DNA from: Bacillota bacterium
Lineage (GTDB): Bacteria; Bacillota; Clostridia; Peptostreptococcales; Anaerovoracaceae
Reading direction: 5' to 3'
NCBI GenBank assembly: GCA_017436705.1
Contig: JAFSCP010000018.1
Coordinates: 1-64,000, forward strand
Length of the DNA: 64,000 nucleotides
The translations under genes were made by a program, and so were the position numbers. Below the pieces are notes generated by a model, which was not told the origin of the DNA, made no database searches, and saw nothing but the letters and a program-made list of their open reading frames with translations. Shown piece after piece: positions 1 through 64,000 of this stretch; position 1 is the first letter of the stretch; each line of letters begins with the position of its first letter.

Positions 1-197
1 CCCAGGCTCTCAGGCTCTCCCATTTCAGTCAGCACCTCGCGGGCAGCTCTTTCCTCGTCCATGCCGCAGTCCATGAGAAACTCCAGCTTGTCTTCCATGT
101 GTTCCTCATACTCCAGGCGGATGTCCTTGTGATCAAAGCGGAACTTCACCTGCGAAAGCATGGCATCTATGTAGTTGTCCCATGATTCAAATCTCAT
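1..197 (-). CDS. Permease-prefix/DUF1700-like protein, N-terminal part (runs off window)
   Basis: The first 65 codons can be read from an ATG at 197; the gene continues past the left edge. The visible protein (MRFESWDNYIDAMLSQ...) is mostly acidic helix and closely resembles the N-terminus of the 1195-2007 gene in this window. Both share the pattern W-x-x-Y-I-x-x-M-L-S-x-V-K-F-R-F, then EYEEHMED, then a D-(S/C)-GMDEE-A-x-EVL-x-MG segment. This is the small cytoplasmic helical domain that in Firmicutes often precedes a membrane part (DUF1700 or permease prefix domain; family name from memory). It lies 18 bp downstream of the PadR gene, so it is probably co-transcribed. Its function and C-terminal part are unknown. 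Confidence 0.75.
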   Translation of the reverse strand, partial: MRFESWDNYIDAMLSQVKFRFDHKDIRLEYEEHMEDKLEFLMDCGMDEERAAREVLTEMGEPESL

Positions 198-215
198 GGC
201 GCACCTCCCTGAACC

Positions 216-560
216 CTAAGCGAAACTGTAACCGCTGGCTCCCAGCACTTTGTTGACAGAAAGTGAAAACTCTCTCCACTGTTTCTGTTCTTCAGCAAGC
301 TGGCGCTCCCCCGCTGCGGTGATTGAATAGTATTTGCGGACTTTGCCGTTGTCGCCCTCTTTGCGGTAGCTCTTTACGTAGCCGTTGGCCTCCATTTTGT
401 GGAGAACCGGATATAATGAACCCTCCTGAAATTTAAAAGTATCGTCGCTGCGCTCAGCCAGCTCGCGGATAATCTGGTATCCGTAGCAGTCCCCTTCACT
501 GAGCAAAGAAAGCAGCATGAGCACTGTGGCCCCACCTAAAAGATTTTTGTCAAATTGCAT
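216..560 (-). CDS. PadR family transcriptional regulator
   Basis: This 114-residue protein has the winged-helix layout of PadR repressors. It opens with an N-terminal helix (LLGGATVLMLLSLLSEG) and then YGYQIIRELAERS. The wing follows, with EGSLYPVLHKMEANGYVKS and a basic KVRKYYSITAAGERQL strand-turn. The length fits the short subfamily-1 PadR proteins that control neighbouring membrane-protein genes. A ribosome site AGGAGGT precedes the ATG, and the gap to the upstream gene is only 11 bp. It therefore sits inside a four-gene minus-strand operon and probably autoregulates it, likely through the inverted repeat at 2035-2079. The inducer is not evident. Confidence 0.93.
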   Translation of the reverse strand: MQFDKNLLGGATVLMLLSLLSEGDCYGYQIIRELAERSDDTFKFQEGSLYPVLHKMEANGYVKSYRKEGDNGKVRKYYSITAAGERQLAEEQKQWREFSLSVNKVLGASGYSFA

Positions 561-571
561 GATGTACCTCC

Positions 572-1198
572 TTATAAGATTGAAATATTTCCTCTTTGAT
601 TTTCCTCATATTGATAACTCCAGAGCTGGTTACCTTTTCCGTCAAAAGCCATTATCATCTGCAGATCGGGTCCGTTCCAGAGATTTGTGCCTCCTGCTGA
701 TGTAAGCTCATCGTAGAAATCTGCGTAAAAATACCCATTTTCATCTACATCAGCCGTACCTGATATTACAAAAGGACCTTCCTCGTTCTTTTCCCATCTT
801 CCCGGATAATATCTTATAGAAAATTTAAAGTGAACCTGCTCTGCCTCCTGATTCTTTACTTTGCCGAAAAGCAGATGTGAATCAGTCGAGTATTTTGCTT
901 CATAATCATCTTCCGGTGTGACAATGTCATGCATTCCGCTGACTTCCCACAGACCAGCTTTCTTCTCCATCACGAATGCGTAGTCCGGCTCACCAATGCA
1001 GTCCACAATACAAAAAGTATCTCCGCTCTGGCTCTCATACTCCAGCAAAGTTTCCTTTGCAGGTACTGCATGATAACCCCTCAAGTAAGCATCAACCAGC
1101 GCGTCTTTGCTGAAACACTTCGGCGTTGTCTGATACCACAAAAGCAGTGCCGCAGCGGTTACAAGCAGATAAACTATTGTCTTTTTTACTCTGTTCAT
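572..1198 (-). CDS. Membrane-anchored extracytoplasmic protein of unknown function
   Basis: The protein has 208 residues. The N-terminus MNRVKK is followed by one hydrophobic segment (about residues 9-22, IVYLLVTAAALLLW) and then a soluble domain that should face outside. The soluble part is rich in Tyr, Asp and Gly and looks beta-rich; two Cys lie near residues 63 and 67 (FCIVDC). I do not recognise a family. The start overlaps the stop of the upstream gene by 4 bp (ATGA), so the two are translationally coupled. The PadR gene follows 11 bp downstream. It is probably an accessory or sensor protein of the same regulated envelope module. Confidence 0.8.
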   Translation of the reverse strand: MNRVKKTIVYLLVTAAALLLWYQTTPKCFSKDALVDAYLRGYHAVPAKETLLEYESQSGDTFCIVDCIGEPDYAFVMEKKAGLWEVSGMHDIVTPEDDYEAKYSTDSHLLFGKVKNQEAEQVHFKFSIRYYPGRWEKNEEGPFVISGTADVDENGYFYADFYDELTSAGGTNLWNGPDLQMIMAFDGKGNQLWSYQYEENQRGNISIL

Positions 1199-2007
1199 TG
1201 CACCGTCACCTCCTCATTACGCAGGTCGCTGACCGGAGTTACCGGAATTTCCAGATAAAACTGTCTTCCATTCTTATTGTAGTCGATGATGATAGTATTG
1301 GAATCGACAGGAAACCTTAATATGTCCGTTGTAATGAATCCATATGCTGTACTTCCATGTCCTACTCCGCTGCGGAAAATGCGGTATTTATATGAGTATG
1401 AATTGATATTTTCCCCGAAAGAAACACCATTTTCATCAGTTACCGACTGTTCCCAGAAGCTGCCTCCGGTTATAGGTGTTTTGCTGAAAATGTGCGGAAT
1501 TGCTATATAATTGATGTTCACACACTGAAAGTCCGGATTTACTGTTGACTGGAACCTGACAACATTGTCGAAATACAGCGTCATTTCGTCAACAGTAACG
1601 AACTGGTTAATTTCATATTCTGCCATGATGTGTCTTCCGTCGTAAATTCTTTCGTACTGTCCGATTTTTTTAACAGCCTCATATGTACCATATCCGCGGC
1701 TGCCTATTACAATCACCAACACCACTATCATCAATGCTCTTGCAATCCGCCACACCCAGCCGATTACCGGATGGTGGGCCATGTTAAGGCCTTCCCCGTT
1801 GGCATCAGCATCGCCCATCTGCTCCAGAACTTCGTAGCGGGCCTGCTCCTCGTCCATGCCGCTGTCTATGAGCATCTCGTAAAGGTCCTCCATGTGTTCC
1901 TCGTACTCTTCACGGATTCCCGCCCGGTCGAAGCGGAACTTCACATGACTGAGCATTTGCTCTATATATGTTTCCCATTCAGGAAAATCTTTCTGATCCA
2001 CAGACAC
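1195..2007 (-). CDS. DUF1700/permease-prefix-like protein with one transmembrane segment
   Basis: The protein has 270 residues. Residues 1-80 form an acidic helical cytoplasmic domain (WETYIEQMLSHVKFRF, EYEEHMEDLYEML, GMDEEQARYEVLEQMG). A transmembrane helix follows at about 85-107 (VWRIARALMIVVLVIVIGSR), and then a mainly beta extracytoplasmic domain of about 160 residues. The N-terminal domain is paralogous to the partial gene at 1-197. It is the first gene of the PadR operon: a perfect-consensus promoter lies 55 bp upstream, overlapped by an inverted repeat. Proteins with this prefix usually accompany PadR in Firmicutes and are linked to envelope stress or permease control; that link is family knowledge, not shown here. 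Confidence 0.82.
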   Translation of the reverse strand: MSVDQKDFPEWETYIEQMLSHVKFRFDRAGIREEYEEHMEDLYEMLIDSGMDEEQARYEVLEQMGDADANGEGLNMAHHPVIGWVWRIARALMIVVLVIVIGSRGYGTYEAVKKIGQYERIYDGRHIMAEYEINQFVTVDEMTLYFDNVVRFQSTVNPDFQCVNINYIAIPHIFSKTPITGGSFWEQSVTDENGVSFGENINSYSYKYRIFRSGVGHGSTAYGFITTDILRFPVDSNTIIIDYNKNGRQFYLEIPVTPVSDLRNEEVTVQ

Positions 2008-2034
2008 CCCCCTTTCCTTCGGTATACATTACCA

Positions 2035-2079
2035 AGAACTTCTAAGTATCTTCTTGCCTTGATTATACTTGGAAGTTCT
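2035..2079. promoter_or_regulatory. Inverted-repeat operator overlapping the PadR operon promoter
   Basis: AGAACTTCTAAGTAT (2035-2049) and ATACTTGGAAGTTCT (2065-2079) are inverted repeats matching at 14 of 15 positions. The match extends to 17 of 19 when the flanking ACC/GGT are added. One arm fills the -35/-10 spacer and touches the -10 box; the other covers the start of the transcript. This is the expected geometry of a repressor operator. PadR (216-560) is the obvious candidate because it lies in the same operon. Confidence 0.7.
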
Positions 2080-2090
2080 AGGTATGTCAA
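2062..2090 (-). promoter_or_regulatory. Sigma-A promoter of the PadR operon
   Basis: On the minus strand TTGACA (2090-2085) and TATAAT (2067-2062) are separated by exactly 17 bp. Both boxes are perfect consensus. The promoter points to the 1195-2007 gene, and the spacer contains one arm of the operator. Confidence 0.85.
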
Positions 2091-2107
2091 TATTAATATT
2101 TTGTGAT

Positions 2108-2311
2108 GCGGACAAATTCAACTTTTAAAATTAATTTTGTCCGCGAAAATCCTTGTTTCTAAGATTTTGACCGGTTAAAATCAGGAAAATCACCAAAATC
2201 AGGCGCAAAAACTCAAAATGCGGACACGCCCCCTTCGAAAAGAAGTGATTTGTCCGCATTTTCATAAATAAAGCGGACAAACTTGCTGCTCAAAGCAAGC
2301 TGTGTCCGCTT
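2108..2311. repeat. Three hairpins sharing a GCGGACA / TGTCCGC arm
   Basis: This intergenic stretch of about 346 bp holds no convincing gene. Hairpin 1 has GCGGACAAA (2108-2116) against TTTGTCCGC (2136-2144). Hairpin 2 has a perfect 12-bp stem, AAAATGCGGACA (2215-2226) against TGTCCGCATTTT (2251-2262), with a nested CTTC/GAAG stem inside (2233-2245). Hairpin 3 has AAGCGGACA (2271-2279) against TGTCCGCTT (2303-2311), with a nested CTTGCT/AGCAAG stem. The recurring arm GCGGACA with different loops suggests a short palindromic repeat family or repeated protein-binding sites. One of them could also act as terminator of the lipoprotein or bla-like operon. A further single TGTCCGC occurs at 5361-5367. 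Confidence 0.75.
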
Positions 2312-2353
2312 GTAAATATTTACCTTATTTCCGAGTCAGATTTATCATAGAAA

Positions 2354-2800
2354 TCATCCATATCCCCATGTCACCAGGCGCCATTTTTCCCCTTTGTCGC
2401 GTACCAGAACCCACTGCCATCTGGTGTAGGTCTGACCAGGGTTCAGGCTCGGGTTTCGGCCGCTTTCGTCCACATCAAAATCGCTGTAAAGCACGATTCC
2501 TTCATCCGCATCGTTGTCTGCCGCCCATTCCTCTGCCGCCTTTCTGGTCTTTTCTTCATCGTACCAGATGCGGGTCATAGTGCAGGCTTCGAATCCTTTG
2601 CGGAACTGCCTGATTGCGGCGTTCATTGCATCGTTAACATCTTCTTCACTGTAAAGCTGGGATGTGCCCACATCTATCGACACATTGCTCACATCACCGC
2701 CCCGTGAGCAGCCGCCCAGCATCCCTGCCGTCAGGATTGCAATCATAAACACTGCGACAAATTTCGACAACCTAGCCCCACTCATAAATGTTCTCTTCAT
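2354..2800 (-). CDS. Putative lipoprotein downstream of BlaR1-like gene
   Basis: The protein has 148 residues. A lipoprotein signal peptide occupies residues 1-30, with a hydrophobic core (FVAVFMIAILTAGML) and lipobox LGGC, so the mature chain starts at a lipidated Cys. The mature part is a small alpha/beta domain with FRKGFEACTMTRIWYDEE in its middle and a C-terminal WQWVLVRDKGEKWRLVTWG beta pair. I do not recognise the family. It lies 37 bp after the BlaR1-like gene in the same direction and is probably the third gene of that operon, perhaps an envelope component controlled by the sensor. Confidence 0.8.
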   Translation of the reverse strand: MKRTFMSGARLSKFVAVFMIAILTAGMLGGCSRGGDVSNVSIDVGTSQLYSEEDVNDAMNAAIRQFRKGFEACTMTRIWYDEEKTRKAAEEWAADNDADEGIVLYSDFDVDESGRNPSLNPGQTYTRWQWVLVRDKGEKWRLVTWGYG

Positions 2801-2837
2801 CCTTAATTTCCCCTTTCAAACAAAGTTTCATCATCTC

Positions 2838-4892
2838 TTACTGTACCGTTGCATGAGCCGGCACGTACTCATAAAGTTCCTTCGCCATCTGGATTATGCG
2901 CTCGTCCGGAATGACATAGTACCCGTCCTCATATTGTGTAAGCTGCACAGGACCGTATGCCACATAATCATCAAGTGCTTTTATCCCTACATCTGCTTGT
3001 CCGTTTTCATACAAATTAACCGCAAATCTGATAACCGGGCCTTCTGCCCCTCCATCATCAAGATGCTGAAGATTGGATATATTTGCATAAACTGTTTTTC
3101 CCTTTTCAAATTCAATATCATTGATATTAATCGTTCCCTGACAATTTCTGCCGAATTCCGGAAAAAGGTCAAAATGATTCACAAAATATGATGTGCTTTC
3201 CACGCTACCTTCTATTCTTTCGTGTGCAGCCTTTTGTCGTGTTTCAAAGCCCTCGAATGTTTTCAACTCATCGATGTCCCATTTGCCGCCTGACTGACTG
3301 ATGTGCGCTTCGCCTTCATAAGCCTGACCGCCATAAAAAGTCCTTCCGTAGACGATTGCACTGCGCCCGTAATCGTATCTGTACCAGCTATAAATTTCAG
3401 TACCAGTCGTGCCGCAACGCACCTCAAATTCAGGTATCAGAGCATCAATAAAACTCCTGTCCATATCATATATGCAAGGATATTTTTCAGCCATAAGTGT
3501 CATGAAAGCAGGGTCGAGGATTTCAGCTTCGATGTCTGCAGTGTACATAAGACTTTCATCAATTTGTCTGTACAAACCAGAGTTGATAAGATACTGGCGA
3601 TAAATTACTGATGATGCTTCATATTCAGCTAAAAATTCCTGTTTACCACCCATCCTTTGCGCTTTCTGCACATATTCATCAATCAGCCCCTGGAAATATT
3701 CTTCATCGTAGCTCTCACTCAGTTCAAGAGCCGCCTGTCTGTTCCTTATATCCGCTTTGATTGATTCTAGAGCATCTCCAACCGGGTTTTCACTTCCTTC
3801 ATGCTGGTGAGCTTTCACCACATATTCCATCCACTCTGCACTCACATCTTCGCCCAGAACCCTTGCAACTGTGCGCTTTCCGGACATAGGATTGGCAAGG
3901 CAGACCGCCCCTGCTGCAATACACACTATCAGCGCAATGGCCGTTACCCAGATGCGCGGACGCTTCCAGTCAAGAATATTTTTTATGCGCGTTCTGACGC
4001 TTGTCTCGCCAAAAGCCAGAGGTCCTGTCAGCGAAAATCTGCGGCCGACCGCAAAGTTCAGAATGGACATGCTGTAGCCTCTGATATCTTCGTCTGAGCC
4101 CGTTTCTCCTGTTAACTGAAGCAGCACCTTTTCATCACAGCTCATTTCCATGTCCTTGCACATGAGGCCGAAAGCCAGCCAGCAAAGCGGATTGAACCAA
4201 TGTAACGCCAGAATCAGGAATGCCAGCGGTTTCACCAGATGGTCACCACGTTTCAGATGGCAGTTTTCGTGAATAAGCACATATTCCAGTGTCTGCGTAT
4301 CAAGGCCGTAAGGTATGTAAATCCGCGGTTTTATAAAACCCATTATAAAAGGTGATTCGACGAATTCCGACAACCACACATTATTTTCGTGTAAAACTGC
4401 GTGCGACAGTCTGTGGCGCAGACGCACATAACTGACCACACTGTAAACTAGCAGTGCTGCAATTCCAATCACCCAAACTGCTGTGCCCACAGCCAGCCAG
4501 ATCTGCATCGGATTGATACTGGACTCAGACACCGCCGCAGGCAGTGATCCATTTATTGCTTCATTAAGTACCGGCACTCCGGTCTCCACAGCCGGCTGAC
4601 CCATCATGCCGATGTCCTCCGGCACGAAATCCAGTACGGTACGCGGAGGCTCTTCACCTAAACTGCCGGTCACGGTCACCGGTGCTTTCAACGGTCCTGC
4701 ACTGAACAGGCTCCATGCAGCCTCAAAGGACACCGGACAGCAAAGCCGAAATCCTGCAGCCGCCCACAGCATGTACGCAAATTTTTTCTGCGCACCGCAG
4801 CAGGCCAGCAGCCAGCGCACTGCCAGCACTACGGCAATCACATAGGAAGCCGTAATGCTCATGTTTATCACTCTCAGAAAAACCCCTTCCAT
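2838..4892 (-). CDS. BlaR1/MecR1-like M56 family metallopeptidase sensor
   Basis: The protein has 684 residues. The N-terminal part carries several membrane segments (about 12-32, 38-52, 131-155 and 222-245). Between them is the M56 zinc site HENCH (208-212), with a downstream glutamate in MSCDEKVL (250-257). A last membrane helix at about 318-338 (VTAIALIVCIAAGAVCLA) leads to an outside domain of about 340 residues. That domain lacks the SxxK, SxN and KTG motifs of a penicillin-binding sensor, so beta-lactam sensing is not supported. By family analogy the protease inactivates the BlaI-like repressor encoded 1 bp upstream. The ligand is unknown. Confidence 0.9.
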   Translation of the reverse strand: MEGVFLRVINMSITASYVIAVVLAVRWLLACCGAQKKFAYMLWAAAGFRLCCPVSFEAAWSLFSAGPLKAPVTVTGSLGEEPPRTVLDFVPEDIGMMGQPAVETGVPVLNEAINGSLPAAVSESSINPMQIWLAVGTAVWVIGIAALLVYSVVSYVRLRHRLSHAVLHENNVWLSEFVESPFIMGFIKPRIYIPYGLDTQTLEYVLIHENCHLKRGDHLVKPLAFLILALHWFNPLCWLAFGLMCKDMEMSCDEKVLLQLTGETGSDEDIRGYSMSILNFAVGRRFSLTGPLAFGETSVRTRIKNILDWKRPRIWVTAIALIVCIAAGAVCLANPMSGKRTVARVLGEDVSAEWMEYVVKAHQHEGSENPVGDALESIKADIRNRQAALELSESYDEEYFQGLIDEYVQKAQRMGGKQEFLAEYEASSVIYRQYLINSGLYRQIDESLMYTADIEAEILDPAFMTLMAEKYPCIYDMDRSFIDALIPEFEVRCGTTGTEIYSWYRYDYGRSAIVYGRTFYGGQAYEGEAHISQSGGKWDIDELKTFEGFETRQKAAHERIEGSVESTSYFVNHFDLFPEFGRNCQGTININDIEFEKGKTVYANISNLQHLDDGGAEGPVIRFAVNLYENGQADVGIKALDDYVAYGPVQLTQYEDGYYVIPDERIIQMAKELYEYVPAHATVQ

Positions 4893-4893
4893 T

Positions 4894-5256
4894 TTACCCC
4901 TCCTTGTACTGATCTATGAGCCGTTTCAGTTCATCTGCCTCCTCTTCCGAAATTTTTTTATCTCCAAGAAAAGACACCAGAAACTTAGGCAGTGACCCTT
5001 CAAATGTGTGCTCCACGAAATGTTCACTGGCATACGCCTGAACATCTTCCTGCGGCACAAGTGATGTCACAATGGTATCTACATTCTGCGCAAAACCTTT
5101 TTCGCTGAGCTTTTTCAGCGTTGTGTATGTTGTTGCCTTCTTCCAGCCAAGTTTTTCATTGCAAAGTTCTACCAGCTTACCTGACGGCAGCGGTTCATTT
5201 TCCCAGATTACTGTCATGAAGCGGTAATCGCTTTCACATAACTTCAAATTGTCCAT
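4894..5256 (-). CDS. BlaI/MecI/CopY family transcriptional repressor
   Basis: The protein has 120 residues. The N-terminus LCESDYRFMTVIWENEP and the recognition region GWKKATTYTTLKKLSEKGF are the typical winged helix of BlaI/MecI repressors. The C-terminal half (VEHTFEGSLPKFLVSFLGDK ... LKRLIDQYKEG) is the dimerisation region. Its stop is 1 bp from the start of the M56 sensor gene. Both are expressed from a promoter at 5320-5348 containing GGTTGGT/ACCAACC motifs, probably its own operators. No beta-lactamase gene follows, so the regulon target is the lipoprotein or genes elsewhere. Confidence 0.93.
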   Translation of the reverse strand: MDNLKLCESDYRFMTVIWENEPLPSGKLVELCNEKLGWKKATTYTTLKKLSEKGFAQNVDTIVTSLVPQEDVQAYASEHFVEHTFEGSLPKFLVSFLGDKKISEEEADELKRLIDQYKEG

Positions 5257-5286
5257 AGGATTCCTCCCGTTCCTGTTTTACGCATC

Positions 5287-5337
5287 GGTTGGTAAGTGCC
5301 AACCTCCCTCTTTAAGGTCAGTCTATAACAACCAACC
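5287..5337. promoter_or_regulatory. Candidate BlaI-type operator sites
   Basis: GGTTGG (5287-5292) and CCAACC (5299-5304) form a compact dyad in the leader. ACCAACC (5331-5337), inside the -35/-10 spacer, is an inverted copy of GGTTGGT (5287-5293). Repeated half-sites over the promoter and leader are what an autoregulating BlaI-like dimer would need. Assignment to this repressor is inference. Confidence 0.6.
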
Positions 5338-5348
5338 AGATTTGTCAA
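5320..5348 (-). promoter_or_regulatory. Promoter of the blaI-blaR-like operon
   Basis: On the minus strand a perfect -35 TTGACA (5348-5343) is followed after 17 bp by -10 TAGACT (5325-5320). The likely start of transcription is about 55 bp before the repressor ATG. Confidence 0.75.
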
Positions 5349-5367
5349 TAACTATATTTTTGTCCGC

Positions 5368-5403
5368 AATAAAAAACTGCACATCGTCAAAAATGTGCAG
5401 TTT
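5368..5403 (-). terminator. Rho-independent terminator after the coiled-coil gene
   Basis: The minus strand reads AAACTGCACAT, an 8-base loop, ATGTGCAGTTT and then a T-rich tail (5374-5384 pairs with 5393-5403). It lies 28 bp downstream of the 5431-6369 stop. Confidence 0.85.
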
Positions 5404-5430
5404 GCAATTATTTTGTATGTGAATGAATCC

Positions 5431-6369
5431 CTATCCTGCCACAATCTGCTCAAGCGCGGCTTTCAGGCGGGACTTTTCGGCTTCTGCCTGGCGGAGTGCA
5501 GCTTCCATATGGTCAATCAGGTTGTAAATCTGATGCTGAAGATCATAAACCTGCGTCTGGATTTTCTGAATCTTATCCAGGAAAAAACTGTCCACAAAGA
5601 AACCATCAAAAAACCAATCCGCAAACCGTGAAAACTCGTCCATGCTTATCTGGATATCTGCGTTTATGTTCACATCTGCAAGTTCTGTTCTGAAAGTGTT
5701 CAGGTGTTTCTGCAGATTTTCCATTTCATACTGAGCCTGGTCAAGTTTTTCGTGCTTGGCGATACTTGCCAGCAGGCCTCCTCCGAAAATGTCGAAGGCG
5801 CCCCAGTTTTCAGCGCTGTCAAGGTTCTTCATTACAGGGTCTATGTACTCTGATGCAGTTTTCCCCGCAATAATCGCCTCGTTAAGTTCACGGATTTTAT
5901 TATCCTGTTCCAGCATTTTCTGTTCTAGTCCTATAATTCTTTCAGCAGCTTCATCATTCTGTCCGGAAGTTTTTACTGCCTCCACAGCATCTGCAACGGC
6001 CTCTTCAAGTTCCTTTTCGCAGTCGCCGTAATCATCATATTCTTTCCGCTTGGCCGCCACTGTTTTTTCAATATTTTCAAGTTCTGCAGCCGCCGCATGG
6101 TATCTGGTTGCTGCGGCATAAGCCTCGCGGCGCTCCTGGTTCATTTTTTCGCCCATCCTGCCGGAAAGCTCGATAAAGAAATTTGAAATGCTTGCCTTTT
6201 CCAGCCGTTTCACATCTTCCTCTTCAAGCTCCATCGCATTACGGAGAGTCTCTGCGTTATTCGCCAGTTCCTGACGCTGTTCTTCTAGGTCGGCAAGCTC
6301 CGCTGCAAGTTTACGCCTGCGGGCAGCTTTTTCATATAGTTCTCTGATTCTTGCTTTTCTTTCGTCCAT
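5431..6369 (-). CDS. Coiled-coil protein of unknown function
   Basis: The protein has 312 residues and no signal peptide or membrane helix. Long heptad-rich helices run over about residues 1-60, 80-175 and 215-310, rich in Glu, Lys, Ala and Leu. In the middle is a glycine-bearing segment (WGAFDIFGGGLLASIAKHEK, about 190-209). A C-terminal region with WFFDGFFVDSFFLDKIQ precedes a final coiled coil. I do not recognise a named family. It follows 12 bp after the membrane-anchored gene at 6382-7359, so the two probably form an operon and may work together at the membrane. Confidence 0.8.
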   Translation of the reverse strand: MDERKARIRELYEKAARRRKLAAELADLEEQRQELANNAETLRNAMELEEEDVKRLEKASISNFFIELSGRMGEKMNQERREAYAAATRYHAAAAELENIEKTVAAKRKEYDDYGDCEKELEEAVADAVEAVKTSGQNDEAAERIIGLEQKMLEQDNKIRELNEAIIAGKTASEYIDPVMKNLDSAENWGAFDIFGGGLLASIAKHEKLDQAQYEMENLQKHLNTFRTELADVNINADIQISMDEFSRFADWFFDGFFVDSFFLDKIQKIQTQVYDLQHQIYNLIDHMEAALRQAEAEKSRLKAALEQIVAG

Positions 6370-6381
6370 GTTTGTCCCCCC

Positions 6382-7359
6382 TTAAATACTGTCAAAATAC
6401 TCCTCGTCATGTATTACAAGCTCTGCATCCAGTTCTTCAATCATCTCATCAATTGACGGAAGATTGTTGTCCGCTATATATTTCTCAAGATTGCTGATGC
6501 GCCATGCTGTACGCTGACCTTCCCTCTGGTAAACATTCCAGAAATCATCAGCGCTTATTCCAAGTTCCCTTATCAGTGTTTCCAATCCCAGTGATGCTTC
6601 AATATCAGACTCTGCAGTCTCCCACACCACTTTCAGCTGTTCATCTATCAAAGCATTTTCAGGTTCCAGGTCATATTTCTGCGCCAAATACTTTATAGCC
6701 TGCGCACGCTTTATTCTTTCAATAACATCTTCCTTGCTCAGCTGCTCATTGCTCATCTGGCTGCTTACCAGCATATGGTCAACATACTCCTTATATATCG
6801 GTTCCAGATACTCACCTACGAGTGTTCCTACCTTTCCTTTGAGTATTTCCAGATAATCTGCCACGCTTTCTGCAAGCTGACGTCCCATAGCCTGGAACCT
6901 GCGTATTGCAGTGTCCGCAGTCTGCGGGAGATTAGTGTGGAAAGCAACCATATCAGCAGCATCATTTACAGAATATTCATTACCGTAATAGTAAATATGC
7001 CCGCCTTCAGCATCCATATCGAAAGAGACTTTTTCATCACCAACAACCAGAATCACTCTGTATGTATTAGCTCCCTCAAACTCCTGCACGTCGCCGGCTC
7101 TTCCTGTATAACTGATTTCAGTTTCTTTAAAAAAAGTTTTAATGCCAATGATATTTTTTGTATCCGTTATTTCATAGTTATTGATATCCTCTGTTCCCAG
7201 AACTTCAGTCACGAAACACCTTTCAAACTCCGAAAAGGACCCGGTCATCTCAGCCAGTGTGCCCACCCTGCGGGCAGCCGGATTCCATACATAAATACCT
7301 GCCATGGACAGAACTGCAGCCAGAACTACCGTTATTATAAATCTTGTTACTTTAGACAT
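6382..7359 (-). CDS. Membrane-anchored protein with SurA_N-like helical C-terminus
   Basis: The protein has 325 residues. A single N-terminal membrane segment (about 6-26, FIITVVLAAVLSMAGIYVW) anchors it outside the cell. Residues 35-150 look like a beta-rich domain. The C-terminal half (about 205-310) is helical and contains AIKYLAQKYDLEPENALID and LGISADDFWNVYQREGQR, which resemble the SurA-N/trigger-factor-like chaperone helices of secreted foldases. No PpiC rotamase domain is visible, so an enzymatic role is not claimed. It is followed 12 bp later by the coiled-coil gene. The family assignment is tentative. Confidence 0.75.
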   Translation of the reverse strand: MSKVTRFIITVVLAAVLSMAGIYVWNPAARRVGTLAEMTGSFSEFERCFVTEVLGTEDINNYEITDTKNIIGIKTFFKETEISYTGRAGDVQEFEGANTYRVILVVGDEKVSFDMDAEGGHIYYYGNEYSVNDAADMVAFHTNLPQTADTAIRRFQAMGRQLAESVADYLEILKGKVGTLVGEYLEPIYKEYVDHMLVSSQMSNEQLSKEDVIERIKRAQAIKYLAQKYDLEPENALIDEQLKVVWETAESDIEASLGLETLIRELGISADDFWNVYQREGQRTAWRISNLEKYIADNNLPSIDEMIEELDAELVIHDEEYFDSI

Positions 7360-7393
7360 TTTCCCCTCCCTGTATCACGCTTTTCTGAATAAT

Positions 7394-7437
7394 CAAAAAA
7401 ACGCAGAAAACAAGCCTTGCCGGCCCAGTTCTCTGCG
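7394..7437 (-). terminator. Terminator after the HAD hydrolase gene
   Basis: On the minus strand CGCAGA (7437-7432) pairs with TCTGCG (7407-7402), with an extended imperfect stem inside, followed by seven T residues. It separates the HAD/MBL operon from the 6382-7359 gene. Confidence 0.75.
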
Positions 7438-7493
7438 GGTCTGTTCCCAAAAAATAATCTCCTTTTACCTGCACCCGCAGATAATATCCAAAA

Positions 7494-8411
7494 TTACACC
7501 TCTTTATTATGATAAAGGATTTGTCGTAATTTGTCAAGCCAGCTTACACGCGGCGGCATGCCCTCAGGCTCACCGAAAAGCAGTGTCCGTATTATGTACG
7601 CGACACCATCTTCATCGTTTGTCGGAGCAGTAATGTCAGCTTCATACTTGATATCATCAATGGCGTTCCCCATTGCCACACCGATTCCTGCTGCTTTGAT
7701 CATTGCACCGTCGTTTGGGCTGTCTCCGAAAGCCATGACGTTTTCCTGCTCCAGGCCGTACAGGCTGCAGAGATAACCGATGGCGCTGGCTTTGCTTGTA
7801 GCAGCGCCTCCAATTTCAATGTTCTTTTTCATTGAAGAAGTTATGGTCAGGTTTTTAATCCTGCCCAGCACCTCGTACATACGTGCCTTGTCTTTCTGCT
7901 CACGGAAGTAAATGTTTATATTTTCAATGGCATCACTGTTTGCCTCCCAGAAACTGTAGATATCATCCACAGGCTTTCTGGTGCGCAGTATGTACCTGTA
8001 GCTGAGCCAGTCAGAACCGTTGGCTGCCAGGTCGTCGTAAAGGGCTTTGTCCACGTAGGCCCCTCCGCCGGTAAACACCTCTATTACAAAATCTTCTTCC
8101 ATGAGGATTTCACGGACTTTCATTATTGCGTCAGAATCAGCACAGCTTGAGTATATGAACTCTCCTGTATGCGGCACTGCAATATGGGCGCCGTTGGAGA
8201 TAATTATATGCTCCAGTCCCTTAATCGCAGCCACCTCTTCCGGCAGCGCCACAAAAGGCCTGCCGGTGGCCACAACAACCTTATATCCCCGGCGGATTGC
8301 TTCCTCCAGCGTTTCTTTGGTGCGGCGTGTCAGACCGTTTCTGGTCAGAGTTGTCCCGTCCAGGTCCAGGGCTATCATTTTAATTTTTTCAAGTCTTTCT
8401 TTTTCAATCAT
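7494..8411 (-). CDS. Cof-type HAD-IIB family phosphatase
   Basis: The protein has 305 residues. HAD motif I is LDLDGTTL (about residues 15-22), motif II lies in VVVATGRP, and the late motif GDSPNDGAMIKAAGIGVAMG completes the active site with Mg-binding aspartates. The cap between them is of the C2B type typical of Cof/YidA-like sugar-phosphate or flavin-nucleotide phosphatases. The cytoplasmic substrate cannot be predicted. The start codon overlaps the stop of the upstream MBL gene by 1 bp (TAATG), so they are co-translated. A terminator follows at 7394-7437. Confidence 0.92.
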   Translation of the reverse strand: MIEKERLEKIKMIALDLDGTTLTRNGLTRRTKETLEEAIRRGYKVVVATGRPFVALPEEVAAIKGLEHIIISNGAHIAVPHTGEFIYSSCADSDAIMKVREILMEEDFVIEVFTGGGAYVDKALYDDLAANGSDWLSYRYILRTRKPVDDIYSFWEANSDAIENINIYFREQKDKARMYEVLGRIKNLTITSSMKKNIEIGGAATSKASAIGYLCSLYGLEQENVMAFGDSPNDGAMIKAAGIGVAMGNAIDDIKYEADITAPTNDEDGVAYIIRTLLFGEPEGMPPRVSWLDKLRQILYHNKEV

Positions 8412-8998
8412 TATAAACAGCTCAGAAACTCCTCGTTATATATTCTTACCTGCTTCATGGTAGCGCTGCCGTCGTGGCCCGGATAAATTGTGTACTCGTT
8501 GGACCACTTATTTATCACGTCGCGGCAGGACTCAATCATATCCCTGGGTGATCCGTCCATCAGGTCAGTTCTTCCAAGGTCTGTATCAAAAATTGTATCT
8601 CCGGTGAATACCACCTTGCTCTTTTCGGAAAGAATACATACAGAGCCCCATGTATGGCCCGGCGTACTTAAAACCAGAAGAGTCTCTCCGTCAAGGTCGA
8701 TTGTATCACCGTCTCTGAGCTGGCGGTCAATGGTGCCTTTGTACATAGGTGCGTCCATTTCGTGCATCATTGCAGGCACTCCGAAATGGTCACGGATTCT
8801 TGACACGCCTCCAACATGGTCATGATGGTGATGTGTAAGAATGATACCTTTAAGTGAAAGGCCCTCTGTCTCCACATAATCGATAAACTTCTTAGGTTCG
8901 TAACCCGGGTCTATGATATAGCAGCTTCCGCCTGCTTTGTTGCTGATTATGTATCCGTTGCTTTCGAGGCTTCCGCCTACAAATCTCTTTATTTTCAC
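8411..8998 (-). CDS. MBL fold (glyoxalase II-like) hydrolase
   Basis: The protein has 195 residues. It contains the metallo-beta-lactamase metal motif THHHHDHVGG (about residues 54-63), the later histidine in STPGHTWGSVCILSE, the bridging aspartate in VVFTGDTIFDTDLGRTDL, and a final IYPGHD. This set is typical of the hydroxyacylglutathione-hydrolase-like subfamily that Firmicutes use on thioesters or persulfides. The chain is shorter than true GloB because the C-terminal substrate domain is missing. It leads a two-gene operon with the HAD phosphatase and is divergent from trkA. Confidence 0.92.
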   Translation of the reverse strand: MKIKRFVGGSLESNGYIISNKAGGSCYIIDPGYEPKKFIDYVETEGLSLKGIILTHHHHDHVGGVSRIRDHFGVPAMMHEMDAPMYKGTIDRQLRDGDTIDLDGETLLVLSTPGHTWGSVCILSEKSKVVFTGDTIFDTDLGRTDLMDGSPRDMIESCRDVINKWSNEYTIYPGHDGSATMKQVRIYNEEFLSCL

Positions 8999-9049
8999 TG
9001 TCTTTTCCTGCTTTCTCCGGTATCGGGCAACCGGGTCTTATATTAATAT

Positions 9050-9100
9050 ATTGTACAACAAATGGCCAAGACTTGCAAATTTATTATAATATGGTAGAAT
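9050..9100. promoter_or_regulatory. Divergent promoters sharing a palindromic -35 box (MBL gene / trkA)
   Basis: TTGCAA (9073-9078) is self-complementary. To the left, on the minus strand, it is 17 bp from TACAAT (9055-9050), facing the MBL gene. To the right, on the plus strand, it is 16 bp from TAGAAT (9095-9100), facing trkA. Both promoters are reasonable but not perfect. Confidence 0.5.
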
Positions 9101-9162
9101 ATAGGGTACAGTATTTTTTTATTGCTTTGTTTTAAAAAACTTAAATGAAGAGGTAAATTACA

Positions 9163-10521
9163 GTGAAAATCGCAATTGTTGGTGCCGGCAAACTGGGGCT
9201 TAAAATCACCCACGCACTGGTCGGCGGAGACCACGCTATCACAATCATAGATACAGACGCAGAAGTTCTGAATAAAATCAGTCAGACATACGATGTCCTT
9301 ACAATCGAAGGCAATGCCAAGCAGATCAGCCTGCTCAAGGATAAGGGAATCGGCGAGTTTGACTTTCTCATTGCATGTACAGACAACGATGAGCTTAACA
9401 TCGTAATTGCATCCTTTGCCAAGAAACTGGGATGCCAGAAGGTTATCGCCCGCGTGCGTGACCCTGAGCATATGTACCAGATTGACTTCATCAAGGAAAC
9501 CATGGGTATCGACCACATCGTCAACCCTGACCTTGCAATCACTCTGGAAATCTACAAATACCTGGTTGAAAAGTACACACTGACCAACGGTATTTTCTCC
9601 AGCGGCAAGGTGGCTATCATCCAGTTTCATACACGCAGATTCAAAAAACTCATCGGTATGTCCCTTGTGGAAGTGAGCAAGACTCTGCCTAACATGCTGG
9701 TTGTTGCAATTTCCCGTAACGGCAAGATTATCATCCCTCACGGCAAACATTATGTTGAAGAGGGCGATACGCTTTACCTTATCGGCGAACGCTCCGAAAT
9801 CCACGAGCTTCACGCCAAGGTTCACGAACGCGGCAAATACACCAACCTGCAGAAAGTAATGATTATCGGCGGCGGCAAGACAGGCTTCTATCTGGCTTCC
9901 AAACTTTCTGAATTCGGTGTTGCTGTCAAGGTAATCGAACGTGATAAGGAACGCTGCTACTACCTTTCCACTCACCTGGATGATGTAATGGTACTCCACG
10001 GCGATGCAACAGACAGTGCTTTCCTCGAAGACGAAAACATCGAAGAAATGGATGCTTTCGTATCTGCCACAGGCTTCGACGAAGAAAACCTGCTGCTGGC
10101 TCTCATGGCCAAGCAGAAAGGTGTGGAAGACGTTATTTCCAAGGTCAGCCACAGCAACTACAAAGACCTCATCGAAAAGATGGGTATCGATATGGCCCTC
10201 AATCCGCAGGACATCGTTACAAGCAACATTCTGCGCTACATTCAGGGTTCCAAGAAGATTATTTCCTCCCTGCTCGTTCAGGGTCAGGCGGAAATCATGG
10301 AGATTATTGCCACAGAAGATATGACTTTCTCCAACATTTCGCTTAAGGATCTTTCACTTCCTGACGGAGTGCTTATCGCAGCAATCCACAGAGGCCAGCA
10401 GGTTATTATCCCTAATGGTAATACAAGAATTCTCAAGGACGACAAGGTTACAATCTTCTGTCTCCTGGACGAACTGAGCGAACTGGAAAAGCTCATCACC
10501 CACAAAAAATCATTCTTGTAG
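9163..10521 (+). CDS. trkA: Trk system potassium transporter subunit TrkA
   Basis: The protein has 452 residues and starts with GTG behind an AAGAGGT ribosome site. It has the full-length duplicated RCK layout. The first Rossmann domain (IVGAGKLGLKITHAL) is followed by a TrkA-C domain (about 140-220). The second Rossmann domain (MIIGGGKTGFYLASKL, about 228) is followed by a second TrkA-C domain. Each N domain shows GxGxxG and the acidic residue ending the second strand (IIDTD, VIERD) expected for NAD(H) or nucleotide binding. It gates the membrane subunits encoded by the two trkH genes directly downstream (27 bp gap). Confidence 0.97.
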   Translation: MKIAIVGAGKLGLKITHALVGGDHAITIIDTDAEVLNKISQTYDVLTIEGNAKQISLLKDKGIGEFDFLIACTDNDELNIVIASFAKKLGCQKVIARVRDPEHMYQIDFIKETMGIDHIVNPDLAITLEIYKYLVEKYTLTNGIFSSGKVAIIQFHTRRFKKLIGMSLVEVSKTLPNMLVVAISRNGKIIIPHGKHYVEEGDTLYLIGERSEIHELHAKVHERGKYTNLQKVMIIGGGKTGFYLASKLSEFGVAVKVIERDKERCYYLSTHLDDVMVLHGDATDSAFLEDENIEEMDAFVSATGFDEENLLLALMAKQKGVEDVISKVSHSNYKDLIEKMGIDMALNPQDIVTSNILRYIQGSKKIISSLLVQGQAEIMEIIATEDMTFSNISLKDLSLPDGVLIAAIHRGQQVIIPNGNTRILKDDKVTIFCLLDELSELEKLITHKKSFL

Positions 10522-10547
10522 AATAATTCTGACAGAAAGGATTCCCT

Positions 10548-12020
10548 ATGCGCGGAAAACATAAAGATTTCGTCATTATCGAGGGTTATGTGCTCCTGGT
10601 TCTGGCGGCCGCAATGATAATACCGCTCATAATGGCCATAGTTCTTAAAGAAAGTTCTTCCGTTTACGGTTTCGGCTGGACGGTTGCCATATGTGCAGGT
10701 GCAGGCGCTTCAATTGTTGTGTTAATGAAGCCTTCTCCGGAAAAATTCAAATCCAGAGACGGTTTCTTTGTTGTGTCTCTGACATGGCTTGTTGCCTCCA
10801 TTGCAGGCGCAATGCCTTTCTGGATTTCCGGTGCTATGCCTAATCTTGCGGATGCTATTTTTGAGTCTGCTTCAGGATTCAGTACCACAGGTTCATCAAT
10901 CCTAACAGATATTGAAATCATGCCGAAATCCATACTTTTCTGGCGTTCATTTACCCACTGGCTGGGCGGCATGGGTATTATAGTCTTCGTTATGGCAATC
11001 CTTCCTGCCATAGGCATCAGCGGCCAGCTGGTTGCATACGCAGAAACACCCGGCCCCGTAAAAGATAAGGTTACAGCAAGATTTACAGACACTGCCAAAG
11101 GTCTCTATGCTCTTTATATCGGTATGACGCTTATTCAGGCTGTGCTCCTCAGACTGGGAAAAATGAGCTGGTATGATGCTTTTATTCACACTTTCGGAAC
11201 TGTGGGAACAGGCGGTTTCTCAAATTACAATACAAGCATTGCCCATTTTGACAGCGTATATATCGAGCTTGTCATAATAGTTTTCATGGTACTGTCAGGT
11301 ATCAATTTCAACCTTTATTATGTAGCAATCAATCAGGGCCGCGGTCTGAAAACTGTTTTCAGAGATGATGAAACCAGATTCTATCTGACCGTAATGGGTA
11401 CAGCAGCTGCTCTGATTTTCGGATACAACATTATTTTCAATGGTTTCACCAATATCGGTGGCGAGTTCATGGACGCCATTTTCCACGTTGCTTCCATCAC
11501 CACAACCACCGGCTATGGCAGCGGAGATTATGATTTATGGCCTACATTCTCAAAAATGGTGCTCTTTGCATTATTCTTCTTCGGCGGCTGTTCCGGCTCC
11601 ACAGGCGGCGGTATCAAACACATCCGTATGCTTGTTGCCCTTAAACTTCTCCGTAGAAGTTTTTCGCTGAAAATGCATCCGAAGAGAATCATTCCTGTAC
11701 GTGTCAATGGTGCAGACCTTTCAAGTGATGTGGTAATTAAAATCACAAACTTCCTGTTTATGTACATTGCCACACTGTTTGCAGGTATCATGCTTATAGG
11801 TCTGGACGGCATGGATTTCATGTCCACTGTCTCTGCTGCTGCTACATGTCTTGGCAATATCGGACCTGGCTTTAATCTGGTTGGTCCTACCATGAATTTT
11901 GCCCTGCTCTCAGACTTCGCAAAATATGTCTGCTCATTCCTTATGATTGCCGGCAGACTTGAACTATACACAGTTTTCACTTTATTCACAAGGTATTACT
12001 GGAATTCCAACAAAGCTTAG
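10548..12020 (+). CDS. trkH: TrkH family potassium uptake protein (first copy)
   Basis: The protein has 490 residues and about ten membrane helices in four M1-P-M2 repeats. The P-loops with selectivity-filter glycines can be followed: SGFSTTGSS, GTVGTGGFSN, TTTTGYGSGD and LGNIGPGF. The conserved THWLGGMGIIVFVMAILP helix is present. It is the ion-conducting partner of TrkA. It overlaps nothing; the second trkH starts 10 bp after its stop. Length and motifs are standard for bacterial TrkH/KtrB. Confidence 0.96.
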   Translation: MRGKHKDFVIIEGYVLLVLAAAMIIPLIMAIVLKESSSVYGFGWTVAICAGAGASIVVLMKPSPEKFKSRDGFFVVSLTWLVASIAGAMPFWISGAMPNLADAIFESASGFSTTGSSILTDIEIMPKSILFWRSFTHWLGGMGIIVFVMAILPAIGISGQLVAYAETPGPVKDKVTARFTDTAKGLYALYIGMTLIQAVLLRLGKMSWYDAFIHTFGTVGTGGFSNYNTSIAHFDSVYIELVIIVFMVLSGINFNLYYVAINQGRGLKTVFRDDETRFYLTVMGTAAALIFGYNIIFNGFTNIGGEFMDAIFHVASITTTTGYGSGDYDLWPTFSKMVLFALFFFGGCSGSTGGGIKHIRMLVALKLLRRSFSLKMHPKRIIPVRVNGADLSSDVVIKITNFLFMYIATLFAGIMLIGLDGMDFMSTVSAAATCLGNIGPGFNLVGPTMNFALLSDFAKYVCSFLMIAGRLELYTVFTLFTRYYWNSNKA

Positions 12021-12030
12021 GGAGATTTCT

Positions 12031-13503
12031 ATGCATATAAATTACAAGGTATTCTTTAAAATAATAGGATTCCTGACCATGCTGTGCGGTTACGGCATGC
12101 TTCCTTGCGCTGCAGTCGGTCTGCATTTTGAGGAATGGAGTTCTGCAGGATCTTTGTTTATCAGTTCGTTATGCCTGATTGTGGCAGGTTCAGTGATTCA
12201 TGCCATCACCAGACTTAATGAAGTTCACCTGCGTTACCACGAAGGCTGGCTCATTGCATGTGTCAGCTGGGTTTACTGCTCACTTCTGGGCAGTATTCCT
12301 ATTTACTTCTGCGGTATGGACTACACTTATGTGGGATCCTTTTTCGAAGCAGTTGCAGGCTTTACAACCACAGGCTGCTCTGTTTTCGACATAAATTTTA
12401 TGCCTAAGTCAATCCTCATGTGGAAAGCAGTTTCCAGCTGGTTCGGCGGCATGGGTATCCTGGTTCTGGTAGTATCCGTTTTCCCTGCTTTGGGAATAAG
12501 CGGTCAGTCAATTGCTTCTGCCGAAACAACCGGTCCTACTCTGGAAAAACTGGGTGAAAAATACTCTGACACAGGCCGTTTTCTGTACAAGGTTTACTTT
12601 GCCTTTACAGTAACAGAATTTTTACTGCTCCTCATCGGGCCTCTGGACTGGTACGATGCCATCATCACAACTCTCAGTAGCGTAAGTACCGGCGGTATTG
12701 TAATCACCTCAGAAAACGAAGCACTCTTTACTTCAACCTATGTCCGCTTTGTTGTAATTATTTTTACAATACTTTCATCGTTGAATTACTGCATATACTT
12801 CCTGGTCCGCAAGCGCCGCTTCAAAGAAGCTCTGACATATATCGAAACCCGCGTTTTCTTTATGATTATAGCTGTATCAACACTGCTTATTGCCCTGTGC
12901 CTTAAGATTACAGGAACTTATTCAAGCATGTGGCAGGCCATCAAGGACAGCCTTTCCCAGGTGGTATCCTTTATTGCCACATCGGGATACTATGTCTGCG
13001 ACTATACAGAATGGCCGACATTCACTGTAATTATTCTTTTCTCCCTGCTGCTTATCGGAGGCTGTTCCATGTCCACTTCCGGCTCGATGAAGATCATGCG
13101 TTTTACGGTTTTCATCAAACTGATTCAGAGGGGGCTTTTCAAGCAGGTTCATCCACGCGGCGTGAAAGCAATCAAAGTTGATGGTCAGGTTATCCCAGCT
13201 GACAAGGTTTCTGCCATCAGTACCCATATAATGCTCTATTTTGCATCATTCTTCCTGGCCTGCATAGTTCTTTCCTTCAATAATTTTGATATGGAAACTA
13301 CCATCACAACCGCCATAGGCTTCTTCTCCAACACAGGTATGGCCATGGGTGAAGCAGGATGTACCGGGTACTTCGGCATGTTCAACGGTTTTTCCCAGTT
13401 CTTCCTGGCATTTATCATGATAATGGGCAGACTGGAAATGTACTCAATACTGCTCCTCTTCTCTAAATCATTCTGGATGAGCGACAGTGCAAACACAATA
13501 TAA
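12031..13503 (+). CDS. trkH: TrkH family potassium uptake protein (second, divergent copy)
   Basis: I chose the ATG at 12031 (GGGAG ribosome site 6 bp upstream); an in-frame ATG at 11947 would overlap the first trkH by 74 bp. The protein has 490 residues, exactly as long as the first copy, with the same order of helices. Its filter loops differ: AGFTTTGCS, SVSTGGIV, IATSGYYVCD and SNTGMAMG. The third and fourth loops depart most from the first copy. This suggests divergence after an old duplication, perhaps with altered ion selectivity or heteromer formation. The gene is probably co-transcribed with trkA. Confidence 0.94.
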   Translation: MHINYKVFFKIIGFLTMLCGYGMLPCAAVGLHFEEWSSAGSLFISSLCLIVAGSVIHAITRLNEVHLRYHEGWLIACVSWVYCSLLGSIPIYFCGMDYTYVGSFFEAVAGFTTTGCSVFDINFMPKSILMWKAVSSWFGGMGILVLVVSVFPALGISGQSIASAETTGPTLEKLGEKYSDTGRFLYKVYFAFTVTEFLLLLIGPLDWYDAIITTLSSVSTGGIVITSENEALFTSTYVRFVVIIFTILSSLNYCIYFLVRKRRFKEALTYIETRVFFMIIAVSTLLIALCLKITGTYSSMWQAIKDSLSQVVSFIATSGYYVCDYTEWPTFTVIILFSLLLIGGCSMSTSGSMKIMRFTVFIKLIQRGLFKQVHPRGVKAIKVDGQVIPADKVSAISTHIMLYFASFFLACIVLSFNNFDMETTITTAIGFFSNTGMAMGEAGCTGYFGMFNGFSQFFLAFIMIMGRLEMYSILLLFSKSFWMSDSANTI

Positions 13504-13515
13504 TAAAAAAGCTGC

Positions 13516-13547
13516 AAAAGGTCATCCTATAATCAGGAGGGCCTTTT
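13516..13547 (+). promoter_or_regulatory. Terminator-like hairpin containing the ribosome binding site of the CBS gene
   Basis: AAAAGG (13516-13521) pairs with CCTTTT (13542-13547), and inside this TCCT (13525-13528) pairs with AGGA (13535-13538). The stem ends in a T run just before the ATG at 13549, and the ribosome site AGGAGG (13535-13540) is part of the inner stem. The structure can stop trkH transcription and/or hide the ribosome site of the CBS gene. Confidence 0.6.
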
Positions 13548-13548
13548 T

Positions 13549-13953
13549 ATGATGGTAAAAGATCTTATGACTGTTTCTGTCACCTGCGTCCGGCCTGACA
13601 TGCCGGCTGACGCAGTAATACGAATAATGCAGGGTGAAGATGTGGGAATAGTGCCTGTCTGCGATATCCAGAATCATCTGCTCGGCGTCATTACCGACCG
13701 GGATATTATAATGCGCGACGGCTTCGGTAAAACTGCCGGAGAAATCATGACCACGCCTGTTTTCACAGCAGATATAAAAGAGGACATTCATGATGCTGCC
13801 CTGCGGATGTCGGAACATGGTGTGCGGCGCCTTCCTGTTCTGGAAAATGAAAAGCTGACCGGAATGCTCTCACTTAAAGACCTGTCCCGCAAAAGAATCT
13901 TTACTGCGGAAATAGGACATATAATATACAATATCTGCAACAAAAAAATTTAA
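13549..13953 (+). CDS. CBS-domain pair protein
   Basis: The protein has 134 residues and consists almost only of two CBS domains. The first spans about 7-60 and contains MQGEDVGIVPVCD and LLGVITDRDIIMR. The second spans about 68-125 and contains MSEHGVRRLPVLENEKLTGM and LSLKDLSR. Such proteins bind adenine nucleotides (AMP, ATP or c-di-AMP in some families) as a regulatory module. Placed directly behind trkA-trkH-trkH, it may sense nucleotides for potassium uptake, which is inference. Its ribosome site lies in a hairpin (13516-13547). ATG codons at 13549 and 13552 are both possible. Confidence 0.9.
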   Translation: MMVKDLMTVSVTCVRPDMPADAVIRIMQGEDVGIVPVCDIQNHLLGVITDRDIIMRDGFGKTAGEIMTTPVFTADIKEDIHDAALRMSEHGVRRLPVLENEKLTGMLSLKDLSRKRIFTAEIGHIIYNICNKKI

Positions 13954-14052
13954 AATACCCATTGTTTTTTGCAGCAAACCGTGCTAATATATGTGCTAAG
14001 AAAGTGTTAATTCTCAATTGCAAATTACTAACCACGTTTACACAATAATACG

Positions 14053-14088
14053 AAAGACCTCTGAGCATCTGCCGGAGGTCTTTTGTAT
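14053..14088 (+). terminator. Terminator after the CBS gene (may serve both strands)
   Basis: AAAGACCTC (14053-14061) pairs with GAGGTCTTT (14075-14083), followed by TTTTGTATTT. It lies in the convergent gap between the CBS gene and rnr, which ends at 14091. Confidence 0.85.
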
Positions 14089-14090
14089 TT

Positions 14091-15980
14091 CTAATCTTCA
14101 ATTATCATAAAATCAATCTGTCTTTCCCAAGGTCTGGCATCCATTACTCTGATGCGTACTTTTTCACCCAGCTGATAAGGCCGGCGCAGATCCCTGGCAA
14201 AGCTCATGCCTTCAATTGTGTTCGGCAGTTCCACATAAACGCCGAAGTCTGTCACACCGCTGACAATTCCCTCAAACTCTTCACCGATAAAGCTGAGCAT
14301 GAATTCAGCTTTCTTCATCTTTTCCACATCACGCTCAAGTTCCTGGGCCTGGCGTTCTGTCTGTGAAGAAATCTCAGCAGCATTTACAGCATCTGCTCTG
14401 TATTTTTCAAGCTTCTGTTCGGTCATACGTCCAGTAATGGACTCCTTGATTATACGGTGGATAATCAGGTCCGGATAACGTCTTATCGGAGACGTAAAGT
14501 GGCAGTAATATCTGAAGGCAAGCCCGAAATGGCCGTCGCATTCTGTGCTGTAGTAAGCCTTTTTCATGGTTCTCAGCATGACTCTGTTAACAATGCCTTC
14601 ATAAGGCTGGTCCTCAATCTGGGCGATAATATCTGCCAGTGTGCGTGAATGAATGTTGTCCGGATTACCCTTGAGCTTTATTCCAAAATTTGAAAGGTAA
14701 ACTTTCAGATCCATCATCTTTTCAGTATCCGGCTTTTCGTGGACACGGTATACAAACGGATAGTTCATCCAGAAGAAATGTTCGGCTACAGTTTCGTTGG
14801 CAGCCAGCATGAATTCTTCGATAAGCCTGTTTGCAGTTCTGCGCTCAGCCAGTTCCACCGCCACAGGGCGTTCTTCCTCATCAAGCTCAATTTCAGCTTC
14901 GTCAATATCAAAATCCAGGCTGCCCTGCTGCTTTCTCTTATGGCGGAGAACCGCAGCCAGCTGACCCATGATTTTAATATCTTCATAAATGCCACTGTAC
15001 TTTTCAATGAGCACAGGGTCTTCGTTTTCAAGAATATCTGACACATCATCATACACCATCCGGGCGCATGAGCGGATTACAGACTCCTCAATCGTATGGT
15101 TTACCACCTGACCGTCATGGTCGATTTCCATGATGCAGGAAAGCGTCAGTCTGTCCTCATCAGGATTCAGACTGCAGATTCCGTTGGAAAGAGCCTTTGG
15201 CAGCATCGGTATTACACGGTTGAGCAAATACACGCTTGTGCCGCGTTTTAATGCTTCTTTGTCCAGCGGACCGTCTTCAGCCACAAAATGGCTCACATCG
15301 GCAATATGGACCCCTAAAAGGTAATTCCCATTGTCCAGTATACTTACTGAAACTGCATCGTCCAGGTCCTTGGCGGTCGGGCCGTCAATGGTGAAAATTT
15401 TCTGTCCGCGCAGGTCAAGGCGCTTTGCAAGTTCTTCCTCAGTAATAACTTCCTTTGAACGTGCCTTGGCTTCAGCGTTGGCTCTGCTTGGGAAAGTTTC
15501 AAAAAGTCCGCGGGCTCTTATCATGCTGAGAACAGCACTGCCCGGCTGGCCTCTGTGGGCGATCACCTCAGTAATTTTTCCCTCTGCCCCGAAACGTCCT
15601 TCAGGGTATTTTGTAATCTTTGCAACCACCTTGTCGCCGTTCTGTGCATTTCTGAAAAAGTCACGTTTGATAAAAATATCATCGCAGGCCTTTTTATCAT
15701 CAGGCACCACAAAACCATATTTTTTATTTTTCTGGAAAGTACCCACAACTTCAGTGGTCTTTCTTTCAAGAACCCTGGTAACAATTCCTTCTTTTGATTT
15801 TGTCCAAAGATAAGGAGGCAGCAGATCTGCCTCCACAATATCTCCGTTCATAGCTCCGCCCATGTTGTCAGGCGCGATAAAAATATCCGCACCTTCCTCC
15901 TGGCGCACAAAACCGAACCCTCTCGGATGTTTTTCAATTGTTCCGATAATTTTAGATAATTCCATATTTTTTTGCTTCAT
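14091..15980 (-). CDS. rnr: Ribonuclease R
   Basis: The protein has up to 629 residues. Cold-shock-like domains come first (KHPRGFGFVRQEEGADIFIA and KNKKYGFVVPDDKKACDDIFI). The RNB catalytic domain follows, with the acidic motif FTIDGPTAKDLDDAVSV (about 196) and HFTSPIRRYPDLIIHRII. A C-terminal S1 domain (EFEGIVSGVTDFGVYVELPN) ends the chain. It degrades structured RNA 3' to 5' in the cytoplasm. The 5' end overlaps the CoA-transferase gene: the ATG at 15980 overlaps it by 29 bp, an ATG at 15965 by 14 bp. No strong ribosome site decides between them. It is somewhat shorter than E. coli RNase R, as in many Firmicutes. Confidence 0.95.
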   Translation of the reverse strand: MKQKNMELSKIIGTIEKHPRGFGFVRQEEGADIFIAPDNMGGAMNGDIVEADLLPPYLWTKSKEGIVTRVLERKTTEVVGTFQKNKKYGFVVPDDKKACDDIFIKRDFFRNAQNGDKVVAKITKYPEGRFGAEGKITEVIAHRGQPGSAVLSMIRARGLFETFPSRANAEAKARSKEVITEEELAKRLDLRGQKIFTIDGPTAKDLDDAVSVSILDNGNYLLGVHIADVSHFVAEDGPLDKEALKRGTSVYLLNRVIPMLPKALSNGICSLNPDEDRLTLSCIMEIDHDGQVVNHTIEESVIRSCARMVYDDVSDILENEDPVLIEKYSGIYEDIKIMGQLAAVLRHKRKQQGSLDFDIDEAEIELDEEERPVAVELAERRTANRLIEEFMLAANETVAEHFFWMNYPFVYRVHEKPDTEKMMDLKVYLSNFGIKLKGNPDNIHSRTLADIIAQIEDQPYEGIVNRVMLRTMKKAYYSTECDGHFGLAFRYYCHFTSPIRRYPDLIIHRIIKESITGRMTEQKLEKYRADAVNAAEISSQTERQAQELERDVEKMKKAEFMLSFIGEEFEGIVSGVTDFGVYVELPNTIEGMSFARDLRRPYQLGEKVRIRVMDARPWERQIDFMIIED

Positions 15981-17259
15981 CTGTCAGTAACTCTCTGAAT
16001 TCAGGATGTGCCAGGCTGATGATGGCGCGGGCTCTGTCTGCTGCATTGAGCGGTTTCAGATTTACGCAGCCATACTCTGTAGCTACATACTGAATGTCTG
16101 ATCTTGTAGTTGTGACAACAGAACCTGGTGCGAAACAAGGCACGATTCTGCTGACTCTTTTTCCGTCTTTTATAAAGCTGGAAGTTGTGGCGATGAAAGA
16201 CTTGCCGCCTTCTGACCACTGAGCTCCCCGCACAAAGTCCACCTGTCCGCCTGTGGCACTCTGCTGTCTCCAGCCCAGACAGTCTGATGCCGCCTGGCCA
16301 TAAAGGTCGATGGACATGGTGGTGTTGATTGAAATCATTTTTTTATTCTGCGCAATTACACGCGGATCATTGGCATAGGTAAACGGTATACAGTAATAGT
16401 CCGGATTCTTGTCCAGAGCATCATAAAGCTTCTCAGTACCCAGCGCAAAAGAATACACTGTCTTGCCGTCCATGAAGCCTTTATGCTTGTTGGTTACATT
16501 TCCGTTTTCTATAAGGTCCAGCATAGGCTGGTTAAAAAGTTCTGTGTGAATTCCCAGATCGTTCTTGGTCTTGAGACCGTAACCGATGGCCGTTGAAATA
16601 TTGCCGAGACCCAGCTGGATTGTAGCACCGTCCGGAACCTCATCAATAATAAGCTTTGAAAGCTGCTGCGCTGTTTCATCAGCTGCAGGCGTTTCATATG
16701 ACATGATCGGACGCTCATATTCCACAATCAGGTCTGCTTCTGAAACGTGAATCAGATTGTCCTCACCATAAACGTAAGGAACTTTGCTGTTGACTTCCAG
16801 AACGATTTTCTTTGCTGCTGCCTTGATGTCCTTGGCGATGGCAACGCCGGACGGACCATATGACATGTATCCGTTTTCATCCGGAAGTGATACTTCGAAG
16901 AAAGCCACATCAGGACGGGCATTCTGGCGGCACCAGATGTCTACCTGTGAAAGATGCACAGAATTGAAATCCACAGACATGCCGCTGCGCAGCGCCTTTC
17001 TTTCGTTGACCCCTACAAAGTATGTATTGTAACTGAACGGATTCTCATCGAAGTTTCCGTAAAGCGGTGACGGCTCAAAAGCCTGGCTGCTCTGGATTTC
17101 CACGCCTTCCAGTTCATTGCGTCTTTCCCATAATGCTTCAGCAAGGCCGTAAGCTACACTGGATGCTGTTCCTGTATAAACTTTATCCCCGGATTTTACG
17201 ATTCTTACTGCTTCTTCGTGGCTGACCAGTTTCTGACTGTATTCTTTTTTCCATTCCAT
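15952..17259 (-). CDS. Acetyl-CoA hydrolase/transferase family CoA-transferase (4-hydroxybutyrate/butyryl-CoA:acetate type)
   Basis: The protein has 435 residues. It belongs to the family with 4-hydroxybutyrate and butyryl-CoA:acetate CoA-transferases. The catalytic glutamate is expected in GIHTELF (Glu240), and the CoA-binding glycine loop is in ATIQLGLGNISTAIGYGL (about 212-229). The C-terminal domain contains VDFVRGAQWSEGGKSFIA and IVPCFAPGSVVTT. It moves CoA between an acyl-CoA and acetate (or 4-hydroxybutyrate) and so links fermentation to acetyl-CoA. The acyl specificity cannot be read from the sequence. It has its own promoter at 17305-17333, and rnr overlaps its 3' end. Confidence 0.88.
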   Translation of the reverse strand: MEWKKEYSQKLVSHEEAVRIVKSGDKVYTGTASSVAYGLAEALWERRNELEGVEIQSSQAFEPSPLYGNFDENPFSYNTYFVGVNERKALRSGMSVDFNSVHLSQVDIWCRQNARPDVAFFEVSLPDENGYMSYGPSGVAIAKDIKAAAKKIVLEVNSKVPYVYGEDNLIHVSEADLIVEYERPIMSYETPAADETAQQLSKLIIDEVPDGATIQLGLGNISTAIGYGLKTKNDLGIHTELFNQPMLDLIENGNVTNKHKGFMDGKTVYSFALGTEKLYDALDKNPDYYCIPFTYANDPRVIAQNKKMISINTTMSIDLYGQAASDCLGWRQQSATGGQVDFVRGAQWSEGGKSFIATTSSFIKDGKRVSRIVPCFAPGSVVTTTRSDIQYVATEYGCVNLKPLNAADRARAIISLAHPEFRELLTDEAKKYGII

Positions 17260-17304
17260 ATTGTACCTCAGTTATTCCCATAAAATAAACATATTCCTGT
17301 ATAC

Positions 17305-17333
17305 AGTATATTATCAAACAAGCATAAAGTCAA
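17305..17333 (-). promoter_or_regulatory. Promoter of the CoA-transferase gene
   Basis: On the minus strand TTGACT (17333-17328) is followed after 17 bp by TATACT (17310-17305), about 45 bp before the ATG at 17259. Confidence 0.75.
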
Positions 17334-17357
17334 GGTCTCCCGCCCCTGCGGAAGACC
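17334..17357 (-). terminator. Hairpin after the small lipoprotein gene
   Basis: GGTCTCCCGC (17334-17343) pairs with GCGGAAGACC (17348-17357) around a 4-base loop, with one mismatch. On the minus strand it is followed by TTGACTTTATG, which also forms the next promoter. The T tract is weak, so terminator strength is uncertain. Confidence 0.55.
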
Positions 17358-17383
17358 CGGCTTTGCTGTAGTTTGTCTCAGAA

Positions 17384-17674
17384 TTAATTGGCAGCATCTG
17401 TGCCGCTGCCCGCACTGTTTCCATTGTCGTTGAGGCCGCCATGGTTATTGGTTTCATTTCCGTCCAGAATGTCTTCGACACCATCCTTGATGTCTTCTCC
17501 GGCATTTTCAAGATCGTTTTCCATATCACCAATATCTTCTCCTATGGTGTTGTCGTTATAAAGACCGTCGTTAAGTCCGTCTGTTTCTGCCTCCTCTCTG
17601 CTGCGGCAGCCGGCAAGCACCATAGATACGCAAAGCAATAATACCATTAAAACAACTGTTGTTTTCTTTTTCAT
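17384..17674 (-). CDS. Small acidic lipoprotein
   Basis: The protein has 96 residues. A lipoprotein signal (KKKTTVVLMVLLLCVSMVL with lipobox LAGC at about 20-23) is followed by a short low-complexity chain of Asp, Glu, Asn and Gly (GEDIGDMENDLENAGEDIKD, HGGLNDNGNS). It is probably disordered and surface-exposed. No family or function is recognised. A terminator lies upstream (17732-17767) and a hairpin downstream, so it is a single-gene unit. Confidence 0.75.
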   Translation of the reverse strand: MKKKTTVVLMVLLLCVSMVLAGCRSREEAETDGLNDGLYNDNTIGEDIGDMENDLENAGEDIKDGVEDILDGNETNNHGGLNDNGNSAGSGTDAAN

Positions 17675-17731
17675 AATTTACCTCCAGAATAGTATTTCAC
17701 ACTTAGTTTGGAGGTTTTTCAGAAAAATATT

Positions 17732-17767
17732 CAAAAAAAACTGAACCCTGCGGGTGCAAGGTTCAGT
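17732..17767 (-). terminator. Terminator after the IspH-S1 gene
   Basis: On the minus strand ACTGAACC (17767-17760) pairs with GGTTCAGT (17747-17740), then eight T residues (17739-17732). Confidence 0.88.
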
Positions 17768-17786
17768 AAAAATTCTGCAATTTTAA

Positions 17787-19814
17787 TTAGTCGAGTAAAT
17801 CTTCAACTTTGTCAGCTACTTCGTCGATGAAATCTGCAACTTTTTCTGCTGCTTCTTCGATAGCATCTTCGATTTTTTCAAGAACAGGAGCTTCTAAAGT
17901 CTGCTTGATGCTGAGGCTGATTCTCTTTCTTTCTGTGTCGATTTCAAGAATCTTAGCATCTACAGTCTGTCCGATTGTAAGTTCTTCAGCGATATCAGTT
18001 ACTCTCTTGTGTGCAACTTCGGAAATGTGAACAAGACCGTCAAGACCTGGTTCTAATTCGATGAATGCACCGTATTCCTTAATCTGAACAACCTTACCGG
18101 ATACAACCTGTCCAACCTGGTAGTTTTCTTCGATAACTGTCCAAGGTTCTGGCTGAGTCTGCTTTAAACCTAAGGAAATCTTACCCTTTTCAGCGTTCAT
18201 GGAAAGGATCTTAACCTTAACTGTATCGCCGATTGCAAGAACTTCCTGTGGGTGTTTCAGCTTGCCCCAGGAAATTTCGGAAATATGTAATAATCCGTCA
18301 ATTCCGCCAAGGTCTACGAATGCGCCGTAGTCAGTAAATCTCATAACCTTACCTTCAACTACGTCGTCAACGTTTAAGCTGTTCCAGATTTCTTCAACTT
18401 TCTTCTGCTTTTCTTCTGCAAGGATAACCTTGTGGGAGAATACAGCTCTGCCTCTCTTCTGGTCAACTCTTGTAACTCTTACTGCAAGTTCCTTACCCAT
18501 GAATTCTTCAGCGTTTTCAACAAATTTGTCGGAAAGCTGGGAAAGTGGAATAAATCCGGATACTTCCTTGTAAGCTGCGATTACGCCGCCGTTAACCTGC
18601 TTAACAACTTTTACGTTAAGAATTGATTTATTTTCAAGAGCTTCATTGATTTCGTTCCAGTGTTCGTTTACTTCTAATTTCTTCTTGGAAAGTAAAATAA
18701 CGCCGTCGCCATCATCAGTCTTAATTACTTTAGCCTGAATTTCGTCGCCTTCTTTGAATAAATCTGCTAACTTCTGGTCTCCTTCCAGTGTTACTTCGTC
18801 TTTTGGAATAACTCCGTCCTTTTTGCATCCCATGTTAACGATGATTTCTTTTTCAGTAACCTGGTGTACCTTTCCGTTAACAGTTTCGCCGATTCTTGGT
18901 AATCTTAATGACTTTTCAATATCGTCCATTAAGTCCATCATGTTCATTTCGTTCATTTCAGTGATGTGTTCACTCATGGTAGCAATAACCTCCTTAATTA
19001 CGCATTCAGGCGTCGATGCACCTGCTGCAACTCCTATTTTATTATATTTTTTGATTTCATGCAATGGTAAATCTTCGATTTTTTCAACAAAAATTGAATT
19101 TTTGCATACTTTTTTTGCAATCTGATAAAGTTTATGTGTATTTGAACTGTCTCTTCCGCCGATTACCACCATGGCATCGCACTGTGCCGCCAGCTGGCTG
19201 CAGCTTTTCTGGCGCTGGGTAGTGGCATTGCAGATGGTATTTTTGGTTCTGAAGCCTGTACCATTCCGCTTCAGAACTTCTTCTACCTGGTCCAGAAGTT
19301 CCTTCTTGATCGTAGTCTGACACACCAGCAGATAATTATTGCCGCGCACATTCTCTGCTTCTTCTGCAGAATTTACAATTACTGCAGAATTTTCGCACCA
19401 GCCGTTAATGCCTTTTACTTCCGGATGATCCCTATCACCCACAATTATAATTTTTTTACCCTGGCTGTAGGCTTCTTCCACCAGCAGATGTATTTTTTTT
19501 ACGAAAGGACATGTTGCATCTACCACTCTTATGCCGGTCTCTTCCACCTTATCAAAAAAAGATTTCGCTTCTCCGTGAGACCGAACAATAACAACATCGC
19601 CATCTGCAGCTTCCTCCGGTCCGCTGATTATGCCCACTCCTCTGCGGGCCAGATCGTCGGTCACAAGGGTGTTGTGGATAAGAGGTCCGCATGTGTAAAT
19701 CCGGCCTTCAATTCCGCCCTCTTCCTTGCTTTTTATCTGTTCTTCAGTTTTTTCCATGGCCTGCTTCACACCGAAGCAAAAACCCGAATTTTCAGCTCTT
19801 ATAATTTCTTTCAT
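17787..19814 (-). CDS. ispH: Fusion of 4-hydroxy-3-methylbut-2-enyl diphosphate reductase (IspH) and ribosomal protein S1
   Basis: The protein has 675 residues. Residues 1-285 are IspH, the last enzyme of the MEP isoprenoid pathway. Its three Fe-S cysteines lie in NSGFCFGVKQAM (about 13), DATCPFVKKIH (about 101) and TICNATTQRQ (about 195). Residues 300-640 carry four S1 RNA-binding repeats (for example VEGKVMRFTDYGAFVDLGG and VSGKVVQIKEYGAFIELEPG). An acidic Ala/Glu/Asp-rich tail ends the chain. The fusion is well known in Clostridia. No frameshift or internal strong start was seen at the junction. It is followed by a good terminator and lies 2 bp downstream of rarA. Confidence 0.95.
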   Translation of the reverse strand: MKEIIRAENSGFCFGVKQAMEKTEEQIKSKEEGGIEGRIYTCGPLIHNTLVTDDLARRGVGIISGPEEAADGDVVIVRSHGEAKSFFDKVEETGIRVVDATCPFVKKIHLLVEEAYSQGKKIIIVGDRDHPEVKGINGWCENSAVIVNSAEEAENVRGNNYLLVCQTTIKKELLDQVEEVLKRNGTGFRTKNTICNATTQRQKSCSQLAAQCDAMVVIGGRDSSNTHKLYQIAKKVCKNSIFVEKIEDLPLHEIKKYNKIGVAAGASTPECVIKEVIATMSEHITEMNEMNMMDLMDDIEKSLRLPRIGETVNGKVHQVTEKEIIVNMGCKKDGVIPKDEVTLEGDQKLADLFKEGDEIQAKVIKTDDGDGVILLSKKKLEVNEHWNEINEALENKSILNVKVVKQVNGGVIAAYKEVSGFIPLSQLSDKFVENAEEFMGKELAVRVTRVDQKRGRAVFSHKVILAEEKQKKVEEIWNSLNVDDVVEGKVMRFTDYGAFVDLGGIDGLLHISEISWGKLKHPQEVLAIGDTVKVKILSMNAEKGKISLGLKQTQPEPWTVIEENYQVGQVVSGKVVQIKEYGAFIELEPGLDGLVHISEVAHKRVTDIAEELTIGQTVDAKILEIDTERKRISLSIKQTLEAPVLEKIEDAIEEAAEKVADFIDEVADKVEDLLD

Positions 19815-19816
19815 GA

Positions 19817-21085
19817 TTATTTTTCCAGACTTTCAAGATATTTTTTAAATGAAGCTTCTGACCCGTTGGTTGTGGGATTATAGTACTTCACGCCTTCTTT
19901 GTAAAGGTTGTCCGGCAGGTACTGCTGCTTCACATAACCCCCGTATGCGTGTGGGTATTTATAGTCCAGCCCGTGTCCCAGATTCTTTGCACCACTGTAG
20001 TGGCTGTCCTTGAGATGGTCGGGTACATCGTCTGTTTTGCGGGAGTGCAGGTCGCCCATTGCTGCTTCGTAAGCACTGATTGCCGAATTGGATTTCGGTG
20101 ATGATGCCAGTACAATTACCGCCTGGCTCAGATTGATTGCTGCCTCAGGAAGTCCCACCATAAGGGCAGCCTGAACACATGATGTCACTATTGAAATTGC
20201 TGACGGATAAGCCATTCCGATGTCTTCACTGGCCATTACAAGCAGGCGCCGGCCTATCATCTGAATATCTGCGCCGCCGTCTATAAGCCTTGCAAAATAA
20301 TGGATTGCTGCATCCGGGTCACTGCCGCGGATTGATTTCTGCAGAGCGCTGAGCAGGTTATAGCGGTCATCGCCTTTGTCATAAAATCCAACCTTACGCT
20401 GCATTGCTTCAGACACGATTTTCTGGTCAATTACAGTACCTTCACTCAGGTTGTCCACAATGAATCCGAGAGTATCCAGGGCCACCCTTGCATCGCCGTT
20501 TGCAAGCTCCGCAAGTATTCTCAGCGCATCTTCATCATATTTTATATTCAGATTGCCGAATCCGATGCTGCAGTCCTCCAGCGTTCTCTTAAGGATAGTC
20601 AGCAAATTGTCCGGTGTCAGCCGTCTGAACTCGTAAATGTTGCGTACCCGGCTGATAACTGCATTGTTCACCGCAAAATACGGGTTCTCTGTTGTACTTC
20701 CGATAAACTTTATTACCCCTTCTTCCAGAGCTTTAAGCAGTGAATCCTGCTGAAGTTTATTCCAGCGGTGAAACTCGTCTATGTAAACATAAGTAGTCTT
20801 TTTTTCCAATCCGTAGAAGCTGAGTTTTGCTCTGTCAATGAGTTCCTTCAGTTCCTTGGTTCCTGTGGTGGAAGCGTTGATTTCAAAGAAATTACCATCC
20901 ATTTCCTTGGCGATTATTCTTGCCAGAGTGGTCTTGCCTGTACCTGACGGGCCGAAAAATATGGCAGAGTCAAAGGTCTTGTTTTTTATTGAATTATAAA
21001 AGAGAGACCCTGGATACATGAAATGGTCCTGCCCTACAAATTCCTCTATTCTGTTTGGTCTCATTCTCGTTGATAAAGGTATCAA
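19817..21085 (-). CDS. rarA: Replication-associated recombination protein A (RarA/MgsA AAA ATPase)
   Basis: The protein has 422 residues and starts with TTG, behind a GGAGG ribosome site 8 bp upstream; the N-terminus PLSTRMRPNRIEEFVGQDH is in register with the family. The Walker A is FGPSGTGKTTLARI and the Walker B region is TYVYIDEFHRWNKLQQD. Sensor motif GSTTENPYFAVNNAVISR follows, and then the C-terminal MgsA domain (ASEDIGMAYPSA). It acts at stalled replication forks in the cytoplasm. The ispH-rpsA fusion follows after 2 bp, and the SPOR gene precedes it at 31 bp. Confidence 0.95.
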   Translation of the reverse strand: MIPLSTRMRPNRIEEFVGQDHFMYPGSLFYNSIKNKTFDSAIFFGPSGTGKTTLARIIAKEMDGNFFEINASTTGTKELKELIDRAKLSFYGLEKKTTYVYIDEFHRWNKLQQDSLLKALEEGVIKFIGSTTENPYFAVNNAVISRVRNIYEFRRLTPDNLLTILKRTLEDCSIGFGNLNIKYDEDALRILAELANGDARVALDTLGFIVDNLSEGTVIDQKIVSEAMQRKVGFYDKGDDRYNLLSALQKSIRGSDPDAAIHYFARLIDGGADIQMIGRRLLVMASEDIGMAYPSAISIVTSCVQAALMVGLPEAAINLSQAVIVLASSPKSNSAISAYEAAMGDLHSRKTDDVPDHLKDSHYSGAKNLGHGLDYKYPHAYGGYVKQQYLPDNLYKEGVKYYNPTTNGSEASFKKYLESLEK

Positions 21086-21116
21086 TTGCTTTTCCTCCGG
21101 TGTAATCTGGTGTAAT

Positions 21117-21596
21117 TTATTGAAACGATGCTATAAACACATCGGTCACTTCTTTTTCTTTGGCATTTTCAAGTGCTTTGAGGGCCTCATCCCTGTCTTC
21201 GGCAACAGGACTGATAACCTTGAAAATATCTCCTGCTTCAATTATTTCAGTTTCAATACCCTTGCTTTTAAGTTCATCTGAAAGCGCTCTGGCAGCTTCT
21301 TCCGTGGAAAATGCTCCGAACTGGAGTGCAAAACCTTCTGCAGGAGTAGTGTTTGCCTCCTCAGTCAGAGTATCATCTTCTTCTGCTTTGTTCTCAGTAT
21401 CGCTGTCCTGCGCAATTTTTATTTCGCTCTCATCAGCATTATATCCTATAACCGGCCCGATTACAAATCTGGCCGTAAGAAATCCAAGAAAAACTGCCAG
21501 TAACATTATACCAGCAAATGCAGTCAATTTCACCCTTGAATTTTCAGCCTGGGCCTTTCTTTTCCTTACTTTTCTTCTTCCTGCCGGACTCATCAT
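21117..21596 (-). CDS. SPOR-domain membrane protein
   Basis: The protein has 159 residues. A basic N-terminus (GRRKVRKRKAQ) is followed by one membrane helix (about 27-50, FAGIMLLAVFLGFLTARFVIG). An acidic linker (about 55-87) leads to a SPOR domain at about 90-155 (FALQFGAFSTEEAARALSDE, EAGDIFKVISPVAEDRDEA). SPOR domains bind denuded peptidoglycan at division or sporulation septa. Two ATGs (21596 and 21593) follow a GGAGGTGGG ribosome site. It probably leads an operon with rarA and ispH-S1. Confidence 0.88.
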   Translation of the reverse strand: MMSPAGRRKVRKRKAQAENSRVKLTAFAGIMLLAVFLGFLTARFVIGPVIGYNADESEIKIAQDSDTENKAEEDDTLTEEANTTPAEGFALQFGAFSTEEAARALSDELKSKGIETEIIEAGDIFKVISPVAEDRDEALKALENAKEKEVTDVFIASFQ

Positions 21597-21654
21597 ATCC
21601 CACCTCCAGAATTTCTTTGTATTATTCTATTTTAAGAATGCCGCTGTTATGCCA

Positions 21655-21685
21655 GAAAATAAGCCCGCCGGAAGCGGCAGGCTTA
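21655..21685 (-). terminator. Terminator of the Tad operon
   Basis: On the minus strand TAAGCC-T-GCCG (21685-21675) pairs with CGGC-G-GGCTTA (21670-21660) around CTTC, followed by TTTTC. It lies 7 bp past the last gene of the Tad locus. Confidence 0.85.
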
Positions 21686-21691
21686 AAACTT

Positions 21692-22222
21692 TTATTCAAT
21701 ACCGCAGAGATTTATCTCCTGCTTCAGGCGCTCAATAAATCCCGTAACTTTAGATACCTTCAGATTGCTGCATTCAAGCATGGTGCCCAGAGTATCCAGA
21801 TACATACGGCCATTTTCAGTGGTAATTCTTTTAAGTGAACGGATCAGACCTGCAATTGCTTTCTTTTCACTGCAATGCGGCTTAACCGGTATGTACGCAA
21901 GCTTCACATCCCTGAAATCTTCACTTATGTACACAGTATCTGCTGCCAGAACATACTCTTCCGGAAAGAGCAGATAATCCCGGCACATTTCTGTACACTC
22001 AATAATTTTCTCAGCGGCAGTCAGAATTCCGGCTGCACTTATATCGGACAGTGAAGATAATCTGATAAAACCTTCAGTTCTGTATATTCCTCTTATGCAG
22101 TCTCCCGACTTTGCAATATTCAAAGGCAGAATCGCAGGACAAATCCCGGAAATAACAGTTTCGTATTTTTTACGGTAAGCAAATCCTTTTTCATCCAGAT
22201 TGACTATTATCACATTACTCAT
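21692..22222 (-). CDS. DUF6382-like protein at the end of the Tad locus
   Basis: The protein has 176 residues, with no signal peptide or membrane helix. It resembles the N-terminal domain (DUF6382, named from memory) that in clostridial Tad loci usually precedes an FHA domain. Here the chain stops before any FHA domain. Visible features are FAYRKKYETVISG near the start, GFIRLSSLSDISAAGILTAA (about 52-71) and a helical C-terminus (GFIERLKQEINL). The ATG overlaps the stop of the TadE-like gene by 8 bp. It is probably a cytoplasmic partner of the Tad ATPase or pilus regulator; the function is unproven. Confidence 0.7.
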   Translation of the reverse strand: MSNVIIVNLDEKGFAYRKKYETVISGICPAILPLNIAKSGDCIRGIYRTEGFIRLSSLSDISAAGILTAAEKIIECTEMCRDYLLFPEEYVLAADTVYISEDFRDVKLAYIPVKPHCSEKKAIAGLIRSLKRITTENGRMYLDTLGTMLECSNLKVSKVTGFIERLKQEINLCGIE

Positions 22223-22865
22223 TATTCAGCCCTCCACAGATCTGACATGGAGTGTATCCTTTTCTTTCTGCATCTTCAGCCTCCATCTCCAGCCTGCATT
22301 CCTTACCTTCGTATTCCTGCCTTACATACCTGCACTCAGGGATATGATACCGTATCCCGAATTTTGGAAAAACCACCACAGTCCGCGAAATCCCGCTTTG
22401 CTGAAATTCTGCTTCAGTCAGAGGTCTGCCGCTTTGCCTGGTTCCTGTAAATCCTCTGGCAGTGAGTTCCTGCTCAAAACGTATCCGGCCGTTTATCCCC
22501 AGAGGGTGCTCTGCTGTAAAGTCAGCCCTGGTACTTATTCCTATCAGATCATCTATATTCCCGTCAGAATACAGATAGTCCAGATTTGTAACCTTAAATT
22601 GCGTGAGGCGTGGATTTTCTTCGTATATCCTTTCTTCAAAAATAAAATCATAAACAGGAATCACAGTTTCCGTCTGTTCCCAGTAGGATGCGAGGGAAAT
22701 TTCATGTAGTTCTTCCGCTGCCGCAAAGCATATGTTTTCGCATATTGCTATGATATTTACAATCAGTGCAAGGGCTGTAACACAGACAACAAACACAGGC
22801 AGAGTCAGTGCAGCCTCCACAATATAACTGCCTTTCCTGTCTCTAATATGTTTCTTCAAATTCAT
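22215..22865 (-). CDS. TadE-like pseudopilin with C-terminal YH-C-GYTPCxxC domain
   Basis: With the ATG at 22865 the protein has 216 residues; an in-frame ATG at 22886 also exists. The N-terminus is a TadE-type pilin segment: RKGSYIVEAALTLPVFV with Glu18 where pseudopilins carry their essential glutamate, then one long hydrophobic helix. Residues 55-165 form an outside domain. The tail (165-216) reads GIRYHIPECRYV ... AEDAERKGYTPCQIC. This is the His/Cys pattern (Y-H-x3-C, then G-Y-T-P-C-x2-C) seen in small Ada-like or nuclease-tail metal-binding modules. It lies in the Tad operon, overlapping both neighbours, and is probably a minor pilin. Confidence 0.8.
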   Translation of the reverse strand: MNLKKHIRDRKGSYIVEAALTLPVFVVCVTALALIVNIIAICENICFAAAEELHEISLASYWEQTETVIPVYDFIFEERIYEENPRLTQFKVTNLDYLYSDGNIDDLIGISTRADFTAEHPLGINGRIRFEQELTARGFTGTRQSGRPLTEAEFQQSGISRTVVVFPKFGIRYHIPECRYVRQEYEGKECRLEMEAEDAERKGYTPCQICGGLNNE

Positions 22866-24093
22866 GCTTCTTACCATTGACTTCAAAGGAAAAATTCAGT
22901 CCCCCGTAATAGTCTTCCAGCAGAAACCAGTCACAGCAAAAGTACTTCATATTAATCTGGATAAGATCCATAACTCTTTGAATTTTCAGGCTTTCAGGCA
23001 GTGACGCCACTAAAATTCTGAGATAATCTTCGTACTTTATGCCGCTCATATTCTGCGGTTTCACATATTTTTTACTTTCTTCACTGGTCGCATCACTGCC
23101 CGGCTCTGACTGCAGAGCATTTTCCAGAGACAAAGCCCAGTTTGTATCATCTTTAAAAACAGCCACAGACTGTCCGTCATAAAGAAGTTCCAGATCGTTC
23201 TTTGCCTCAAGGTACGCCCATGTTTCCAGAATCACAGCCTGTGTCGCAACAGCAGCCGGCCCCGGCGTAATCATTTCAGCAGCCGCCATAGCAGCTCCCG
23301 CTTTTTCCTCACAGGTATAAAGATAGGCCAGATTAAGACCGTTTCTCAATGCTAAAAGTGTGTTTTTCACATTCTTTACCGATTTTTCGTCATCCGGTCT
23401 GCCGCTGAGTATGTACTCAATCTCGCCTCTGAAATAAGTGTCACCCAGTTCTTCTCCATCCATGTAATCTCTGAAAAATCTGAAAATATATGTATCTATG
23501 GTCGCATTACCTGCAATGCCCGAAATTGACATATCTTCTTTAAGCTTGGAAACAAGCGATGATATACTCACACCTCCGCCTTTCCCACCTGACGGTAGTC
23601 CTTTCAGAATCCACTGGCTTGTTATTGCTCTGTCCGGACGGACTGTCACAGCAGCATCTGTGCTTTCATCAGCTGATTCTCTGAACACAGGGAGTGGAAC
23701 AGTTCCTGACATAACAGTTTCTCCTGCCTGCTTAATAAAAACCTCTTTATCTGTCAGCGACCAGCCGTCAAGGGAGCATAACGCACCGCTGTAATCAATG
23801 TAATCTTTGCTCTCAAAAGATATCCCGGCATAAAAGTCCAGCTTTTCCTCAACCAGAAAATCATTACCATAAAACGCGAACAATCCATACCGTTCCTTGA
23901 GAGTTATATCGTATTCTGCCAGGATGCTTCTTCCCCATAATCTGCCAAAACTCTCGCAGCAGCTGCTTATAGCCTGCTGTCCCGATGCCCACAATACCGC
24001 TGATACCATGATAAGAACTGCCGCAAAAGCCAGTGTCACAAATACCGTAAATGAACCTTTTTTACTGTGCAAATCCAGTTTCAAGTCTGTCAT
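22843..24093 (-). CDS. DUF5702-like Tad-locus protein
   Basis: The protein has 416 residues. The N-terminus KKGSFTVFVTLAFAAVLIMV is a single membrane segment followed by an outside part. The stretch SCCESFGRLWGRSILAEYD and LKERYGLFAFYG is typical of the clostridial Tad-associated family I know as DUF5702. The rest is a large domain with a helical, Ala-rich middle (about 265-300). The start overlaps the end of the 66-residue TadE-like gene by 32 bp, and the next TadE-like gene overlaps its 3' end. It is probably an assembly or minor pilus component displayed outside. Confidence 0.78.
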   Translation of the reverse strand: MTDLKLDLHSKKGSFTVFVTLAFAAVLIMVSAVLWASGQQAISSCCESFGRLWGRSILAEYDITLKERYGLFAFYGNDFLVEEKLDFYAGISFESKDYIDYSGALCSLDGWSLTDKEVFIKQAGETVMSGTVPLPVFRESADESTDAAVTVRPDRAITSQWILKGLPSGGKGGGVSISSLVSKLKEDMSISGIAGNATIDTYIFRFFRDYMDGEELGDTYFRGEIEYILSGRPDDEKSVKNVKNTLLALRNGLNLAYLYTCEEKAGAAMAAAEMITPGPAAVATQAVILETWAYLEAKNDLELLYDGQSVAVFKDDTNWALSLENALQSEPGSDATSEESKKYVKPQNMSGIKYEDYLRILVASLPESLKIQRVMDLIQINMKYFCCDWFLLEDYYGGLNFSFEVNGKKHEFEETY

Positions 24094-24262
24094 AAGTCCG
24101 TATATAAGTTACTTCACGGTTTTCATATATTCCGGCCAGTTCCTCTGCATTTGTTTCTGTCTGAGTCAGAAGTTCATTGTAAAATATCATCATCAGGCTT
24201 ATCAGACTGATCAGAATCATACACGTAAGAGGCATAACCAGCGTTGCTTCAACAAACTTCAC
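24062..24262 (-). CDS. Short TadE-like pseudopilin
   Basis: The protein has 66 residues and starts with GTG (AGGAG ribosome site 9 bp upstream). MKFVEATLVMPLTCMILISL is a class III pilin-like leader segment, with Glu5 followed by a hydrophobic helix to about residue 29. A short polar tail with YENREVTYIRTYDRLETG follows. It is much shorter than typical TadE but in its usual place between the Flp pilin and the large Tad-associated gene. The 3' end overlaps the next gene by 32 bp. Confidence 0.78.
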   Translation of the reverse strand: MKFVEATLVMPLTCMILISLISLMMIFYNELLTQTETNAEELAGIYENREVTYIRTYDRLETGFAQ

Positions 24263-24274
24263 AGCACCACGCTC

Positions 24275-24451
24275 CTAAAAACTTGCTGAATTCAGTGATC
24301 CAAAAGTATCATTGACAAAATCCGTAATCTGCGTTTTGAATATCAGTCCCAGGGCAACAGCAATGGCCACCAGAATTGCTACCTGAACCATTTCCATCCC
24401 CCGTTTTCCGGCAAACAACAAAGGCTGCCGCCTCTTTCCTCTTTTCTTCAT
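24275..24451 (-). CDS. Flp-type pilin (Flp1-like), 58 residues
   Basis: This is a short gene from the ATG at 24451 to the TAG at 24277-24275. It has an AGGAGGAGA-like ribosome site just upstream. The protein starts with a basic leader (MKKRGKRRQPLLFAGKRG) and continues GMEMVQVAILVAIAVALGLI, a hydrophobic pilin helix with Glu directly after G-M. It ends FVNDTFGSLNSASF. This is the clostridial Flp1-like pilin pattern. The leader would be cut by a TadV/CpaA-type prepilin peptidase, which is not in the window. Its position between TadC and TadE is the expected one. Confidence 0.85.
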   Translation of the reverse strand: MKKRGKRRQPLLFAGKRGMEMVQVAILVAIAVALGLIFKTQITDFVNDTFGSLNSASF

Positions 24452-24472
24452 AATCTCCTCCTTTTAATCATT

Positions 24473-24964
24473 TTATATCTGCAGCATTGCAGGAGCTGCC
24501 GTAATAATTATGAGCGCTATGAGCAGTATTCCCAGCGGAAAACTCATCTTGCTCTCTGCCAGCCTGATTTTTTCCAGTGCCAGCCGCTTCCTTTCAGCCC
24601 AAAGAGCATCGCTCTGCTCTGCGAGCTTCTCCCACAGGTCTGTTCCTTTATCACGGTTTTCCATAAGTATGTTCGCAACCCTTGTAAGCTCCTTAACTCC
24701 TGAGAGCCGGCTGTAACAATAAAACCCGGCAATGACGTTTTCTCCTGTTTTACAGCTGTTGTCATAAATACTGCAGACAGCTTCTGTAAAACTGTTTTTT
24801 CTTGCCTCCGGAAGGACAGTGTAGCTTCCCGCAATGCGGCAGAAAGCATCCTTCACTGCTGTACCGCTGTTCATAAGCAGAAGCAGCTGATTTATAAATC
24901 CCGGCAAAGCCATGATTATTTCTTCTTTTTGTTTTTTTACAGTCTTTTTTTCGTCAGATTTCAA
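24473..24964 (-). CDS. tadC: TadC-like type II/IV secretion F-domain protein
   Basis: The protein has 163 residues and probably starts with TTG behind AAAGGA; an ATG at 24913 is an alternative. The middle part (MALPGFINQLLLLMNSGTAV, GVKELTRVANILMENRDKGT, LWEKLAEQSDALWAERKRLA) is the conserved core of the T2SSF domain. One C-terminal membrane helix (FPLGILLIALIIITAAPAML) follows. It is shorter than Gram-negative TadC because the N-terminal membrane helices are missing, as is common in Clostridia. It overlaps the tadB-like gene by 11 bp and is an inner-membrane platform of the pilus. Confidence 0.83.
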   Translation of the reverse strand: MKSDEKKTVKKQKEEIIMALPGFINQLLLLMNSGTAVKDAFCRIAGSYTVLPEARKNSFTEAVCSIYDNSCKTGENVIAGFYCYSRLSGVKELTRVANILMENRDKGTDLWEKLAEQSDALWAERKRLALEKIRLAESKMSFPLGILLIALIIITAAPAMLQI

Positions 24965-25700
24965 TATTATTTATCCTTTCCATCATCACAACTGCAGCAG
25001 CCATAAGCCCCAGTGCAAAAGTCATAATCATCACTCCCTCCCTGGTTTCGGTCATGGGCTTCAGATAATCCGGTGCAATGATTTTCAGAAGCAAAATCAG
25101 TACAAATGGAGAACCCATCACAATCCTGCTTTCAAATCTTTTCTGAGCCATCAGCGTTTTCAGTTCTCTTTCAAGGTTTATTTTATCACCGATAATTGAA
25201 GTTGCCCTGTTTATAGCCTTTGGCAGATCACCCCCGGTTATCCTGCAGCTTTCGTAAACTGCCGCAAAATCAGCTGCATCTTCCAGCCCGCTTCTTTCAG
25301 CAAACTGACGCAATACCACTGAATCCTTTTCATTGCCTTCTTTTATCTGCCTGGTCATGTAATCCAGTTCTTTCATTATGTAATCATCCGGTCCGTACGT
25401 TGATTTCCAGAAATCAACAGATTCTTCAAGGGCCTGCCCCATTGTTCTTCCCGCCGATACTGACGAGGATACCGAGTAAAGCATATCCCTGAACTGCACA
25501 AGTCTCTGGCTACGCTTTTTTTCTATAACAGTTTTTTTATATACAGGAAAGAAAAAGACGAAGCCAGCTGTCAGTACAAGTCCGGCCAGCGGTTTCCCGT
25601 AAAACAGCAGACCCGTCAGCATTCCTGCACCTGCCGCACATGAAGCAAAAATCCTTATTTCCTTATCCGACAATGCCAGATTTTCTGAGCTTTTCCCCAT
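24954..25700 (-). CDS. tadB: TadB-like pilus assembly membrane protein
   Basis: The protein has 248 residues. Membrane segments lie at about 20-35 and 38-52 and near the C-terminus (about 196-240). Between them is a cytoplasmic T2SSF-type helical domain (FRDMLYSVSSSVSAGRTMGQ, ALEESVDFWKSTYG, SGLEDAADFAAVYESCRITG, KINLERELKTLMAQKRFESR). This is the TadB half of the TadB/TadC platform that the ATPase drives. It overlaps tadA by 38 bp and tadC by 11 bp, which suggests coupled translation. Confidence 0.88.
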   Translation of the reverse strand: MGKSSENLALSDKEIRIFASCAAGAGMLTGLLFYGKPLAGLVLTAGFVFFFPVYKKTVIEKKRSQRLVQFRDMLYSVSSSVSAGRTMGQALEESVDFWKSTYGPDDYIMKELDYMTRQIKEGNEKDSVVLRQFAERSGLEDAADFAAVYESCRITGGDLPKAINRATSIIGDKINLERELKTLMAQKRFESRIVMGSPFVLILLLKIIAPDYLKPMTETREGVMIMTFALGLMAAAVVMMERINNIEI

Positions 25701-26898
25701 ACTTTTCTCCTTTCAGTATAATTTTTCTGCTGTTTATAAGCTTATTACCGGTATATACAAGACTGCCGTTTCCACCGGCTGTCATCAGCGGATTCAACTC
25801 GAACCGGCCATTTTCATACCCGGCAATCTCCGTAATTTCAACGATTCTGCGTCTTCCATCCCCGAACTTTTCTATATGCACAATTATATCTATTCCTTCT
25901 GCAATCTGAGCCCGGACAGCATCGATATCAAGAGATTGTGCCATCAGATACATCGACTCCAATCTCCGCAGCATACCTGTTACAGAATTTCCGTGACCTG
26001 TGCTCATACTCCCTGAATGTCCTGTGTTCATTGCCTGAAGCATATCGGCCACTTCTGCCCCTCTTACCTCGCCCACAATGATTCTGTCAGGCCTCATTCT
26101 CAGACTGCTGCGTATGAGCTGGGACATTGAAACCTGTCCCTTACCTGATGCATTGCTGCTCCTGCATTCCATATGAACAATATTTTCTATTCCCGGAAGT
26201 TTCAGTTCTGCAGAATCTTCTATAACTATTACCCGTTCCTGCCGCGGCACTGAGTCTGCCAGAGTATTCAGCAGAGTAGTTTTCCCTGATGATGTCCCTC
26301 CGCTGACAAATATGTTATATCCGCATTCAACCAGAATTTCCAGCAAAAAAGCTGCATCTTCTGTCACCGTACCGTTGTTTATAAGGTCGGCCATCTTCAT
26401 GTACCGCTCTGAAAATTTACGGATGGTAAGAATGGGGCCATTGACTGCGACATTTTTATATACACCATTGACTCTGGAACCATCCGCAAGTCTGGCATCC
26501 ACAATAGGGTTCATTTCACTGATTTCTCTGTGCACATCTCCGGCCACATTTCTTATTACTTCTTCCAGTTCTTCTGCAGAATCAAAGCAGAACCTGTACT
26601 TTTCAATCTTTCCGCCCTTTTCCACAAAAATATTTTCAGGGCCGTTCACCATGATTTCTGTAACATTCTCATCATCTGCCAGCGGCTGAAGAATTCCCAG
26701 GCGACACCTCGTCTTGAAGAAAATTTTATTTATGCATTCCTCAGCTTCTTCATCATCAAGAACGCTGCACCTGGGGTCATCAAATACAGCCCGTACAATA
26801 ATCTCCATTGCCTGCTTATCATCCGGATTTTCAGCTGCGCTCAGGCTTTTTCTTGCAGAGGCAAGAATATCATTTATAAAAATAGCTTTGTTCATCAT
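25663..26898 (-). CDS. tadA: CpaF/TadA family secretion ATPase
   Basis: The start is at one of two tandem ATGs (26898/26895); a TTG at 26913 is also in frame. The protein has about 411 residues. The N-terminal domain contains LQPLADDENVTEIMVNGPEN. The catalytic domain has Walker A FVSGGTSSGKTTLLNTL (about 200), acidic and Walker B boxes in VIVIEDSAELKLPG and RPDRIIVGEVRGAE, and the His-box AMNTGHSGSMSTGHGN. It is the hexameric motor for Flp pilus assembly at the membrane. The gene order tadZ-A-B-C-flp-tadE is that of a compact Firmicute Tad locus. Confidence 0.95.
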   Translation of the reverse strand: MMNKAIFINDILASARKSLSAAENPDDKQAMEIIVRAVFDDPRCSVLDDEEAEECINKIFFKTRCRLGILQPLADDENVTEIMVNGPENIFVEKGGKIEKYRFCFDSAEELEEVIRNVAGDVHREISEMNPIVDARLADGSRVNGVYKNVAVNGPILTIRKFSERYMKMADLINNGTVTEDAAFLLEILVECGYNIFVSGGTSSGKTTLLNTLADSVPRQERVIVIEDSAELKLPGIENIVHMECRSSNASGKGQVSMSQLIRSSLRMRPDRIIVGEVRGAEVADMLQAMNTGHSGSMSTGHGNSVTGMLRRLESMYLMAQSLDIDAVRAQIAEGIDIIVHIEKFGDGRRRIVEITEIAGYENGRFELNPLMTAGGNGSLVYTGNKLINSRKIILKGEKYGEKLRKSGIVG

Positions 26899-27781
26899 CC
26901 AGTTCACTCTCAATCATTGTTATCAGATCCCTTACCGATCCGGCAAAAGCCTTATTCATTGAAATTTCAACGTTTTCGCCTATGCGGGAAAAGCTTTCGC
27001 TGTCCATCTGAATCTTAACAAAACGGCCATCAGCCATCCTGTATGGTGCCTTGTTAAGTACATAAAACTCCAGGCTTCCCCATTCTGTTTCATTTCTTGC
27101 CAGCTGTTCAAAATTCTCCGCTCTCCGGTCTCCATATGCTTCAACATTTATTGTTGCCTGGCAGGAAATACTTCTGTAATCCCTGCTGTTTCCCGCATCT
27201 GTTACAACCACACTGAATCCATTGTGTTTCAGATATTCATTCAGCTCCGGTACTGGTTTTTCAATAGCCAGCACCGTCACGCCGTACCTGTCCTCACAAA
27301 TGTATCTTTCAATATCCATATCCATCCCGTGGCTCAAAAAATATGTAAGCTCCCTGCCTCTGAACATATATGGTGCTGTCTCTGAATACATTGCTGCATC
27401 CCTGCCGTCGCCAATACTTACAAAGGCTGTCCTGCCGCCGGACCTTGCTGCAAGTATTCTGGCGATGGTAATACCCACAGCAGTACATCCGGCTCCTCCG
27501 GAGCAGCTGCGTACCACATATGTCCGCAAAGTTTCTTCCCCGCCCGGAAGGCATGCTCTGAACCTCTCCCCTGCAGCACCTGCAATCCCGAAAATCATCC
27601 GGCTTACAGGAAAAAACGCCTCCGCTGAATTATCATCTATAACAAAATCCGCATCATCTGAAAACATGCCCTGCTCTGACACAATAAACTCAATGCCTGA
27701 CACCAGCTCACTTATCCGACGCATCAGGTCAAGTCCATATTTTTCATCATTTACAGCAACGGCAATACGTATTTTTTTCAT
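26870..27781 (-). CDS. TadZ/CpaE-like protein with deviant Walker A
   Basis: The protein has 303 residues. The first 95 residues are a receiver-like domain (RIAVAVNDEKYGLDLMRRIS, ADFVIDD). The MinD/ParA-like part follows, with VVRSCSGGAGCTAVGITIAR where the P-loop should be; the usual K-G-G-x-G-K-[ST]-T signature is missing. Later parts are TAFVSIGDGRD and FSVVVTDAGN. TadZ proteins position the Tad machinery at the pole, and many have atypical P-loops. It is the first gene of the operon behind a consensus promoter, and its 3' end overlaps tadA. Confidence 0.8.
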   Translation of the reverse strand: MKKIRIAVAVNDEKYGLDLMRRISELVSGIEFIVSEQGMFSDDADFVIDDNSAEAFFPVSRMIFGIAGAAGERFRACLPGGEETLRTYVVRSCSGGAGCTAVGITIARILAARSGGRTAFVSIGDGRDAAMYSETAPYMFRGRELTYFLSHGMDMDIERYICEDRYGVTVLAIEKPVPELNEYLKHNGFSVVVTDAGNSRDYRSISCQATINVEAYGDRRAENFEQLARNETEWGSLEFYVLNKAPYRMADGRFVKIQMDSESFSRIGENVEISMNKAFAGSVRDLITMIESELDDEQSYFYK

Positions 27782-27816
27782 AACCCCTCTTTTCCATTTC
27801 CTTACTGTTTATTTAC

Positions 27817-27845
27817 AATATATGCCATTTGTAATAAAATGTCAA
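27817..27845 (-). promoter_or_regulatory. Promoter of the Tad operon
   Basis: On the minus strand TTGACA (27845-27840) is followed after 17 bp by TATATT (27822-27817). The tadZ-like ATG is 36 bp downstream of the -10 box. Confidence 0.8.
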
Positions 27846-27869
27846 TGTTTTCGAACCCATTTTTTTCCA

Positions 27870-27905
27870 ACAAAATAACCGTCGGTTCGACAAAATCCGA
27901 CGGTT
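27870..27905 (-). terminator. Terminator after tepA
   Basis: AACCGTCGG (27877-27885) pairs with CCGACGGTT (27897-27905). On the minus strand the hairpin is followed by ATTTTG. It separates tepA from the Tad promoter. Confidence 0.82.
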
Positions 27906-27918
27906 ACACTCTTTTGCA

Positions 27919-28596
27919 CTATTCGGTTTTTCCAATCAGCTCACGCAGCTTCGCCAGTGCCTGTGTCAGTGTCCCAAGACCGTCCACAAGGCCCATATTT
28001 ACCGCCTCAGGCCCGAAAAGCAGCGTACCCACATCATTGGCCATATTGCTTGTACAGTTCATTTTTTCCTCGATTTCAGCCCTTGAAGCATGCGAATGTT
28101 CAACTATAAAATCCACAACCCTGTCCTGAGTTTTTTTCATATACTCAAAAGTCGGTTCAGCAGTAATAAGTGTGCCGCTGGTACGTATAGGATGAAGGGT
28201 CATAGTGGCTGACTTTGCCACGAAGGAATAATCGGCAGATACTGCAAGGGGTATGCCTATGCTGTGTCCCCCTCCTATCACCAGTGAAACTGTTGGTTTT
28301 GATATACCTGCAATAAGTTCAGCCAGTGCAAGTCCTGCTTCCACATCCCCGCCTACTGTATTGAGTACCAGAAGCAGCCCTTTTATATCCGGATTTTCCT
28401 CCACGGCTATAAGTTCAGGAATGAGATGTTCATACCTTGTAGCTTTGGTATCCTGCGGCAGCACCGAATGACCCTCAATACTTCCGATTATGTTGATGTA
28501 CTGAATGTCGCTTTTAAAATTACTGCCACTTGTCAGAAGGCCAAGTTCCTTGATGATGTCGGCAGTTTCCTTGTCCTTTTCTTTTTCGTCACTCAT
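27919..28596 (-). CDS. tepA: TepA-like ClpP-fold serine protease
   Basis: I chose the ATG at 28596 (GAGGAGAG about 11 bp upstream) over a 58-residue in-frame extension. The protein has 225 residues. It has the ClpP/crotonase fold of the translocation-enhancing protein TepA: INIIGSIEGHSVLP, LLLVLNTVGGDVEAGLALAE, a Ser nucleophile region SLVIGGGHSIGIPLAVSADY, MTLHPIRTSG and the C-terminal EAVNMGLVDGLGTL. In Bacillus TepA is a cytosolic, membrane-associated peptidase. It is divergent from the ylmC-like gene; in Bacillus both lie in the same sporulation/cell-wall chromosomal region. Confidence 0.9.
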   Translation of the reverse strand: MSDEKEKDKETADIIKELGLLTSGSNFKSDIQYINIIGSIEGHSVLPQDTKATRYEHLIPELIAVEENPDIKGLLLVLNTVGGDVEAGLALAELIAGISKPTVSLVIGGGHSIGIPLAVSADYSFVAKSATMTLHPIRTSGTLITAEPTFEYMKKTQDRVVDFIVEHSHASRAEIEEKMNCTSNMANDVGTLLFGPEAVNMGLVDGLGTLTQALAKLRELIGKTE

Positions 28597-28663
28597 ATTT
28601 TCAAATCTCTCCTCGTAAATTAAAGTAATTCTTTTTTTATTATTTGCAAGGGAGGTCCATAAT

Positions 28664-28894
28664 ATGCTTTTAAGTGAAATCGGTGACAAAGAAATCGTTG
28701 ATATTTCAAAGGGCAGTATGCACGGGCGGCTGTGGGATGCCGAAATGCTTTTTGATGAAAACACTGGCATTATTCATTCCCTTCTTGTTCCCGATTTTCA
28801 GGGAGTAAAAAACCGCTTTCATGAGGAACTTCAACTACCCTGGAGTTCAGTCATAATCATCGGCGAGGATGTTATTATTTTCAGATCCCGCTAG
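28664..28894 (+). CDS. ylmC: YlmC/YmxH family (PRC-barrel) sporulation protein
   Basis: The protein has 76 residues behind AGGGAGG. The sequence LLSEIGDKEIVDISKGSMHG and a final LPWSSVIIIGEDVIIFRS strand pair give a small PRC-barrel fold, as in the YlmC/YmxH family of spore-forming Firmicutes. The molecular role is not established. It is a single-gene unit, divergent from tepA and convergent with the CNNM gene, with a shared terminator hairpin at 28898-28926. Confidence 0.88.
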   Translation: MLLSEIGDKEIVDISKGSMHGRLWDAEMLFDENTGIIHSLLVPDFQGVKNRFHEELQLPWSSVIIIGEDVIIFRSR

Positions 28895-28897
28895 TTC

Positions 28898-28926
28898 CAT
28901 AAAAAAAGCAGCATTACTGCTGCTTT
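28898..28926. terminator. Bidirectional terminator between ylmC and the CNNM gene
   Basis: AAAGCAGCA (28905-28913) pairs with TGCTGCTTT (28918-28926) around TTAC. A T7 run follows on the minus strand and TTTC on the plus strand. The stop codon of the minus-strand CNNM gene (28916-28914) is the loop itself. Confidence 0.82.
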
Positions 28927-30221
28927 CTTGATACTGTTATAACTTCTGCTCTGTGTTCATGTACCTTGTCAATACTTACTTCAAGTTCCTCTGTTTCGAA
29001 AACAACTGTAGTTCCATCTTCCGGAATACGTCCGAGCTTTCCGATAATATATCCTCCGAATGTGTCATATTCTTCAGATGGAAGAACAAGCCCGAGAGCT
29101 TCTGCTGCATCATCAATATCCGCAAGACCCTGTATTACCCACTGATTCTCACTGGTTTTACGGATATCCTCTTCTTTGGGAGTTTCACCTTCTTCAAACA
29201 TTTCGCCCATTATCAGTTCTACCAGGTCATGCATCGTAACGATACCGCTCATGCCGCCATATTCATCTATAGCTACTGCAAAATGGACTCCTGTGGATTT
29301 CATGTTTCTGCACAGGTTCTGTGCTTTCATATTCTCAGGTACGAAATATGCCTTACGCAGACATGTTTCCAGTACTTTACCCTGTGACATTTCTCTGTCT
29401 TTTTCATCCATACGCAAAAATGCCCTCGTATCCAGTACTCCCACAATGTCATCGCTGTCCTCGCCGTAAACAGGCATGTAATTGTGTCTGGACTCTTTTA
29501 TAATCTTTTCCCATTCTTCAACAGTTTCGTCCATATCCAGAGAAACAACATCCTTGCGGTGAGTGCAGATCTCATCTACAGAAACATCGTCAAAGTCAAG
29601 AACATTCTGTATCATGATGTTTTCATCGCTGTCTATTACACCCTTTTCACTGCCTGCTGCCACCATCATACGGATTTCTTCTTCTGTGACAGTTTCATCC
29701 TGATCCGGATTAATACGCATCAGGCGAAGGACACTGTTGGTAGACGCAGTCAGCAGCCACACAAGTGGTCTGAAAAGTTTGGAAACAATATAAAGCGGGC
29801 CGGATACTGCCATTGCAATGCCTTCTGTCCTGTTCATGGCAACACGTTTAGGAATGAGTTCCCCGAAGACAATGCTGAAATAAGCAATTATTATTGTAAT
29901 CAGGAAAACGCAGATGTCCTTAAGAACACTTTCAGGAACCGGTACTCCCGCACCAATAAGAACTGCAACCAGAGGTCCTGCAAAATTATCAGCAGCATAG
30001 GCACTGCCCAGAAAACCAGCCAGTGTGATACATACTTGAATCGTAGCAAGGAATCTTGCAGGCTGGGAAGTAAGTGCAACAAGCTTTTTTGCACGTCTGT
30101 CTCCGCCGTCAGCCATGCGCGCAAGCTTAACGTCGTTCATTGAAATAACTGCAATTTCTGCACTGGCACATACTGCATTCAGTGCAATAAGTATAATCTG
30201 TAAAATAACGGCTCCTGCCAT
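28914..30221 (-). CDS. CNNM/CorC-HlyC family membrane protein with CBS domains
   Basis: I chose the ATG at 30221, 5 bp after AGGAGG; a TTG at 30242 is in frame but would contain the ribosome site. The protein has 435 residues. Four membrane segments of the CNNM (DUF21) domain occupy about 1-180 (for example LIALNAVCASAEIAVISMND and VFGELIPKRVAMNRTEGIA). A CBS pair (about 205-335; ESRHNYMPVYGEDSDDIVGV, HFAVAIDEYGGMSGIVTMHD) follows. The CorC_HlyC domain (about 350-430) ends the chain. The family is linked to Mg/Na transport and often called hemolysin-like. It is probably an ion exporter. Confidence 0.92.
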   Translation of the reverse strand: MAGAVILQIILIALNAVCASAEIAVISMNDVKLARMADGGDRRAKKLVALTSQPARFLATIQVCITLAGFLGSAYAADNFAGPLVAVLIGAGVPVPESVLKDICVFLITIIIAYFSIVFGELIPKRVAMNRTEGIAMAVSGPLYIVSKLFRPLVWLLTASTNSVLRLMRINPDQDETVTEEEIRMMVAAGSEKGVIDSDENIMIQNVLDFDDVSVDEICTHRKDVVSLDMDETVEEWEKIIKESRHNYMPVYGEDSDDIVGVLDTRAFLRMDEKDREMSQGKVLETCLRKAYFVPENMKAQNLCRNMKSTGVHFAVAIDEYGGMSGIVTMHDLVELIMGEMFEEGETPKEEDIRKTSENQWVIQGLADIDDAAEALGLVLPSEEYDTFGGYIIGKLGRIPEDGTTVVFETEELEVSIDKVHEHRAEVITVSRKQQ

Positions 30222-30240
30222 CATATCCTCCTCGTATAAC

Positions 30241-30277
30241 AAAAGGCGCAGTCTGCAACTGCAGGCCGCACCCTTTT
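30241..30277 (-). terminator. Terminator after the Na/Pi symporter gene
   Basis: AAAAGG (30241-30246) pairs with CCTTTT (30272-30277), with further imperfect pairing of the GC-rich interior. The minus-strand hairpin lies 9 bp past the 30286 stop. Confidence 0.65.
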
Positions 30278-30285
30278 AATTATGA

Positions 30286-32052
30286 TTAGTTAAGGGAATA
30301 CTTTTCAGCATATTCTCTTTCTTTTTCTTCGAAGTTTTCCATATCGTACTTCTTGAGTCTTCTTGCATATTTGTGCATGTCGAAACCTTCGTTTGCAGTT
30401 TCAATTGTGCAGATTGCAAGGTTGGAACAGTGGTCTGCAACTCTTTCCAGGTTTGTTCCAAGGTCGGAAAGAATGAAACCAAGTTCGATTGTGCACTGAC
30501 CCTTTCTCAGTCTTTCGATGTGACCGTCCTTTACCTTTGCATGGATTTCGTCGATAACTTCTTCCAGTGGTTCTACATTGGTTGCAAGTTCCACATCCTT
30601 TTCAACGAAGGAATTAACTGCAATTTCAACGATTTCTTCAACTGCCTGCATATAAATGCCAACTTCTCTCTTAGCTTCATCAGAGAAATGAATTCCCTTT
30701 GTATGAAGTTCATGTGCAACTTCTGCAATATTCTTGGCGTGGTCAGAGATTCTTTCAAGGTCGCCTACATTATGGAGAATTGCATTGAGCACGTTGTTTT
30801 CTTCGATGGAAAGATCCTGTCTTTCAAGCTTGATGATGTACTCGCTGAGCGCGTCTTCATAACGGTCAATCTTGCTTTCAAGAAGATTTACGTAGTCGAA
30901 TTTATCTTCGTCATATTTATTTACTAAGTTCATGGCAGCCACAATACTGTCTTTGGACAGGTTTGCCATCTTAGCTGCTACTGCCTTACATTCCATAACC
31001 GCAACGGATGGAGTTTCCAGGAAACGTTCGTCCAGGAAAGTAAGTGTTCCGTCCTGTGCCTTCTTTTCAGGTTCTGCTGAATCCTTTACAAGAAGTATTG
31101 CAAGCTTTTCAAGCTGCTTGTAGAAAGGAAGGAGCATCAATGTAGCGCACACGTTGAAAATACTGTGAATTACTGCAATATTCTGAGGAGCTACTGCCTT
31201 GTCCATGAAATCAAATCCTACGATTGCATTGGCACCATAGAATGCAATAAGGAAAATGATTGTACCAATCAGGTTAAATGATAAGTGAACCGCAGCTACA
31301 CGTTTCGCGCCTTTATTTGCACCAATGGATGAAAGAATTGCTGTCACACAAGTACCGATATTCTGACCCATGATGATAGGAATTGCTGTTCCGAAGTTAA
31401 TTGCCCCGGTCAGACAAAGTGCCTGAAGAATACCGACTGAAGCTGATGAACTCTGGATTGCAGCAGTTACGATTGCACCCGCAGCCACACCAAGGATAGG
31501 GTTGGAGAACATTGTGAGAATATTTACGAACTCAGGAACTTCCTTAAGAGGTTCTACTGCAGAACTCATAATATCCATACCATACATAAGTACTGCGAAA
31601 CCGATCATAATCATACCGATATTATATTTCTTTTCGTTCTTCATGAACATCATGAAAACTATTGCCACTGCCGCAAGAATCGGCGAGAATGACATCGGTT
31701 TGAGAAGCTGCATGAACACGCTGTCGCCTTCCACAGCAGTTAAGCTGAGAAGCCATGCAGTAGCAGTTGTACCGATGTTTGCACCCATGATTACAGGAAT
31801 AGCCTGTGCAAGTTTCATGATACCGGAGTTTACGAAACCTACCAGCATAACTGTAGTTGCAGATGAACTCTGGATTACAGCTGTTACAACCGCACCGAGC
31901 AGTACGCCCTTAGGAACGCTTGAAGTAAGTTTGCCTAAAATTGATTCAAGTTTGCTTCCGGAAGTTCTTGTAAGACCGTCGCCCATCGTTTCCATACCGA
32001 AGAGGAAAAGACAAAGACCGCCGATCATTTGTAAGACGTCAAAAATATCCAT
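30286..32052 (-). CDS. Na/Pi cotransporter family protein with PhoU-like domain
   Basis: The protein has 588 residues. The membrane part (1-310) contains the two NptA/PNaS repeats with paired QSSSATT and QSSSASV motifs (AVVTAVIQSSSATTVMLVGF and AIVTAAIQSSSASVGIL) and NIGTTATAW/NIGTCVTAI. The C-terminal 230 residues are a PhoU-like helical bundle (ILHNVGDLERISDHAKNIAE and GTNLERVADHCSNLAI). It imports phosphate with sodium, and the PhoU part probably regulates it. Length and domain order are standard for Firmicutes. It is monocistronic, with terminators before and after it. Confidence 0.95.
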   Translation of the reverse strand: MDIFDVLQMIGGLCLFLFGMETMGDGLTRTSGSKLESILGKLTSSVPKGVLLGAVVTAVIQSSSATTVMLVGFVNSGIMKLAQAIPVIMGANIGTTATAWLLSLTAVEGDSVFMQLLKPMSFSPILAAVAIVFMMFMKNEKKYNIGMIMIGFAVLMYGMDIMSSAVEPLKEVPEFVNILTMFSNPILGVAAGAIVTAAIQSSSASVGILQALCLTGAINFGTAIPIIMGQNIGTCVTAILSSIGANKGAKRVAAVHLSFNLIGTIIFLIAFYGANAIVGFDFMDKAVAPQNIAVIHSIFNVCATLMLLPFYKQLEKLAILLVKDSAEPEKKAQDGTLTFLDERFLETPSVAVMECKAVAAKMANLSKDSIVAAMNLVNKYDEDKFDYVNLLESKIDRYEDALSEYIIKLERQDLSIEENNVLNAILHNVGDLERISDHAKNIAEVAHELHTKGIHFSDEAKREVGIYMQAVEEIVEIAVNSFVEKDVELATNVEPLEEVIDEIHAKVKDGHIERLRKGQCTIELGFILSDLGTNLERVADHCSNLAICTIETANEGFDMHKYARRLKKYDMENFEEKEREYAEKYSLN

Positions 32053-32192
32053 TTTTTTCTCCTTTTATGTTTATATTACTTTTTGTTTACACAATAATAA
32101 CCGCATTTCCACAATTTATATTCTACATCCAAACTAATAAAAAGAAAAGTTAAATATATGTAAAATCTTTTGACGCAAACTTAAAATAACCA

Positions 32193-32225
32193 TAAAAATA
32201 CAGCCCATATTTCTGCAGGCTGTAT
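32193..32225 (-). terminator. Terminator after the membrane LuxR gene
   Basis: ATACAGCC (32198-32205) pairs with GGCTGTAT (32218-32225). The minus-strand tail is TTTTTATG. It lies 7 bp beyond the 32232 stop. Confidence 0.8.
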
Positions 32226-32231
32226 AATGAC

Positions 32232-33176
32232 TTATTTATTTAATTCTTCTCTGATTTTATTGGCTGCCTGCACCCTGTCCTCCACATCAAGTTTTTTATA
32301 GAGGCGGGAGCTGTGAACCCTTATAGTGTTTTCCGAAAGCCCCAGCTCATCTGCTATCTGCGTGATACGCTTTCCTTCGTAAATCGCCCTTACAATTTCC
32401 GTTTCTCTGTCCGTCAGGCCATACATGCTGCAGAATTTTTTCATGCCTGTTTCAGAGTCTGTTTCTCCGCTATTCTTGTCTTTATGCTCCGCATAACAGC
32501 CTCTGCAGATTACGATAATGCTGTAGATGCCTATAAAAAGCCAGCCTGCTATGTAAATAGCATCAAGCCCCGCAGGATATTCAGCCATTCTGATGTTTAG
32601 AATCTCGTCCCAAATATAAACGACCGTCAGCAGCATGAAAACAACGCAGTATACGCTCAAATCCCCGGAGGATACCGGGTTCGTGCTGCGGATCTTTGAT
32701 ATGTTTTTATAACAGCAGATTACTGTAATTATTCCTGACAGAGCATATGTTGCAATATTCACACCACTGTATACAGCCTGCGACATGCCTTCCGGCTTTA
32801 TGGTGTCTGTAATCTCCATAACTATAATAACAGCCTCAAGTGCTATGAAAAAAAAGATCCACCTACTCCTTCTCTGCTGTCCTGCCGCAGTGCGCGCCAG
32901 CTCAATCATTCCGTAATAGCTCCAGGGCCACAGTGCTGCTGCAATTACCCATATAATAAACAAAGGCTTATACAGCTCACCTTTAAAGAAAAAATCTATC
33001 AGAAAGTCCGTCGTATTGAGCATCACAAGCACCGCGATGAAAAAAGTAAAAGACCTGCTGCCTATCCATTCAGTACTGAACTGCATACCTTTTTTCGCCG
33101 CAAATAAATTTATCACCAGCGCAGCACTTCCTGTAATAATTGCAGCACCGTATAAAAGTGTAATGTATGCCTCCAT
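32232..33176 (-). CDS. Membrane-bound LuxR-type transcriptional regulator
   Basis: The protein has 314 residues. Seven probable membrane helices occupy about 5-235 (for example TLLYGAAIITGSAALVINLF, FTFFIAVLVMLNTTDFLIDF, AGWLFIGIYSIIVICRG). A cytoplasmic LuxR/GerE helix-turn-helix follows at about 252-310 (LTDRETEIVRAIYEGKRITQ, ELGLSENTIRVHSSRLYKKL). This 7TM-LuxR architecture is common in Eggerthella-like and clostridial anaerobes, where it regulates adjacent transporter or respiratory genes. The nearest candidate target is the nhaC-like gene just upstream. The signal is unknown. The AGGAGG ribosome site is 8 bp from the ATG. Confidence 0.9.
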   Translation of the reverse strand: MEAYITLLYGAAIITGSAALVINLFAAKKGMQFSTEWIGSRSFTFFIAVLVMLNTTDFLIDFFFKGELYKPLFIIWVIAAALWPWSYYGMIELARTAAGQQRRSRWIFFFIALEAVIIVMEITDTIKPEGMSQAVYSGVNIATYALSGIITVICCYKNISKIRSTNPVSSGDLSVYCVVFMLLTVVYIWDEILNIRMAEYPAGLDAIYIAGWLFIGIYSIIVICRGCYAEHKDKNSGETDSETGMKKFCSMYGLTDRETEIVRAIYEGKRITQIADELGLSENTIRVHSSRLYKKLDVEDRVQAANKIREELNK

Positions 33177-33256
33177 ACGACAATCCTCCTACCCTGTAAT
33201 TCAAGTATTTTAATCAGTATACCACCGGATGCTTCATATGGCAAACTGTTTGATGC

Positions 33257-33295
33257 AACGGCAAAAAACCAGGAGGATTCCTGGCTTTTGCCGTT
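33257..33295. terminator. Long hairpin between the nhaC-like and LuxR genes
   Basis: AACGGCAAAA at the left end pairs with TTTTGCCGTT at the right end. CCAGGA/TCCTGG continue the stem inside, giving a 39-bp dyad. The T runs lie inside the stem rather than after it, so termination for the minus-strand nhaC-like gene is plausible but not certain. Confidence 0.6.
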
Positions 33296-33354
33296 CTTAT
33301 TCATTCATTCAATATTATTAAGAAGGACTTAATGCCCTTACTTAAACTATGTAA

Positions 33355-34821
33355 TTAGCCTTCCATTCCTTTTAATGCAGCTTCTTTTTCTGCCGCTCTC
33401 ATTTCAAGGATTCTTGCGTATTCTTCATCTATCATCTTTTCCATTGAAATACCTGTGAATCCATAGAAAATAGAGATTAACGGATTGAGCCAGTTAAGGA
33501 TTGCATATGGAATATATGCGCTGCCTACTCCGAGGAAAGATCTCATTGTAGCACCACAAGTATTCCATGGGAAGAAGTTTGATGTAATTGTACCGGAGTC
33601 TTCCAGACATCTTGAAAGGTTCTTTGGCTTCAGCTTCATGTCTTCGAAAGCTTCTTTGTACATTCTTCCAGGAAGGATGATTGCAAGATACTGGTCGCAG
33701 CAAATTGCGTTAACAACAATTGCAGTGAAAACAGTAACTACAACAAGGCCGCCTCTTGTGCCTTTTGCGAGTTTAAGCATTCCGCCTGCCACGCTGCCCA
33801 TAATGCCTGTGCAGTCAACTATACCGCCGAAGCACATTGCACACAGAATAAGAGAAACCGTCCACATCATTCCCTGCAGACCCTTACCATTGAGTAAAGC
33901 CCCGAGCTTCTGCATCATTAAGCTTGCATCTTCAGGCACTTCACCAAGAGTAATACCGTTGTTGAGAATGTCCATTACGCTTGTAATTTCTGTTCCGTTC
34001 ATAAGCATGAAAGGAATTGCAATAAGCACGCCGCCCATAAGGGATGGAAGAGCAGGAAGCTTCAATGCAACTGCTGCAATTACAAATACAGGCGGAATAA
34101 GGTAGAGAAGGTTGATTGTGCTTGCACTTTCAATAAAACCAAGGATTTCATTAATTGTACCTATATCAACTTCTGTTGCCGCACTATGTTTAATACCTAA
34201 AACAAGATATGCAATCAGTGCAATAACCAGAGATGGGCCTGTAGTCCAGATCATGTGTCTGATGTGGTCAAACAGATTGGAACCCGCTACTGCAGGAGCA
34301 AGGTTTGTAGTGTCAGATAACGGAGACATCTTATCGCCGAAATATGCACCGGATACTACCGCGCCGGCTGTCATTGCTGTAGGGAAGCCTAATGCTGTAC
34401 CTACACCGATAAGTGCAATACCCATAGAACCTGCTGTTGACCAGGATGAACCTGTTGCCAGTGATACGATGGAGCAAAGCAGGCAGGCAGTAAACAGGAA
34501 TACGCCAGGAGCAATAACTTTAATGCCGTAGTACATCATTGTAGGAATTGTGCCGCCTGCCATCCATGCCGCAAGCATCGCACCTACAACGGCCAGAATA
34601 AGGCAAGCCTGCATTGATCTGTTGATAGCAGCAAGGATACCTGCTTCAAGGAAGCTCCACTTCCAGCCATTGGCTACAGCAACAACGCCTGCAAAAATAG
34701 CTGCGAGAATCAGGCCGATATGTGCTTCTCCGGCGCTGTCTTTGGTAATCGCCCAGACAAGTAAACCGGTCATCACCAGCAATACTAAAATGCATTGCCA
34801 TACAGGAATTTTTCTACCCAT
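33355..34821 (-). CDS. nhaC: NhaC family Na+/H+ antiporter
   Basis: The protein has 488 residues and about 11-12 membrane helices. Typical NhaC-family stretches are SIVSLATGSSWSTAGSMGIA, TAMTAGAVVSGAYFGDKMSP, LSDTTNLAPAVAGSNLFDHI and, near the end, SRCLEDSGTITSNFFPWNTC. It exchanges sodium (or malate/lactate in some subfamilies) against protons across the cell membrane. AGGAGG lies 8 bp before the ATG. It has its own promoter (34916-34944) and a leader with two palindromes. The membrane LuxR gene follows, possibly its regulator. Confidence 0.93.
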   Translation of the reverse strand: MGRKIPVWQCILVLLVMTGLLVWAITKDSAGEAHIGLILAAIFAGVVAVANGWKWSFLEAGILAAINRSMQACLILAVVGAMLAAWMAGGTIPTMMYYGIKVIAPGVFLFTACLLCSIVSLATGSSWSTAGSMGIALIGVGTALGFPTAMTAGAVVSGAYFGDKMSPLSDTTNLAPAVAGSNLFDHIRHMIWTTGPSLVIALIAYLVLGIKHSAATEVDIGTINEILGFIESASTINLLYLIPPVFVIAAVALKLPALPSLMGGVLIAIPFMLMNGTEITSVMDILNNGITLGEVPEDASLMMQKLGALLNGKGLQGMMWTVSLILCAMCFGGIVDCTGIMGSVAGGMLKLAKGTRGGLVVVTVFTAIVVNAICCDQYLAIILPGRMYKEAFEDMKLKPKNLSRCLEDSGTITSNFFPWNTCGATMRSFLGVGSAYIPYAILNWLNPLISIFYGFTGISMEKMIDEEYARILEMRAAEKEAALKGMEG

Positions 34822-34859
34822 AATAAGTCCTCCTATTCTTAATAGAATAATAATTGCTG

Positions 34860-34873
34860 CGTCTTGTAAGACG
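34860..34873. promoter_or_regulatory. 14-bp perfect palindrome in the nhaC leader
   Basis: CGTCTTGTAAGACG is a perfect palindrome 38 bp before the nhaC ATG and downstream of the promoter. A smaller hairpin (TATTCT/AGAATA, about 34833-34848) abuts the ribosome site. The palindrome could be an operator, for instance for the 7TM-LuxR protein, or an RNA hairpin. Confidence 0.5.
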
Positions 34874-34915
34874 ATCCATATTACCTTCGGTTGACAAAGG
34901 CACTATGATAGATTA

Positions 34916-34944
34916 ATAATAGGCTTATTATCTTATAGATACAA
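34916..34944 (-). promoter_or_regulatory. Promoter of the nhaC-like gene
   Basis: On the minus strand TTGTAT (34944-34939) is followed after 17 bp by TATTAT (34921-34916). The -10 region is itself part of a dyad (ATAATA-AGCC-TATTAT). Confidence 0.6.
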
Positions 34945-34996
34945 TGGAATTAAAGTTTAATCGGTGTAAATTATTGTTTACTGTCCATTTATGGCA

Positions 34997-35023
34997 ATAA
35001 AAGAGGACCGCCGTTACGGTCCT
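34997..35023 (-). terminator. Terminator of the purine operon
   Basis: On the minus strand AGGACCG (35023-35017) pairs with CGGTCCT (35010-35004), followed by CTTTTATT. A second dyad, AAACGG (35035-35040)/CCGTTT (35055-35060), lies between it and the purL stop. Confidence 0.82.
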
Positions 35024-35073
35024 ATTCAATCAAGAAACGGCCCGCATATGCAGACCGTTTCAATGTCAGTTAT

Positions 35074-38000
35074 TTATTTCTTGAAGTAAGCAACTGCTGC
35101 TTCGAACATCTTCATGTCGAATTCGCCTGGAACGTTCTGGTACAGACCGTTTCCGATTCTTTCGGAGTGACCCATCTTACCGAGAACTCTTCCGTCAGGT
35201 GAAATGATACCTTCTACAGCCCAGTCGGAACCGTTAGGGTTGAACTGAATGTCCTGAGTTGCATTGCCGTCCATATCAACATACTGAGTGATAATCTGAC
35301 CGTTTGCTGCCAGCTGCTGAAGTAATTCAGGCGGAGCAATAAATCTGCCTTCACCGTGGGAGATAGGAACTGTATAAACATCGCCGACTTCAGTATTTGC
35401 AAGCCATGGAGAATTGTTGGAAGCAATTCTTGTACGTACCAGCTTGGACTGATGGCGTGCAATCTTGTTGAATGTAAGTGTAGGACAGTTTTCGTCAGTG
35501 TCGATAATCTTGCCGTAAGGTACAAGGCCAAGTTTGATGAGCGCCTGGAAACCGTTGCAGATACCGGCCATGAGACCGTCTCTTTCTTCAAGGAGCTCAG
35601 TTACAGCTTCCTTGACTTCCTGGTTTCTGAAGAAAGCAGTGATGAACTTACCGGAACCGTCCGGTTCGTCACCGCCGGAGAAACCGCCAGGGATGAAGAT
35701 AATCTGGCTTTCTCTTACCTTCGCTGCGAAGTCTGCGATGGACTTGGCAACATCTGCTGCTGTCAGGTTGTTTACCACGAAGATTTCCGGCTCAGCACCG
35801 GCTCTTGCAAATGCCTTCGCTGTATCGTATTCGCAGTTTGTACCTGGGAATGCAGGAATCAGAACCTTTGGCTTGTCGCACTTAACCTTGGCACCGAATT
35901 TCTTTTCAGATTCGTATGTAAGGTTTGCAGGTGCTTCACCTTCAGCAGGAATATTGCAGCTGAATACTGGTTCAAGCTTATCTTCATAAATTCCGCAGAG
36001 TTCCTTCAGACATACAGTTTCACCTGCACCCTTGATTTCAAGAGCTTCTGTTGTCTTACCCACAAGTGTGCCGCAGGCAATTTCTTCAGTTGATTCAAGC
36101 ACGAATGCGCCGTAGTTGTAGCCGAAGATTTCTTCCATGGAAACGCCTTCTGCATATTCGAAACCGATTCCGTTACCCATTGCCATCTTGAGCACTGCTT
36201 CAGCAACGCCGCCGAAGCCAGGAGTATAAGCAGCCTTTACAAGGCCCTTTCTCATAAGCTCTGTTACCTGTGCGTAAACTGCCTTCAGGCTTTCACCTGC
36301 AGGAAGACCGTCTTCGTTGAGTTCTGGCTTGATAAGGTATACAGGGTGACCTGCTGCCTTGAATTCAGGGGATACGATATTGTCAATATGTTCAGTAGTT
36401 ACAGCGAAGGATACCAGTGTTGGAGGTACATGCATGTTTTCGAAAGTACCGGACATGGAGTCCTTACCGCCGATAGCGCCAACGCCAAGGTCAAGCTGAG
36501 CTTCCAGTGCACCAAGGAGTGCAGAGAAAGGCTGCCCCACTTCTTAGGATCCTGACCAAGTTTTTCGAAGTATTCCTGGAATGACAGGTAAACGTCACAG
36601 AAATCTGCGCCCTGTGCAACCAGCTTGGAAACTGATTCAACTACTGCAAGGTAAGCACCGTGGTATGGGCTCTTTTCCATGATGAATGGGTTGTAGCCCC
36701 ATGCCATGAGGGACCAAGTAGTAGTATCAGCTTTTTCTACGGAAACCTTGTTAACCATTGCCTGGATAGGTGTTCTCTGGTACTTGCCGCCGAATGGCAT
36801 CAGTACTGTGCCTGCACCGATTGTGGAGTCAAATCTTTCGGAAAGACCTCTCTTGGAGCAGACATTGAGGTCGCCTGCCAGAGCCTTGTAGTTTTCAGCG
36901 AAGCCGCCCTTAACTTCCTTGCCGAAAGTTTCAGGTTTAACTGCTTCAACTGTGATATGCTTTTCAGCTCCGTTGGAGTCCAGGAACTCTCTGGAGATGT
37001 TTACGATATTCTGACCATTCCAGTGCATGGAAAGTCTAGGTTCTTCTGTTACTCTTGCAACTACAGTAGCTTCAAGGTTTTCAGACTTTGCAAGTTCGCA
37101 GAATCTTTCAACATCCTTTTCTTCAACTACTACAGCCATTCTTTCCTGGGATTCGGAAATTGCAAGTTCAGTTCCGTCAAGACCATCGTACTTCTTAGGA
37201 ACTACATCAAGGTTGATTTCAAGACCTGCAGCCAGTTCGCCGATTGCTACGGAAACGCCGCCTGCACCGAAGTCGTTACATCTCTTGATAAGCTTGGAAG
37301 CTTCAGGATTTCTGAAAAGTCTCTGGAGCTTTCTTTCTTCAGGGGCATTTCCCTTCTGAACTTCTGCACCGCAGCTTTCCAGTGAGGAAAGGTCATGGGA
37401 CTTGGAGGAACCTGTAGCACCGCCGCAGCCGTCACGTCCTGTTTTGCCGCCAAGAAGGATTACTCTGTCGCCGTCAGCAGGAACTTCTCTTACTACATTT
37501 TCTGCAGGAGCTGCTGCAATTACAGCACCGATTTCCATTCTCTTTGCAACGTAGCCTGGGTGGTAGATTTCGTCTACCTGACCTGTTGCAAGACCAATCT
37601 GGTTACCGTAGGAGCTGTAGCCGCTTGCTGCTGTTGTAACCAGCTTACGCTGAGGAAGCTTGCCAGGAATAGTTTCTGAAACAGGAACTAACGGATCTCC
37701 TGCGCCTGTTACACGCATTGCAGCATATACATAGGATCTGCCTGAAAGCGGGTCTCTGATTGCGCCGCCCACACATGTTGCAGCACCGCCGAAAGGCTCG
37801 ATTTCAGTAGGATGGTTGTGTGTTTCGTTCTTGAAAAGAAGGAGCCAGTCTTCTTCCTTGCCTTCCACGTCAACTTTGATTTTAACTGTGCAGGCATTGA
37901 TTTCTTCAGACTCGTCAAGCTTGGTGAGCTTGCCTTCTTTTTTGAGCTGCTTAACAGCGATTGTGCCGATATCCATAAGTGTCACCGGCTTGGTTCTGTT

Positions 38001-38762
38001 AAGGCCCTTTCTGATTTCAATGTATCTGTCGTAAGCAGCCTGAAGAGTTTCGTCTTCAAATGTTACGTTGTCGATAATTGTATTGAATGTGGTGTGACGG
38101 CAGTGGTCAGACCAGTAAGTGTCGATCATCTTCACTTCTGTGATAGTCGGATTTCTGTCTTCACCCTTGAAATATTCCTGACAGAACTTGATGTCAGCAA
38201 GGTCCATAGCAAGGCCTCTGTCCTTGATGAACTGTGCAAGCTGTTCTTCTGTAAGGTCGATGAAACCTTCAACAGTTTCAACTGTTGTCGGAATATCATA
38301 ATGAACAGCTAAAGTTTCAGGAAGTTCCATTGCAGCTTCTCTTGATTCAACTGCGTTGATTACATACTTCTTGATGGCAGCCAGCTCTTCTTCAGAGATT
38401 TTTCCGTAGAGAGCGTAAACCTTTGCAGTTTTAACTGTAGGTCTTTCGCCCTTGGAGATGATCTGGATACATTCAGCAGCAGAGGATGCTCTCTGGTCGA
38501 ACTGACCAGGCAGTGGTTCTACTGCAAAGATGCAGTCAGCTTCAGGAAGTTCTTTAGTAACGATATCAAGCTGTGGCTCTGCGAATACAGTATTTACTGA
38601 GTATTCAAAAAGATCCTGCGCAAGGTCTTCAACATCGTATCTGTTGAAAAGTCTTACTTTTTCTACGCCCTTGATCTGCAGCAGTTCGTTGATGTCGTTT
38701 CTGATTGCTCTTGCCTCGTTGTCAAGGCCGGGCTTTTTTTCTACAAATATTCTGTAAACCAT
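35074..38762 (-). pseudogene. purL: Phosphoribosylformylglycinamidine synthase, split by a one-base frameshift
   Basis: The start ATG at 38762 opens a frame that runs in register to about 36540 (741 codons; motifs SDHCRHTTF, LFKNETHNHPTEIEPFGGAA, ESQERMAVVVEEKD). It then passes into nonsense, ending at 36399. The correct continuation is the next frame (36540-35074, 488 codons): GQPFSALLGALEAQ, GAIGGKDSMSGTFE, then a glutaminase domain with FPGTNCEYD, catalytic GICNGFQAL and SHGEGRF. The junction lies at a G4 run (plus C4, 36535-36538), where one missing base would restore the frame. Repaired, it would have about 1229 residues, a normal single-chain FGAM synthase. All other genes of the operon are intact, so a sequencing or assembly error is as likely as a real mutation. 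Confidence 0.93.
36535..36538 (-). other. purL: Frameshift site in purL (G4 homopolymer on the coding strand)
   Basis: The coding strand reads AAG TGG GGC AGC CTT in the upstream frame. The conserved protein needs K-W-G-Q-P-F, that is TGG GGN CAG CCT TTC. One G missing from the run explains the shift. Confidence 0.85.
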
Positions 38763-38772
38763 GATTTCTTAA

Positions 38773-40035
38773 TTATTTCCTTTCTGCCATGAGAGCGCGA
38801 GCTCCGATGTCTGTTCTGAAATATGCGTTTTCAAAAGATACAGTTTTAACGGTTTCGTATGCCTTTGCGATTGCTGCTTCCAGAGTGTCAGCAGTTTCTG
38901 TTACGCCCAGAACTCTGCCTCCGTTTGTGAGGAGCCTATCGTCTGCCAGCTTGGCACCTGCAACATAGATGTTCTTGTCAGCAGGCATTGTGATTTCAAA
39001 GCCCTTTTCGTAGCTCTGTGGGTAACCATTGGAAGCCATTACTACGCAGCATGCAGATTTGTCTGCAAACTTGACTTCTGCTTCAGCAAGCTTGCCTTCG
39101 TAAATCTTGAGCATGATGTCAAGAAGGTCGCTTTCGAGAAGCGGAAGTACAACCTGGGTTTCAGGGTCACCGAAACGGCAGTTGTATTCGATTACCTTAG
39201 GTCCCTTAGGAGTAATCATGAGACCGAAGTAGAGGCAGCCTGTGAAAGTTCTGCCTTCAGCCTTCATAGCTTCGATTGTAGGCTTGAAAATTGTTTCCAT
39301 ACATTCAGCCGCAACTTCTTCTGTGTAGTAAGGGTTAGGAGCGATTGTTCCCATACCGCCTGTGTTGAGACCCTTGTCGCCATCAAGGGCACGCTTGTGG
39401 TCCATGGATGAAACCATTGGAATCACTACATTTCCGTCTGTAAAGGAAAGCACTGATACTTCAGGTCCTGTCAGGAATTCTTCAACTACTACGCAGTTTC
39501 CGCTGTCGCCGAAAACCTTGTCTTCCATCATGGAACGAACTGCGTCTCTTGCTTCATCTCTTGTTTCTGCGATGATTACACCCTTTCCGAGCGCAAGGCC
39601 ATCAGCCTTTACTACTACAGGAATATCGCATTTTTCGATATATGCAAGGGCAGCTTCCATATCTGTGAAAGTTTCATAAGCTGCTGTAGGAATGTTGTAT
39701 TTTTTCATCAGGTCCTTGGAGAAAGCCTTGCTGCCTTCAATGATTGCAGCCGCCTTATTAGGACCGAAAGTCTTGATACCCTTAGCCTGAAGCGCATCAA
39801 CTGCACCCAGAACCAGAGGATCGTCAGGAGCTACCACAGCAAAGTCAATTCCCTTCTCAACTGCGAACTCCACGATTTTATCAATATCCTTGGCACCGAT
39901 GTCAACGCATGTTGCGTCAGCCGCAATACCGCCGTTGCCAGGCAGTGCAAAGATAGTTTCTACTGTCTTGTTTTCTTTGATTTTTTTGATGATGGCATGC
40001 TCTCTGCCGCCGCCACCAACTACCATTACTTTCAT
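38773..40035 (-). CDS. purD: Phosphoribosylamine--glycine ligase
   Basis: I chose the ATG at 40035 (GGAGGGC 7 bp upstream); the longer open frame overlaps the preceding gene. The protein has 420 residues. It has the PurD order: KVMVVGGGGREHAI (N-terminal domain), VVAPDDPLVLGAVDALQ, the ATP-grasp segment IPVVVKADGLALGKGVIIAE, SLDHKRAL-like SSMDHKRALDGDKGLNTGGM, and VIEYNCRFGDPETQ (metal-binding Glu/Asn). It makes GAR from phosphoribosylamine and glycine. It is followed by purL after 10 bp. Confidence 0.97.
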   Translation of the reverse strand: MKVMVVGGGGREHAIIKKIKENKTVETIFALPGNGGIAADATCVDIGAKDIDKIVEFAVEKGIDFAVVAPDDPLVLGAVDALQAKGIKTFGPNKAAAIIEGSKAFSKDLMKKYNIPTAAYETFTDMEAALAYIEKCDIPVVVKADGLALGKGVIIAETRDEARDAVRSMMEDKVFGDSGNCVVVEEFLTGPEVSVLSFTDGNVVIPMVSSMDHKRALDGDKGLNTGGMGTIAPNPYYTEEVAAECMETIFKPTIEAMKAEGRTFTGCLYFGLMITPKGPKVIEYNCRFGDPETQVVLPLLESDLLDIMLKIYEGKLAEAEVKFADKSACCVVMASNGYPQSYEKGFEITMPADKNIYVAGAKLADDRLLTNGGRVLGVTETADTLEAAIAKAYETVKTVSFENAYFRTDIGARALMAERK

Positions 40036-40051
40036 ATTTCGCCCTCCAGAA

Positions 40052-41236
40052 TCAGTGGTGGAATAAACGCATTCCTGTAAACGCCATAACCATATCGTAC
40101 TTGTTGCATGTTTCGATAACATTGTCATCACGTACGGAGCCGCCTGGCTGAGCAATGAAGCTTACGCCGCTCTTTGCTGCTCTTTCGATGTTGTCACCGA
40201 ACGGGAAGAATGCGTCAGAACCAAGGCACACGCCCTTGAGGGATGCCAGATATTCACGCTGCTCTGCTCTTGGGAAAGCTTCAGGCTTTTCTGTGAACAG
40301 TGCTTCCCAGAAACCATCACCGATAACTTCTTCCTGATCTTCAGAAAGGTAAACATCGATAGCGTTATCTCTGTCAGGACGTCTTACATCTTCCTTAAAC
40401 GGAAGGTTCAGCACTCTTGGGTGCTGGCGGAGATGCCACTTGTCAGCCTTTTCGCCGGCAAGTCTTGTGCAGTGGATTCTGGACTGCTGGCCTGCACCTA
40501 CGCCGATAGCCTGTCCGTCCTTTGCAAAGCAGACGGAGTTGGACTGAGTGTATTTGAGAGTGATAAGTGCGATGATAAGGTCGCGTTTAGCTTCTTCAGT
40601 AAGTTCTTTATTTTCAGTAACGATTTCCTTCAGGAGGTCAGCATCAATCTTGAAATTGTTTCTGCCCTGTTCGAAAGTAATGCCGTATACCTGCTTATGT
40701 TCAGCTTCTGCAGGTACATAGTCTGTGTCGATTTTGATGATGTTGTAAGCGCCTTTTTTCTTTCCTTTGAGGATTTCAAGAGCTTCTTCATCGTAGTCAG
40801 GAGCGATTACGCCGTCAGAAACTTCTCTTGCGATAATCTTTGCGCAGGTAACGTCGCATTTGTCAGAAAGTGCAATCCAGTCACCGAAGGAGCTCATTCT
40901 GTCAGTACCTCTTGCTCTTGCATAAGCAATTGCAATCGGAGATTCATCGATACCTTCGATATCGTCGACAAAAATTGCTTTTTTCAGTTCAGGGCTCATA
41001 GGAGCACCAACTGCTGCAGAAGTAGGGCTTACATGCTTGAAAGATGTAGCTGCGCACATGCCCAGCGCATCTTTGATTTCTTTTACAAGCTGCCAGCTGT
41101 TGAGAGCGTCCAGCAGATTGATATAGCCAGGTCTGCCGTTTAAGATTTCCATAGGAATTTCACTTCCGTCATGCATGTAAATCTTTGCAGGTTTCTGGTT
41201 AGGATTACAACCGTATTTTAATTCGTATTCTTTCAC
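40052..41236 (-). CDS. purH: Stand-alone AICAR formyltransferase (C-terminal half of PurH)
   Basis: The protein has 394 residues. It corresponds to the transformylase part of bifunctional PurH only: LKYGCNPNQKPAKIY, GRPGYINLLDALNSWQLV, AATSFKHVSPTSAAVG (catalytic Lys-His), RMSSFGDWIALSD, KYTQSNSVCFAKDGQAIGVG, GAGQQSRIHCTRLAG and SDAFFPFGDNIERAAKSGV. No MGS-like IMP-cyclohydrolase domain precedes it. The ring closure is instead supplied by the PurO-like protein encoded 11 bp upstream. It formylates AICAR with 10-formyl-THF in the cytoplasm. Confidence 0.93.
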   Translation of the reverse strand: MKEYELKYGCNPNQKPAKIYMHDGSEIPMEILNGRPGYINLLDALNSWQLVKEIKDALGMCAATSFKHVSPTSAAVGAPMSPELKKAIFVDDIEGIDESPIAIAYARARGTDRMSSFGDWIALSDKCDVTCAKIIAREVSDGVIAPDYDEEALEILKGKKKGAYNIIKIDTDYVPAEAEHKQVYGITFEQGRNNFKIDADLLKEIVTENKELTEEAKRDLIIALITLKYTQSNSVCFAKDGQAIGVGAGQQSRIHCTRLAGEKADKWHLRQHPRVLNLPFKEDVRRPDRDNAIDVYLSEDQEEVIGDGFWEALFTEKPEAFPRAEQREYLASLKGVCLGSDAFFPFGDNIERAAKSGVSFIAQPGGSVRDDNVIETCNKYDMVMAFTGMRLFHH

Positions 41237-41247
41237 TGCGGACCCTC

Positions 41248-41967
41248 CTAAGCGTTCTTGTTAATCATCTTGTTTGTTACTTCGCCTGTTTCAAGGTCGA
41301 TGTATCTTACATAGATGGAAATCTTGTTGTCTTCGTTAAGGTTAGCCCAGATATCTGAAAGGAATTCTTCAGGAGTATCAGGAACGATAATTCTCTTAGG
41401 CTCGCCCTGGAATGTAGGCAGCGGATTGCCGTCGCCTTCGTAAGTGTGGATGAAGTGACCGAGACCTGGCACTGAAGGGAATGTCCAGTGGTATCTTGCG
41501 CAGCCTGTACCTGCTTCATCAATGCTCTTGAGAATGCTCATTTCGTATGTAAAATCACCGTTTTCCATAGTGAGCATTCCGCTGATTCTAGGTGTCCAGT
41601 TTGGTGCATCAGGTTCGAATTCTCTTGTTTCAAGAGCTGCCGCAAAGCTGGCATCTTCAGCAACATAAGCATAAATTGTATCAGTCTGGTCACCGTTTGT
41701 AACGATAACCTTGTTGTCTATTACTCTGATTGGTGAGTAGATAATCAGTGATGGGTCTTCAACCTTGGATTCATCGAATGGATAGATTACTACATCCTGG
41801 CCTTCTTCGCGGAAAATTCTGTTTCTGGAATTTTCGCTTCTGCCCATGATGAAATATGCGATTGCAGCTTTCTTCGCATCAGCAGTTTTGCCGATAACAA
41901 CGCCTCTGCCCACATATGGATTGGAAATTACAGTTGCGCCCATTGTCTTGGAAGTATATACGCTCAT
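41248..41967 (-). CDS. purO: PurO-type IMP cyclohydrolase
   Basis: I chose the ATG at 41967 (GGGAG about 12 bp upstream, 2 bp after the purN stop). The protein has 239 residues. It resembles the archaeal-type IMP cyclohydrolase fold: NPYVGRGVVIGKTADAKKAA, AYFIMGRSENSRNRIFR, VITNGDQTD-like KVIVTNGDQTDTIY, DAPNWTPRISGML and TGCARYHWTFPSVPGLGHFI. It closes FAICAR to IMP. Its place beside the stand-alone AICAR formyltransferase shows that the two replace the usual bifunctional PurH. Confidence 0.88.
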   Translation of the reverse strand: MSVYTSKTMGATVISNPYVGRGVVIGKTADAKKAAIAYFIMGRSENSRNRIFREEGQDVVIYPFDESKVEDPSLIIYSPIRVIDNKVIVTNGDQTDTIYAYVAEDASFAAALETREFEPDAPNWTPRISGMLTMENGDFTYEMSILKSIDEAGTGCARYHWTFPSVPGLGHFIHTYEGDGNPLPTFQGEPKRIIVPDTPEEFLSDIWANLNEDNKISIYVRYIDLETGEVTNKMINKNA

Positions 41968-41969
41968 TT

Positions 41970-42578
41970 TTAATTTTTCTCCCTTAAAATTTCTCTGCAG
42001 ATTTTTTCTGCGGACTGCGGCAGAATAATCCATTCAGCCTGTTCCATCACGCGTTTCTGAAGCACTTCCGGAGTATCTCCGTCCTGGATTTCAACTGCTT
42101 TCTGCATGATAATCTGTCCGCCGTCAGGTATTTCGTTTACAAAATGTACGGTTGCACCTGTAACCTTCACTCCGTATTTAAGAGCTTCTTCGTGGACCTT
42201 AAGGCCGTAGAAACCTTTGCCGCAGAAAGAAGGTATAAGTGACGGATGTACATTGATAATTCTGCCGTCGTATCTGCCGGTAAAGTCACCGCTGAGGATG
42301 CTCATAAAACCTGCAAGGACAATCATGTCAATCTGGTTTTCTTCAAGGACTTCAACCAGGCGTGCTTCGAAAGCTTCCTGAGAGCCAAGTTCTTTCTTTA
42401 AAACCACTTCTGATTTAATTCCGTGGTTTGCAGCTCTTTCGAGAGCATAAGCGCTTGCGCTGTTTGAAACCACCAGTACGATTTCGCCGCTTTCAATGAC
42501 GCCGCTTTTCTGTGCATCGATAAGAGCCTGCAGGTTGGTACCGCCGCCGGACACGAATACAGCAATTTTGGCTTTCAT
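41970..42578 (-). CDS. purN: Phosphoribosylglycinamide formyltransferase
   Basis: The protein has 202 residues. The N-terminus KIAVFVSGGGTNLQALIDA is the phosphate-binding loop. The formyl-transfer site is in IINVHPSLIPSFCGKGFYGL (Asn, His), and the conserved Asp lies in VNEIPDGGQIIMQKAV. It uses 10-formyl-THF to turn GAR into FGAR. The start overlaps the purM stop by 1 bp (TAATG), and the PurO-like gene follows after 2 bp. Length is standard. Confidence 0.96.
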   Translation of the reverse strand: MKAKIAVFVSGGGTNLQALIDAQKSGVIESGEIVLVVSNSASAYALERAANHGIKSEVVLKKELGSQEAFEARLVEVLEENQIDMIVLAGFMSILSGDFTGRYDGRIINVHPSLIPSFCGKGFYGLKVHEEALKYGVKVTGATVHFVNEIPDGGQIIMQKAVEIQDGDTPEVLQKRVMEQAEWIILPQSAEKICREILREKN

Positions 42579-43630
42579 TACAAAGTCACCTTTTCTTCCC
42601 CTTCTACGATTTCACCAATCACATAAGCATCAATGCCGTTTTCCTTTAACAGTTCTAAAGAAGTTTCAGCTTCATCAGCCGGAACTACTACGGTCATTCC
42701 AACACCCATATTGTATGTGTTAAACATATCTCTTTCAGGAACATTTCCCCATTTCATAATCAGGTCAAAGATAGGAAGAACTTTAATCGCTTCTCTGTCA
42801 ATCTTTGCACATAACCCATCCGGAATGGAACGAGGAATGTTTTCGTAGAATCCACCACCAGTGATGTGGGAAATACCCTTTACATCAACTTTATCAATTA
42901 ATGCAAGCACTGGCTTTACATAAATTTTTGTTGGTTCTAACAATGCTTCTGCAATGCTTCTGCCACCCAACTCCTCACGGGAAACATAAATTTCAGGGTT
43001 ATTATTATCGATATCAAATACCTTACGGCATAAGCTGAAACCATTGGAGTGAATACCTGTGGAAGGTAAAGCGATTACCACATCTCCTACAGCCATTCTG
43101 CTGTTATCAATCATCTTTGGCTTGTCAACAACACCAACTGCAAAACCGGCTAAGTCGTAGTCTTCTTCAGGCATTAAACCGGGATGTTCTGCAGTTTCAC
43201 CACCAATTAATGCTGCACCGGACTGTACACAGCCTTCTGCAACACCTGCTACGATTTCTGCAATTTTTTCAGGCTTGTTCTTTCCACATGCAATATAGTC
43301 TAAAAAGAATAATGGCTTTGCTCCAACACATATAATATCATTTACGCACATAGCAACAGCATCAATACCGATAGTGTCGTGTTTATCCATTAAAATTGCA
43401 AGCTTGACCTTTGTACCGCAGCCATCTGTACCGGAAACAGAAATCGGTTCTTCCATGCCAGCAATTCCAGCTAAACTGAAGCATCCGCCAAAACCGCCAA
43501 CATCGTCCACACAACCTTCATTACGTGTTCTTGCAACGTGTTTCTTCATTAATTCTACGGACTTATATCCTGCTGTAATGTCTACTCCTGCAGCAGCATA
43601 ACTGGCAGAAAAAGAATTTTTATGATCCAT
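42578..43630 (-). CDS. purM: Phosphoribosylformylglycinamidine cyclo-ligase
   Basis: I chose the ATG at 43630 (AGGAGA ribosome site); a longer open frame runs into purF. The protein has 350 residues. It contains SYAAAGVDITAGYKSVELMK, ISVSGTDGCGTKVKLAI, DAVAMCVNDIICVGAKPLFF, GCVQSGAALIGGETAEHPG, STGIHSNGFSLCRKV and GISHITGGGFYENIPR, the ordered AIRS motifs. It closes FGAM to AIR. It overlaps purN by 1 bp. Base usage here (more A/T-ending codons) looks slightly different from the neighbouring pur genes. Confidence 0.96.
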   Translation of the reverse strand: MDHKNSFSASYAAAGVDITAGYKSVELMKKHVARTRNEGCVDDVGGFGGCFSLAGIAGMEEPISVSGTDGCGTKVKLAILMDKHDTIGIDAVAMCVNDIICVGAKPLFFLDYIACGKNKPEKIAEIVAGVAEGCVQSGAALIGGETAEHPGLMPEEDYDLAGFAVGVVDKPKMIDNSRMAVGDVVIALPSTGIHSNGFSLCRKVFDIDNNNPEIYVSREELGGRSIAEALLEPTKIYVKPVLALIDKVDVKGISHITGGGFYENIPRSIPDGLCAKIDREAIKVLPIFDLIMKWGNVPERDMFNTYNMGVGMTVVVPADEAETSLELLKENGIDAYVIGEIVEGEEKVTL

Positions 43631-43655
43631 AATTGACTCTCCTTTATCTTTTCTT

Positions 43656-45080
43656 TTATTCCTTTCCGTTCCAACAATAAGTGCAAAGTTTACATGGTTC
43701 AAGGCCGATTGCCTTGGTAACGCCTTCAAGTGACTGGAATTCCAGTGATGCGAATCCGAACTTGTCGGCAATGGTTTTACGGAGAAGTTTACCGCGTTCA
43801 GTGTTTGAATCGCTGTATTCTTCAATATGTCTGTGGCCTTCATCGCCTTCAAGTTCCTGAATGATTCTTCTTGCCAGAAGTTCCATTTCACTTCTGCTGC
43901 TGGAGAAATTAAGGTACTTGCAGCTGTACATGAGCGGCGGGCAGGCAGAGCGCATGTGCACTTCCTTGGCGCCGTTTTCATAGAGAAACTCTACAGTTTC
44001 ATTAAGCTGGGTACCGCGGACAATGGAGTCGTCCACAAAGAGAAGTTTCTTGCCTTCGATAAGTTCATGAACAGGAATCTGCTTCATCTTGGCAACCTTG
44101 TTTCTTTCCAGCTGGCTTGAAGGAGTAAAGCTTCTTGGCCATGTAGGGGTATACTTGATAAACGGTCTTGCGAATTCCACACCCGCTTCCTTGGCATAGC
44201 CCAGTGCGTGCGGAGTTCCTGAGTCAGGAATGCCGCAGACATAATCAAGGTCAGGCAGAGTGCCTGCTTCCCTTTCATTCTGAGCCATGATTTCGCCGTT
44301 AAGCTGACGCATGGTTTCCACATTTTTTCCTTCGTAGCAGGAAGTAGGATATCCGTAATAGGACCAGAGGAAAGAGCAGATTTTCATTTCTTCGCCAGGC
44401 TCTGCCAGCTGAGTTACACCATCAGGTGTAATTTCCACAATTTCTCCGGGACCCAGTTCCTTATAGTCTGCATAGCCCAGTTTTTTATAAGCAAAGGATT
44501 CGAAAGACACGCAGTAACCGTGTTCGCCTTTGCCGATCTGTACAGGGATTCTGCCCATCTTGTCGCGGGCTGCAATGAGAGAGCCTTTTTCAGTAAGAAT
44601 CAGAATTGATACAGTTCCTTCAACCATTTCCTGAACATACCTGATTCCTTCAGTAAAGTCTTTTTTCTGGCTGATAAGTGCTGCCACCAGTTCGATGGTA
44701 TTTACCTTGCCGCCTGTCATTGCATCGAAATGTCCGCTGTTCACATTCATGTATCTGTCAATCAGCTCATCGGCATTTTTGATAATGCCGATGGTGCCGA
44801 TGGCAAATGTTCCGAGATGTGAGCGGATGAGCAGCGGCTGCGGATCAGAGTCACTGATGCACGCGATTGCCGCCTTTCCCCACATTTCATTGAAAATATT
44901 TTCAAATTTAGTTCTGAACGGTGAGTTCTCAATATTATGAATTTCCCTCTGCATACCGATTTTTTCGTCGTATGCTGCGATACCGCCACGGCGTGTTCCC
45001 AGATGTGAATGATAGTCCACACCGAAGAAAACATCTACCATGCAGTCTTCTTTAGAGGTAACTCCAAAAAATCCACCCAT
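43656..45080 (-). CDS. purF: PurF-like amidophosphoribosyltransferase lacking the N-terminal catalytic Cys
   Basis: The protein has 474 residues. The ATG at 45080 follows AGGAGG by 6 bp, so the N-terminus is firm. It reads MGGFFGVTSKEDC where normal PurF has M-C-G-V-F-G, so the nucleophilic Cys of the glutaminase domain is Gly. The rest is PurF-like: SHLGTRRGG, GGKVNTIELVAALI, ARDKMGRIPVQIG, GIPDSGTPHALGYA, and the PRPP loop FVDDSIVRGTQ (349-357). Cys235, Cys387, Cys463 and Cys466 match the spacing of the Fe-S ligands of Bacillus PurF. It probably uses free ammonia or an external donor (inference). Confidence 0.88.
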   Translation of the reverse strand: MGGFFGVTSKEDCMVDVFFGVDYHSHLGTRRGGIAAYDEKIGMQREIHNIENSPFRTKFENIFNEMWGKAAIACISDSDPQPLLIRSHLGTFAIGTIGIIKNADELIDRYMNVNSGHFDAMTGGKVNTIELVAALISQKKDFTEGIRYVQEMVEGTVSILILTEKGSLIAARDKMGRIPVQIGKGEHGYCVSFESFAYKKLGYADYKELGPGEIVEITPDGVTQLAEPGEEMKICSFLWSYYGYPTSCYEGKNVETMRQLNGEIMAQNEREAGTLPDLDYVCGIPDSGTPHALGYAKEAGVEFARPFIKYTPTWPRSFTPSSQLERNKVAKMKQIPVHELIEGKKLLFVDDSIVRGTQLNETVEFLYENGAKEVHMRSACPPLMYSCKYLNFSSSRSEMELLARRIIQELEGDEGHRHIEEYSDSNTERGKLLRKTIADKFGFASLEFQSLEGVTKAIGLEPCKLCTYCWNGKE

Positions 45081-45129
45081 TTCTTCCTCCTGAGAGCCTT
45101 TTCAGGCCATTTATTTTAGTGTTTAGTGA

Positions 45130-45816
45130 TTATGCGAAGAAAAGTTCGGAAAGTGTCATTGGGTCAATGTACTGACCGTCTTTGTAAACACGCATATTTC
45201 CGGAAGCGATTTCATCGATTAACATTACCTTGCCTTCTGCGTCATAACCGAATTCAAACTTGATGTCATAAAGTACAAGTCCCTTTTCCTTAAGGTCGTC
45301 TGCAACAATCTGAGTAATCTGCTGAGTCATAACCTTGATGTCTTCGTACTGCTGTTCAGTCATTACGCCAAGAGCAACGAGACCGTCCTTAGTTACTAAC
45401 GGATCTCCTAAAGCGTCGTTCTTGAAAGTAGTTTCAACGTAAGCCGGAAGGTCTGCACCTTCTTCAATATATTCACCGTAACGTCTGAAGAAGCTTCCTA
45501 CTGCCTTGTGACGGCAGATTACTTCGAGACCTTTACCGAATACCTTACCTGGAAGAACTTCCATAGTAGTGTTCTGAAGGTCTGCGCTTACGAAATGAGT
45601 CTTGATTCCTGCAGCGTTTACTTTTTCAAAGAAGTAGATGGACATACGGAGATTAACATCACCAACGCCATCGATTATAAGGCCTACAGAGTTTTCGCCC
45701 GGGTCGAAAACGCCGTCTTTGCCAGTACAGTCATCTTTGAATTTTAAGAGGTAGTTACCATTTTCAAGTTCATAAACGTCTTTGGTCTTTCCTGTGTAAA
45801 CATGTTTCATTTCCAT
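45130..45816 (-). CDS. purC: SAICAR synthetase
   Basis: The protein has 228 residues. Order of motifs: [20 protein letters not shown] (P-loop-like), DNAxx-equivalent [62 protein letters not shown] and [16 protein letters not shown]. It joins CAIR and aspartate with ATP to SAICAR. The protein has the compact bacterial length. An AAGGAG ribosome site precedes two close ATGs (45816 and 45810). It lies between purE and purF in the operon. Confidence 0.96.
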
Positions 45817-45872
45817 TTTTTTAAGCTCCTTTTATATTAAAATTTAAATTGTTATCTTTGGTTGTCTGGTAT

Positions 45873-46370
45873 TTATTTGTTGTATTTTTCTTCAACCTTG
45901 CGGTTCTTTTCGAGGACAGTTTCTGCTGATGCTGCTCTCTTGGCATCGAGCTTGTCTGCCAGTTCCTTATCTTCAATGGCCAGCATCTGTATGCAAAGAA
46001 GTGCTGCGTTGGAAGCCCCGTTGATTGCAACTGTAGCAACAGGAATGCCTGAAGGCATCTGCACTGTTGAAAGCAGAGCATCCATACCGTCTAAGTGAGT
46101 TGATTTGACAGGTACTCCCACTACAGGAAGTGTAGTGTTTGCAGCAAGGGCACCTGCAAGGTGAGCTGCCATACCCGCAAACCCGATGATTGCACCGAAG
46201 CCGTTAGCTCTGGCATTCTTTGCAAATTCTGCTGCAGGCACAGGAGTTCTGTGTGCTGAGTATACGTGCACTTCATAAGGCACGCCGTATTCTTCCAGGG
46301 TCGCGATGGCTTTTTCCACTACAGGAAGGTCGCTGTCGGAACCCATAACAAGGCCTATTTTTTTGCTCAT
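45873..46370 (-). CDS. purE: 5-(carboxyamino)imidazole ribonucleotide mutase
   Basis: I chose the ATG at 46370 (GGAGG about 7 bp upstream), since an upstream extension would run into the terminator. The protein has 165 residues: IGLVMGSDSDLPVVEKAIA, VHVYSAHRTPVPAAEFAKNA, IIGFAGMAAHLAGALAA and VVGVPVKSTHLDGMDALLS. The serine of GSDSD and the histidine of SAHRTP are catalytic in the family. No purK is present, so it could be the direct-carboxylating class II enzyme or use a distant PurK. The SAHRTP motif is shared by both types. It is the first gene after the ZTP riboswitch. Confidence 0.96.
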   Translation of the reverse strand: MSKKIGLVMGSDSDLPVVEKAIATLEEYGVPYEVHVYSAHRTPVPAAEFAKNARANGFGAIIGFAGMAAHLAGALAANTTLPVVGVPVKSTHLDGMDALLSTVQMPSGIPVATVAINGASNAALLCIQMLAIEDKELADKLDAKRAASAETVLEKNRKVEEKYNK

Positions 46371-46416
46371 AGTATTCCTCCGGTTTATGTGAAATATTTC
46401 TTTTAATTTGTCAACT

Positions 46417-46460
46417 AAAAAAGGGCGCATTCATCCCTTGAATAAGGAACAAATACGCCC
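46417..46460 (-). terminator. Riboswitch-controlled terminator upstream of purE
   Basis: On the minus strand GGGCGTATT (46460-46452) pairs with AATGCGCCC (46431-46423, one G-T pair), with an inner CCTTAT/AAGG region, followed by TTTTTT. The 5' arm begins with the GGGC that also ends the ZTP aptamer (CTGGGC), so aptamer folding and terminator compete. Confidence 0.88.
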
Positions 46461-46527
46461 AGACGGTCGGCAATCCAAGCTTCCTGCTCCCCTGCGGTAC
46501 TCCGCGTTCCGTCAGTCACAAAAAGCT
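46455..46527 (-). ncRNA. ZTP (pfl) riboswitch
   Basis: The minus strand shows the ZTP aptamer signature. GTGACTGACGG is followed by a CGCGG/CCGCA hairpin leading to the conserved GGGGAGC. A P1-closing AAGCT pairs with an upstream AGCTT (46527-46523). After a linker comes GCCGACCGTCTGGGC, whose CCGTC pairs with GACGG as the pseudoknot-proximal helix. Bound ZTP/AICAR-5'-triphosphate, a sign of low 10-formyl-THF, would protect CTGGGC and prevent the terminator at 46417-46460, switching on the purE operon. The match is to the known consensus from memory. Confidence 0.9.
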
Positions 46528-46543
46528 GTCCAAAGATATTTCA

Positions 46544-46572
46544 ATTATAGCAATTTAATGGTGAAAATGCAA
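46544..46572 (-). promoter_or_regulatory. Promoter of the purine operon
   Basis: On the minus strand TTGCAT (46572-46567) is followed after 17 bp by a perfect TATAAT (46549-46544). Transcription would start about 10 bp before the ZTP aptamer. Confidence 0.8.
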
Positions 46573-46595
46573 GAAAAATATCGCTTAAAATGCGC

Positions 46596-46740
46596 CTAAA
46601 TTGCGTCGGTTTCTTCAGGAGTAAGGCCGGTGCATTCGGATATAATTTTTATATCAAATCCCTTGGATTTCATGGATGCAGCAATTTTAAAATAAGCATC
46701 TCTGGCACCCATATCATACCCACTACCTTGGTCGTTTATG
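46596..46740 (-). pseudogene. Possible remnant of an Rpn-type (PD-(D/E)XK) recombination-promoting nuclease C-terminus
   Basis: The last 40-45 codons of a minus-strand open frame read ARDAYFKIAASMKSKGFDIK then IISECTGLTPEETDAI. This resembles the helical C-terminus of Rpn/PDDEXK transposase-like proteins (A-x-x-M-K-x-K-G-x-x-x-x-I-I-S-x-x-T-G-L). No nuclease domain precedes it. The open frame continues upstream only as an antisense-like stretch overlapping the next gene. It is most likely a decayed fragment. The resemblance is short, so the call is tentative. Confidence 0.45.
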
Positions 46741-46768
46741 GTAATAATTTGAGCTTTTTCTGTATTAG

Positions 46769-46963
46769 CTACATTATAAACGGATAAATTACACCTGCAA
46801 CAAAAACTACTAAAGAGAAAGCTGCCATCCACTCTTCTCTTCTGCAATCTTCACCACGCATTGTAAGCTGTACACATTTTAAAATAAGGTGTATAAATAA
46901 CCATACAGGAATTGCATAAAGACAAGCAATACCTGCTAAAGCTACTATGCTCATTAATTCCAT
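46769..46963 (-). CDS. Small two-helix membrane protein
   Basis: The protein has 64 residues and a good ribosome site (AAGGAG...GGGG) before the ATG. Two membrane helices at about 5-32 (IVALAGIACLYAIPVWLFIHLI) and 46-63 (MAAFSLVVFVAGVIYPFI) flank a short loop with RGEDCRREEW. No family recognised. It sits in the short island between the purine and pyrimidine operons, beside another small membrane gene on the same strand, and may form a unit with it. Confidence 0.65.
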   Translation of the reverse strand: MELMSIVALAGIACLYAIPVWLFIHLILKCVQLTMRGEDCRREEWMAAFSLVVFVAGVIYPFIM

Positions 46964-47003
46964 CCCCTTTTTCTCCTTTCATTAAACATTTCAGCCGTTG
47001 CAG

Positions 47004-47296
47004 CTAAGCGAGGATATTTATCAGTGTCTGCACCAGCATGAAAACATGTATTGCAATCAGTACACCGTGCCATATGTAACCAAGCCTGAAAGAATTTCTC
47101 CATTCTCTGATTTCCTCGCCGGAAACCTTATAGACAATCACGAGCTGGGTTATGCAGAAAACATTCGCCGCAATGCAGATAATGTTAAGAAGCACATTCC
47201 ATTTTATGTCCATGGGATAATACAGTGTCGTCAACGCACCACTGAGAAATATTCTGAAAAACGGTCAGCACTTAATATAGCAGGTGTTGTCTTCAT
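47004..47296 (-). pseudogene. Small three-helix membrane protein gene with homopolymer frameshift
   Basis: An AGGAGGTG ribosome site leads to an ATG at 47296. The frame reads MKTTPAILSADRF and then stops after 21 codons. The other frame contains FFRIFLSGALTTLYY, a hydrophobic stretch that continues WNVLLNIICIAANVFCIT and GYIWHGVLIAIHVFMLVQTL to the stop at 47004. The two frames join at a run of five T (plus A5, 47257-47261); one extra T gives a 97-residue protein with three membrane helices. It is therefore read as one gene with a single-base deletion, or sequencing error. Function unknown. Confidence 0.65.
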
Positions 47297-47375
47297 GGCA
47301 TTCACCTCCTGTAATTCACATACTGATTATTTGTTTTAATTTTAACACATTATCCCAGTAAAGTCAACGAACCAT

Positions 47376-47666
47376 CGATGCTCCTTTTTTATTGCATATT
47401 TTTCTGCTGTCCACGGAAATAATCAATGTTTTCTTGCTCCGGCCATTTTTTCAGTCGCCCTGGGCAGCAAATATTGTATTTTTTGAAGCATTTTTCGCAA
47501 AGAATCAATATTTTCGGTCAAAACATTGTATAATTTCATAAATTCCTTTAAAAAATACAATATCACCCGCCAGAACAGGCAAAAACATATAAAATATGCT
47601 GCATTTCTGCCATTTTATTGATTTATTTTTTAAATGTCAGAAAAATATGCAATATACCGATGCTCC
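47376..47666. repeat. MITE-like imperfect palindrome flanked by a 9-bp direct repeat
   Basis: This gap of about 440 bp has no gene. ATTGCATATTTTTCTG (47391-47406) and CAGAAAAATATGCAAT (47638-47653) are perfect 16-bp inverted repeats. Further in, ATATTGTATTTTTTGAAG (about 47470-47487) and CTTTAAAAAATACAATAT (about 47549-47566) match at 17 of 18 inverted positions. AAATAATCAAT and an inverted relative lie between them. CGATGCTCC stands in direct orientation just outside both ends (47376-47384 and 47658-47666), as a target-site duplication would. The whole looks like a short non-coding element of about 270 bp. Confidence 0.6.
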
Positions 47667-47735
47667 CTCACACCCACAAAAAACTAAAAGACCTGCCCGC
47701 GTGCGGCGGACAGGTCCCGGATGGTTTTTGCTGAA

Positions 47736-48158
47736 TTATTTTACTTTGTGTTCTGCGTCGCAGTATACGCATCTGTATACTTTGTGTTCTCTGTCGATGA
47801 GCTTGAACTGCTGCACGATTTCCTGTTCTACGGAAGTGATGCATCTTGGGTTCTTGCACTTTGCAACGTTTGTGAGAGTTTCCGGTAATTCCATGTGGAG
47901 TTTCTTTACCATCTTGCCGTCTTCTACGAAGTTTACAGTGATGTTGCTGTCTACGTAGCCAAGTAAGTCGTAGTCAAGGTCGATTTTAGCGTCGATCTTT
48001 AAGATATCCTTCTTGCCGTACTTGGAGCTATCTGCGTTCTTGATGATTGCCACGCAAGCGTCAACTTTATCTAAACCTAATAAGTTATATACCTGAATGC
48101 TCTTTCCAGCTTTGATATGGTCAATTACGATTCCGTTCTTTACACCGTCAATATTCAT
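47736..48158 (-). CDS. pyrI: Aspartate carbamoyltransferase regulatory subunit
   Basis: The protein has 140 residues. The nucleotide-binding domain (NIDGVKNGIVIDHIKAGKSI, LLGLDKVDACVAIIKNADS) is followed by a zinc domain with four cysteines: C-x4-C in KCKNPRCITS and C-x2-C in RCVYCDAEH. This is the allosteric partner of PyrB and allows CTP/ATP control of the ATCase complex. It is the last gene of the pyrimidine operon, 45 bp after pyrB. Its length is a little shorter than E. coli PyrI. Confidence 0.95.
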   Translation of the reverse strand: MNIDGVKNGIVIDHIKAGKSIQVYNLLGLDKVDACVAIIKNADSSKYGKKDILKIDAKIDLDYDLLGYVDSNITVNFVEDGKMVKKLHMELPETLTNVAKCKNPRCITSVEQEIVQQFKLIDREHKVYRCVYCDAEHKVK

Positions 48159-48203
48159 TTATGTACCTCCTGAATTGTTCTTTATCCTTGAAATTTCAAC
48201 TGA

Positions 48204-49133
48204 TTAAGCTTCTCTCTTGATTCCGAGAAGGAACAGGATGAGAGCCATTCTGATGTGCTTGCCGCAAAGTGCCTGGAAGAAGTAGCACGCTCTTGGGTCA
48301 TCGTCAACTTCTACAGAGATTTCGTTTACTCTTGGCAGCGGATGCATGATTGTAAGGTCAGCCTTAGCGTTTTCAAGCTTTGCAAGGTCGAGGATGTAGC
48401 TGTCTTTCAGTCTGATATAGTCTTCTTCGTTGAAGAATCTTTCTCTCTGGATTCTTGTCATGTAGAGGATATCAAGTTCAGGCATTGCATCTTCAAGGCT
48501 TTCAACTTCTACCCATTCAGCGCCTTCTGCGTTCATCTTTTCCTTAACATAGTCAGGTACCTGAAGTTCCTGTGGGGAGATGAGAACGAACTTGATGCCT
48601 TCATATCTGAGCATTGCTTCGATGAGGGAGTGTACAGTTCTGCCGAACTTAAGGTCTCCGCAAAGACCAACTGTCATGTTATTGAGTCTGCCCTTCTTTC
48701 TCTTGATTGTGAGAAGGTCTGTTAAAGTCTGAGTTGGGTGGAAGTGGCCGCCGTCACCGCCGTTGATGATAGGAACTGTGGTTCTCTGTGCAGCAACGAT
48801 AGGAGCACCTTCTTTAGGATGTCTCATAGCGATGATGTCAGCGTAGCAGCCTACAGTCTGGATTGTGTCGGATACGCTTTCGCCCTTGGCAGCGGAGCTG
48901 GAGCTTGCTGAGGAGAAGCCGAGAACGCTTCCGCCCAGTTCGAGCATAGCAGCTTCAAAGCTGAGTCTTGTTCTTGTGGATGGTTCGAAGAAAAGTGTAG
49001 CAAGCTTTTTGTGTGCGCAGATGTCTTCGTAAGCACTGTGGTTGGCAACGATGTCGTCTGCAACTTCGATTAACTGGTCGATTTCTTCGATTGTTAAGTC
49101 AGTGATGTTGATTAAGTTTCTGATTTCGCTCAT
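48204..49133 (-). CDS. pyrB: Aspartate carbamoyltransferase catalytic subunit
   Basis: The protein has 309 residues. The carbamoyl-phosphate site is [20 protein letters not shown] (about 49), with [11 protein letters not shown] and the 80s-loop serine/lysine in SSSAAKGES. The 230s region follows with [14 protein letters not shown] and a final [20 protein letters not shown]. It condenses carbamoyl phosphate and aspartate. The GGAGG ribosome site is well placed. PyrI, encoded next, indicates a class B, regulated holoenzyme. Confidence 0.97.
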
Positions 49134-49150
49134 TTTATTTTTCCTCCAAT

Positions 49151-49786
49151 TTATTTCATCCAGCTTTCATCAGCTGGGTTTTCTCTGAACTTTAAGATTC
49201 TTTCCTTGTCTTCTGCCTTGATATAGCCTGTGTCAGCTGCAACTTCAACTAAAGCGTCAAGGTCGCAGAGGCTTACGTTCTTAACTTCAGCTTCTGCCAT
49301 TCTGTCGATACCCTTCTTCATGCCGTATGTAAAAATACTTGCAATTCCAAGGACTTCAGCACCTGCTTCTCTGAGAACTTTTACGCAGTCGATTGCGGAA
49401 CCGCCTGTGGAGATAAGGTCTTCGATAACTACTACTTTCTGGCCAGGAAGAAGTTTGCCTTCAATCTGGTTTGTTCTGCCGTGGTCCTTGGCGGAGCTTC
49501 TTACATAACCCATAGGAAGGTTCATAAGGTGACCAACGATTGCTGCATGTGCAATACCTGCTGTGGATGTTCCCATGAGAACTTCACATTCAGGATAGTG
49601 TTCCTTAACAGTCTGCGCGAGACCTTCTTCAACAGCAGTTCTTACTTCAGGTGCTGTGAGAGTGAGTCTGTTGTCACAGTAGATAGGGCTCTTGATGCCG
49701 CTTGCCCACGTAAAAGGCTCTTCCGGTCTTAAGAAAACCGCTTCAATTGAGAGCAGACCTTCTGCAATTTTTCTCTTTAATTCCAT
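49151..49786 (-). CDS. pyrE: Orotate phosphoribosyltransferase
   Basis: The protein has 211 residues. It contains [19 protein letters not shown] near the N-terminus, [11 protein letters not shown]-like [20 protein letters not shown], the conserved [16 protein letters not shown] loop, and the PRPP-binding motif [19 protein letters not shown] (about 120). It forms OMP from orotate and PRPP. It lies between pyrF and pyrB in the operon with short gaps and its own AAAGGAG ribosome site. Confidence 0.97.
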
Positions 49787-49843
49787 TACTAATTCTCCTT
49801 TTATTCTATATAAACAAATGTATTTAGCTTATTATTACCTGAA

Positions 49844-50542
49844 TTAACCTACGAATTCTGCCATGCATCTTCTGTATGCTGCCACAGGGTCAGCAGCCTG
49901 AGTGATAGGACGGCCTACTACAATGTAGTCAGAGCCCAGTTCCTTAGCCTTGGCAGGAGTAGTTACACGCACCTGGTCGCCCTTTTCACCGTCAGCAAAA
50001 CGCACGCCAGGAGTTACTGTGCAGAATCCTTCGCCGCACGCTTCGTGTACCACTGGGGATTCAAGCGGTGAGCATACAACGCCGTCAAGGCCTGCTTTCT
50101 TGGCATTCTGTGCATAGTGCATTACTACATCTTCCAGCTTGTGGTCGATGAGAAGATCATTTTTCATTCTTTCTTCATCAGTAGAAGTGAGCTGGGTTAC
50201 AGCGATGAGAAGCGGACGTGTGCCGTCAGGTCTTGTGAGCCCTTCGATTGCAGCTTCCATCATTGCAACAGTACCGGCAGCGTGGAGGTTTGTCATGTCC
50301 ACATCAAGGCCGGAAAGCACGCTCATTGCCTTCTTTACTGTATTAGGAATGTCGTGGAGCTTGAGGTCAAGGAAAATCTTGTGACCTCTCTTTTTGATTT
50401 CCTTTACGATTGCAGGACCTTCTGCATAGTAAAGTTCCATACCGATTTTTACATATGGTTTTTCTTCAGTGAAGTTGTCAAGAAACTTGAAAGTCTCTTC
50501 CGCTGTGCTGAAATCACATGCAATGATTACGTCCTTACCCAT
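49844..50542 (-). CDS. pyrF: Orotidine-5'-phosphate decarboxylase
   Basis: The protein has 232 residues. It has the D-K-x-D-x-x type active site [18 protein letters not shown] (about 56-73), plus [45 protein letters not shown] and the phosphate-gripper [17 protein letters not shown] followed by [11 protein letters not shown]. It decarboxylates OMP to UMP. The ATG overlaps the pyrD stop by 1 bp (TAATG), so translation is coupled. Confidence 0.97.
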
Positions 50543-51477
50543 TAGTGTGCTCCTCCTATAATTTCCTTTAAATCTTTGATTCCGTACTTTTCCATTACTC
50601 TTGGTAAATCTTCGATGATTTCCTTGCTTGCAAAAGGATTTACAAGGTTTGCTGCGCCGATTTCAACAGCAGTTGCCCCTGCAAGCATCATTTCAATCAC
50701 TTCTTCTGCGCTCTGAACGCCGCCCATACCAACTATAGGAAGCTTTACTGCATCGTAAACCTGGTAAACCATTCTCAGTGCCACAGGCAGAATTGCGTGG
50801 CCGCTGAAACCGCCCATCTTATTGGCAATTACAGGCTGCTTTGTCTTCAGGTTGATACGCATGCCAAGAAGAGTGTTGATAAGGCTGATACCGTCAGCAC
50901 CTGCTGCTTCGCAGGCTCTGGCAATTTCAGTGATGTCTGTTACATTTGGTGAAAGCTTGATGAGCATAGGTTTCTTTGTCACCTTGCGTACTGCTGCTGT
51001 CACCTCTTCTGCAGCCTTCGGAGAAGTTCCGAAAGCCATGCCGCCGCCGTGTACATTAGGGCAGCTGATATTGATTTCAAACCATCCGATGTGCCTTCCT
51101 GCAACCGGATCGTTTTCAAGCTTTGAAACGGTCTGAACATAATCGTCCACGCTGAAACCGCTCACATTGGCCATTACAGGCTTGTGGAAAACCTTTGCCA
51201 TTTCAGGTATTTCGTGTGCGATTACCTCATCCACGCCAGGATTCTGAAGACCTACAGCATTGATCATGCCGTCAGGACATTCTGCGATTCTTGGCAGAGG
51301 ATTACCGAATCTTGGTTCCAGTGTTGTACCCTTGAAAGAAAAAGTTCCAAGGCAGTTTATATCATAAAGTTCTGCAAACTCATAACCGTAACCGAAAGTT
51401 CCGGAGGCAGGGATTACAGGGTTGTCCATTTCGATGCCGCACAGCTCAACTTTAGTGCTTAACTTCTTGTCTACCAT
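50542..51477 (-). CDS. pyrD: Dihydroorotate dehydrogenase B, catalytic subunit
   Basis: The protein has 311 residues. FMN-barrel motifs are [45 protein letters not shown], the catalytic-cysteine segment [30 protein letters not shown] and [19 protein letters not shown]. The cysteine base and the neighbouring pyrK identify the class 1B, NAD-dependent type. It oxidises dihydroorotate in the cytoplasm. The start overlaps the pyrK stop by 7 bp. Confidence 0.97.
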
Positions 51478-52208
51478 ATGATTTCCTCCCTTTCCAGAAC
51501 AGGACCGTCCTTGCAGATTCTCTTGTTACCGTATTTAGTCTTGCATGAGCAGCCCATGCATGCGCCGAAACCGCAGCCCATGCGTTCTTCAAAACTGTAC
51601 TGACCGCTTGTCTGGGCAATTGCTTCGATTGCCTTGAACATAGGGAGCGGGCCGCATGTGAAGAAGTATGAATATTCAAGATCCTTCATCACATCAGTAA
51701 CAAAGCCCTTTGTTCCTACGCTACCGTCAGCAGTTGCGATGTGAACTTCCGCACCCAGCTTTTCAAACTCCTCAGCGTAGAAAACTTCTTCTTCGCTGTT
51801 GAAGCCCAGGATAACCTGAACCTTATGCTGCGGATTTGCGGCCAGGAGGGCTTTGGCAAGCCCGTACATCGGCGGCACACCTACTCCGCCGCCGATGAGC
51901 AGCGGACATTCGCCGGCCTTGCTCACATTGTATCCGTTGCCAAGGCCGGTGAGAATGTCCAGCTCCTGGCCGCAGACCATGTCTGCCATAACTTCTGTGC
52001 CTGCTCCGACAACTTTATAGATGATTGTCAGTTCGTTTGGTTTATAGTCACATACTGAAATAGGTCTTCTGAGGAACAGTCCGTCAATCTTGATGTTGAC
52101 AAACTGGCCCGGCGCTGTCAGCGCACTGGTATCCCCTTCAAGAACCATTTTCATTGTATTCTTTGCAATTTCAACGTTTTCTTTTATTTCAAAGATTCCC
52201 TGTTTCAT
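51471..52208 (-). CDS. pyrK: Dihydroorotate dehydrogenase B, electron transfer subunit
   Basis: I chose the ATG at 52208 (AAGGAGG 6 bp upstream); the longer open frame overlaps pyrC. The protein has 245 residues. The FAD domain has LFLRRPISVCDY, and the NAD domain has CPLLIGGGVGVPPMYGLAKA. The C-terminus carries the 2Fe-2S cysteines in MGCGFGACMGCSCKTKYGNK and RICKDGPVL. It passes electrons from PyrD to NAD. Confidence 0.96.
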   Translation of the reverse strand: MKQGIFEIKENVEIAKNTMKMVLEGDTSALTAPGQFVNIKIDGLFLRRPISVCDYKPNELTIIYKVVGAGTEVMADMVCGQELDILTGLGNGYNVSKAGECPLLIGGGVGVPPMYGLAKALLAANPQHKVQVILGFNSEEEVFYAEEFEKLGAEVHIATADGSVGTKGFVTDVMKDLEYSYFFTCGPLPMFKAIEAIAQTSGQYSFEERMGCGFGACMGCSCKTKYGNKRICKDGPVLEREEIIW

Positions 52209-52218
52209 CGGTTCCTCC

Positions 52219-53418
52219 TTATTCTGCCTTATATACTTCCTTGCCGCCGCATACGTTGAGGAGGCACTTGCCATAAACTTTGTGTCCTGCAAACGGTGTT
52301 GCTCTGCCCTTTGTAGCAAATTCTTCAGGCTTGACTTCGTATTCTTCGCCAAGCTCCCATACTGCAAAGTCACCGTTTTCTTCGGCTGATGGCAGTCCGA
52401 AACGCTTACGGGGGTTTTCGCTCATCAGCTTCACAAGCTGCTCCATGGTCATGATGCCTGTCTTCACAAAATGTGTATACATGACTGGGAAGGCTGTTTC
52501 CAGTCCTACGATACCCATTGCACTGTCCTTGAGGCCTCTTGATTTTTCTTCTTCACTGTGTGGTGCATGGTCTGTTGCAATCATGTCGATTGTGCCGTCC
52601 AGCAGTCCTTCAATAAGCGCCTGACGGTCTTCCGCACTTCTGATCGGTGGGTTCATTTTGAAACGTGCATCTTCCTGCAGGTCTTCGTCGCAGAACACCA
52701 GATAGTGAGGTGCTGTTTCGCAGGTTACGTCCACGCCTCTTGCCTTGGCCTTTCTGATTACTTCCACAGTTTCCTTGGTTGAAATATGGCATACATGGTA
52801 ACTGCAGCCGGTTTCTTCTGCCAGCTTCAGGTCTCTTTCAACAGGTTTCCATTCGCTGGCTGAGTTGATGCCCTTGTGACCGTGTGCCTTTGCATACTTG
52901 CCGTCATGAATGTAGCCTCCTGCTCTTTCTTCCATGTCTTCGCAGTGAGCTACAATCATCTTACCCATTGCCTTGGCACGTACCATCGCTTCCTTCATCA
53001 GCTTCTTGTCGTTGAGACCTACGCCGTCATCACTGAAACCGATTACATGCGGTGCCATTGCTTCCAGGTCTGCCATTTCCCTGCCTTTTTCGCCCACTGT
53101 GATTGCACCGTAAGGTATTACGTTTATTACCGCATCCTTTTCGATGATATCCAGCTGCTGCTGCAGGCTTTCCATGCAGTCAGGCACAGGATTAAGATTT
53201 GGCATTGAGCAGACCCAGGAATATCCTCCCCGTGCTGCCGCCTGAGTGCCTGTCTTTATTGTTTCCTTATAAAAAAATCCCGGCTCTCGTAAATGAACAT
53301 GAACATCTACAAAAGAAGGGACAATTATTGCGTCTTTATCAAGTTGGGAAATAAGGGAATCGATTTTTCCCTTGGTTGTTTCGTTTAAGCTGTCTGTGTG
53401 CAGAAATAGGTTCTTCAT
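52219..53418 (-). CDS. pyrC: Dihydroorotase
   Basis: I chose the ATG at 53418 (GAGGAGC 6 bp upstream). The protein has 399 residues. It is a class I dihydroorotase: metal site FVDVHVHLREPGF (about 36-48), GFSDDGVGLND, HCEDM, YHVCHISTKETVEVIRKAKA, and the catalytic MIATDHAPHSEEEKSRG (about 288). It closes carbamoyl aspartate to dihydroorotate. It is the first gene of the pyr operon, behind an attenuator leader of about 170 nt. Confidence 0.96.
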   Translation of the reverse strand: MKNLFLHTDSLNETTKGKIDSLISQLDKDAIIVPSFVDVHVHLREPGFFYKETIKTGTQAAARGGYSWVCSMPNLNPVPDCMESLQQQLDIIEKDAVINVIPYGAITVGEKGREMADLEAMAPHVIGFSDDGVGLNDKKLMKEAMVRAKAMGKMIVAHCEDMEERAGGYIHDGKYAKAHGHKGINSASEWKPVERDLKLAEETGCSYHVCHISTKETVEVIRKAKARGVDVTCETAPHYLVFCDEDLQEDARFKMNPPIRSAEDRQALIEGLLDGTIDMIATDHAPHSEEEKSRGLKDSAMGIVGLETAFPVMYTHFVKTGIMTMEQLVKLMSENPRKRFGLPSAEENGDFAVWELGEEYEVKPEEFATKGRATPFAGHKVYGKCLLNVCGGKEVYKAE

Positions 53419-53444
53419 TTTTGCTCCTCTGATAACTTTACCTA

Positions 53445-53470
53445 ACAAAAAAACTTGCCATTACGGCAAG
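53445..53470 (-). terminator. Attenuation terminator in the pyr leader
   Basis: On the minus strand CTTGCC (53470-53465) pairs with GGCAAG (53459-53454) around GTAAT, followed by seven T residues, 27 bp before the pyrC ATG. Its 5' arm CTTGCCG can instead pair with CGGCAAG upstream (53535-53529). Confidence 0.85.
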
Positions 53471-53527
53471 CTACGTTCATAAAAACCTACGGGCATAGTA
53501 CTCCCCGTGCATACTTTTATATGACCA

Positions 53528-53549
53528 TCTTGCCGATCTCTCTGTATCG
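53528..53549 (-). promoter_or_regulatory. PyrR-type anti-antiterminator hairpin and antiterminator arm
   Basis: The minus strand reads CGAT-ACAGAGAG-ATCG (53549-53534), a hairpin whose loop carries CAGAGAG, the core of the PyrR-binding loop of Bacillus pyr leaders. It runs directly into GGCAAGAT; the CGGCAAG there can pair with the terminator's CTTGCCG. UMP-bound PyrR would stabilise the hairpin and free the terminator. pyrR itself is not in the window. Confidence 0.72.
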
Positions 53550-53573
53550 TCTTAAAGATTTATTCCACAAGAA

Positions 53574-53602
53574 ATAATACCACGGCTGCCGGCTCATGTC
53601 AA
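53574..53602 (-). promoter_or_regulatory. Promoter of the pyrimidine operon
   Basis: On the minus strand TTGACA (53602-53597) is followed after 17 bp by TATTAT (53579-53574). The leader RNA from here to pyrC is about 150 nt and contains the attenuator plus a middle hairpin (CACGGG.../...CCCGTAG, about 53486-53511) of unknown role. Confidence 0.82.
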
Positions 53603-53683
53603 CAAAAAATGATGATGGATTTCTATGTTTTTTTGTGTTATACTTGTGGTTGTTCAATAAAAGACACCTCAGGAGGACAAAAA

Positions 53684-54316
53684 ATGTCAGAGACTTTAAT
53701 TCTGGTTTTTGAACTTATAGGCACAGTCGCCTTTTCCATTTCAGGCGCCATGACCGGTCTTAAAAAAAGGATGGACATACTCGGTGTAATTATCCTTGGC
53801 CTCACCACTGCTGTAGGCGGCGGTGTAATCCGCGACCTGATTCTGGGAATAACCCCGCCCAACACTTTCCGCAACCCGGTATACGCAACCGTTGCGATTC
53901 TCACAGCAGCACTTTTCTTTATGCCGAAAGTCCACAGGGCACTTATGAGCCATAAGCATCTTTACGATACGCTGATGCTTTGGATGGACTCACTGGGCCT
54001 TGGAATCTTCACAGTTATGGGTATCCAGACAGCATACACCGTAGGCGGAAACCACAGCATTTTCCTTATGTTTTTCGTGGGTGTGGTAACCGGTGTCGGC
54101 GGCGGCGTACTCCGCGATATTATGGCCGGCGACCGTCCGTACATCTTCGTAAAACATTTCTATGCCAGTGCCTCCCTTGCCGGGGCTTTCGTTCACATCA
54201 TCATGCAGCCTGCATGGGGCAGCGCCGCTGCCATGATTGCCGGAACTGTAACGGTAGTCATTCTCAGACTCCTTGCCGCAAAGTATCACTGGAGCCTGCC
54301 GAAGGCAGATATTTAA
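53684..54316 (+). CDS. TRIC/UPF0126 family cation channel-like membrane protein
   Basis: I chose the ATG at 53684 (AGGAGG 7 bp upstream). The protein has 210 residues and about seven membrane helices in two repeats. Each repeat bears the family signature GGGVIRDL or GGGVLRDI: TTAVGGGVIRDLILGITPP and VTGVGGGVLRDIMAGDRPYI. FELIGTVAFSISGAMTGLKK starts the first repeat. The family (YadS/YicG, prokaryotic TRIC channels) forms trimeric, probably potassium-permeable channels; the substrate here is unproven. A strong terminator follows. Confidence 0.92.
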   Translation: MSETLILVFELIGTVAFSISGAMTGLKKRMDILGVIILGLTTAVGGGVIRDLILGITPPNTFRNPVYATVAILTAALFFMPKVHRALMSHKHLYDTLMLWMDSLGLGIFTVMGIQTAYTVGGNHSIFLMFFVGVVTGVGGGVLRDIMAGDRPYIFVKHFYASASLAGAFVHIIMQPAWGSAAAMIAGTVTVVILRLLAAKYHWSLPKADI

Positions 54317-54335
54317 TATTATTCCTGAAAAACAT

Positions 54336-54375
54336 AAGTCCCTTATGCTGTTCTGCAGCAAAAGGGACTTTTTTT
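54336..54375 (+). terminator. Strong terminator after the TRIC-like gene (also near the ABC gene end)
   Basis: AAGTCCCTT (54336-54344) pairs with AAGGGACTT (54362-54370), with TGCTG/CAGCA inside, followed by TTTTT. On the minus strand the 3' side reads ATGTTTTTC, so it may also serve the ABC operon ending at 54379. Confidence 0.9.
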
Positions 54376-54378
54376 AAT

Positions 54379-55041
54379 CTATGCTCTTGTAATTACACCT
54401 TTTTTCATAACATAATGAATCATATCCGGACGTATACATGACAAATCATGTGTACTTATGATAATTGTCTTTCCTTCCGCAGCCTGACGCTGGAAATAGT
54501 CCATAATCATAGCTGTATTTTCTTCATCCAGATCTGATGTCGGTTCATCGGCAACAACAAGCTCAGGTCCGTGTACAAACGCTCTGGCAATGGCCACACG
54601 TCTGCGTTCACCACCGGAAAGATTTGACGGATAATCATAGGCCATAGTGTCCAGACCAAACTCACGGAGCAGTTCCATAGCCTTTTCTTCCAGCCCTTCA
54701 TACCTGCCGCAGAGCTTATGAGGCAGGCAGATGTTTTCCAGAACCGTAAAGTTAGACAGCAGGCTGTCTCCCTGCAGTATATAACTTACTTTATTAGCCC
54801 TGAGCTCTGTAAGCTGTTTTTCTGAATAATTGGTTATATCTTCGCCATTGAAAAAAATCTCTCCGCTGTCTGCCTTTGTTATACCGCATACAAGATGGAA
54901 GAAAGTACTTTTCCCACATCCGGAAGGGCCTGTAAGAATACAGAACTCTCCCTTGTCCAGTGAAAAATCAACATGGTCCACAGCTTCAAATGTTTTTTCC
55001 TGACGTGAAAATGACTTAGTCAACTGTTTTGTCCTCAGCAT
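54379..55041 (-). CDS. ABC transporter ATP-binding protein (MacB/LolD-like)
   Basis: The protein has 220 residues. Walker A is LTGPSGCGKSTFFHLVCG, the Q-loop is SYILQGDSLLSNFTVLENI, the signature is NLSGGERRRVAIARAF, Walker B is LVVADEPTSDLDEE, and the H-loop is IIISTHD. It belongs to the MacB/LolD/FtsE-type mechanotransmission ABC proteins that pair with FtsX-fold permeases. Its ATG overlaps the permease stop by 1 bp (TAATG). It powers the system encoded by the two genes upstream. Confidence 0.95.
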   Translation of the reverse strand: MLRTKQLTKSFSRQEKTFEAVDHVDFSLDKGEFCILTGPSGCGKSTFFHLVCGITKADSGEIFFNGEDITNYSEKQLTELRANKVSYILQGDSLLSNFTVLENICLPHKLCGRYEGLEEKAMELLREFGLDTMAYDYPSNLSGGERRRVAIARAFVHGPELVVADEPTSDLDEENTAMIMDYFQRQAAEGKTIIISTHDLSCIRPDMIHYVMKKGVITRA

Positions 55042-56246
55042 TACATTTCCTCCCCTTTAATTAAAGCATCCAGATTGTTGCGGCTTACTTTCCATGCGGA
55101 ATAAAGTGATGCTGCCACAGAAACCACCAGCGCCAGGCCTGTACACCTGAGGCCGAGCATAAGCATGTATGCAATATCACTGTTCAGCTGAGGAAGCTCC
55201 ATAACATTTACAATGGTGCCGCCAAAAATCATGATTACAGCTACGGATACGGCAGTTCCGATGAGGCCGCCTGCCAGACCAATCATAAAGCCTTCTGTCA
55301 GAACAATTCCTGATAATTTACTGCTGTCCGCACCCAGAGAAGCAAGAATACCGAATTCTTTAGTTCTTTCATTGATTGTAATTGTAAATATGCAAAGCAG
55401 TGCCGCAACTACCAGCACAGAAATAAGTCCCATAAGGATTCTGGTGTAGCTGCCCATGCTTTCAACGGATGCCATAGCATCGGACATGATTCCGTTGGTT
55501 GTATAAGCTGATACAGGGCTTCCGTCCGGAAGTTTGAAATTGATTGCCCCTGCAATGGTTGTAATAGGCATATCCTCTTCAGCACGGATCATCAGAGAAG
55601 ATACCATCTGGCGCACATCAGGAGTTTCTCCAAAAAACTTCACCCATGTTTCGCCGTTCATCATATCCTGTGCAGTATCATAATTCATGAAAACACAGCT
55701 GTCATAGCTGGTGCCGGTCTTTTCAAGCTGGCCTATTACCTTATATTCCACATTGAAAAACTTCATTGTTCCTGAATCTCCTGGAGTAATGGAGCTTCCG
55801 ACAATAAATTCACCGCGGCCAGGCATTTTGATGCCGTCATCTTCCAACCATGAGCTTACGATGAAATCTGTTTCAGGATCGAAGGCAATCAGCTGAACTG
55901 CAGAATCGCAGCAGCTTGCTGACATGGTCTGCATGTAGAGCTGTGGTGATATCGCTTCGATACCATCAACATTTTTTATATCTTCTACCCATTTGCTGTC
56001 AAAGGAGAAATTGCACAGTTCACCCATAAACAGTGAATCTGCCATGCTGCTTTCATATTCCTTTGGAACAACGATTACATCTGCACCTATACGGTTTACT
56101 GTCTTTTCAAGACTCGCTTCCATGCTGTCCACAAGCACAGAACTCATAAACAGGGATGCTGCCAGCATGAACACAAAGAAAACCATACACCATGTTCTTA
56201 CCGGTCTGCGCTGAAGATTCTTTAATGCCACAATCTGCGTAATCAT
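55041..56246 (-). CDS. FtsX/MacB-type ABC permease with extracytoplasmic Cys pair
   Basis: The protein has 401 residues. One N-terminal membrane helix (about 18-38) precedes an outside MacB-like domain of about 225 residues. Three C-terminal helices (about 268-290, 312-340, 358-385) carry the FtsX core (ERTKEFGILASLGADSSKLS). The outside domain contains Cys78 and a Cys112-Cys113 pair in PQLYMQTMSASCCDSAVQLI. I recall similar permeases beside iron-uptake (FTR1/P19-type) genes, which suggests a metal- or redox-related role; this is not proven here. It overlaps the DUF4418 gene by 4 bp. Confidence 0.9.
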   Translation of the reverse strand: MITQIVALKNLQRRPVRTWCMVFFVFMLAASLFMSSVLVDSMEASLEKTVNRIGADVIVVPKEYESSMADSLFMGELCNFSFDSKWVEDIKNVDGIEAISPQLYMQTMSASCCDSAVQLIAFDPETDFIVSSWLEDDGIKMPGRGEFIVGSSITPGDSGTMKFFNVEYKVIGQLEKTGTSYDSCVFMNYDTAQDMMNGETWVKFFGETPDVRQMVSSLMIRAEEDMPITTIAGAINFKLPDGSPVSAYTTNGIMSDAMASVESMGSYTRILMGLISVLVVAALLCIFTITINERTKEFGILASLGADSSKLSGIVLTEGFMIGLAGGLIGTAVSVAVIMIFGGTIVNVMELPQLNSDIAYMLMLGLRCTGLALVVSVAASLYSAWKVSRNNLDALIKGEEM

Positions 56247-56686
56247 CTTGCTGCCCCCTGCTTCCCGCTGCCTTTAAGGCCTGTAATAAGAGCCAGCACG
56301 CCGCATACCATTTCAATAAGCGCACACATCTTTGCAAAAGGTGCTGTTAAATTACAAGGCATATCTATGTTGGCACATATACCGATTCCCATTGAATTGC
56401 TGAATATAACAAATACCACCGCTGCCAGTGCAATTGTCATAACACCACATGCCACTCCCTGCCTGGTCACAAGGTAAAGCAGTGCGTTTACAATCATAAG
56501 TACTCCTAAACATACAAGTACCACGCCTGTATAATAACATTTCATATGTACTTCTTTACCGCTTGTAAGTTCCAGCATGCCGCTGCACACAGGTACTACC
56601 TTTGTCACAAGCACAATCATAACAGCTGCAATCACAGCCTGAACTGCAGCAATTACTGTGCCTTTCTTTTCATTGTTCTTTCTCAT
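56243..56686 (-). CDS. DUF4418-like four-helix membrane protein, Cys-rich
   Basis: The protein has 147 residues and four membrane helices. Conserved-looking cysteines sit at the ends of helices on the predicted outer side: VVPVCSGMLELTSGKEVHMKC (Cys34, His47, Met48, Cys50; the second is HMKC) and GICANIDMPCNLTAPFAKMC (Cys104, Met109, Cys111). The pattern matches the family I know as DUF4418. Met/His/Cys ligands suggest metal handling. It leads the ABC operon: the permease start overlaps its stop, and the two-component genes end 88 bp upstream. Confidence 0.78.
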   Translation of the reverse strand: MRKNNEKKGTVIAAVQAVIAAVMIVLVTKVVPVCSGMLELTSGKEVHMKCYYTGVVLVCLGVLMIVNALLYLVTRQGVACGVMTIALAAVVFVIFSNSMGIGICANIDMPCNLTAPFAKMCALIEMVCGVLALITGLKGSGKQGAAR

Positions 56687-56773
56687 TACTGTATTCCTTT
56701 CGTGTAAAACTTAATGTTTACTTTTGAGTCAGGTATATAGTAATGCTGTTTTGTGACATTATTGTGTCATTAT

Positions 56774-58186
56774 TCAATTATCAAGGTTTTTGTCTATTGG
56801 AATTATGAATACAAATCTTGTTCCTTTAGCCTCTTTACTATACATATTGACAGTTATTCCGTGGCGTTTTGCAATATTTTTCATAATTACCAGTCCCAGA
56901 CCGGTTCCTTCGCCCGATGATGCGCGGAAGAACTTATTATAAATAGTCGCCTGTTTTTCCTCAGGAATTCCATATCCCTCATCCTCGATTGCAATATAAT
57001 AATTATTGGTTTCGCGCTTTACTTCAATTCTTACATTCTTTTCTCTGTCTGAATACTTGATTGCGTTGTCCAGCACGGTTATAAACATCTGGCGCAATCT
57101 GCCGTAGTCACCCTCAAATATCCACTCGTCAGCAATATGGTCAAAATGAACATTTATGTCCTTCTGCCTTGCCATGAGTCTGGTACTTCTTACTGCATCT
57201 TCCAGTACCAGCAGCAGGTCCAGTCTTTCCTTCTCTATGGAAAACTCTTCATTTTCCAGTCTGGAAAGCTCGAGCATATCGTTTACCAGGCGCTGCAGGG
57301 AAACTGCCTCTGCCACCATCTGCTCATGATAATCCTTACATTTTTCATCATCAACCAGACCGTCTCTCAGAGCTTCAGCTGAGCTTCTGATTACAGCTAC
57401 CGGCGTACGGAGTTCGTGAGACAGGTTAACGATATAGTTTTTCTGCATCTGCTCTGATGCTTCCAGTTTCTTTGCCAGAAAATCAGTCTGTTCTGCCAGT
57501 TCGCCGATTTCATTGTTGTCACTGACGTGAGTTTCCGCTTTGTAATTTCCCTTGGTAAGTTCTCTGGTAGCTGCAGCTATTTTATGAATGGGAACCATGA
57601 ATCGCTTCGCAAGGAAGGATGATATGAGCACAGCAACAATAAGCGCTATAATCAGGCTGCAAAGCAGAATAGTCAGGGAAAGCAGAAAACTTGCCTTGTC
57701 CATATCGTACTTATCAACCATTACAACTACTGCAATGGTTTCGCCCATCTCCTTTACCGGCATTCCGATATATATCAGCAATCCGTCTGCATTCTTCATT
57801 GTTTCCTGCTTATATTCACCGGTCATGAAAACATTTTCTGCGAAGGCACTTACTTCCTCCGTAGGCGTTTTTTCAATGGAAACAGTCACCCCGCATGAGC
57901 ATGGGCAGACGAATTTTTCGCTGTCCCTGCTTACAAAATATGCATCGGCCAGGGAAATATCATCCAGCACCCTGATATAAGCGCTCAGTTCCTGATTGTC
58001 GGTACATCCGGCAATATAATTTTCCAGTCTTCCGGTGATAACTTCTGCTCTCGCCTGAAGTTCTTCTTCATGGTGATGGAAAGAATAATATTTAAAAGTG
58101 CCGCAGAATCCCAGAAATACTGTAACTGCAAGCAATACTGCTACTGTAACAAAATATAAAAAAAGTTTTCTGGTAATCTTATTCAT
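56774..58186 (-). CDS. Sensor histidine kinase with extracytoplasmic CPCSC motif
   Basis: I chose the ATG at 58186 (GAGGT 5 bp upstream), overlapping the regulator gene by 8 bp. The protein has 470 residues. A first membrane helix (about 8-28) is followed by an outside sensor of about 135 residues, a second helix (about 165-190), HAMP, and the kinase: H-box NLSHELRTPVAVIRSS, N-box DNAIKYSD, G1 DEGYGIPEEK and G2 GEGTGLGLVIMKN. The sensor contains HHHEE near residue 37 and CPCSC at 94-98, likely metal or redox ligands. It probably controls the ABC operon directly downstream. Confidence 0.93.
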   Translation of the reverse strand: MNKITRKLFLYFVTVAVLLAVTVFLGFCGTFKYYSFHHHEEELQARAEVITGRLENYIAGCTDNQELSAYIRVLDDISLADAYFVSRDSEKFVCPCSCGVTVSIEKTPTEEVSAFAENVFMTGEYKQETMKNADGLLIYIGMPVKEMGETIAVVVMVDKYDMDKASFLLSLTILLCSLIIALIVAVLISSFLAKRFMVPIHKIAAATRELTKGNYKAETHVSDNNEIGELAEQTDFLAKKLEASEQMQKNYIVNLSHELRTPVAVIRSSAEALRDGLVDDEKCKDYHEQMVAEAVSLQRLVNDMLELSRLENEEFSIEKERLDLLLVLEDAVRSTRLMARQKDINVHFDHIADEWIFEGDYGRLRQMFITVLDNAIKYSDREKNVRIEVKRETNNYYIAIEDEGYGIPEEKQATIYNKFFRASSGEGTGLGLVIMKNIAKRHGITVNMYSKEAKGTRFVFIIPIDKNLDN

Positions 58187-58874
58187 TGCTGACCTCAAAT
58201 TTATATCCTACGCCGCGGACTGTAACTATGTCCCAGTCCGGATGCCTGCACTGTTCCAGTTTGGCACGGAGCCTTTTTATATGGGTATCGACGGTTCTTG
58301 TATCTCCGAAATAGTCATATCCCCATACGGAGTCCAGAATATGGGTACGTGAAAACACAATATCCGGATTGGATGCCAGAAGTATGAGAATCTCCACTTC
58401 TTTTTTAGTCATTGCCAGTTTGTTTTCACCCACAAATACCTGATATTTTTCCGGATAGATTCTCAGGCTTCCTTTTGCAATAACTTCCTCAGGCTGCATT
58501 GATGCAGTGGCTGTACCCATGCGCCGCAAAATCGCTCTGAGCCGCGCCATTACCTCTTCAGGTGAAAAAGGCTTCAGAATATAATCGTCTGCCCCTATAT
58601 CCAACCCCATTATTTTATCGTAATCATCTCCGCGGGCAGTTATCATAATAATCGGCACCATGGAAGTCTGTCTGATTTTTTTGCATACATCAAAACCATC
58701 AAGCGCCGGCATCATCACATCCAGCAGAACGGCATCATATTCCCTTTTGCCGAATTCTTCAACAGCGCTGATTCCGTCCGCTGCAGTATATACCTGATAG
58801 TCTTCTTTTATTGCATATTGGGTAAGAACATCTATAATCTGCTTGTTGTCATCTGCAATTAAAATTTTCTTCAC
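58179..58874 (-). CDS. OmpR-family response regulator
   Basis: I chose the GTG at 58874 (AAGGAG 8 bp upstream, 36 bp after the -10 box); an ATG at 58895 would leave almost no leader. The protein has 231 residues. The receiver domain has KKILIADDNKQ, the phospho-acceptor region VLLDVMMPALDGFDV and IMITARGDDYDK. The winged helix covers the C-terminus (TKKEVEILILLASNPDIVFS, DTRTVDTHIKRLRAKLEQ). It partners with the histidine kinase encoded next. Confidence 0.95.
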   Translation of the reverse strand: MKKILIADDNKQIIDVLTQYAIKEDYQVYTAADGISAVEEFGKREYDAVLLDVMMPALDGFDVCKKIRQTSMVPIIMITARGDDYDKIMGLDIGADDYILKPFSPEEVMARLRAILRRMGTATASMQPEEVIAKGSLRIYPEKYQVFVGENKLAMTKKEVEILILLASNPDIVFSRTHILDSVWGYDYFGDTRTVDTHIKRLRAKLEQCRHPDWDIVTVRGVGYKFEVSNE

Positions 58875-58909
58875 AACAAATTCTCCTTCTCCCATTTGGT
58901 AGTCGACAA

Positions 58910-58938
58910 ATTTTATCACGAAGGAATATATAAAACAA
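58910..58938 (-). promoter_or_regulatory. Promoter of the two-component operon
   Basis: On the minus strand TTGTTT (58938-58933) is followed after 17 bp by TAAAAT (58915-58910). Confidence 0.6.
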
Positions 58939-58998
58939 CGCTTATAGAATAAAGTAATAGCTTACCACCTTAACCATATATTTCAGCTATACTGAAAT

Positions 58999-59033
58999 GA
59001 AACAGCCCCCTGAATGATTCAGAGAGCTGTTTC
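58999..59033 (-). terminator. Terminator after the secreted beta-helix gene
   Basis: GAAACAGC (58999-59006) pairs with GCTGTTTC (59026-59033), with CTGAAT/ATTCAG continuing the stem inside. The minus-strand tail is ATTTCAG. Confidence 0.82.
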
Positions 59034-59058
59034 GGTGATTAGTCTATGTAATTATACA

Positions 59059-60591
59059 TTATTTTTCTTTGTTGTTCTTGAGGATCAGTCTCTTCTTGTC
59101 CTTGGAGTAAGTCCAGTACTTGCTGGAAAGTTTAGAGCAGTTTGCTGAAGTGATTGCAGAAACCTTGGTTGCCTTGGCAGTCCAGTCTTTCCATGTTACG
59201 CCGCTTGCGCCGTATGCCTTGGCAGAGCTTGTGTAGTAGTTGTAGTTGATGGTACGCTTCATGTCATATTCCGGACCGGAATAAGTTCCGAAGATGGAAC
59301 CCTTAAACTGGGTTTCACCGGTAACCTTACCTGTGTTGTAGTTGTACTTGGCACTTGTACCGGTAACATAAGCGTTACCTGCAAGACCGCCGACCATACC
59401 CTGGTCTCCTGCCTTGGACATGGAAACGGCGCCTGTATTGTAGCAGTATGTCATTTTATAAATTTCACCGGCTACACCGCCTACATATAAATAGCTGGCT
59501 TTTGCGGAAGCAGAAACTTTACCCTTGTTGTATGTCTGGGATGGGCTGCCGCTACCGACTACGCCGCCCACAAAAGCTTCTCTTGCTTCACCAGTGAGGG
59601 AAACAGCACCCTTGTTGTAGCACTTGGAAACGGTATTAGCCTCACAAGCCACACCTGCAACTCTAACATCGCTGCCGTTTGCACCGCTTACTTTGATCTT
59701 GCCTGTGTTGTAGCAGGAAGTAAGACCTTCCTTGCCATCTGTTGTAACGCCTGCCACTTTGACTGCGTAAGTTTTCTGACCGATATCAGTCAAAGTAACG
59801 GTAATGTCACCGCTGTTTTTTGTGGATGATAACTTGGTCCCTGACGCATTAGAGACACCTGCGATTGAAACGCTGGATGCAAAACCTTCAAAAGTGATAT
59901 CTCCTGTGTTGGAACAGCTCTTTATAGTATTGCTTGCGTAAACTGCAGGAGATAATCCGAAAATATTTACACTTGCCCCTGAATATCCGTTTTTGCCTGT
60001 AACGATTTTGGCATTGATATCCATTTTGTTCTTGCAGCTCTTTATGGTCGCATCTTTATAAATATACGTGGAAAGACCACCGAAAGTATAGCTTGCCTGA
60101 TCAGCGCTGCCGTTCAGGTTTACTGTACCTTCCAGCGTAATATTTTCGAAAGTACATCCGTTATCTGCCCAGTAAGTGAGGACGCCAAACTTCATACCTG
60201 CGTCAGAGGTGATATTAATATTCACACCGGACAGGGTCAGATTCTTAAATGTGGCACCGCTGCACTTGCCAAAAAGTGCACTGCCTTCAATATATCCGCC
60301 CTTGTGGTTATAAGTGATACCAGTGAGCTTGTGGCCGTTACCATCGAGAGTGCCATAGAAAGCAGTCTTTGGCGGATATTCATATTTGAACAGTGTGAAA
60401 CCTTCAGGGATTTCAATATCCGCTGTGAGGTAGTACTTGCCGTATGGATCGTTTTCTATTGCCTTGAGTTCTTCCAAAGTAGCAATCGGTGTGCCCTCTG
60501 GTGTTTCTGCTGCGTAAGCCGCGCCTGTACTGAAGCACATTGTGAACATTACAGACAGTACAAGTAATAATGTAAATAATTTTCTTCTCAT
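59059..60591 (-). CDS. Secreted beta-helix (GLUG-like repeat) protein
   Basis: The protein has 510 residues. A signal peptide (about 1-28, RRKLFTLLLVLSVMFTMCF ending AYAAE) leads to a chain that starts IATLEELKAIENDPYGKYYL, the usual head of GLUG-type surface proteins. It continues with many copies of a turn motif: SCSNTGDITF, STKNSGDITV, SCYNTGKIKV, KCYNKGAVSL, TYNKGKVSA, YCYNTGAVSM and YNYNTGKVTG, spaced about 25-35 residues. This predicts a right-handed beta-helix. No LPXTG or S-layer anchor is visible. It may bind carbohydrate or be an adhesin; the function is unknown. Confidence 0.85.
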   Translation of the reverse strand: MRRKLFTLLLVLSVMFTMCFSTGAAYAAETPEGTPIATLEELKAIENDPYGKYYLTADIEIPEGFTLFKYEYPPKTAFYGTLDGNGHKLTGITYNHKGGYIEGSALFGKCSGATFKNLTLSGVNINITSDAGMKFGVLTYWADNGCTFENITLEGTVNLNGSADQASYTFGGLSTYIYKDATIKSCKNKMDINAKIVTGKNGYSGASVNIFGLSPAVYASNTIKSCSNTGDITFEGFASSVSIAGVSNASGTKLSSTKNSGDITVTLTDIGQKTYAVKVAGVTTDGKEGLTSCYNTGKIKVSGANGSDVRVAGVACEANTVSKCYNKGAVSLTGEAREAFVGGVVGSGSPSQTYNKGKVSASAKASYLYVGGVAGEIYKMTYCYNTGAVSMSKAGDQGMVGGLAGNAYVTGTSAKYNYNTGKVTGETQFKGSIFGTYSGPEYDMKRTINYNYYTSSAKAYGASGVTWKDWTAKATKVSAITSANCSKLSSKYWTYSKDKKRLILKNNKEK

Positions 60592-60716
60592 ATGTCTTTC
60601 CTCCCTGGAATAAAACTTTTGAGTATTATAGATGATATTACATTATCACATTTCGGGAAGAAAAATTACAAAAGGCACGAGTGGTCGGTTTTGTTCCGTG
60701 AAATGCACTTTATCCG

Positions 60717-61271
60717 CTATATTTCTTTAATCACAGCACATGGATTACCTGCTGCAAATGTGTTTGCCGGAATGTCCCTGACAACCACACTGCCTGCACC
60801 GATTGTGCAGTTGTCGCCTATGGTCACACCCGGACAGACGATGACACCTGCTCCGAACCACACATTGCTGCCCACCGTAACCGGTCTGAATGTCTGATAT
60901 CCCGCATTGCGTCTTTCCGGGTCAATGGGATGGACTACCGTAACAAATGTGCAGTCAGGCCCGATAAATACATTGTCCCCGAAAGTAATTCTGCCGCCGT
61001 CCATGAGTTTGCAGTTACAGTTTGCAAAGAAATTCTTTCCGAAAGAAATATAGTCACCGTATTCGCAGATGAACGGAGTCTTGATTGTACAGCCTTCATT
61101 TGCTGCGTCTTTTATGAGCTGCAGGAGAAGTTCTTTTCTCTTTTCAGGCTGATCAGGAGGTGTGTTGTTAAGCTCAAAACAAATCAGCTCTGCCCTGTCC
61201 CTCTGTTTTTTCAGTTCTTCATCGCCGCGTCTGAACTCCAGCCCGGCCATTGCTTTTTCTTTTTCAGTCAT
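60717..61271 (-). CDS. Maltose O-acetyltransferase-like sugar O-acetyltransferase
   Basis: The protein has 184 residues. The N-terminal helical maltose-acetyltransferase cap (EKAMAGLEFRRGDEELKKQR, ELICFELNNTPPDQPEKRKE) precedes the left-handed beta-helix of hexapeptide repeats. The repeat region includes GRITFGDNVFIGPDCTF, catalytic His in VTVVHPIDPERRNAG, and GSNVWFGAGVIVCPGVTIGD. It transfers acetyl from acetyl-CoA to a sugar hydroxyl in the cytoplasm. It lies 19 bp after the EFR1 gene and is probably co-transcribed with it. Confidence 0.93.
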   Translation of the reverse strand: MTEKEKAMAGLEFRRGDEELKKQRDRAELICFELNNTPPDQPEKRKELLLQLIKDAANEGCTIKTPFICEYGDYISFGKNFFANCNCKLMDGGRITFGDNVFIGPDCTFVTVVHPIDPERRNAGYQTFRPVTVGSNVWFGAGVIVCPGVTIGDNCTIGAGSVVVRDIPANTFAAGNPCAVIKEI

Positions 61272-61290
61272 ACGCTTATTCCTTATGAGA

Positions 61291-62046
61291 TTATATAAAC
61301 AGATAATTATTCTTGTGTCCGCCGAGGGCTTCAGCTTTTGACTCTCCGATGGTTCTCATCTTCTCAGGGTCGAAGTCTCTGGCATGGTTCGGACAAAGGC
61401 TGATGCAGCGCATGCAGCTGATACATTTTTCCTTATCGGTGGATGCAGGATTTTCTGTGTCGATGGCACCTACAGGACATTCCTGCGCACAGAGGCCGCA
61501 GCCTGTGCAGCGTTCATCACCTTCAGGCCTGAACGGAACCCCGTTGTACTCCTTGTATGTACCGTGACTTCCTGCCAGTTCCGACATGCTGGTTTCTCCG
61601 CTGTCCAGTTTCGCCTGAATCTGCGCTGCAAAACCTGTAAGCTGGGCAGCATCTTCTGCATCTGGTCTTCCTGCCGCATACTGGCGGAAAATAGAATGTT
61701 CAGCAACTGCTGCAGCCGCTGCCACACATTTAAAACCTGCCCCTTCCAGCATATCCTGAAGTTCAGTGAGAGTATCCTCCCACTCACGGTTACCGTAAAC
61801 GCAGTTAAGAACTGCTCTTGCCCCGCAGCCATCAATCTTTTTAATTCTTTCTGCTGCCACTGCAGGCACACGTCCGCCGTATGAAGGTACTGATACCAGA
61901 CAGATATCGTCTGCACTGAGTTTTACCGGTTCAACATCTTTACACAAATCGATTCCCCTGAATTCTCCCGCAAGATTTCCTGCAAGAATATCTGCAACTT
62001 TCTTAGTGCCTCCTGTAGGGCTGAAATAAATATTGTAGTTTGCCAT
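61291..62046 (-). CDS. EFR1-type flavodoxin-ferredoxin protein
   Basis: The protein has 251 residues. An N-terminal flavodoxin-like domain (NIYFSPTGGTKKVADILA for FMN phosphate, LVSVPSYGGRVPAVAAERIK, AVLNCVYGNREWEDTLTELQ) is fused to two 4Fe-4S clusters: CTGCGLCAQECPVGAID (about 186) and CISCMRCISLCPNHARDF (about 215). EFR1-family proteins carry low-potential electrons in anaerobes. The partner is unknown. It sits between the CrtC-like and acetyltransferase genes, 34 and 19 bp apart. Confidence 0.93.
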   Translation of the reverse strand: MANYNIYFSPTGGTKKVADILAGNLAGEFRGIDLCKDVEPVKLSADDICLVSVPSYGGRVPAVAAERIKKIDGCGARAVLNCVYGNREWEDTLTELQDMLEGAGFKCVAAAAAVAEHSIFRQYAAGRPDAEDAAQLTGFAAQIQAKLDSGETSMSELAGSHGTYKEYNGVPFRPEGDERCTGCGLCAQECPVGAIDTENPASTDKEKCISCMRCISLCPNHARDFDPEKMRTIGESKAEALGGHKNNYLFI

Positions 62047-62080
62047 GTTCCCTCTCCTTATGTTTATTTTCTTTACTTAT

Positions 62081-63142
62081 CTATCTGATCCGGTCAGGCT
62101 TGAAACACATCTGTTCCCACATTGCCGGAGCCTGTATTTTTTCAGTCATCTGTCCGTTTTCGAACTTTTCCAGAATCACTGTACCGCTCATACGGTGGTA
62201 AGACCCTCTGAAACCAACCAGATAAAACATCGCCGCCAGAGGTTTTCCCACAATGTCTCTCATAGTCTGTTTTTCCACATCATCATCACCTTTTTTGTAT
62301 GTAATGCGGTAGTGGATGTCCTGCTGAGGTTCATTGTAGTCATACACCAGTGTCCGTGCCACATGGCGCTTAGTGTATGGATCTCTGATAAAATCTTTTT
62401 CTTCGTATTTAAGATACTCTGCAGCGTTATCTGCCAGAATCTTTCCGTCCTTCGCAAGCATGAAAATCGGAGTAGCCTTGTATCCGTCTTTTTTGTTGGC
62501 GTAAATATATGATGAAACAACAACGTAATCACCGACCTTGGCTCTTCCCCAGTACCAGTCATTCATAAGCAGAATCATCAGTTTGTTGCCCCAGTTATGG
62601 TCATGGTAACCTGTTCCGGCCAGACTGATTGTTTTGTTTTTTGTTGTAAGAGTTCCTTTGACAACACCTTCCGGAACCGAAGGGAGCCACGCGAAGAAAT
62701 CTTTCTTTCCAAAGTAAATATGCCCGGACTCAGGTCTCCATGAAGGCACGCTTCCGTCCATAGATATGCTGCACTCCGCCTCATCATTTCTGAAATAAAT
62801 GTCGTAATGCTTCAGGTCGCCCCTGATATAGCAGTCGCCTATTCTCACATTACATTTTTCTCTTGAGAAAGAATAGTCCTCCGAAGTGAATACAGTATGA
62901 ACTTCCCTTCCGTCAGGATTGACATAATCCAGCGATACGTATGGTCTGAATTTTTTCCCGAAGGATGTGACATGTTTAGTAAAAAAGACGATGACCAGGC
63001 TGGAACCATCAGGATACTTGGAGTCAAAATACCACCACTCATAATTCCCGGATTTTTCTTCAGTTCTCAGTCCGTCTTCATATATCTGGACCTGATCACT
63101 CATATTCAGTTCACACGGTTTTAAAAGTCTTACTTCGCTCAT
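62081..63142 (-). CDS. CrtC-like lipocalin-fold protein (hydroxyneurosporene synthase/AttH family)
   Basis: The protein has 353 residues without a signal peptide. The N-terminal signature NYEWWYFDSKYPDGSSLVIV and the central GTGYHDHNWGNKLMILLMND are the hallmark motifs of the CrtC/AttH/Svf1 two-lipocalin fold. The family includes carotenoid 1,2-hydratase, but no other carotenoid gene is in the window, and related proteins act on other lipids. It is probably an enzyme or binder for an isoprenoid or fatty ligand. It leads an operon with the EFR1 and acetyltransferase genes; the co-occurrence is unusual. Confidence 0.8.
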   Translation of the reverse strand: MSEVRLLKPCELNMSDQVQIYEDGLRTEEKSGNYEWWYFDSKYPDGSSLVIVFFTKHVTSFGKKFRPYVSLDYVNPDGREVHTVFTSEDYSFSREKCNVRIGDCYIRGDLKHYDIYFRNDEAECSISMDGSVPSWRPESGHIYFGKKDFFAWLPSVPEGVVKGTLTTKNKTISLAGTGYHDHNWGNKLMILLMNDWYWGRAKVGDYVVVSSYIYANKKDGYKATPIFMLAKDGKILADNAAEYLKYEEKDFIRDPYTKRHVARTLVYDYNEPQQDIHYRITYKKGDDDVEKQTMRDIVGKPLAAMFYLVGFRGSYHRMSGTVILEKFENGQMTEKIQAPAMWEQMCFKPDRIR

Positions 63143-63213
63143 CTCTGCTTTCTCCTGTTCTGTTTACTGAGTTCCATGCGTATCAGATACTCTGTATTAT
63201 GATTTATTAAGCA

Positions 63214-63246
63214 AAAATCACCATAGCCTGCAGCCACGGTGATTTT
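63214..63246 (-). terminator. Terminator after tRNA-Arg
   Basis: AAAATCACC (63214-63222) pairs with GGTGATTTT (63238-63246). The minus-strand hairpin is followed by TGCTT after a T-rich arm and lies 4 bp beyond the tRNA 3' end. Confidence 0.82.
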
Positions 63247-63250
63247 CTGG

Positions 63251-63323
63251 TGTCCCATCCGGGATTCGAACCCGGGACCTGCGCATTCGGAGTGCGTCAC
63301 TCTATCCCCTGAGCTAATGAGAC
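63251..63323 (-). tRNA. tRNA-Arg (anticodon CCG)
   Basis: The 73-nt cloverleaf can be folded by hand. Acceptor GTCTCAT pairs with ATGGGAC (one T-G pair), with discriminator A. The D stem is GCTC/GAGT. The anticodon stem ACGCA/TGCGC has one A-C mismatch at its outer pair, and its loop CTCCGAA gives anticodon CCG. The T arm is CCGGG-TTCGAAT-CCCGG. CCA is not encoded. It reads the CGG arginine codon. Confidence 0.95.
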
Positions 63324-63374
63324 ATATTACAGAGCCTGGCTTCTGTCAGGCTCCTTACAAACATTGATTATACA

Positions 63375-64000
63375 CTATTTCTGCTGTGAAATCAACTTTC
63401 CGTAGTGAATTGATGTGCTCACATTGCCGAAAATATCCACTACCTTTACCATAATTGTGCGGTCAGGCAGCGTGTCTGTTTCCAACTCTTTTTCAGCCGT
63501 CAGACACAGGCCTTTTTTGTCGCGGAAAAAGAAAGTGTCCGGGCGGAACTTCATGTCGCGGCAGTCAAAGTCAATGCACCAGTAGTCTACCAGTGCCAGA
63601 GGGTTTTCGTCTGTGGTACGTGTGATGGTTTCCTGAACATCATCGTTCTTAACCACATTCTCCTCTTTAATTTTATAATCTTTCAGCTCGATTGTACAGC
63701 TGGTTTTATTTTCAAAAAGCGACGGCCATGTATACGCTTCGACACAAAGTGACTCAACCAGATGCTGCTTCTGATACTCTTCTTCTGCAGCCTCAGAACG
63801 GAGAATCTTCATTTCCTGTCCTGCTCTGATAAGGCGCTTCATGCTTGCTGAAACTGCCAGCTTGCCTTCATCGCAGCATATCCACTGCCTGCCAAGCTTG
63901 CCTGCCGCTGCTCCCAGCGTTCCCGAACCGCAGAAAAAGTCTGCCACAATGTCACCCTCACGGCTGCCTGCGGCAATGATTCTTTCCAGCAGGGCTTCCG
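63375..64000 (-). CDS. Site-specific DNA methyltransferase, C-terminal part (runs off window)
   Basis: The frame is open to the right edge, so the true start is outside; 208 codons are visible. The upstream part reads EALLERIIAAGSREGD and then IVADFFCGSGTLGAAAGKLG. This is the K-P-E-x-L-(L/I)-x-R-I-I ... D-x-F-x-G-S-G-T block (SAM-binding motif I) found at the C-terminal side of beta-type N6-adenine/N4-cytosine methyltransferases. RQWICCDEGKLAVSASMKRL follows. The last 130 residues are an unusual beta-rich tail. The motif IV (DPPY/SPPY) part lies outside the window. Type III Mod or orphan status cannot be decided. Confidence 0.85.
   Translation of the reverse strand, partial: EALLERIIAAGSREGDIVADFFCGSGTLGAAAGKLGRQWICCDEGKLAVSASMKRLIRAGQEMKILRSEAAEEEYQKQHLVESLCVEAYTWPSLFENKTSCTIELKDYKIKEENVVKNDDVQETITRTTDENPLALVDYWCIDFDCRDMKFRPDTFFFRDKKGLCLTAEKELETDTLPDRTIMVKVVDIFGNVSTSIHYGKLISQQK

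Follow-up and report, generated by a model that had tools for sequence, protein, structure and literature searches.

A probable Ada-like module with an invariant His/Cys motif at the end of TadE-like minor pilins in clostridial Tad loci

To our knowledge, most receptors of Gram-positive Tad and competence pili have yet to be described. For com pili, according to one review, the DNA receptor has not been identified (PMC6370729). In Tad systems, minor pilins start pili, and one proposal is that they display variable domains at the tip (PMC12075869), although the TadE and TadF proteins of Micrococcus luteus have been suggested to act at the base (PMC4322843). The protein described here has a class III N-terminus, a tad-type locus and an extra domain on the minor pilin in common with TadE-like minor pilins and with the Kil tip minor pilins of Myxococcus (PMC12075869). 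It appears to differ from them in the kind of domain it carries: no zinc or Ada-like domain is known to be named in PMC12075869, and the word 'zinc' has no occurrence in its main text. The closest described counterpart of the extra domain is N-Ada (N-Ada 10; structures 1adn, 1u8b, 1wpk and 1zgw; family PF02805), in which Cys38 is the methyl acceptor (PMC10814553). Searches of an open-access library returned no title or abstract opening that mentions Tad pilins with an Ada-like module.

The window analysed here is a stretch of 64,000 nucleotides from contig JAFSCP010000018.1 of a Bacillota bacterium. The gene of interest lies on the minus strand, with its ATG at 22865 and its stop codon at 22217-22215, and the coding part at 22218-22865 translates into 216 amino acids. 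The initial annotation named no strand; we rejected the plus-strand frame of 22215-22865 as the pilin, since its translation differs and the minus strand encodes the pilin. The N-terminus carries the class III prepilin signature G12/S-Y-I-V-E17 followed by a hydrophobic stretch, with G12 and E17 nearly invariant in our alignment of 29 proteins (alignment A1); the predicted leader therefore comprises residues 1-12 (22830-22865), with the cut after G12 placing E17 at +5. In the whole-protein AlphaFold model (mean pLDDT 69.1), a helix spans residues 3-62, of which residues 13-62 (22680-22829) form the N-terminal helix beyond the predicted cut, and a beta-rich pilin domain follows at residues 87-137 (22455-22607). 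The Ada-like module occupies residues 161-212 (22230-22385), as judged from invariant His and Cys residues, the tail model, the fold search and profiles. Its predicted zinc ligands are H174 (22344-22346), C178 (22332-22334), C207 (22245-22247) and C210 (22236-22238), all on the minus strand. The initial annotation had described a TadE-like pseudopilin with a class III pilin N-terminus and a tail containing Y173-H174, C178, C190, C207 and C210; the N-terminal signature and the place of the gene inside a tad locus agree with the first part, and the minus-strand translation has every one of these residues where it was said to be. The Pfam TadE score is 14.7 bits, below the cut-off of 22.9. Taking sequence and neighbourhood together, we read the 216-aa protein as a TadE-like minor pilin of a Tad-pilus locus.

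That locus is compact and lies entirely on the minus strand. It begins with a putative TadZ-like protein (26870-27781), assigned by its position and general look and matching no Pfam family, which is followed by a TadA-like ATPase (25663-26913; PF00437 at E 5.9e-51, with the best NCBIfam match, TIGR03819 at E 1.3e-87, falling below its cut-off). Next come a TadB-like protein (24954-25700) and a TadC-like protein (24473-24964), which match PF00482 with 31.9 and 26.0 bits, respectively, against a cut-off of 25.2. A small ORF encoding 58 aa at the usual place for the major pilin (24275-24451) is a candidate Flp, assigned by look from its basic leader and hydrophobic stretch, and a short TadE-like protein of 66 aa (24062-24262) is named from its position in the locus, its PF07811 match (E 0.24) being below the cut-off. 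A DUF5702 protein with a pilin-like N-terminus (22843-24093; PF18960, E 1.9e-50), the companion of the minor pilin, and a DUF6382 protein (21692-22222; PF19909, E 1e-7) stand before and after the minor pilin gene, which overlaps them by 23 and 8 bases, respectively, as in a tight operon. The TadA-, TadB- and TadC-like genes and DUF5702 thus lie directly upstream of the minor pilin gene, making it a member of the tad locus. Elsewhere in the window, at 17787-19814 on the minus strand, what looks like an IspH-like enzyme is followed in one frame by several S1-like repeats, an arrangement usual in Clostridia.

A similarity search with the whole protein found relatives of the minor pilin in 31 of 61 genomes, including 28 of the 37 genomes of its own family. 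The residues H174, C178, C207 and C210 are invariant in all 29 proteins of alignment A1; one further relative, L027, was omitted from A1 for its masked letters and likewise retains the four residues. Ten of the 11 invariant columns of A1 fall in the tail, the best conserved part of the minor pilin. Position 190 is Cys in just 3 of the 16 closer rows of alignment A3, for which reason we rejected Cys190 as a ligand, and the conserved motif of the pilin tail is H-x3-C...C-x2-C, with C190 excluded. The metal-site-like pattern of the initial annotation therefore stands for four of its residues and fails for C190; with that exception, the variation of Cys and His among orthologues that it had named as grounds for abandoning the idea did not occur. 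A motif arising by chance was rejected in view of the relatives in 31 genomes and the invariance across 29 rows. The relatives in public genomes (20 loci) come mostly from uncultured Clostridia or Bacillota assemblies, several of them from ruminant guts.

We consider it very probable that the tail is Ada-like. When the window's tail alone was compared with Pfam at E up to 1, the sole family returned was Ada_Zn_binding (PF02805), at E 0.0055 and 17.1 bits; the whole protein scores 12.9 bits, and neither value reaches the gathering cut-off of 23 bits. Twenty of 32 tails match this family at E up to 1, and the tail of one MBL protein exceeds the cut-off with 35.6 bits; within the window's own genome, PF02805 has no match above cut-off. 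The profile search that had been proposed as a check thus gave the Ada family and no other, at a score below its threshold. Through related tails the connection can also be drawn from profiles: a profile of 15 secreted tails, from proteins other than the pilins, matches E. coli Ada (1adn) at E 1.2e-6, and a mixed profile of 32 tails matches it at E 3e-4. The profile of pilin tails by itself found no Ada in the PDB; it matches the secreted-tail profile with a probability of 99.3%.

The predicted fold points in the same direction. In a tail-only AlphaFold model (mean pLDDT 79.9), two strands are followed by a short helix, a further strand and another helix. Foldseek compared this model with 350,542 PDB chains and returned four matches at E up to 10, the top two being Ada, and the best of all was the N-Ada/DNA structure 1u8b (E 0.9, probability 0.82, TMq 0.71). 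Of the 10 chains aligned with VIA-align, the four with Z of at least 2 are each Ada, and 1u8b itself gives Z 5.6 with an rmsd of 2.3 over 53 residues. Against the Ada-like reading, the Foldseek E is 0.9, on a predicted model, and the Z is middling; the model of the whole protein had no Foldseek match at E <= 0.001 and no Ada among the 50 matches listed. The initial annotation had suggested structure prediction as a check and had allowed that the tail might turn out to belong to an unrelated fold; by the fold of the tail-only model, and by profile through related tails, its Ada-like identity was instead borne out.

In the alignment to Ada, the tail His falls on Cys38 and the three tail Cys fall on C42, C69 and C72. 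The pilin tail and N-Ada have in common the predicted fold, the order of elements and the spacing of the ligand pairs (x3 and x2), and the equivalents of C42, C69 and C72 are kept. They differ in that the pilin tail has His for Cys38, sits on a carrier predicted to be extracellular and often occurs in two tandem copies. The four-Cys ligand set of N-Ada, C-x3-C...C-x2-C, is accordingly replaced at its first place, which is His in 29 of 29 rows. Because the residue that matches the methyl acceptor is His, neither methyl transfer nor repair chemistry is to be expected of the tail, and we rejected a repair function, since this His is found in every aligned row. The module thus keeps the metal-site positions of Ada and loses the repair nucleophile.

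Far from being an oddity of this one protein, the tail is usual, and often doubled, on the Tad minor pilins of several families. In a set of 148 genomes from the order, 51 have a tail-profile match and 63 a DUF5702 match, with both present in 44. The tail is not peculiar to this gene, as the initial annotation had suggested checking: 43 of the 63 genomes with DUF5702 have a tail gene no more than 3.5 kb from it, and the other 20 have no DUF5702-linked tail. Both the tail and DUF5702 occur in each of the 25 own-family genomes listed as matching. Several families of one order thus have Tad minor pilins that commonly end in an Ada-like, predicted zinc-binding module without the repair nucleophile. 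A class-wide census, which is not sorted by carrier protein, gave a match at 1e-5 in 77 of 291 genomes.

The module also extends beyond the pilins, which makes the feature more general than the view from a single gene. Of the 63 tail genes in the order, 20 lie away from DUF5702, and 18 of these were scanned with Pfam, two short fragments (L112 and L115) being outside the scan. Five carry Endonuclea_NS_2, three SNase, three Lactamase_B and two FN3 or choline-binding repeats, and five have no clear carrier family; nuclease-type or MBL carriers account for 11 of the 20. One of the MBL proteins resembles the C-terminal part of ComEC (TIGR00361 at E 1.4e-47, below its cut-off). The earlier remark that such modules end secreted nucleases therefore holds within the same order. 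The tails of secreted nucleases and MBL proteins (L093, L094, L096, L098-L100, L102 and L114) have the same C-terminal H-x3-C...C-x2-C module as the pilins, to which the profile match above connects them, but they sit on an enzyme or repeat protein rather than a pilin, and the five Endonuclea_NS_2 tails are more basic. In the SNase-type tails L105, L106, L112 and L113, the His and the C-x2-C are kept, while Asp and an additional His occupy the second Cys position, possibly another variant of the metal site; L105 and L106, with this Cys replaced, are omitted from alignments A5 and A6. The window's own genome encodes a second tail protein (L031:2932-3462, contig C32), in which a secretion- or signal-like start and a fibronectin type III (FN3) domain precede the tail. 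Some genomes at class level hold many copies of the module, with eight matches in G189, and there are frames with three modules, of approximately 500 aa in G278 and approximately 480 aa in G251.

Two tandem modules are present in 20 of 30 whole-protein relatives, a count that includes the window protein among the relatives. Both f6 proteins examined (n=2) have two modules, and the f2 proteins examined have one. In the window's group, which has a single module, the front half prefers the module-1 profile and the back half the module-2 profile in 9 of 9 rows, although rows of one clade are not independent events. In leave-one-out controls, true module-1 halves preferred module 1 in 40 of 40 cases, and true module-2 halves preferred module 2 in 38 of 40. 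Since module-2-like back halves are also seen in five of six f2 pilins and in secreted tails, what matters most is that the front half prefers module 1. In a tree restricted to the pilin part and built from 47 of 53 distinct tail-bearing pilins (L009, L027, L053, L091, L118 and L119 were omitted), a branch (95/78) separates off the 15 single-module rows of the window's group, whose neighbours within a branch of 100/99 are two-module rows. The deeper part of the tree is weakened by long branches and by midpoint rooting. We therefore take the window's single module to be a hybrid, with a module-1 front and a module-2 back, in a clade that appears nested among two-module proteins. The simplest account would be that, in the ancestor of the group, a deletion between tandem copies joined one half of each to make a single complete module. 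All four ligands are retained after this fusion, so selection seems to act on at least one site. The opposite course, duplication of one module into two within the family, fits badly with a tree that places the single-module rows together in one clade (95/78) among two-module rows.

We propose that the module serves as a zinc-stabilised binding knob. The minor pilin would be cut after Gly12 by prepilin peptidase, for which one Peptidase_A24 gene is found elsewhere in the genome, its N-terminal helix would insert it into the pilus tip or a base complex, and the Ada-like module would be left exposed at its far end. There H174, C178, C207 and C210 would bind zinc, the His at the place of the nucleophile keeping the zinc site and removing methyl transfer. 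With the site kept and the transfer gone, the module may work as a rigid binding knob. That the tail is both Ada-like and has a binding role of some kind seems to us somewhat probable; DNA in particular as the ligand is a tentative proposal. Such a conserved, compact and expressible module at the end of a minor pilin is a direct target for finding a ligand.

Three points would make extracellular DNA the single likeliest ligand: the domain of Ada is DNA-binding (PMC10814553), the tail also occurs on nucleases and on a ComEC-like protein (11 of the 20 carriers above are nuclease-type or MBL), and transformation of M. luteus requires Tad genes (PMC4322843; reviewed in PMC6370729). The Tad pilus would then catch DNA for uptake through ComEA and ComEC, both of which the genome encodes, with the knob making the contact; 1u8b, the best match of the tail, is itself a DNA complex. 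The charge of the tail is less favourable to a DNA receptor. The window's tail has a net charge of -1, and single-module tails of its family average +1.4 against +7.2 for the five Endonuclea_NS_2 tails, a comparison of small groups of unequal size made without statistics. In addition, a PilT-family operon in the same genome could serve uptake, and the tail also ends FN3 and choline-binding proteins, so that we regard a DNA-catching pilus as unlikely. Those last carriers would suit a pilus made adhesive by a module whose ligand lies on a cell surface, in the cell wall or in mucus; adhesion is a frequent role of Tad pili (PMC10934763), and several of the hosts are gut or rumen assemblies. Nucleases are nevertheless the commonest carriers of the tail outside the pilus, and adhesion seems to us quite doubtful.

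The linkage to DUF5702 in 43 of 63 genomes and the strong conservation of the tail relative to the rest of the protein could also reflect a structural part, with a zinc-locked knob stabilising the minor pilin or holding it to DUF5702 and the other minor pilins in a tip or base complex, and the suggestion that TadE/F may act at the base (PMC4322843) is in keeping with this. We think such a role possible, if tentative, given that the same module ends unrelated secreted proteins that have no pilus partner and that a linked tail is absent from 20 of the 63 genomes with DUF5702. Cysteines that form extracellular disulphides and bind no metal could be imagined in a protein predicted to lie outside the membrane, with four cysteines in the window's tail; yet just three of them are conserved, and these three and an invariant His fall on Ada's four ligand positions, which makes this very improbable. 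To return to DNA, a broader claim would be that a zinc module in common with Ada's DNA-contacting domain, usually tandem, is the DNA receptor of clostridial Tad pili in bacteria whose secreted nucleases and ComEC-like enzymes bear this tail too, one extracellular DNA-handling module being common to capture, digestion and uptake. We rate this as rather unlikely; if true, it would tie secreted nucleases and MBL proteins to the pilus through one shared domain that lacks the repair nucleophile of Ada.

The Tad locus is not the sole type IV filament system of the genome, an idea that we rejected on finding the PilT-family operon and a second divergent ATPase. The former (L149:5370-9184, contig C44) is a separate type IV filament operon of unusual composition, in which four small ORFs resembling pilins accompany a PilT-family ATPase and a PilC/GspF-like protein. 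The latter is a divergent secretion-type ATPase of 463 aa (L150:404-3800, contig C5). Its neighbours are two membrane proteins, a small protein is encoded upstream, and the whole may be another Tad-like or secretion locus in reduced form.
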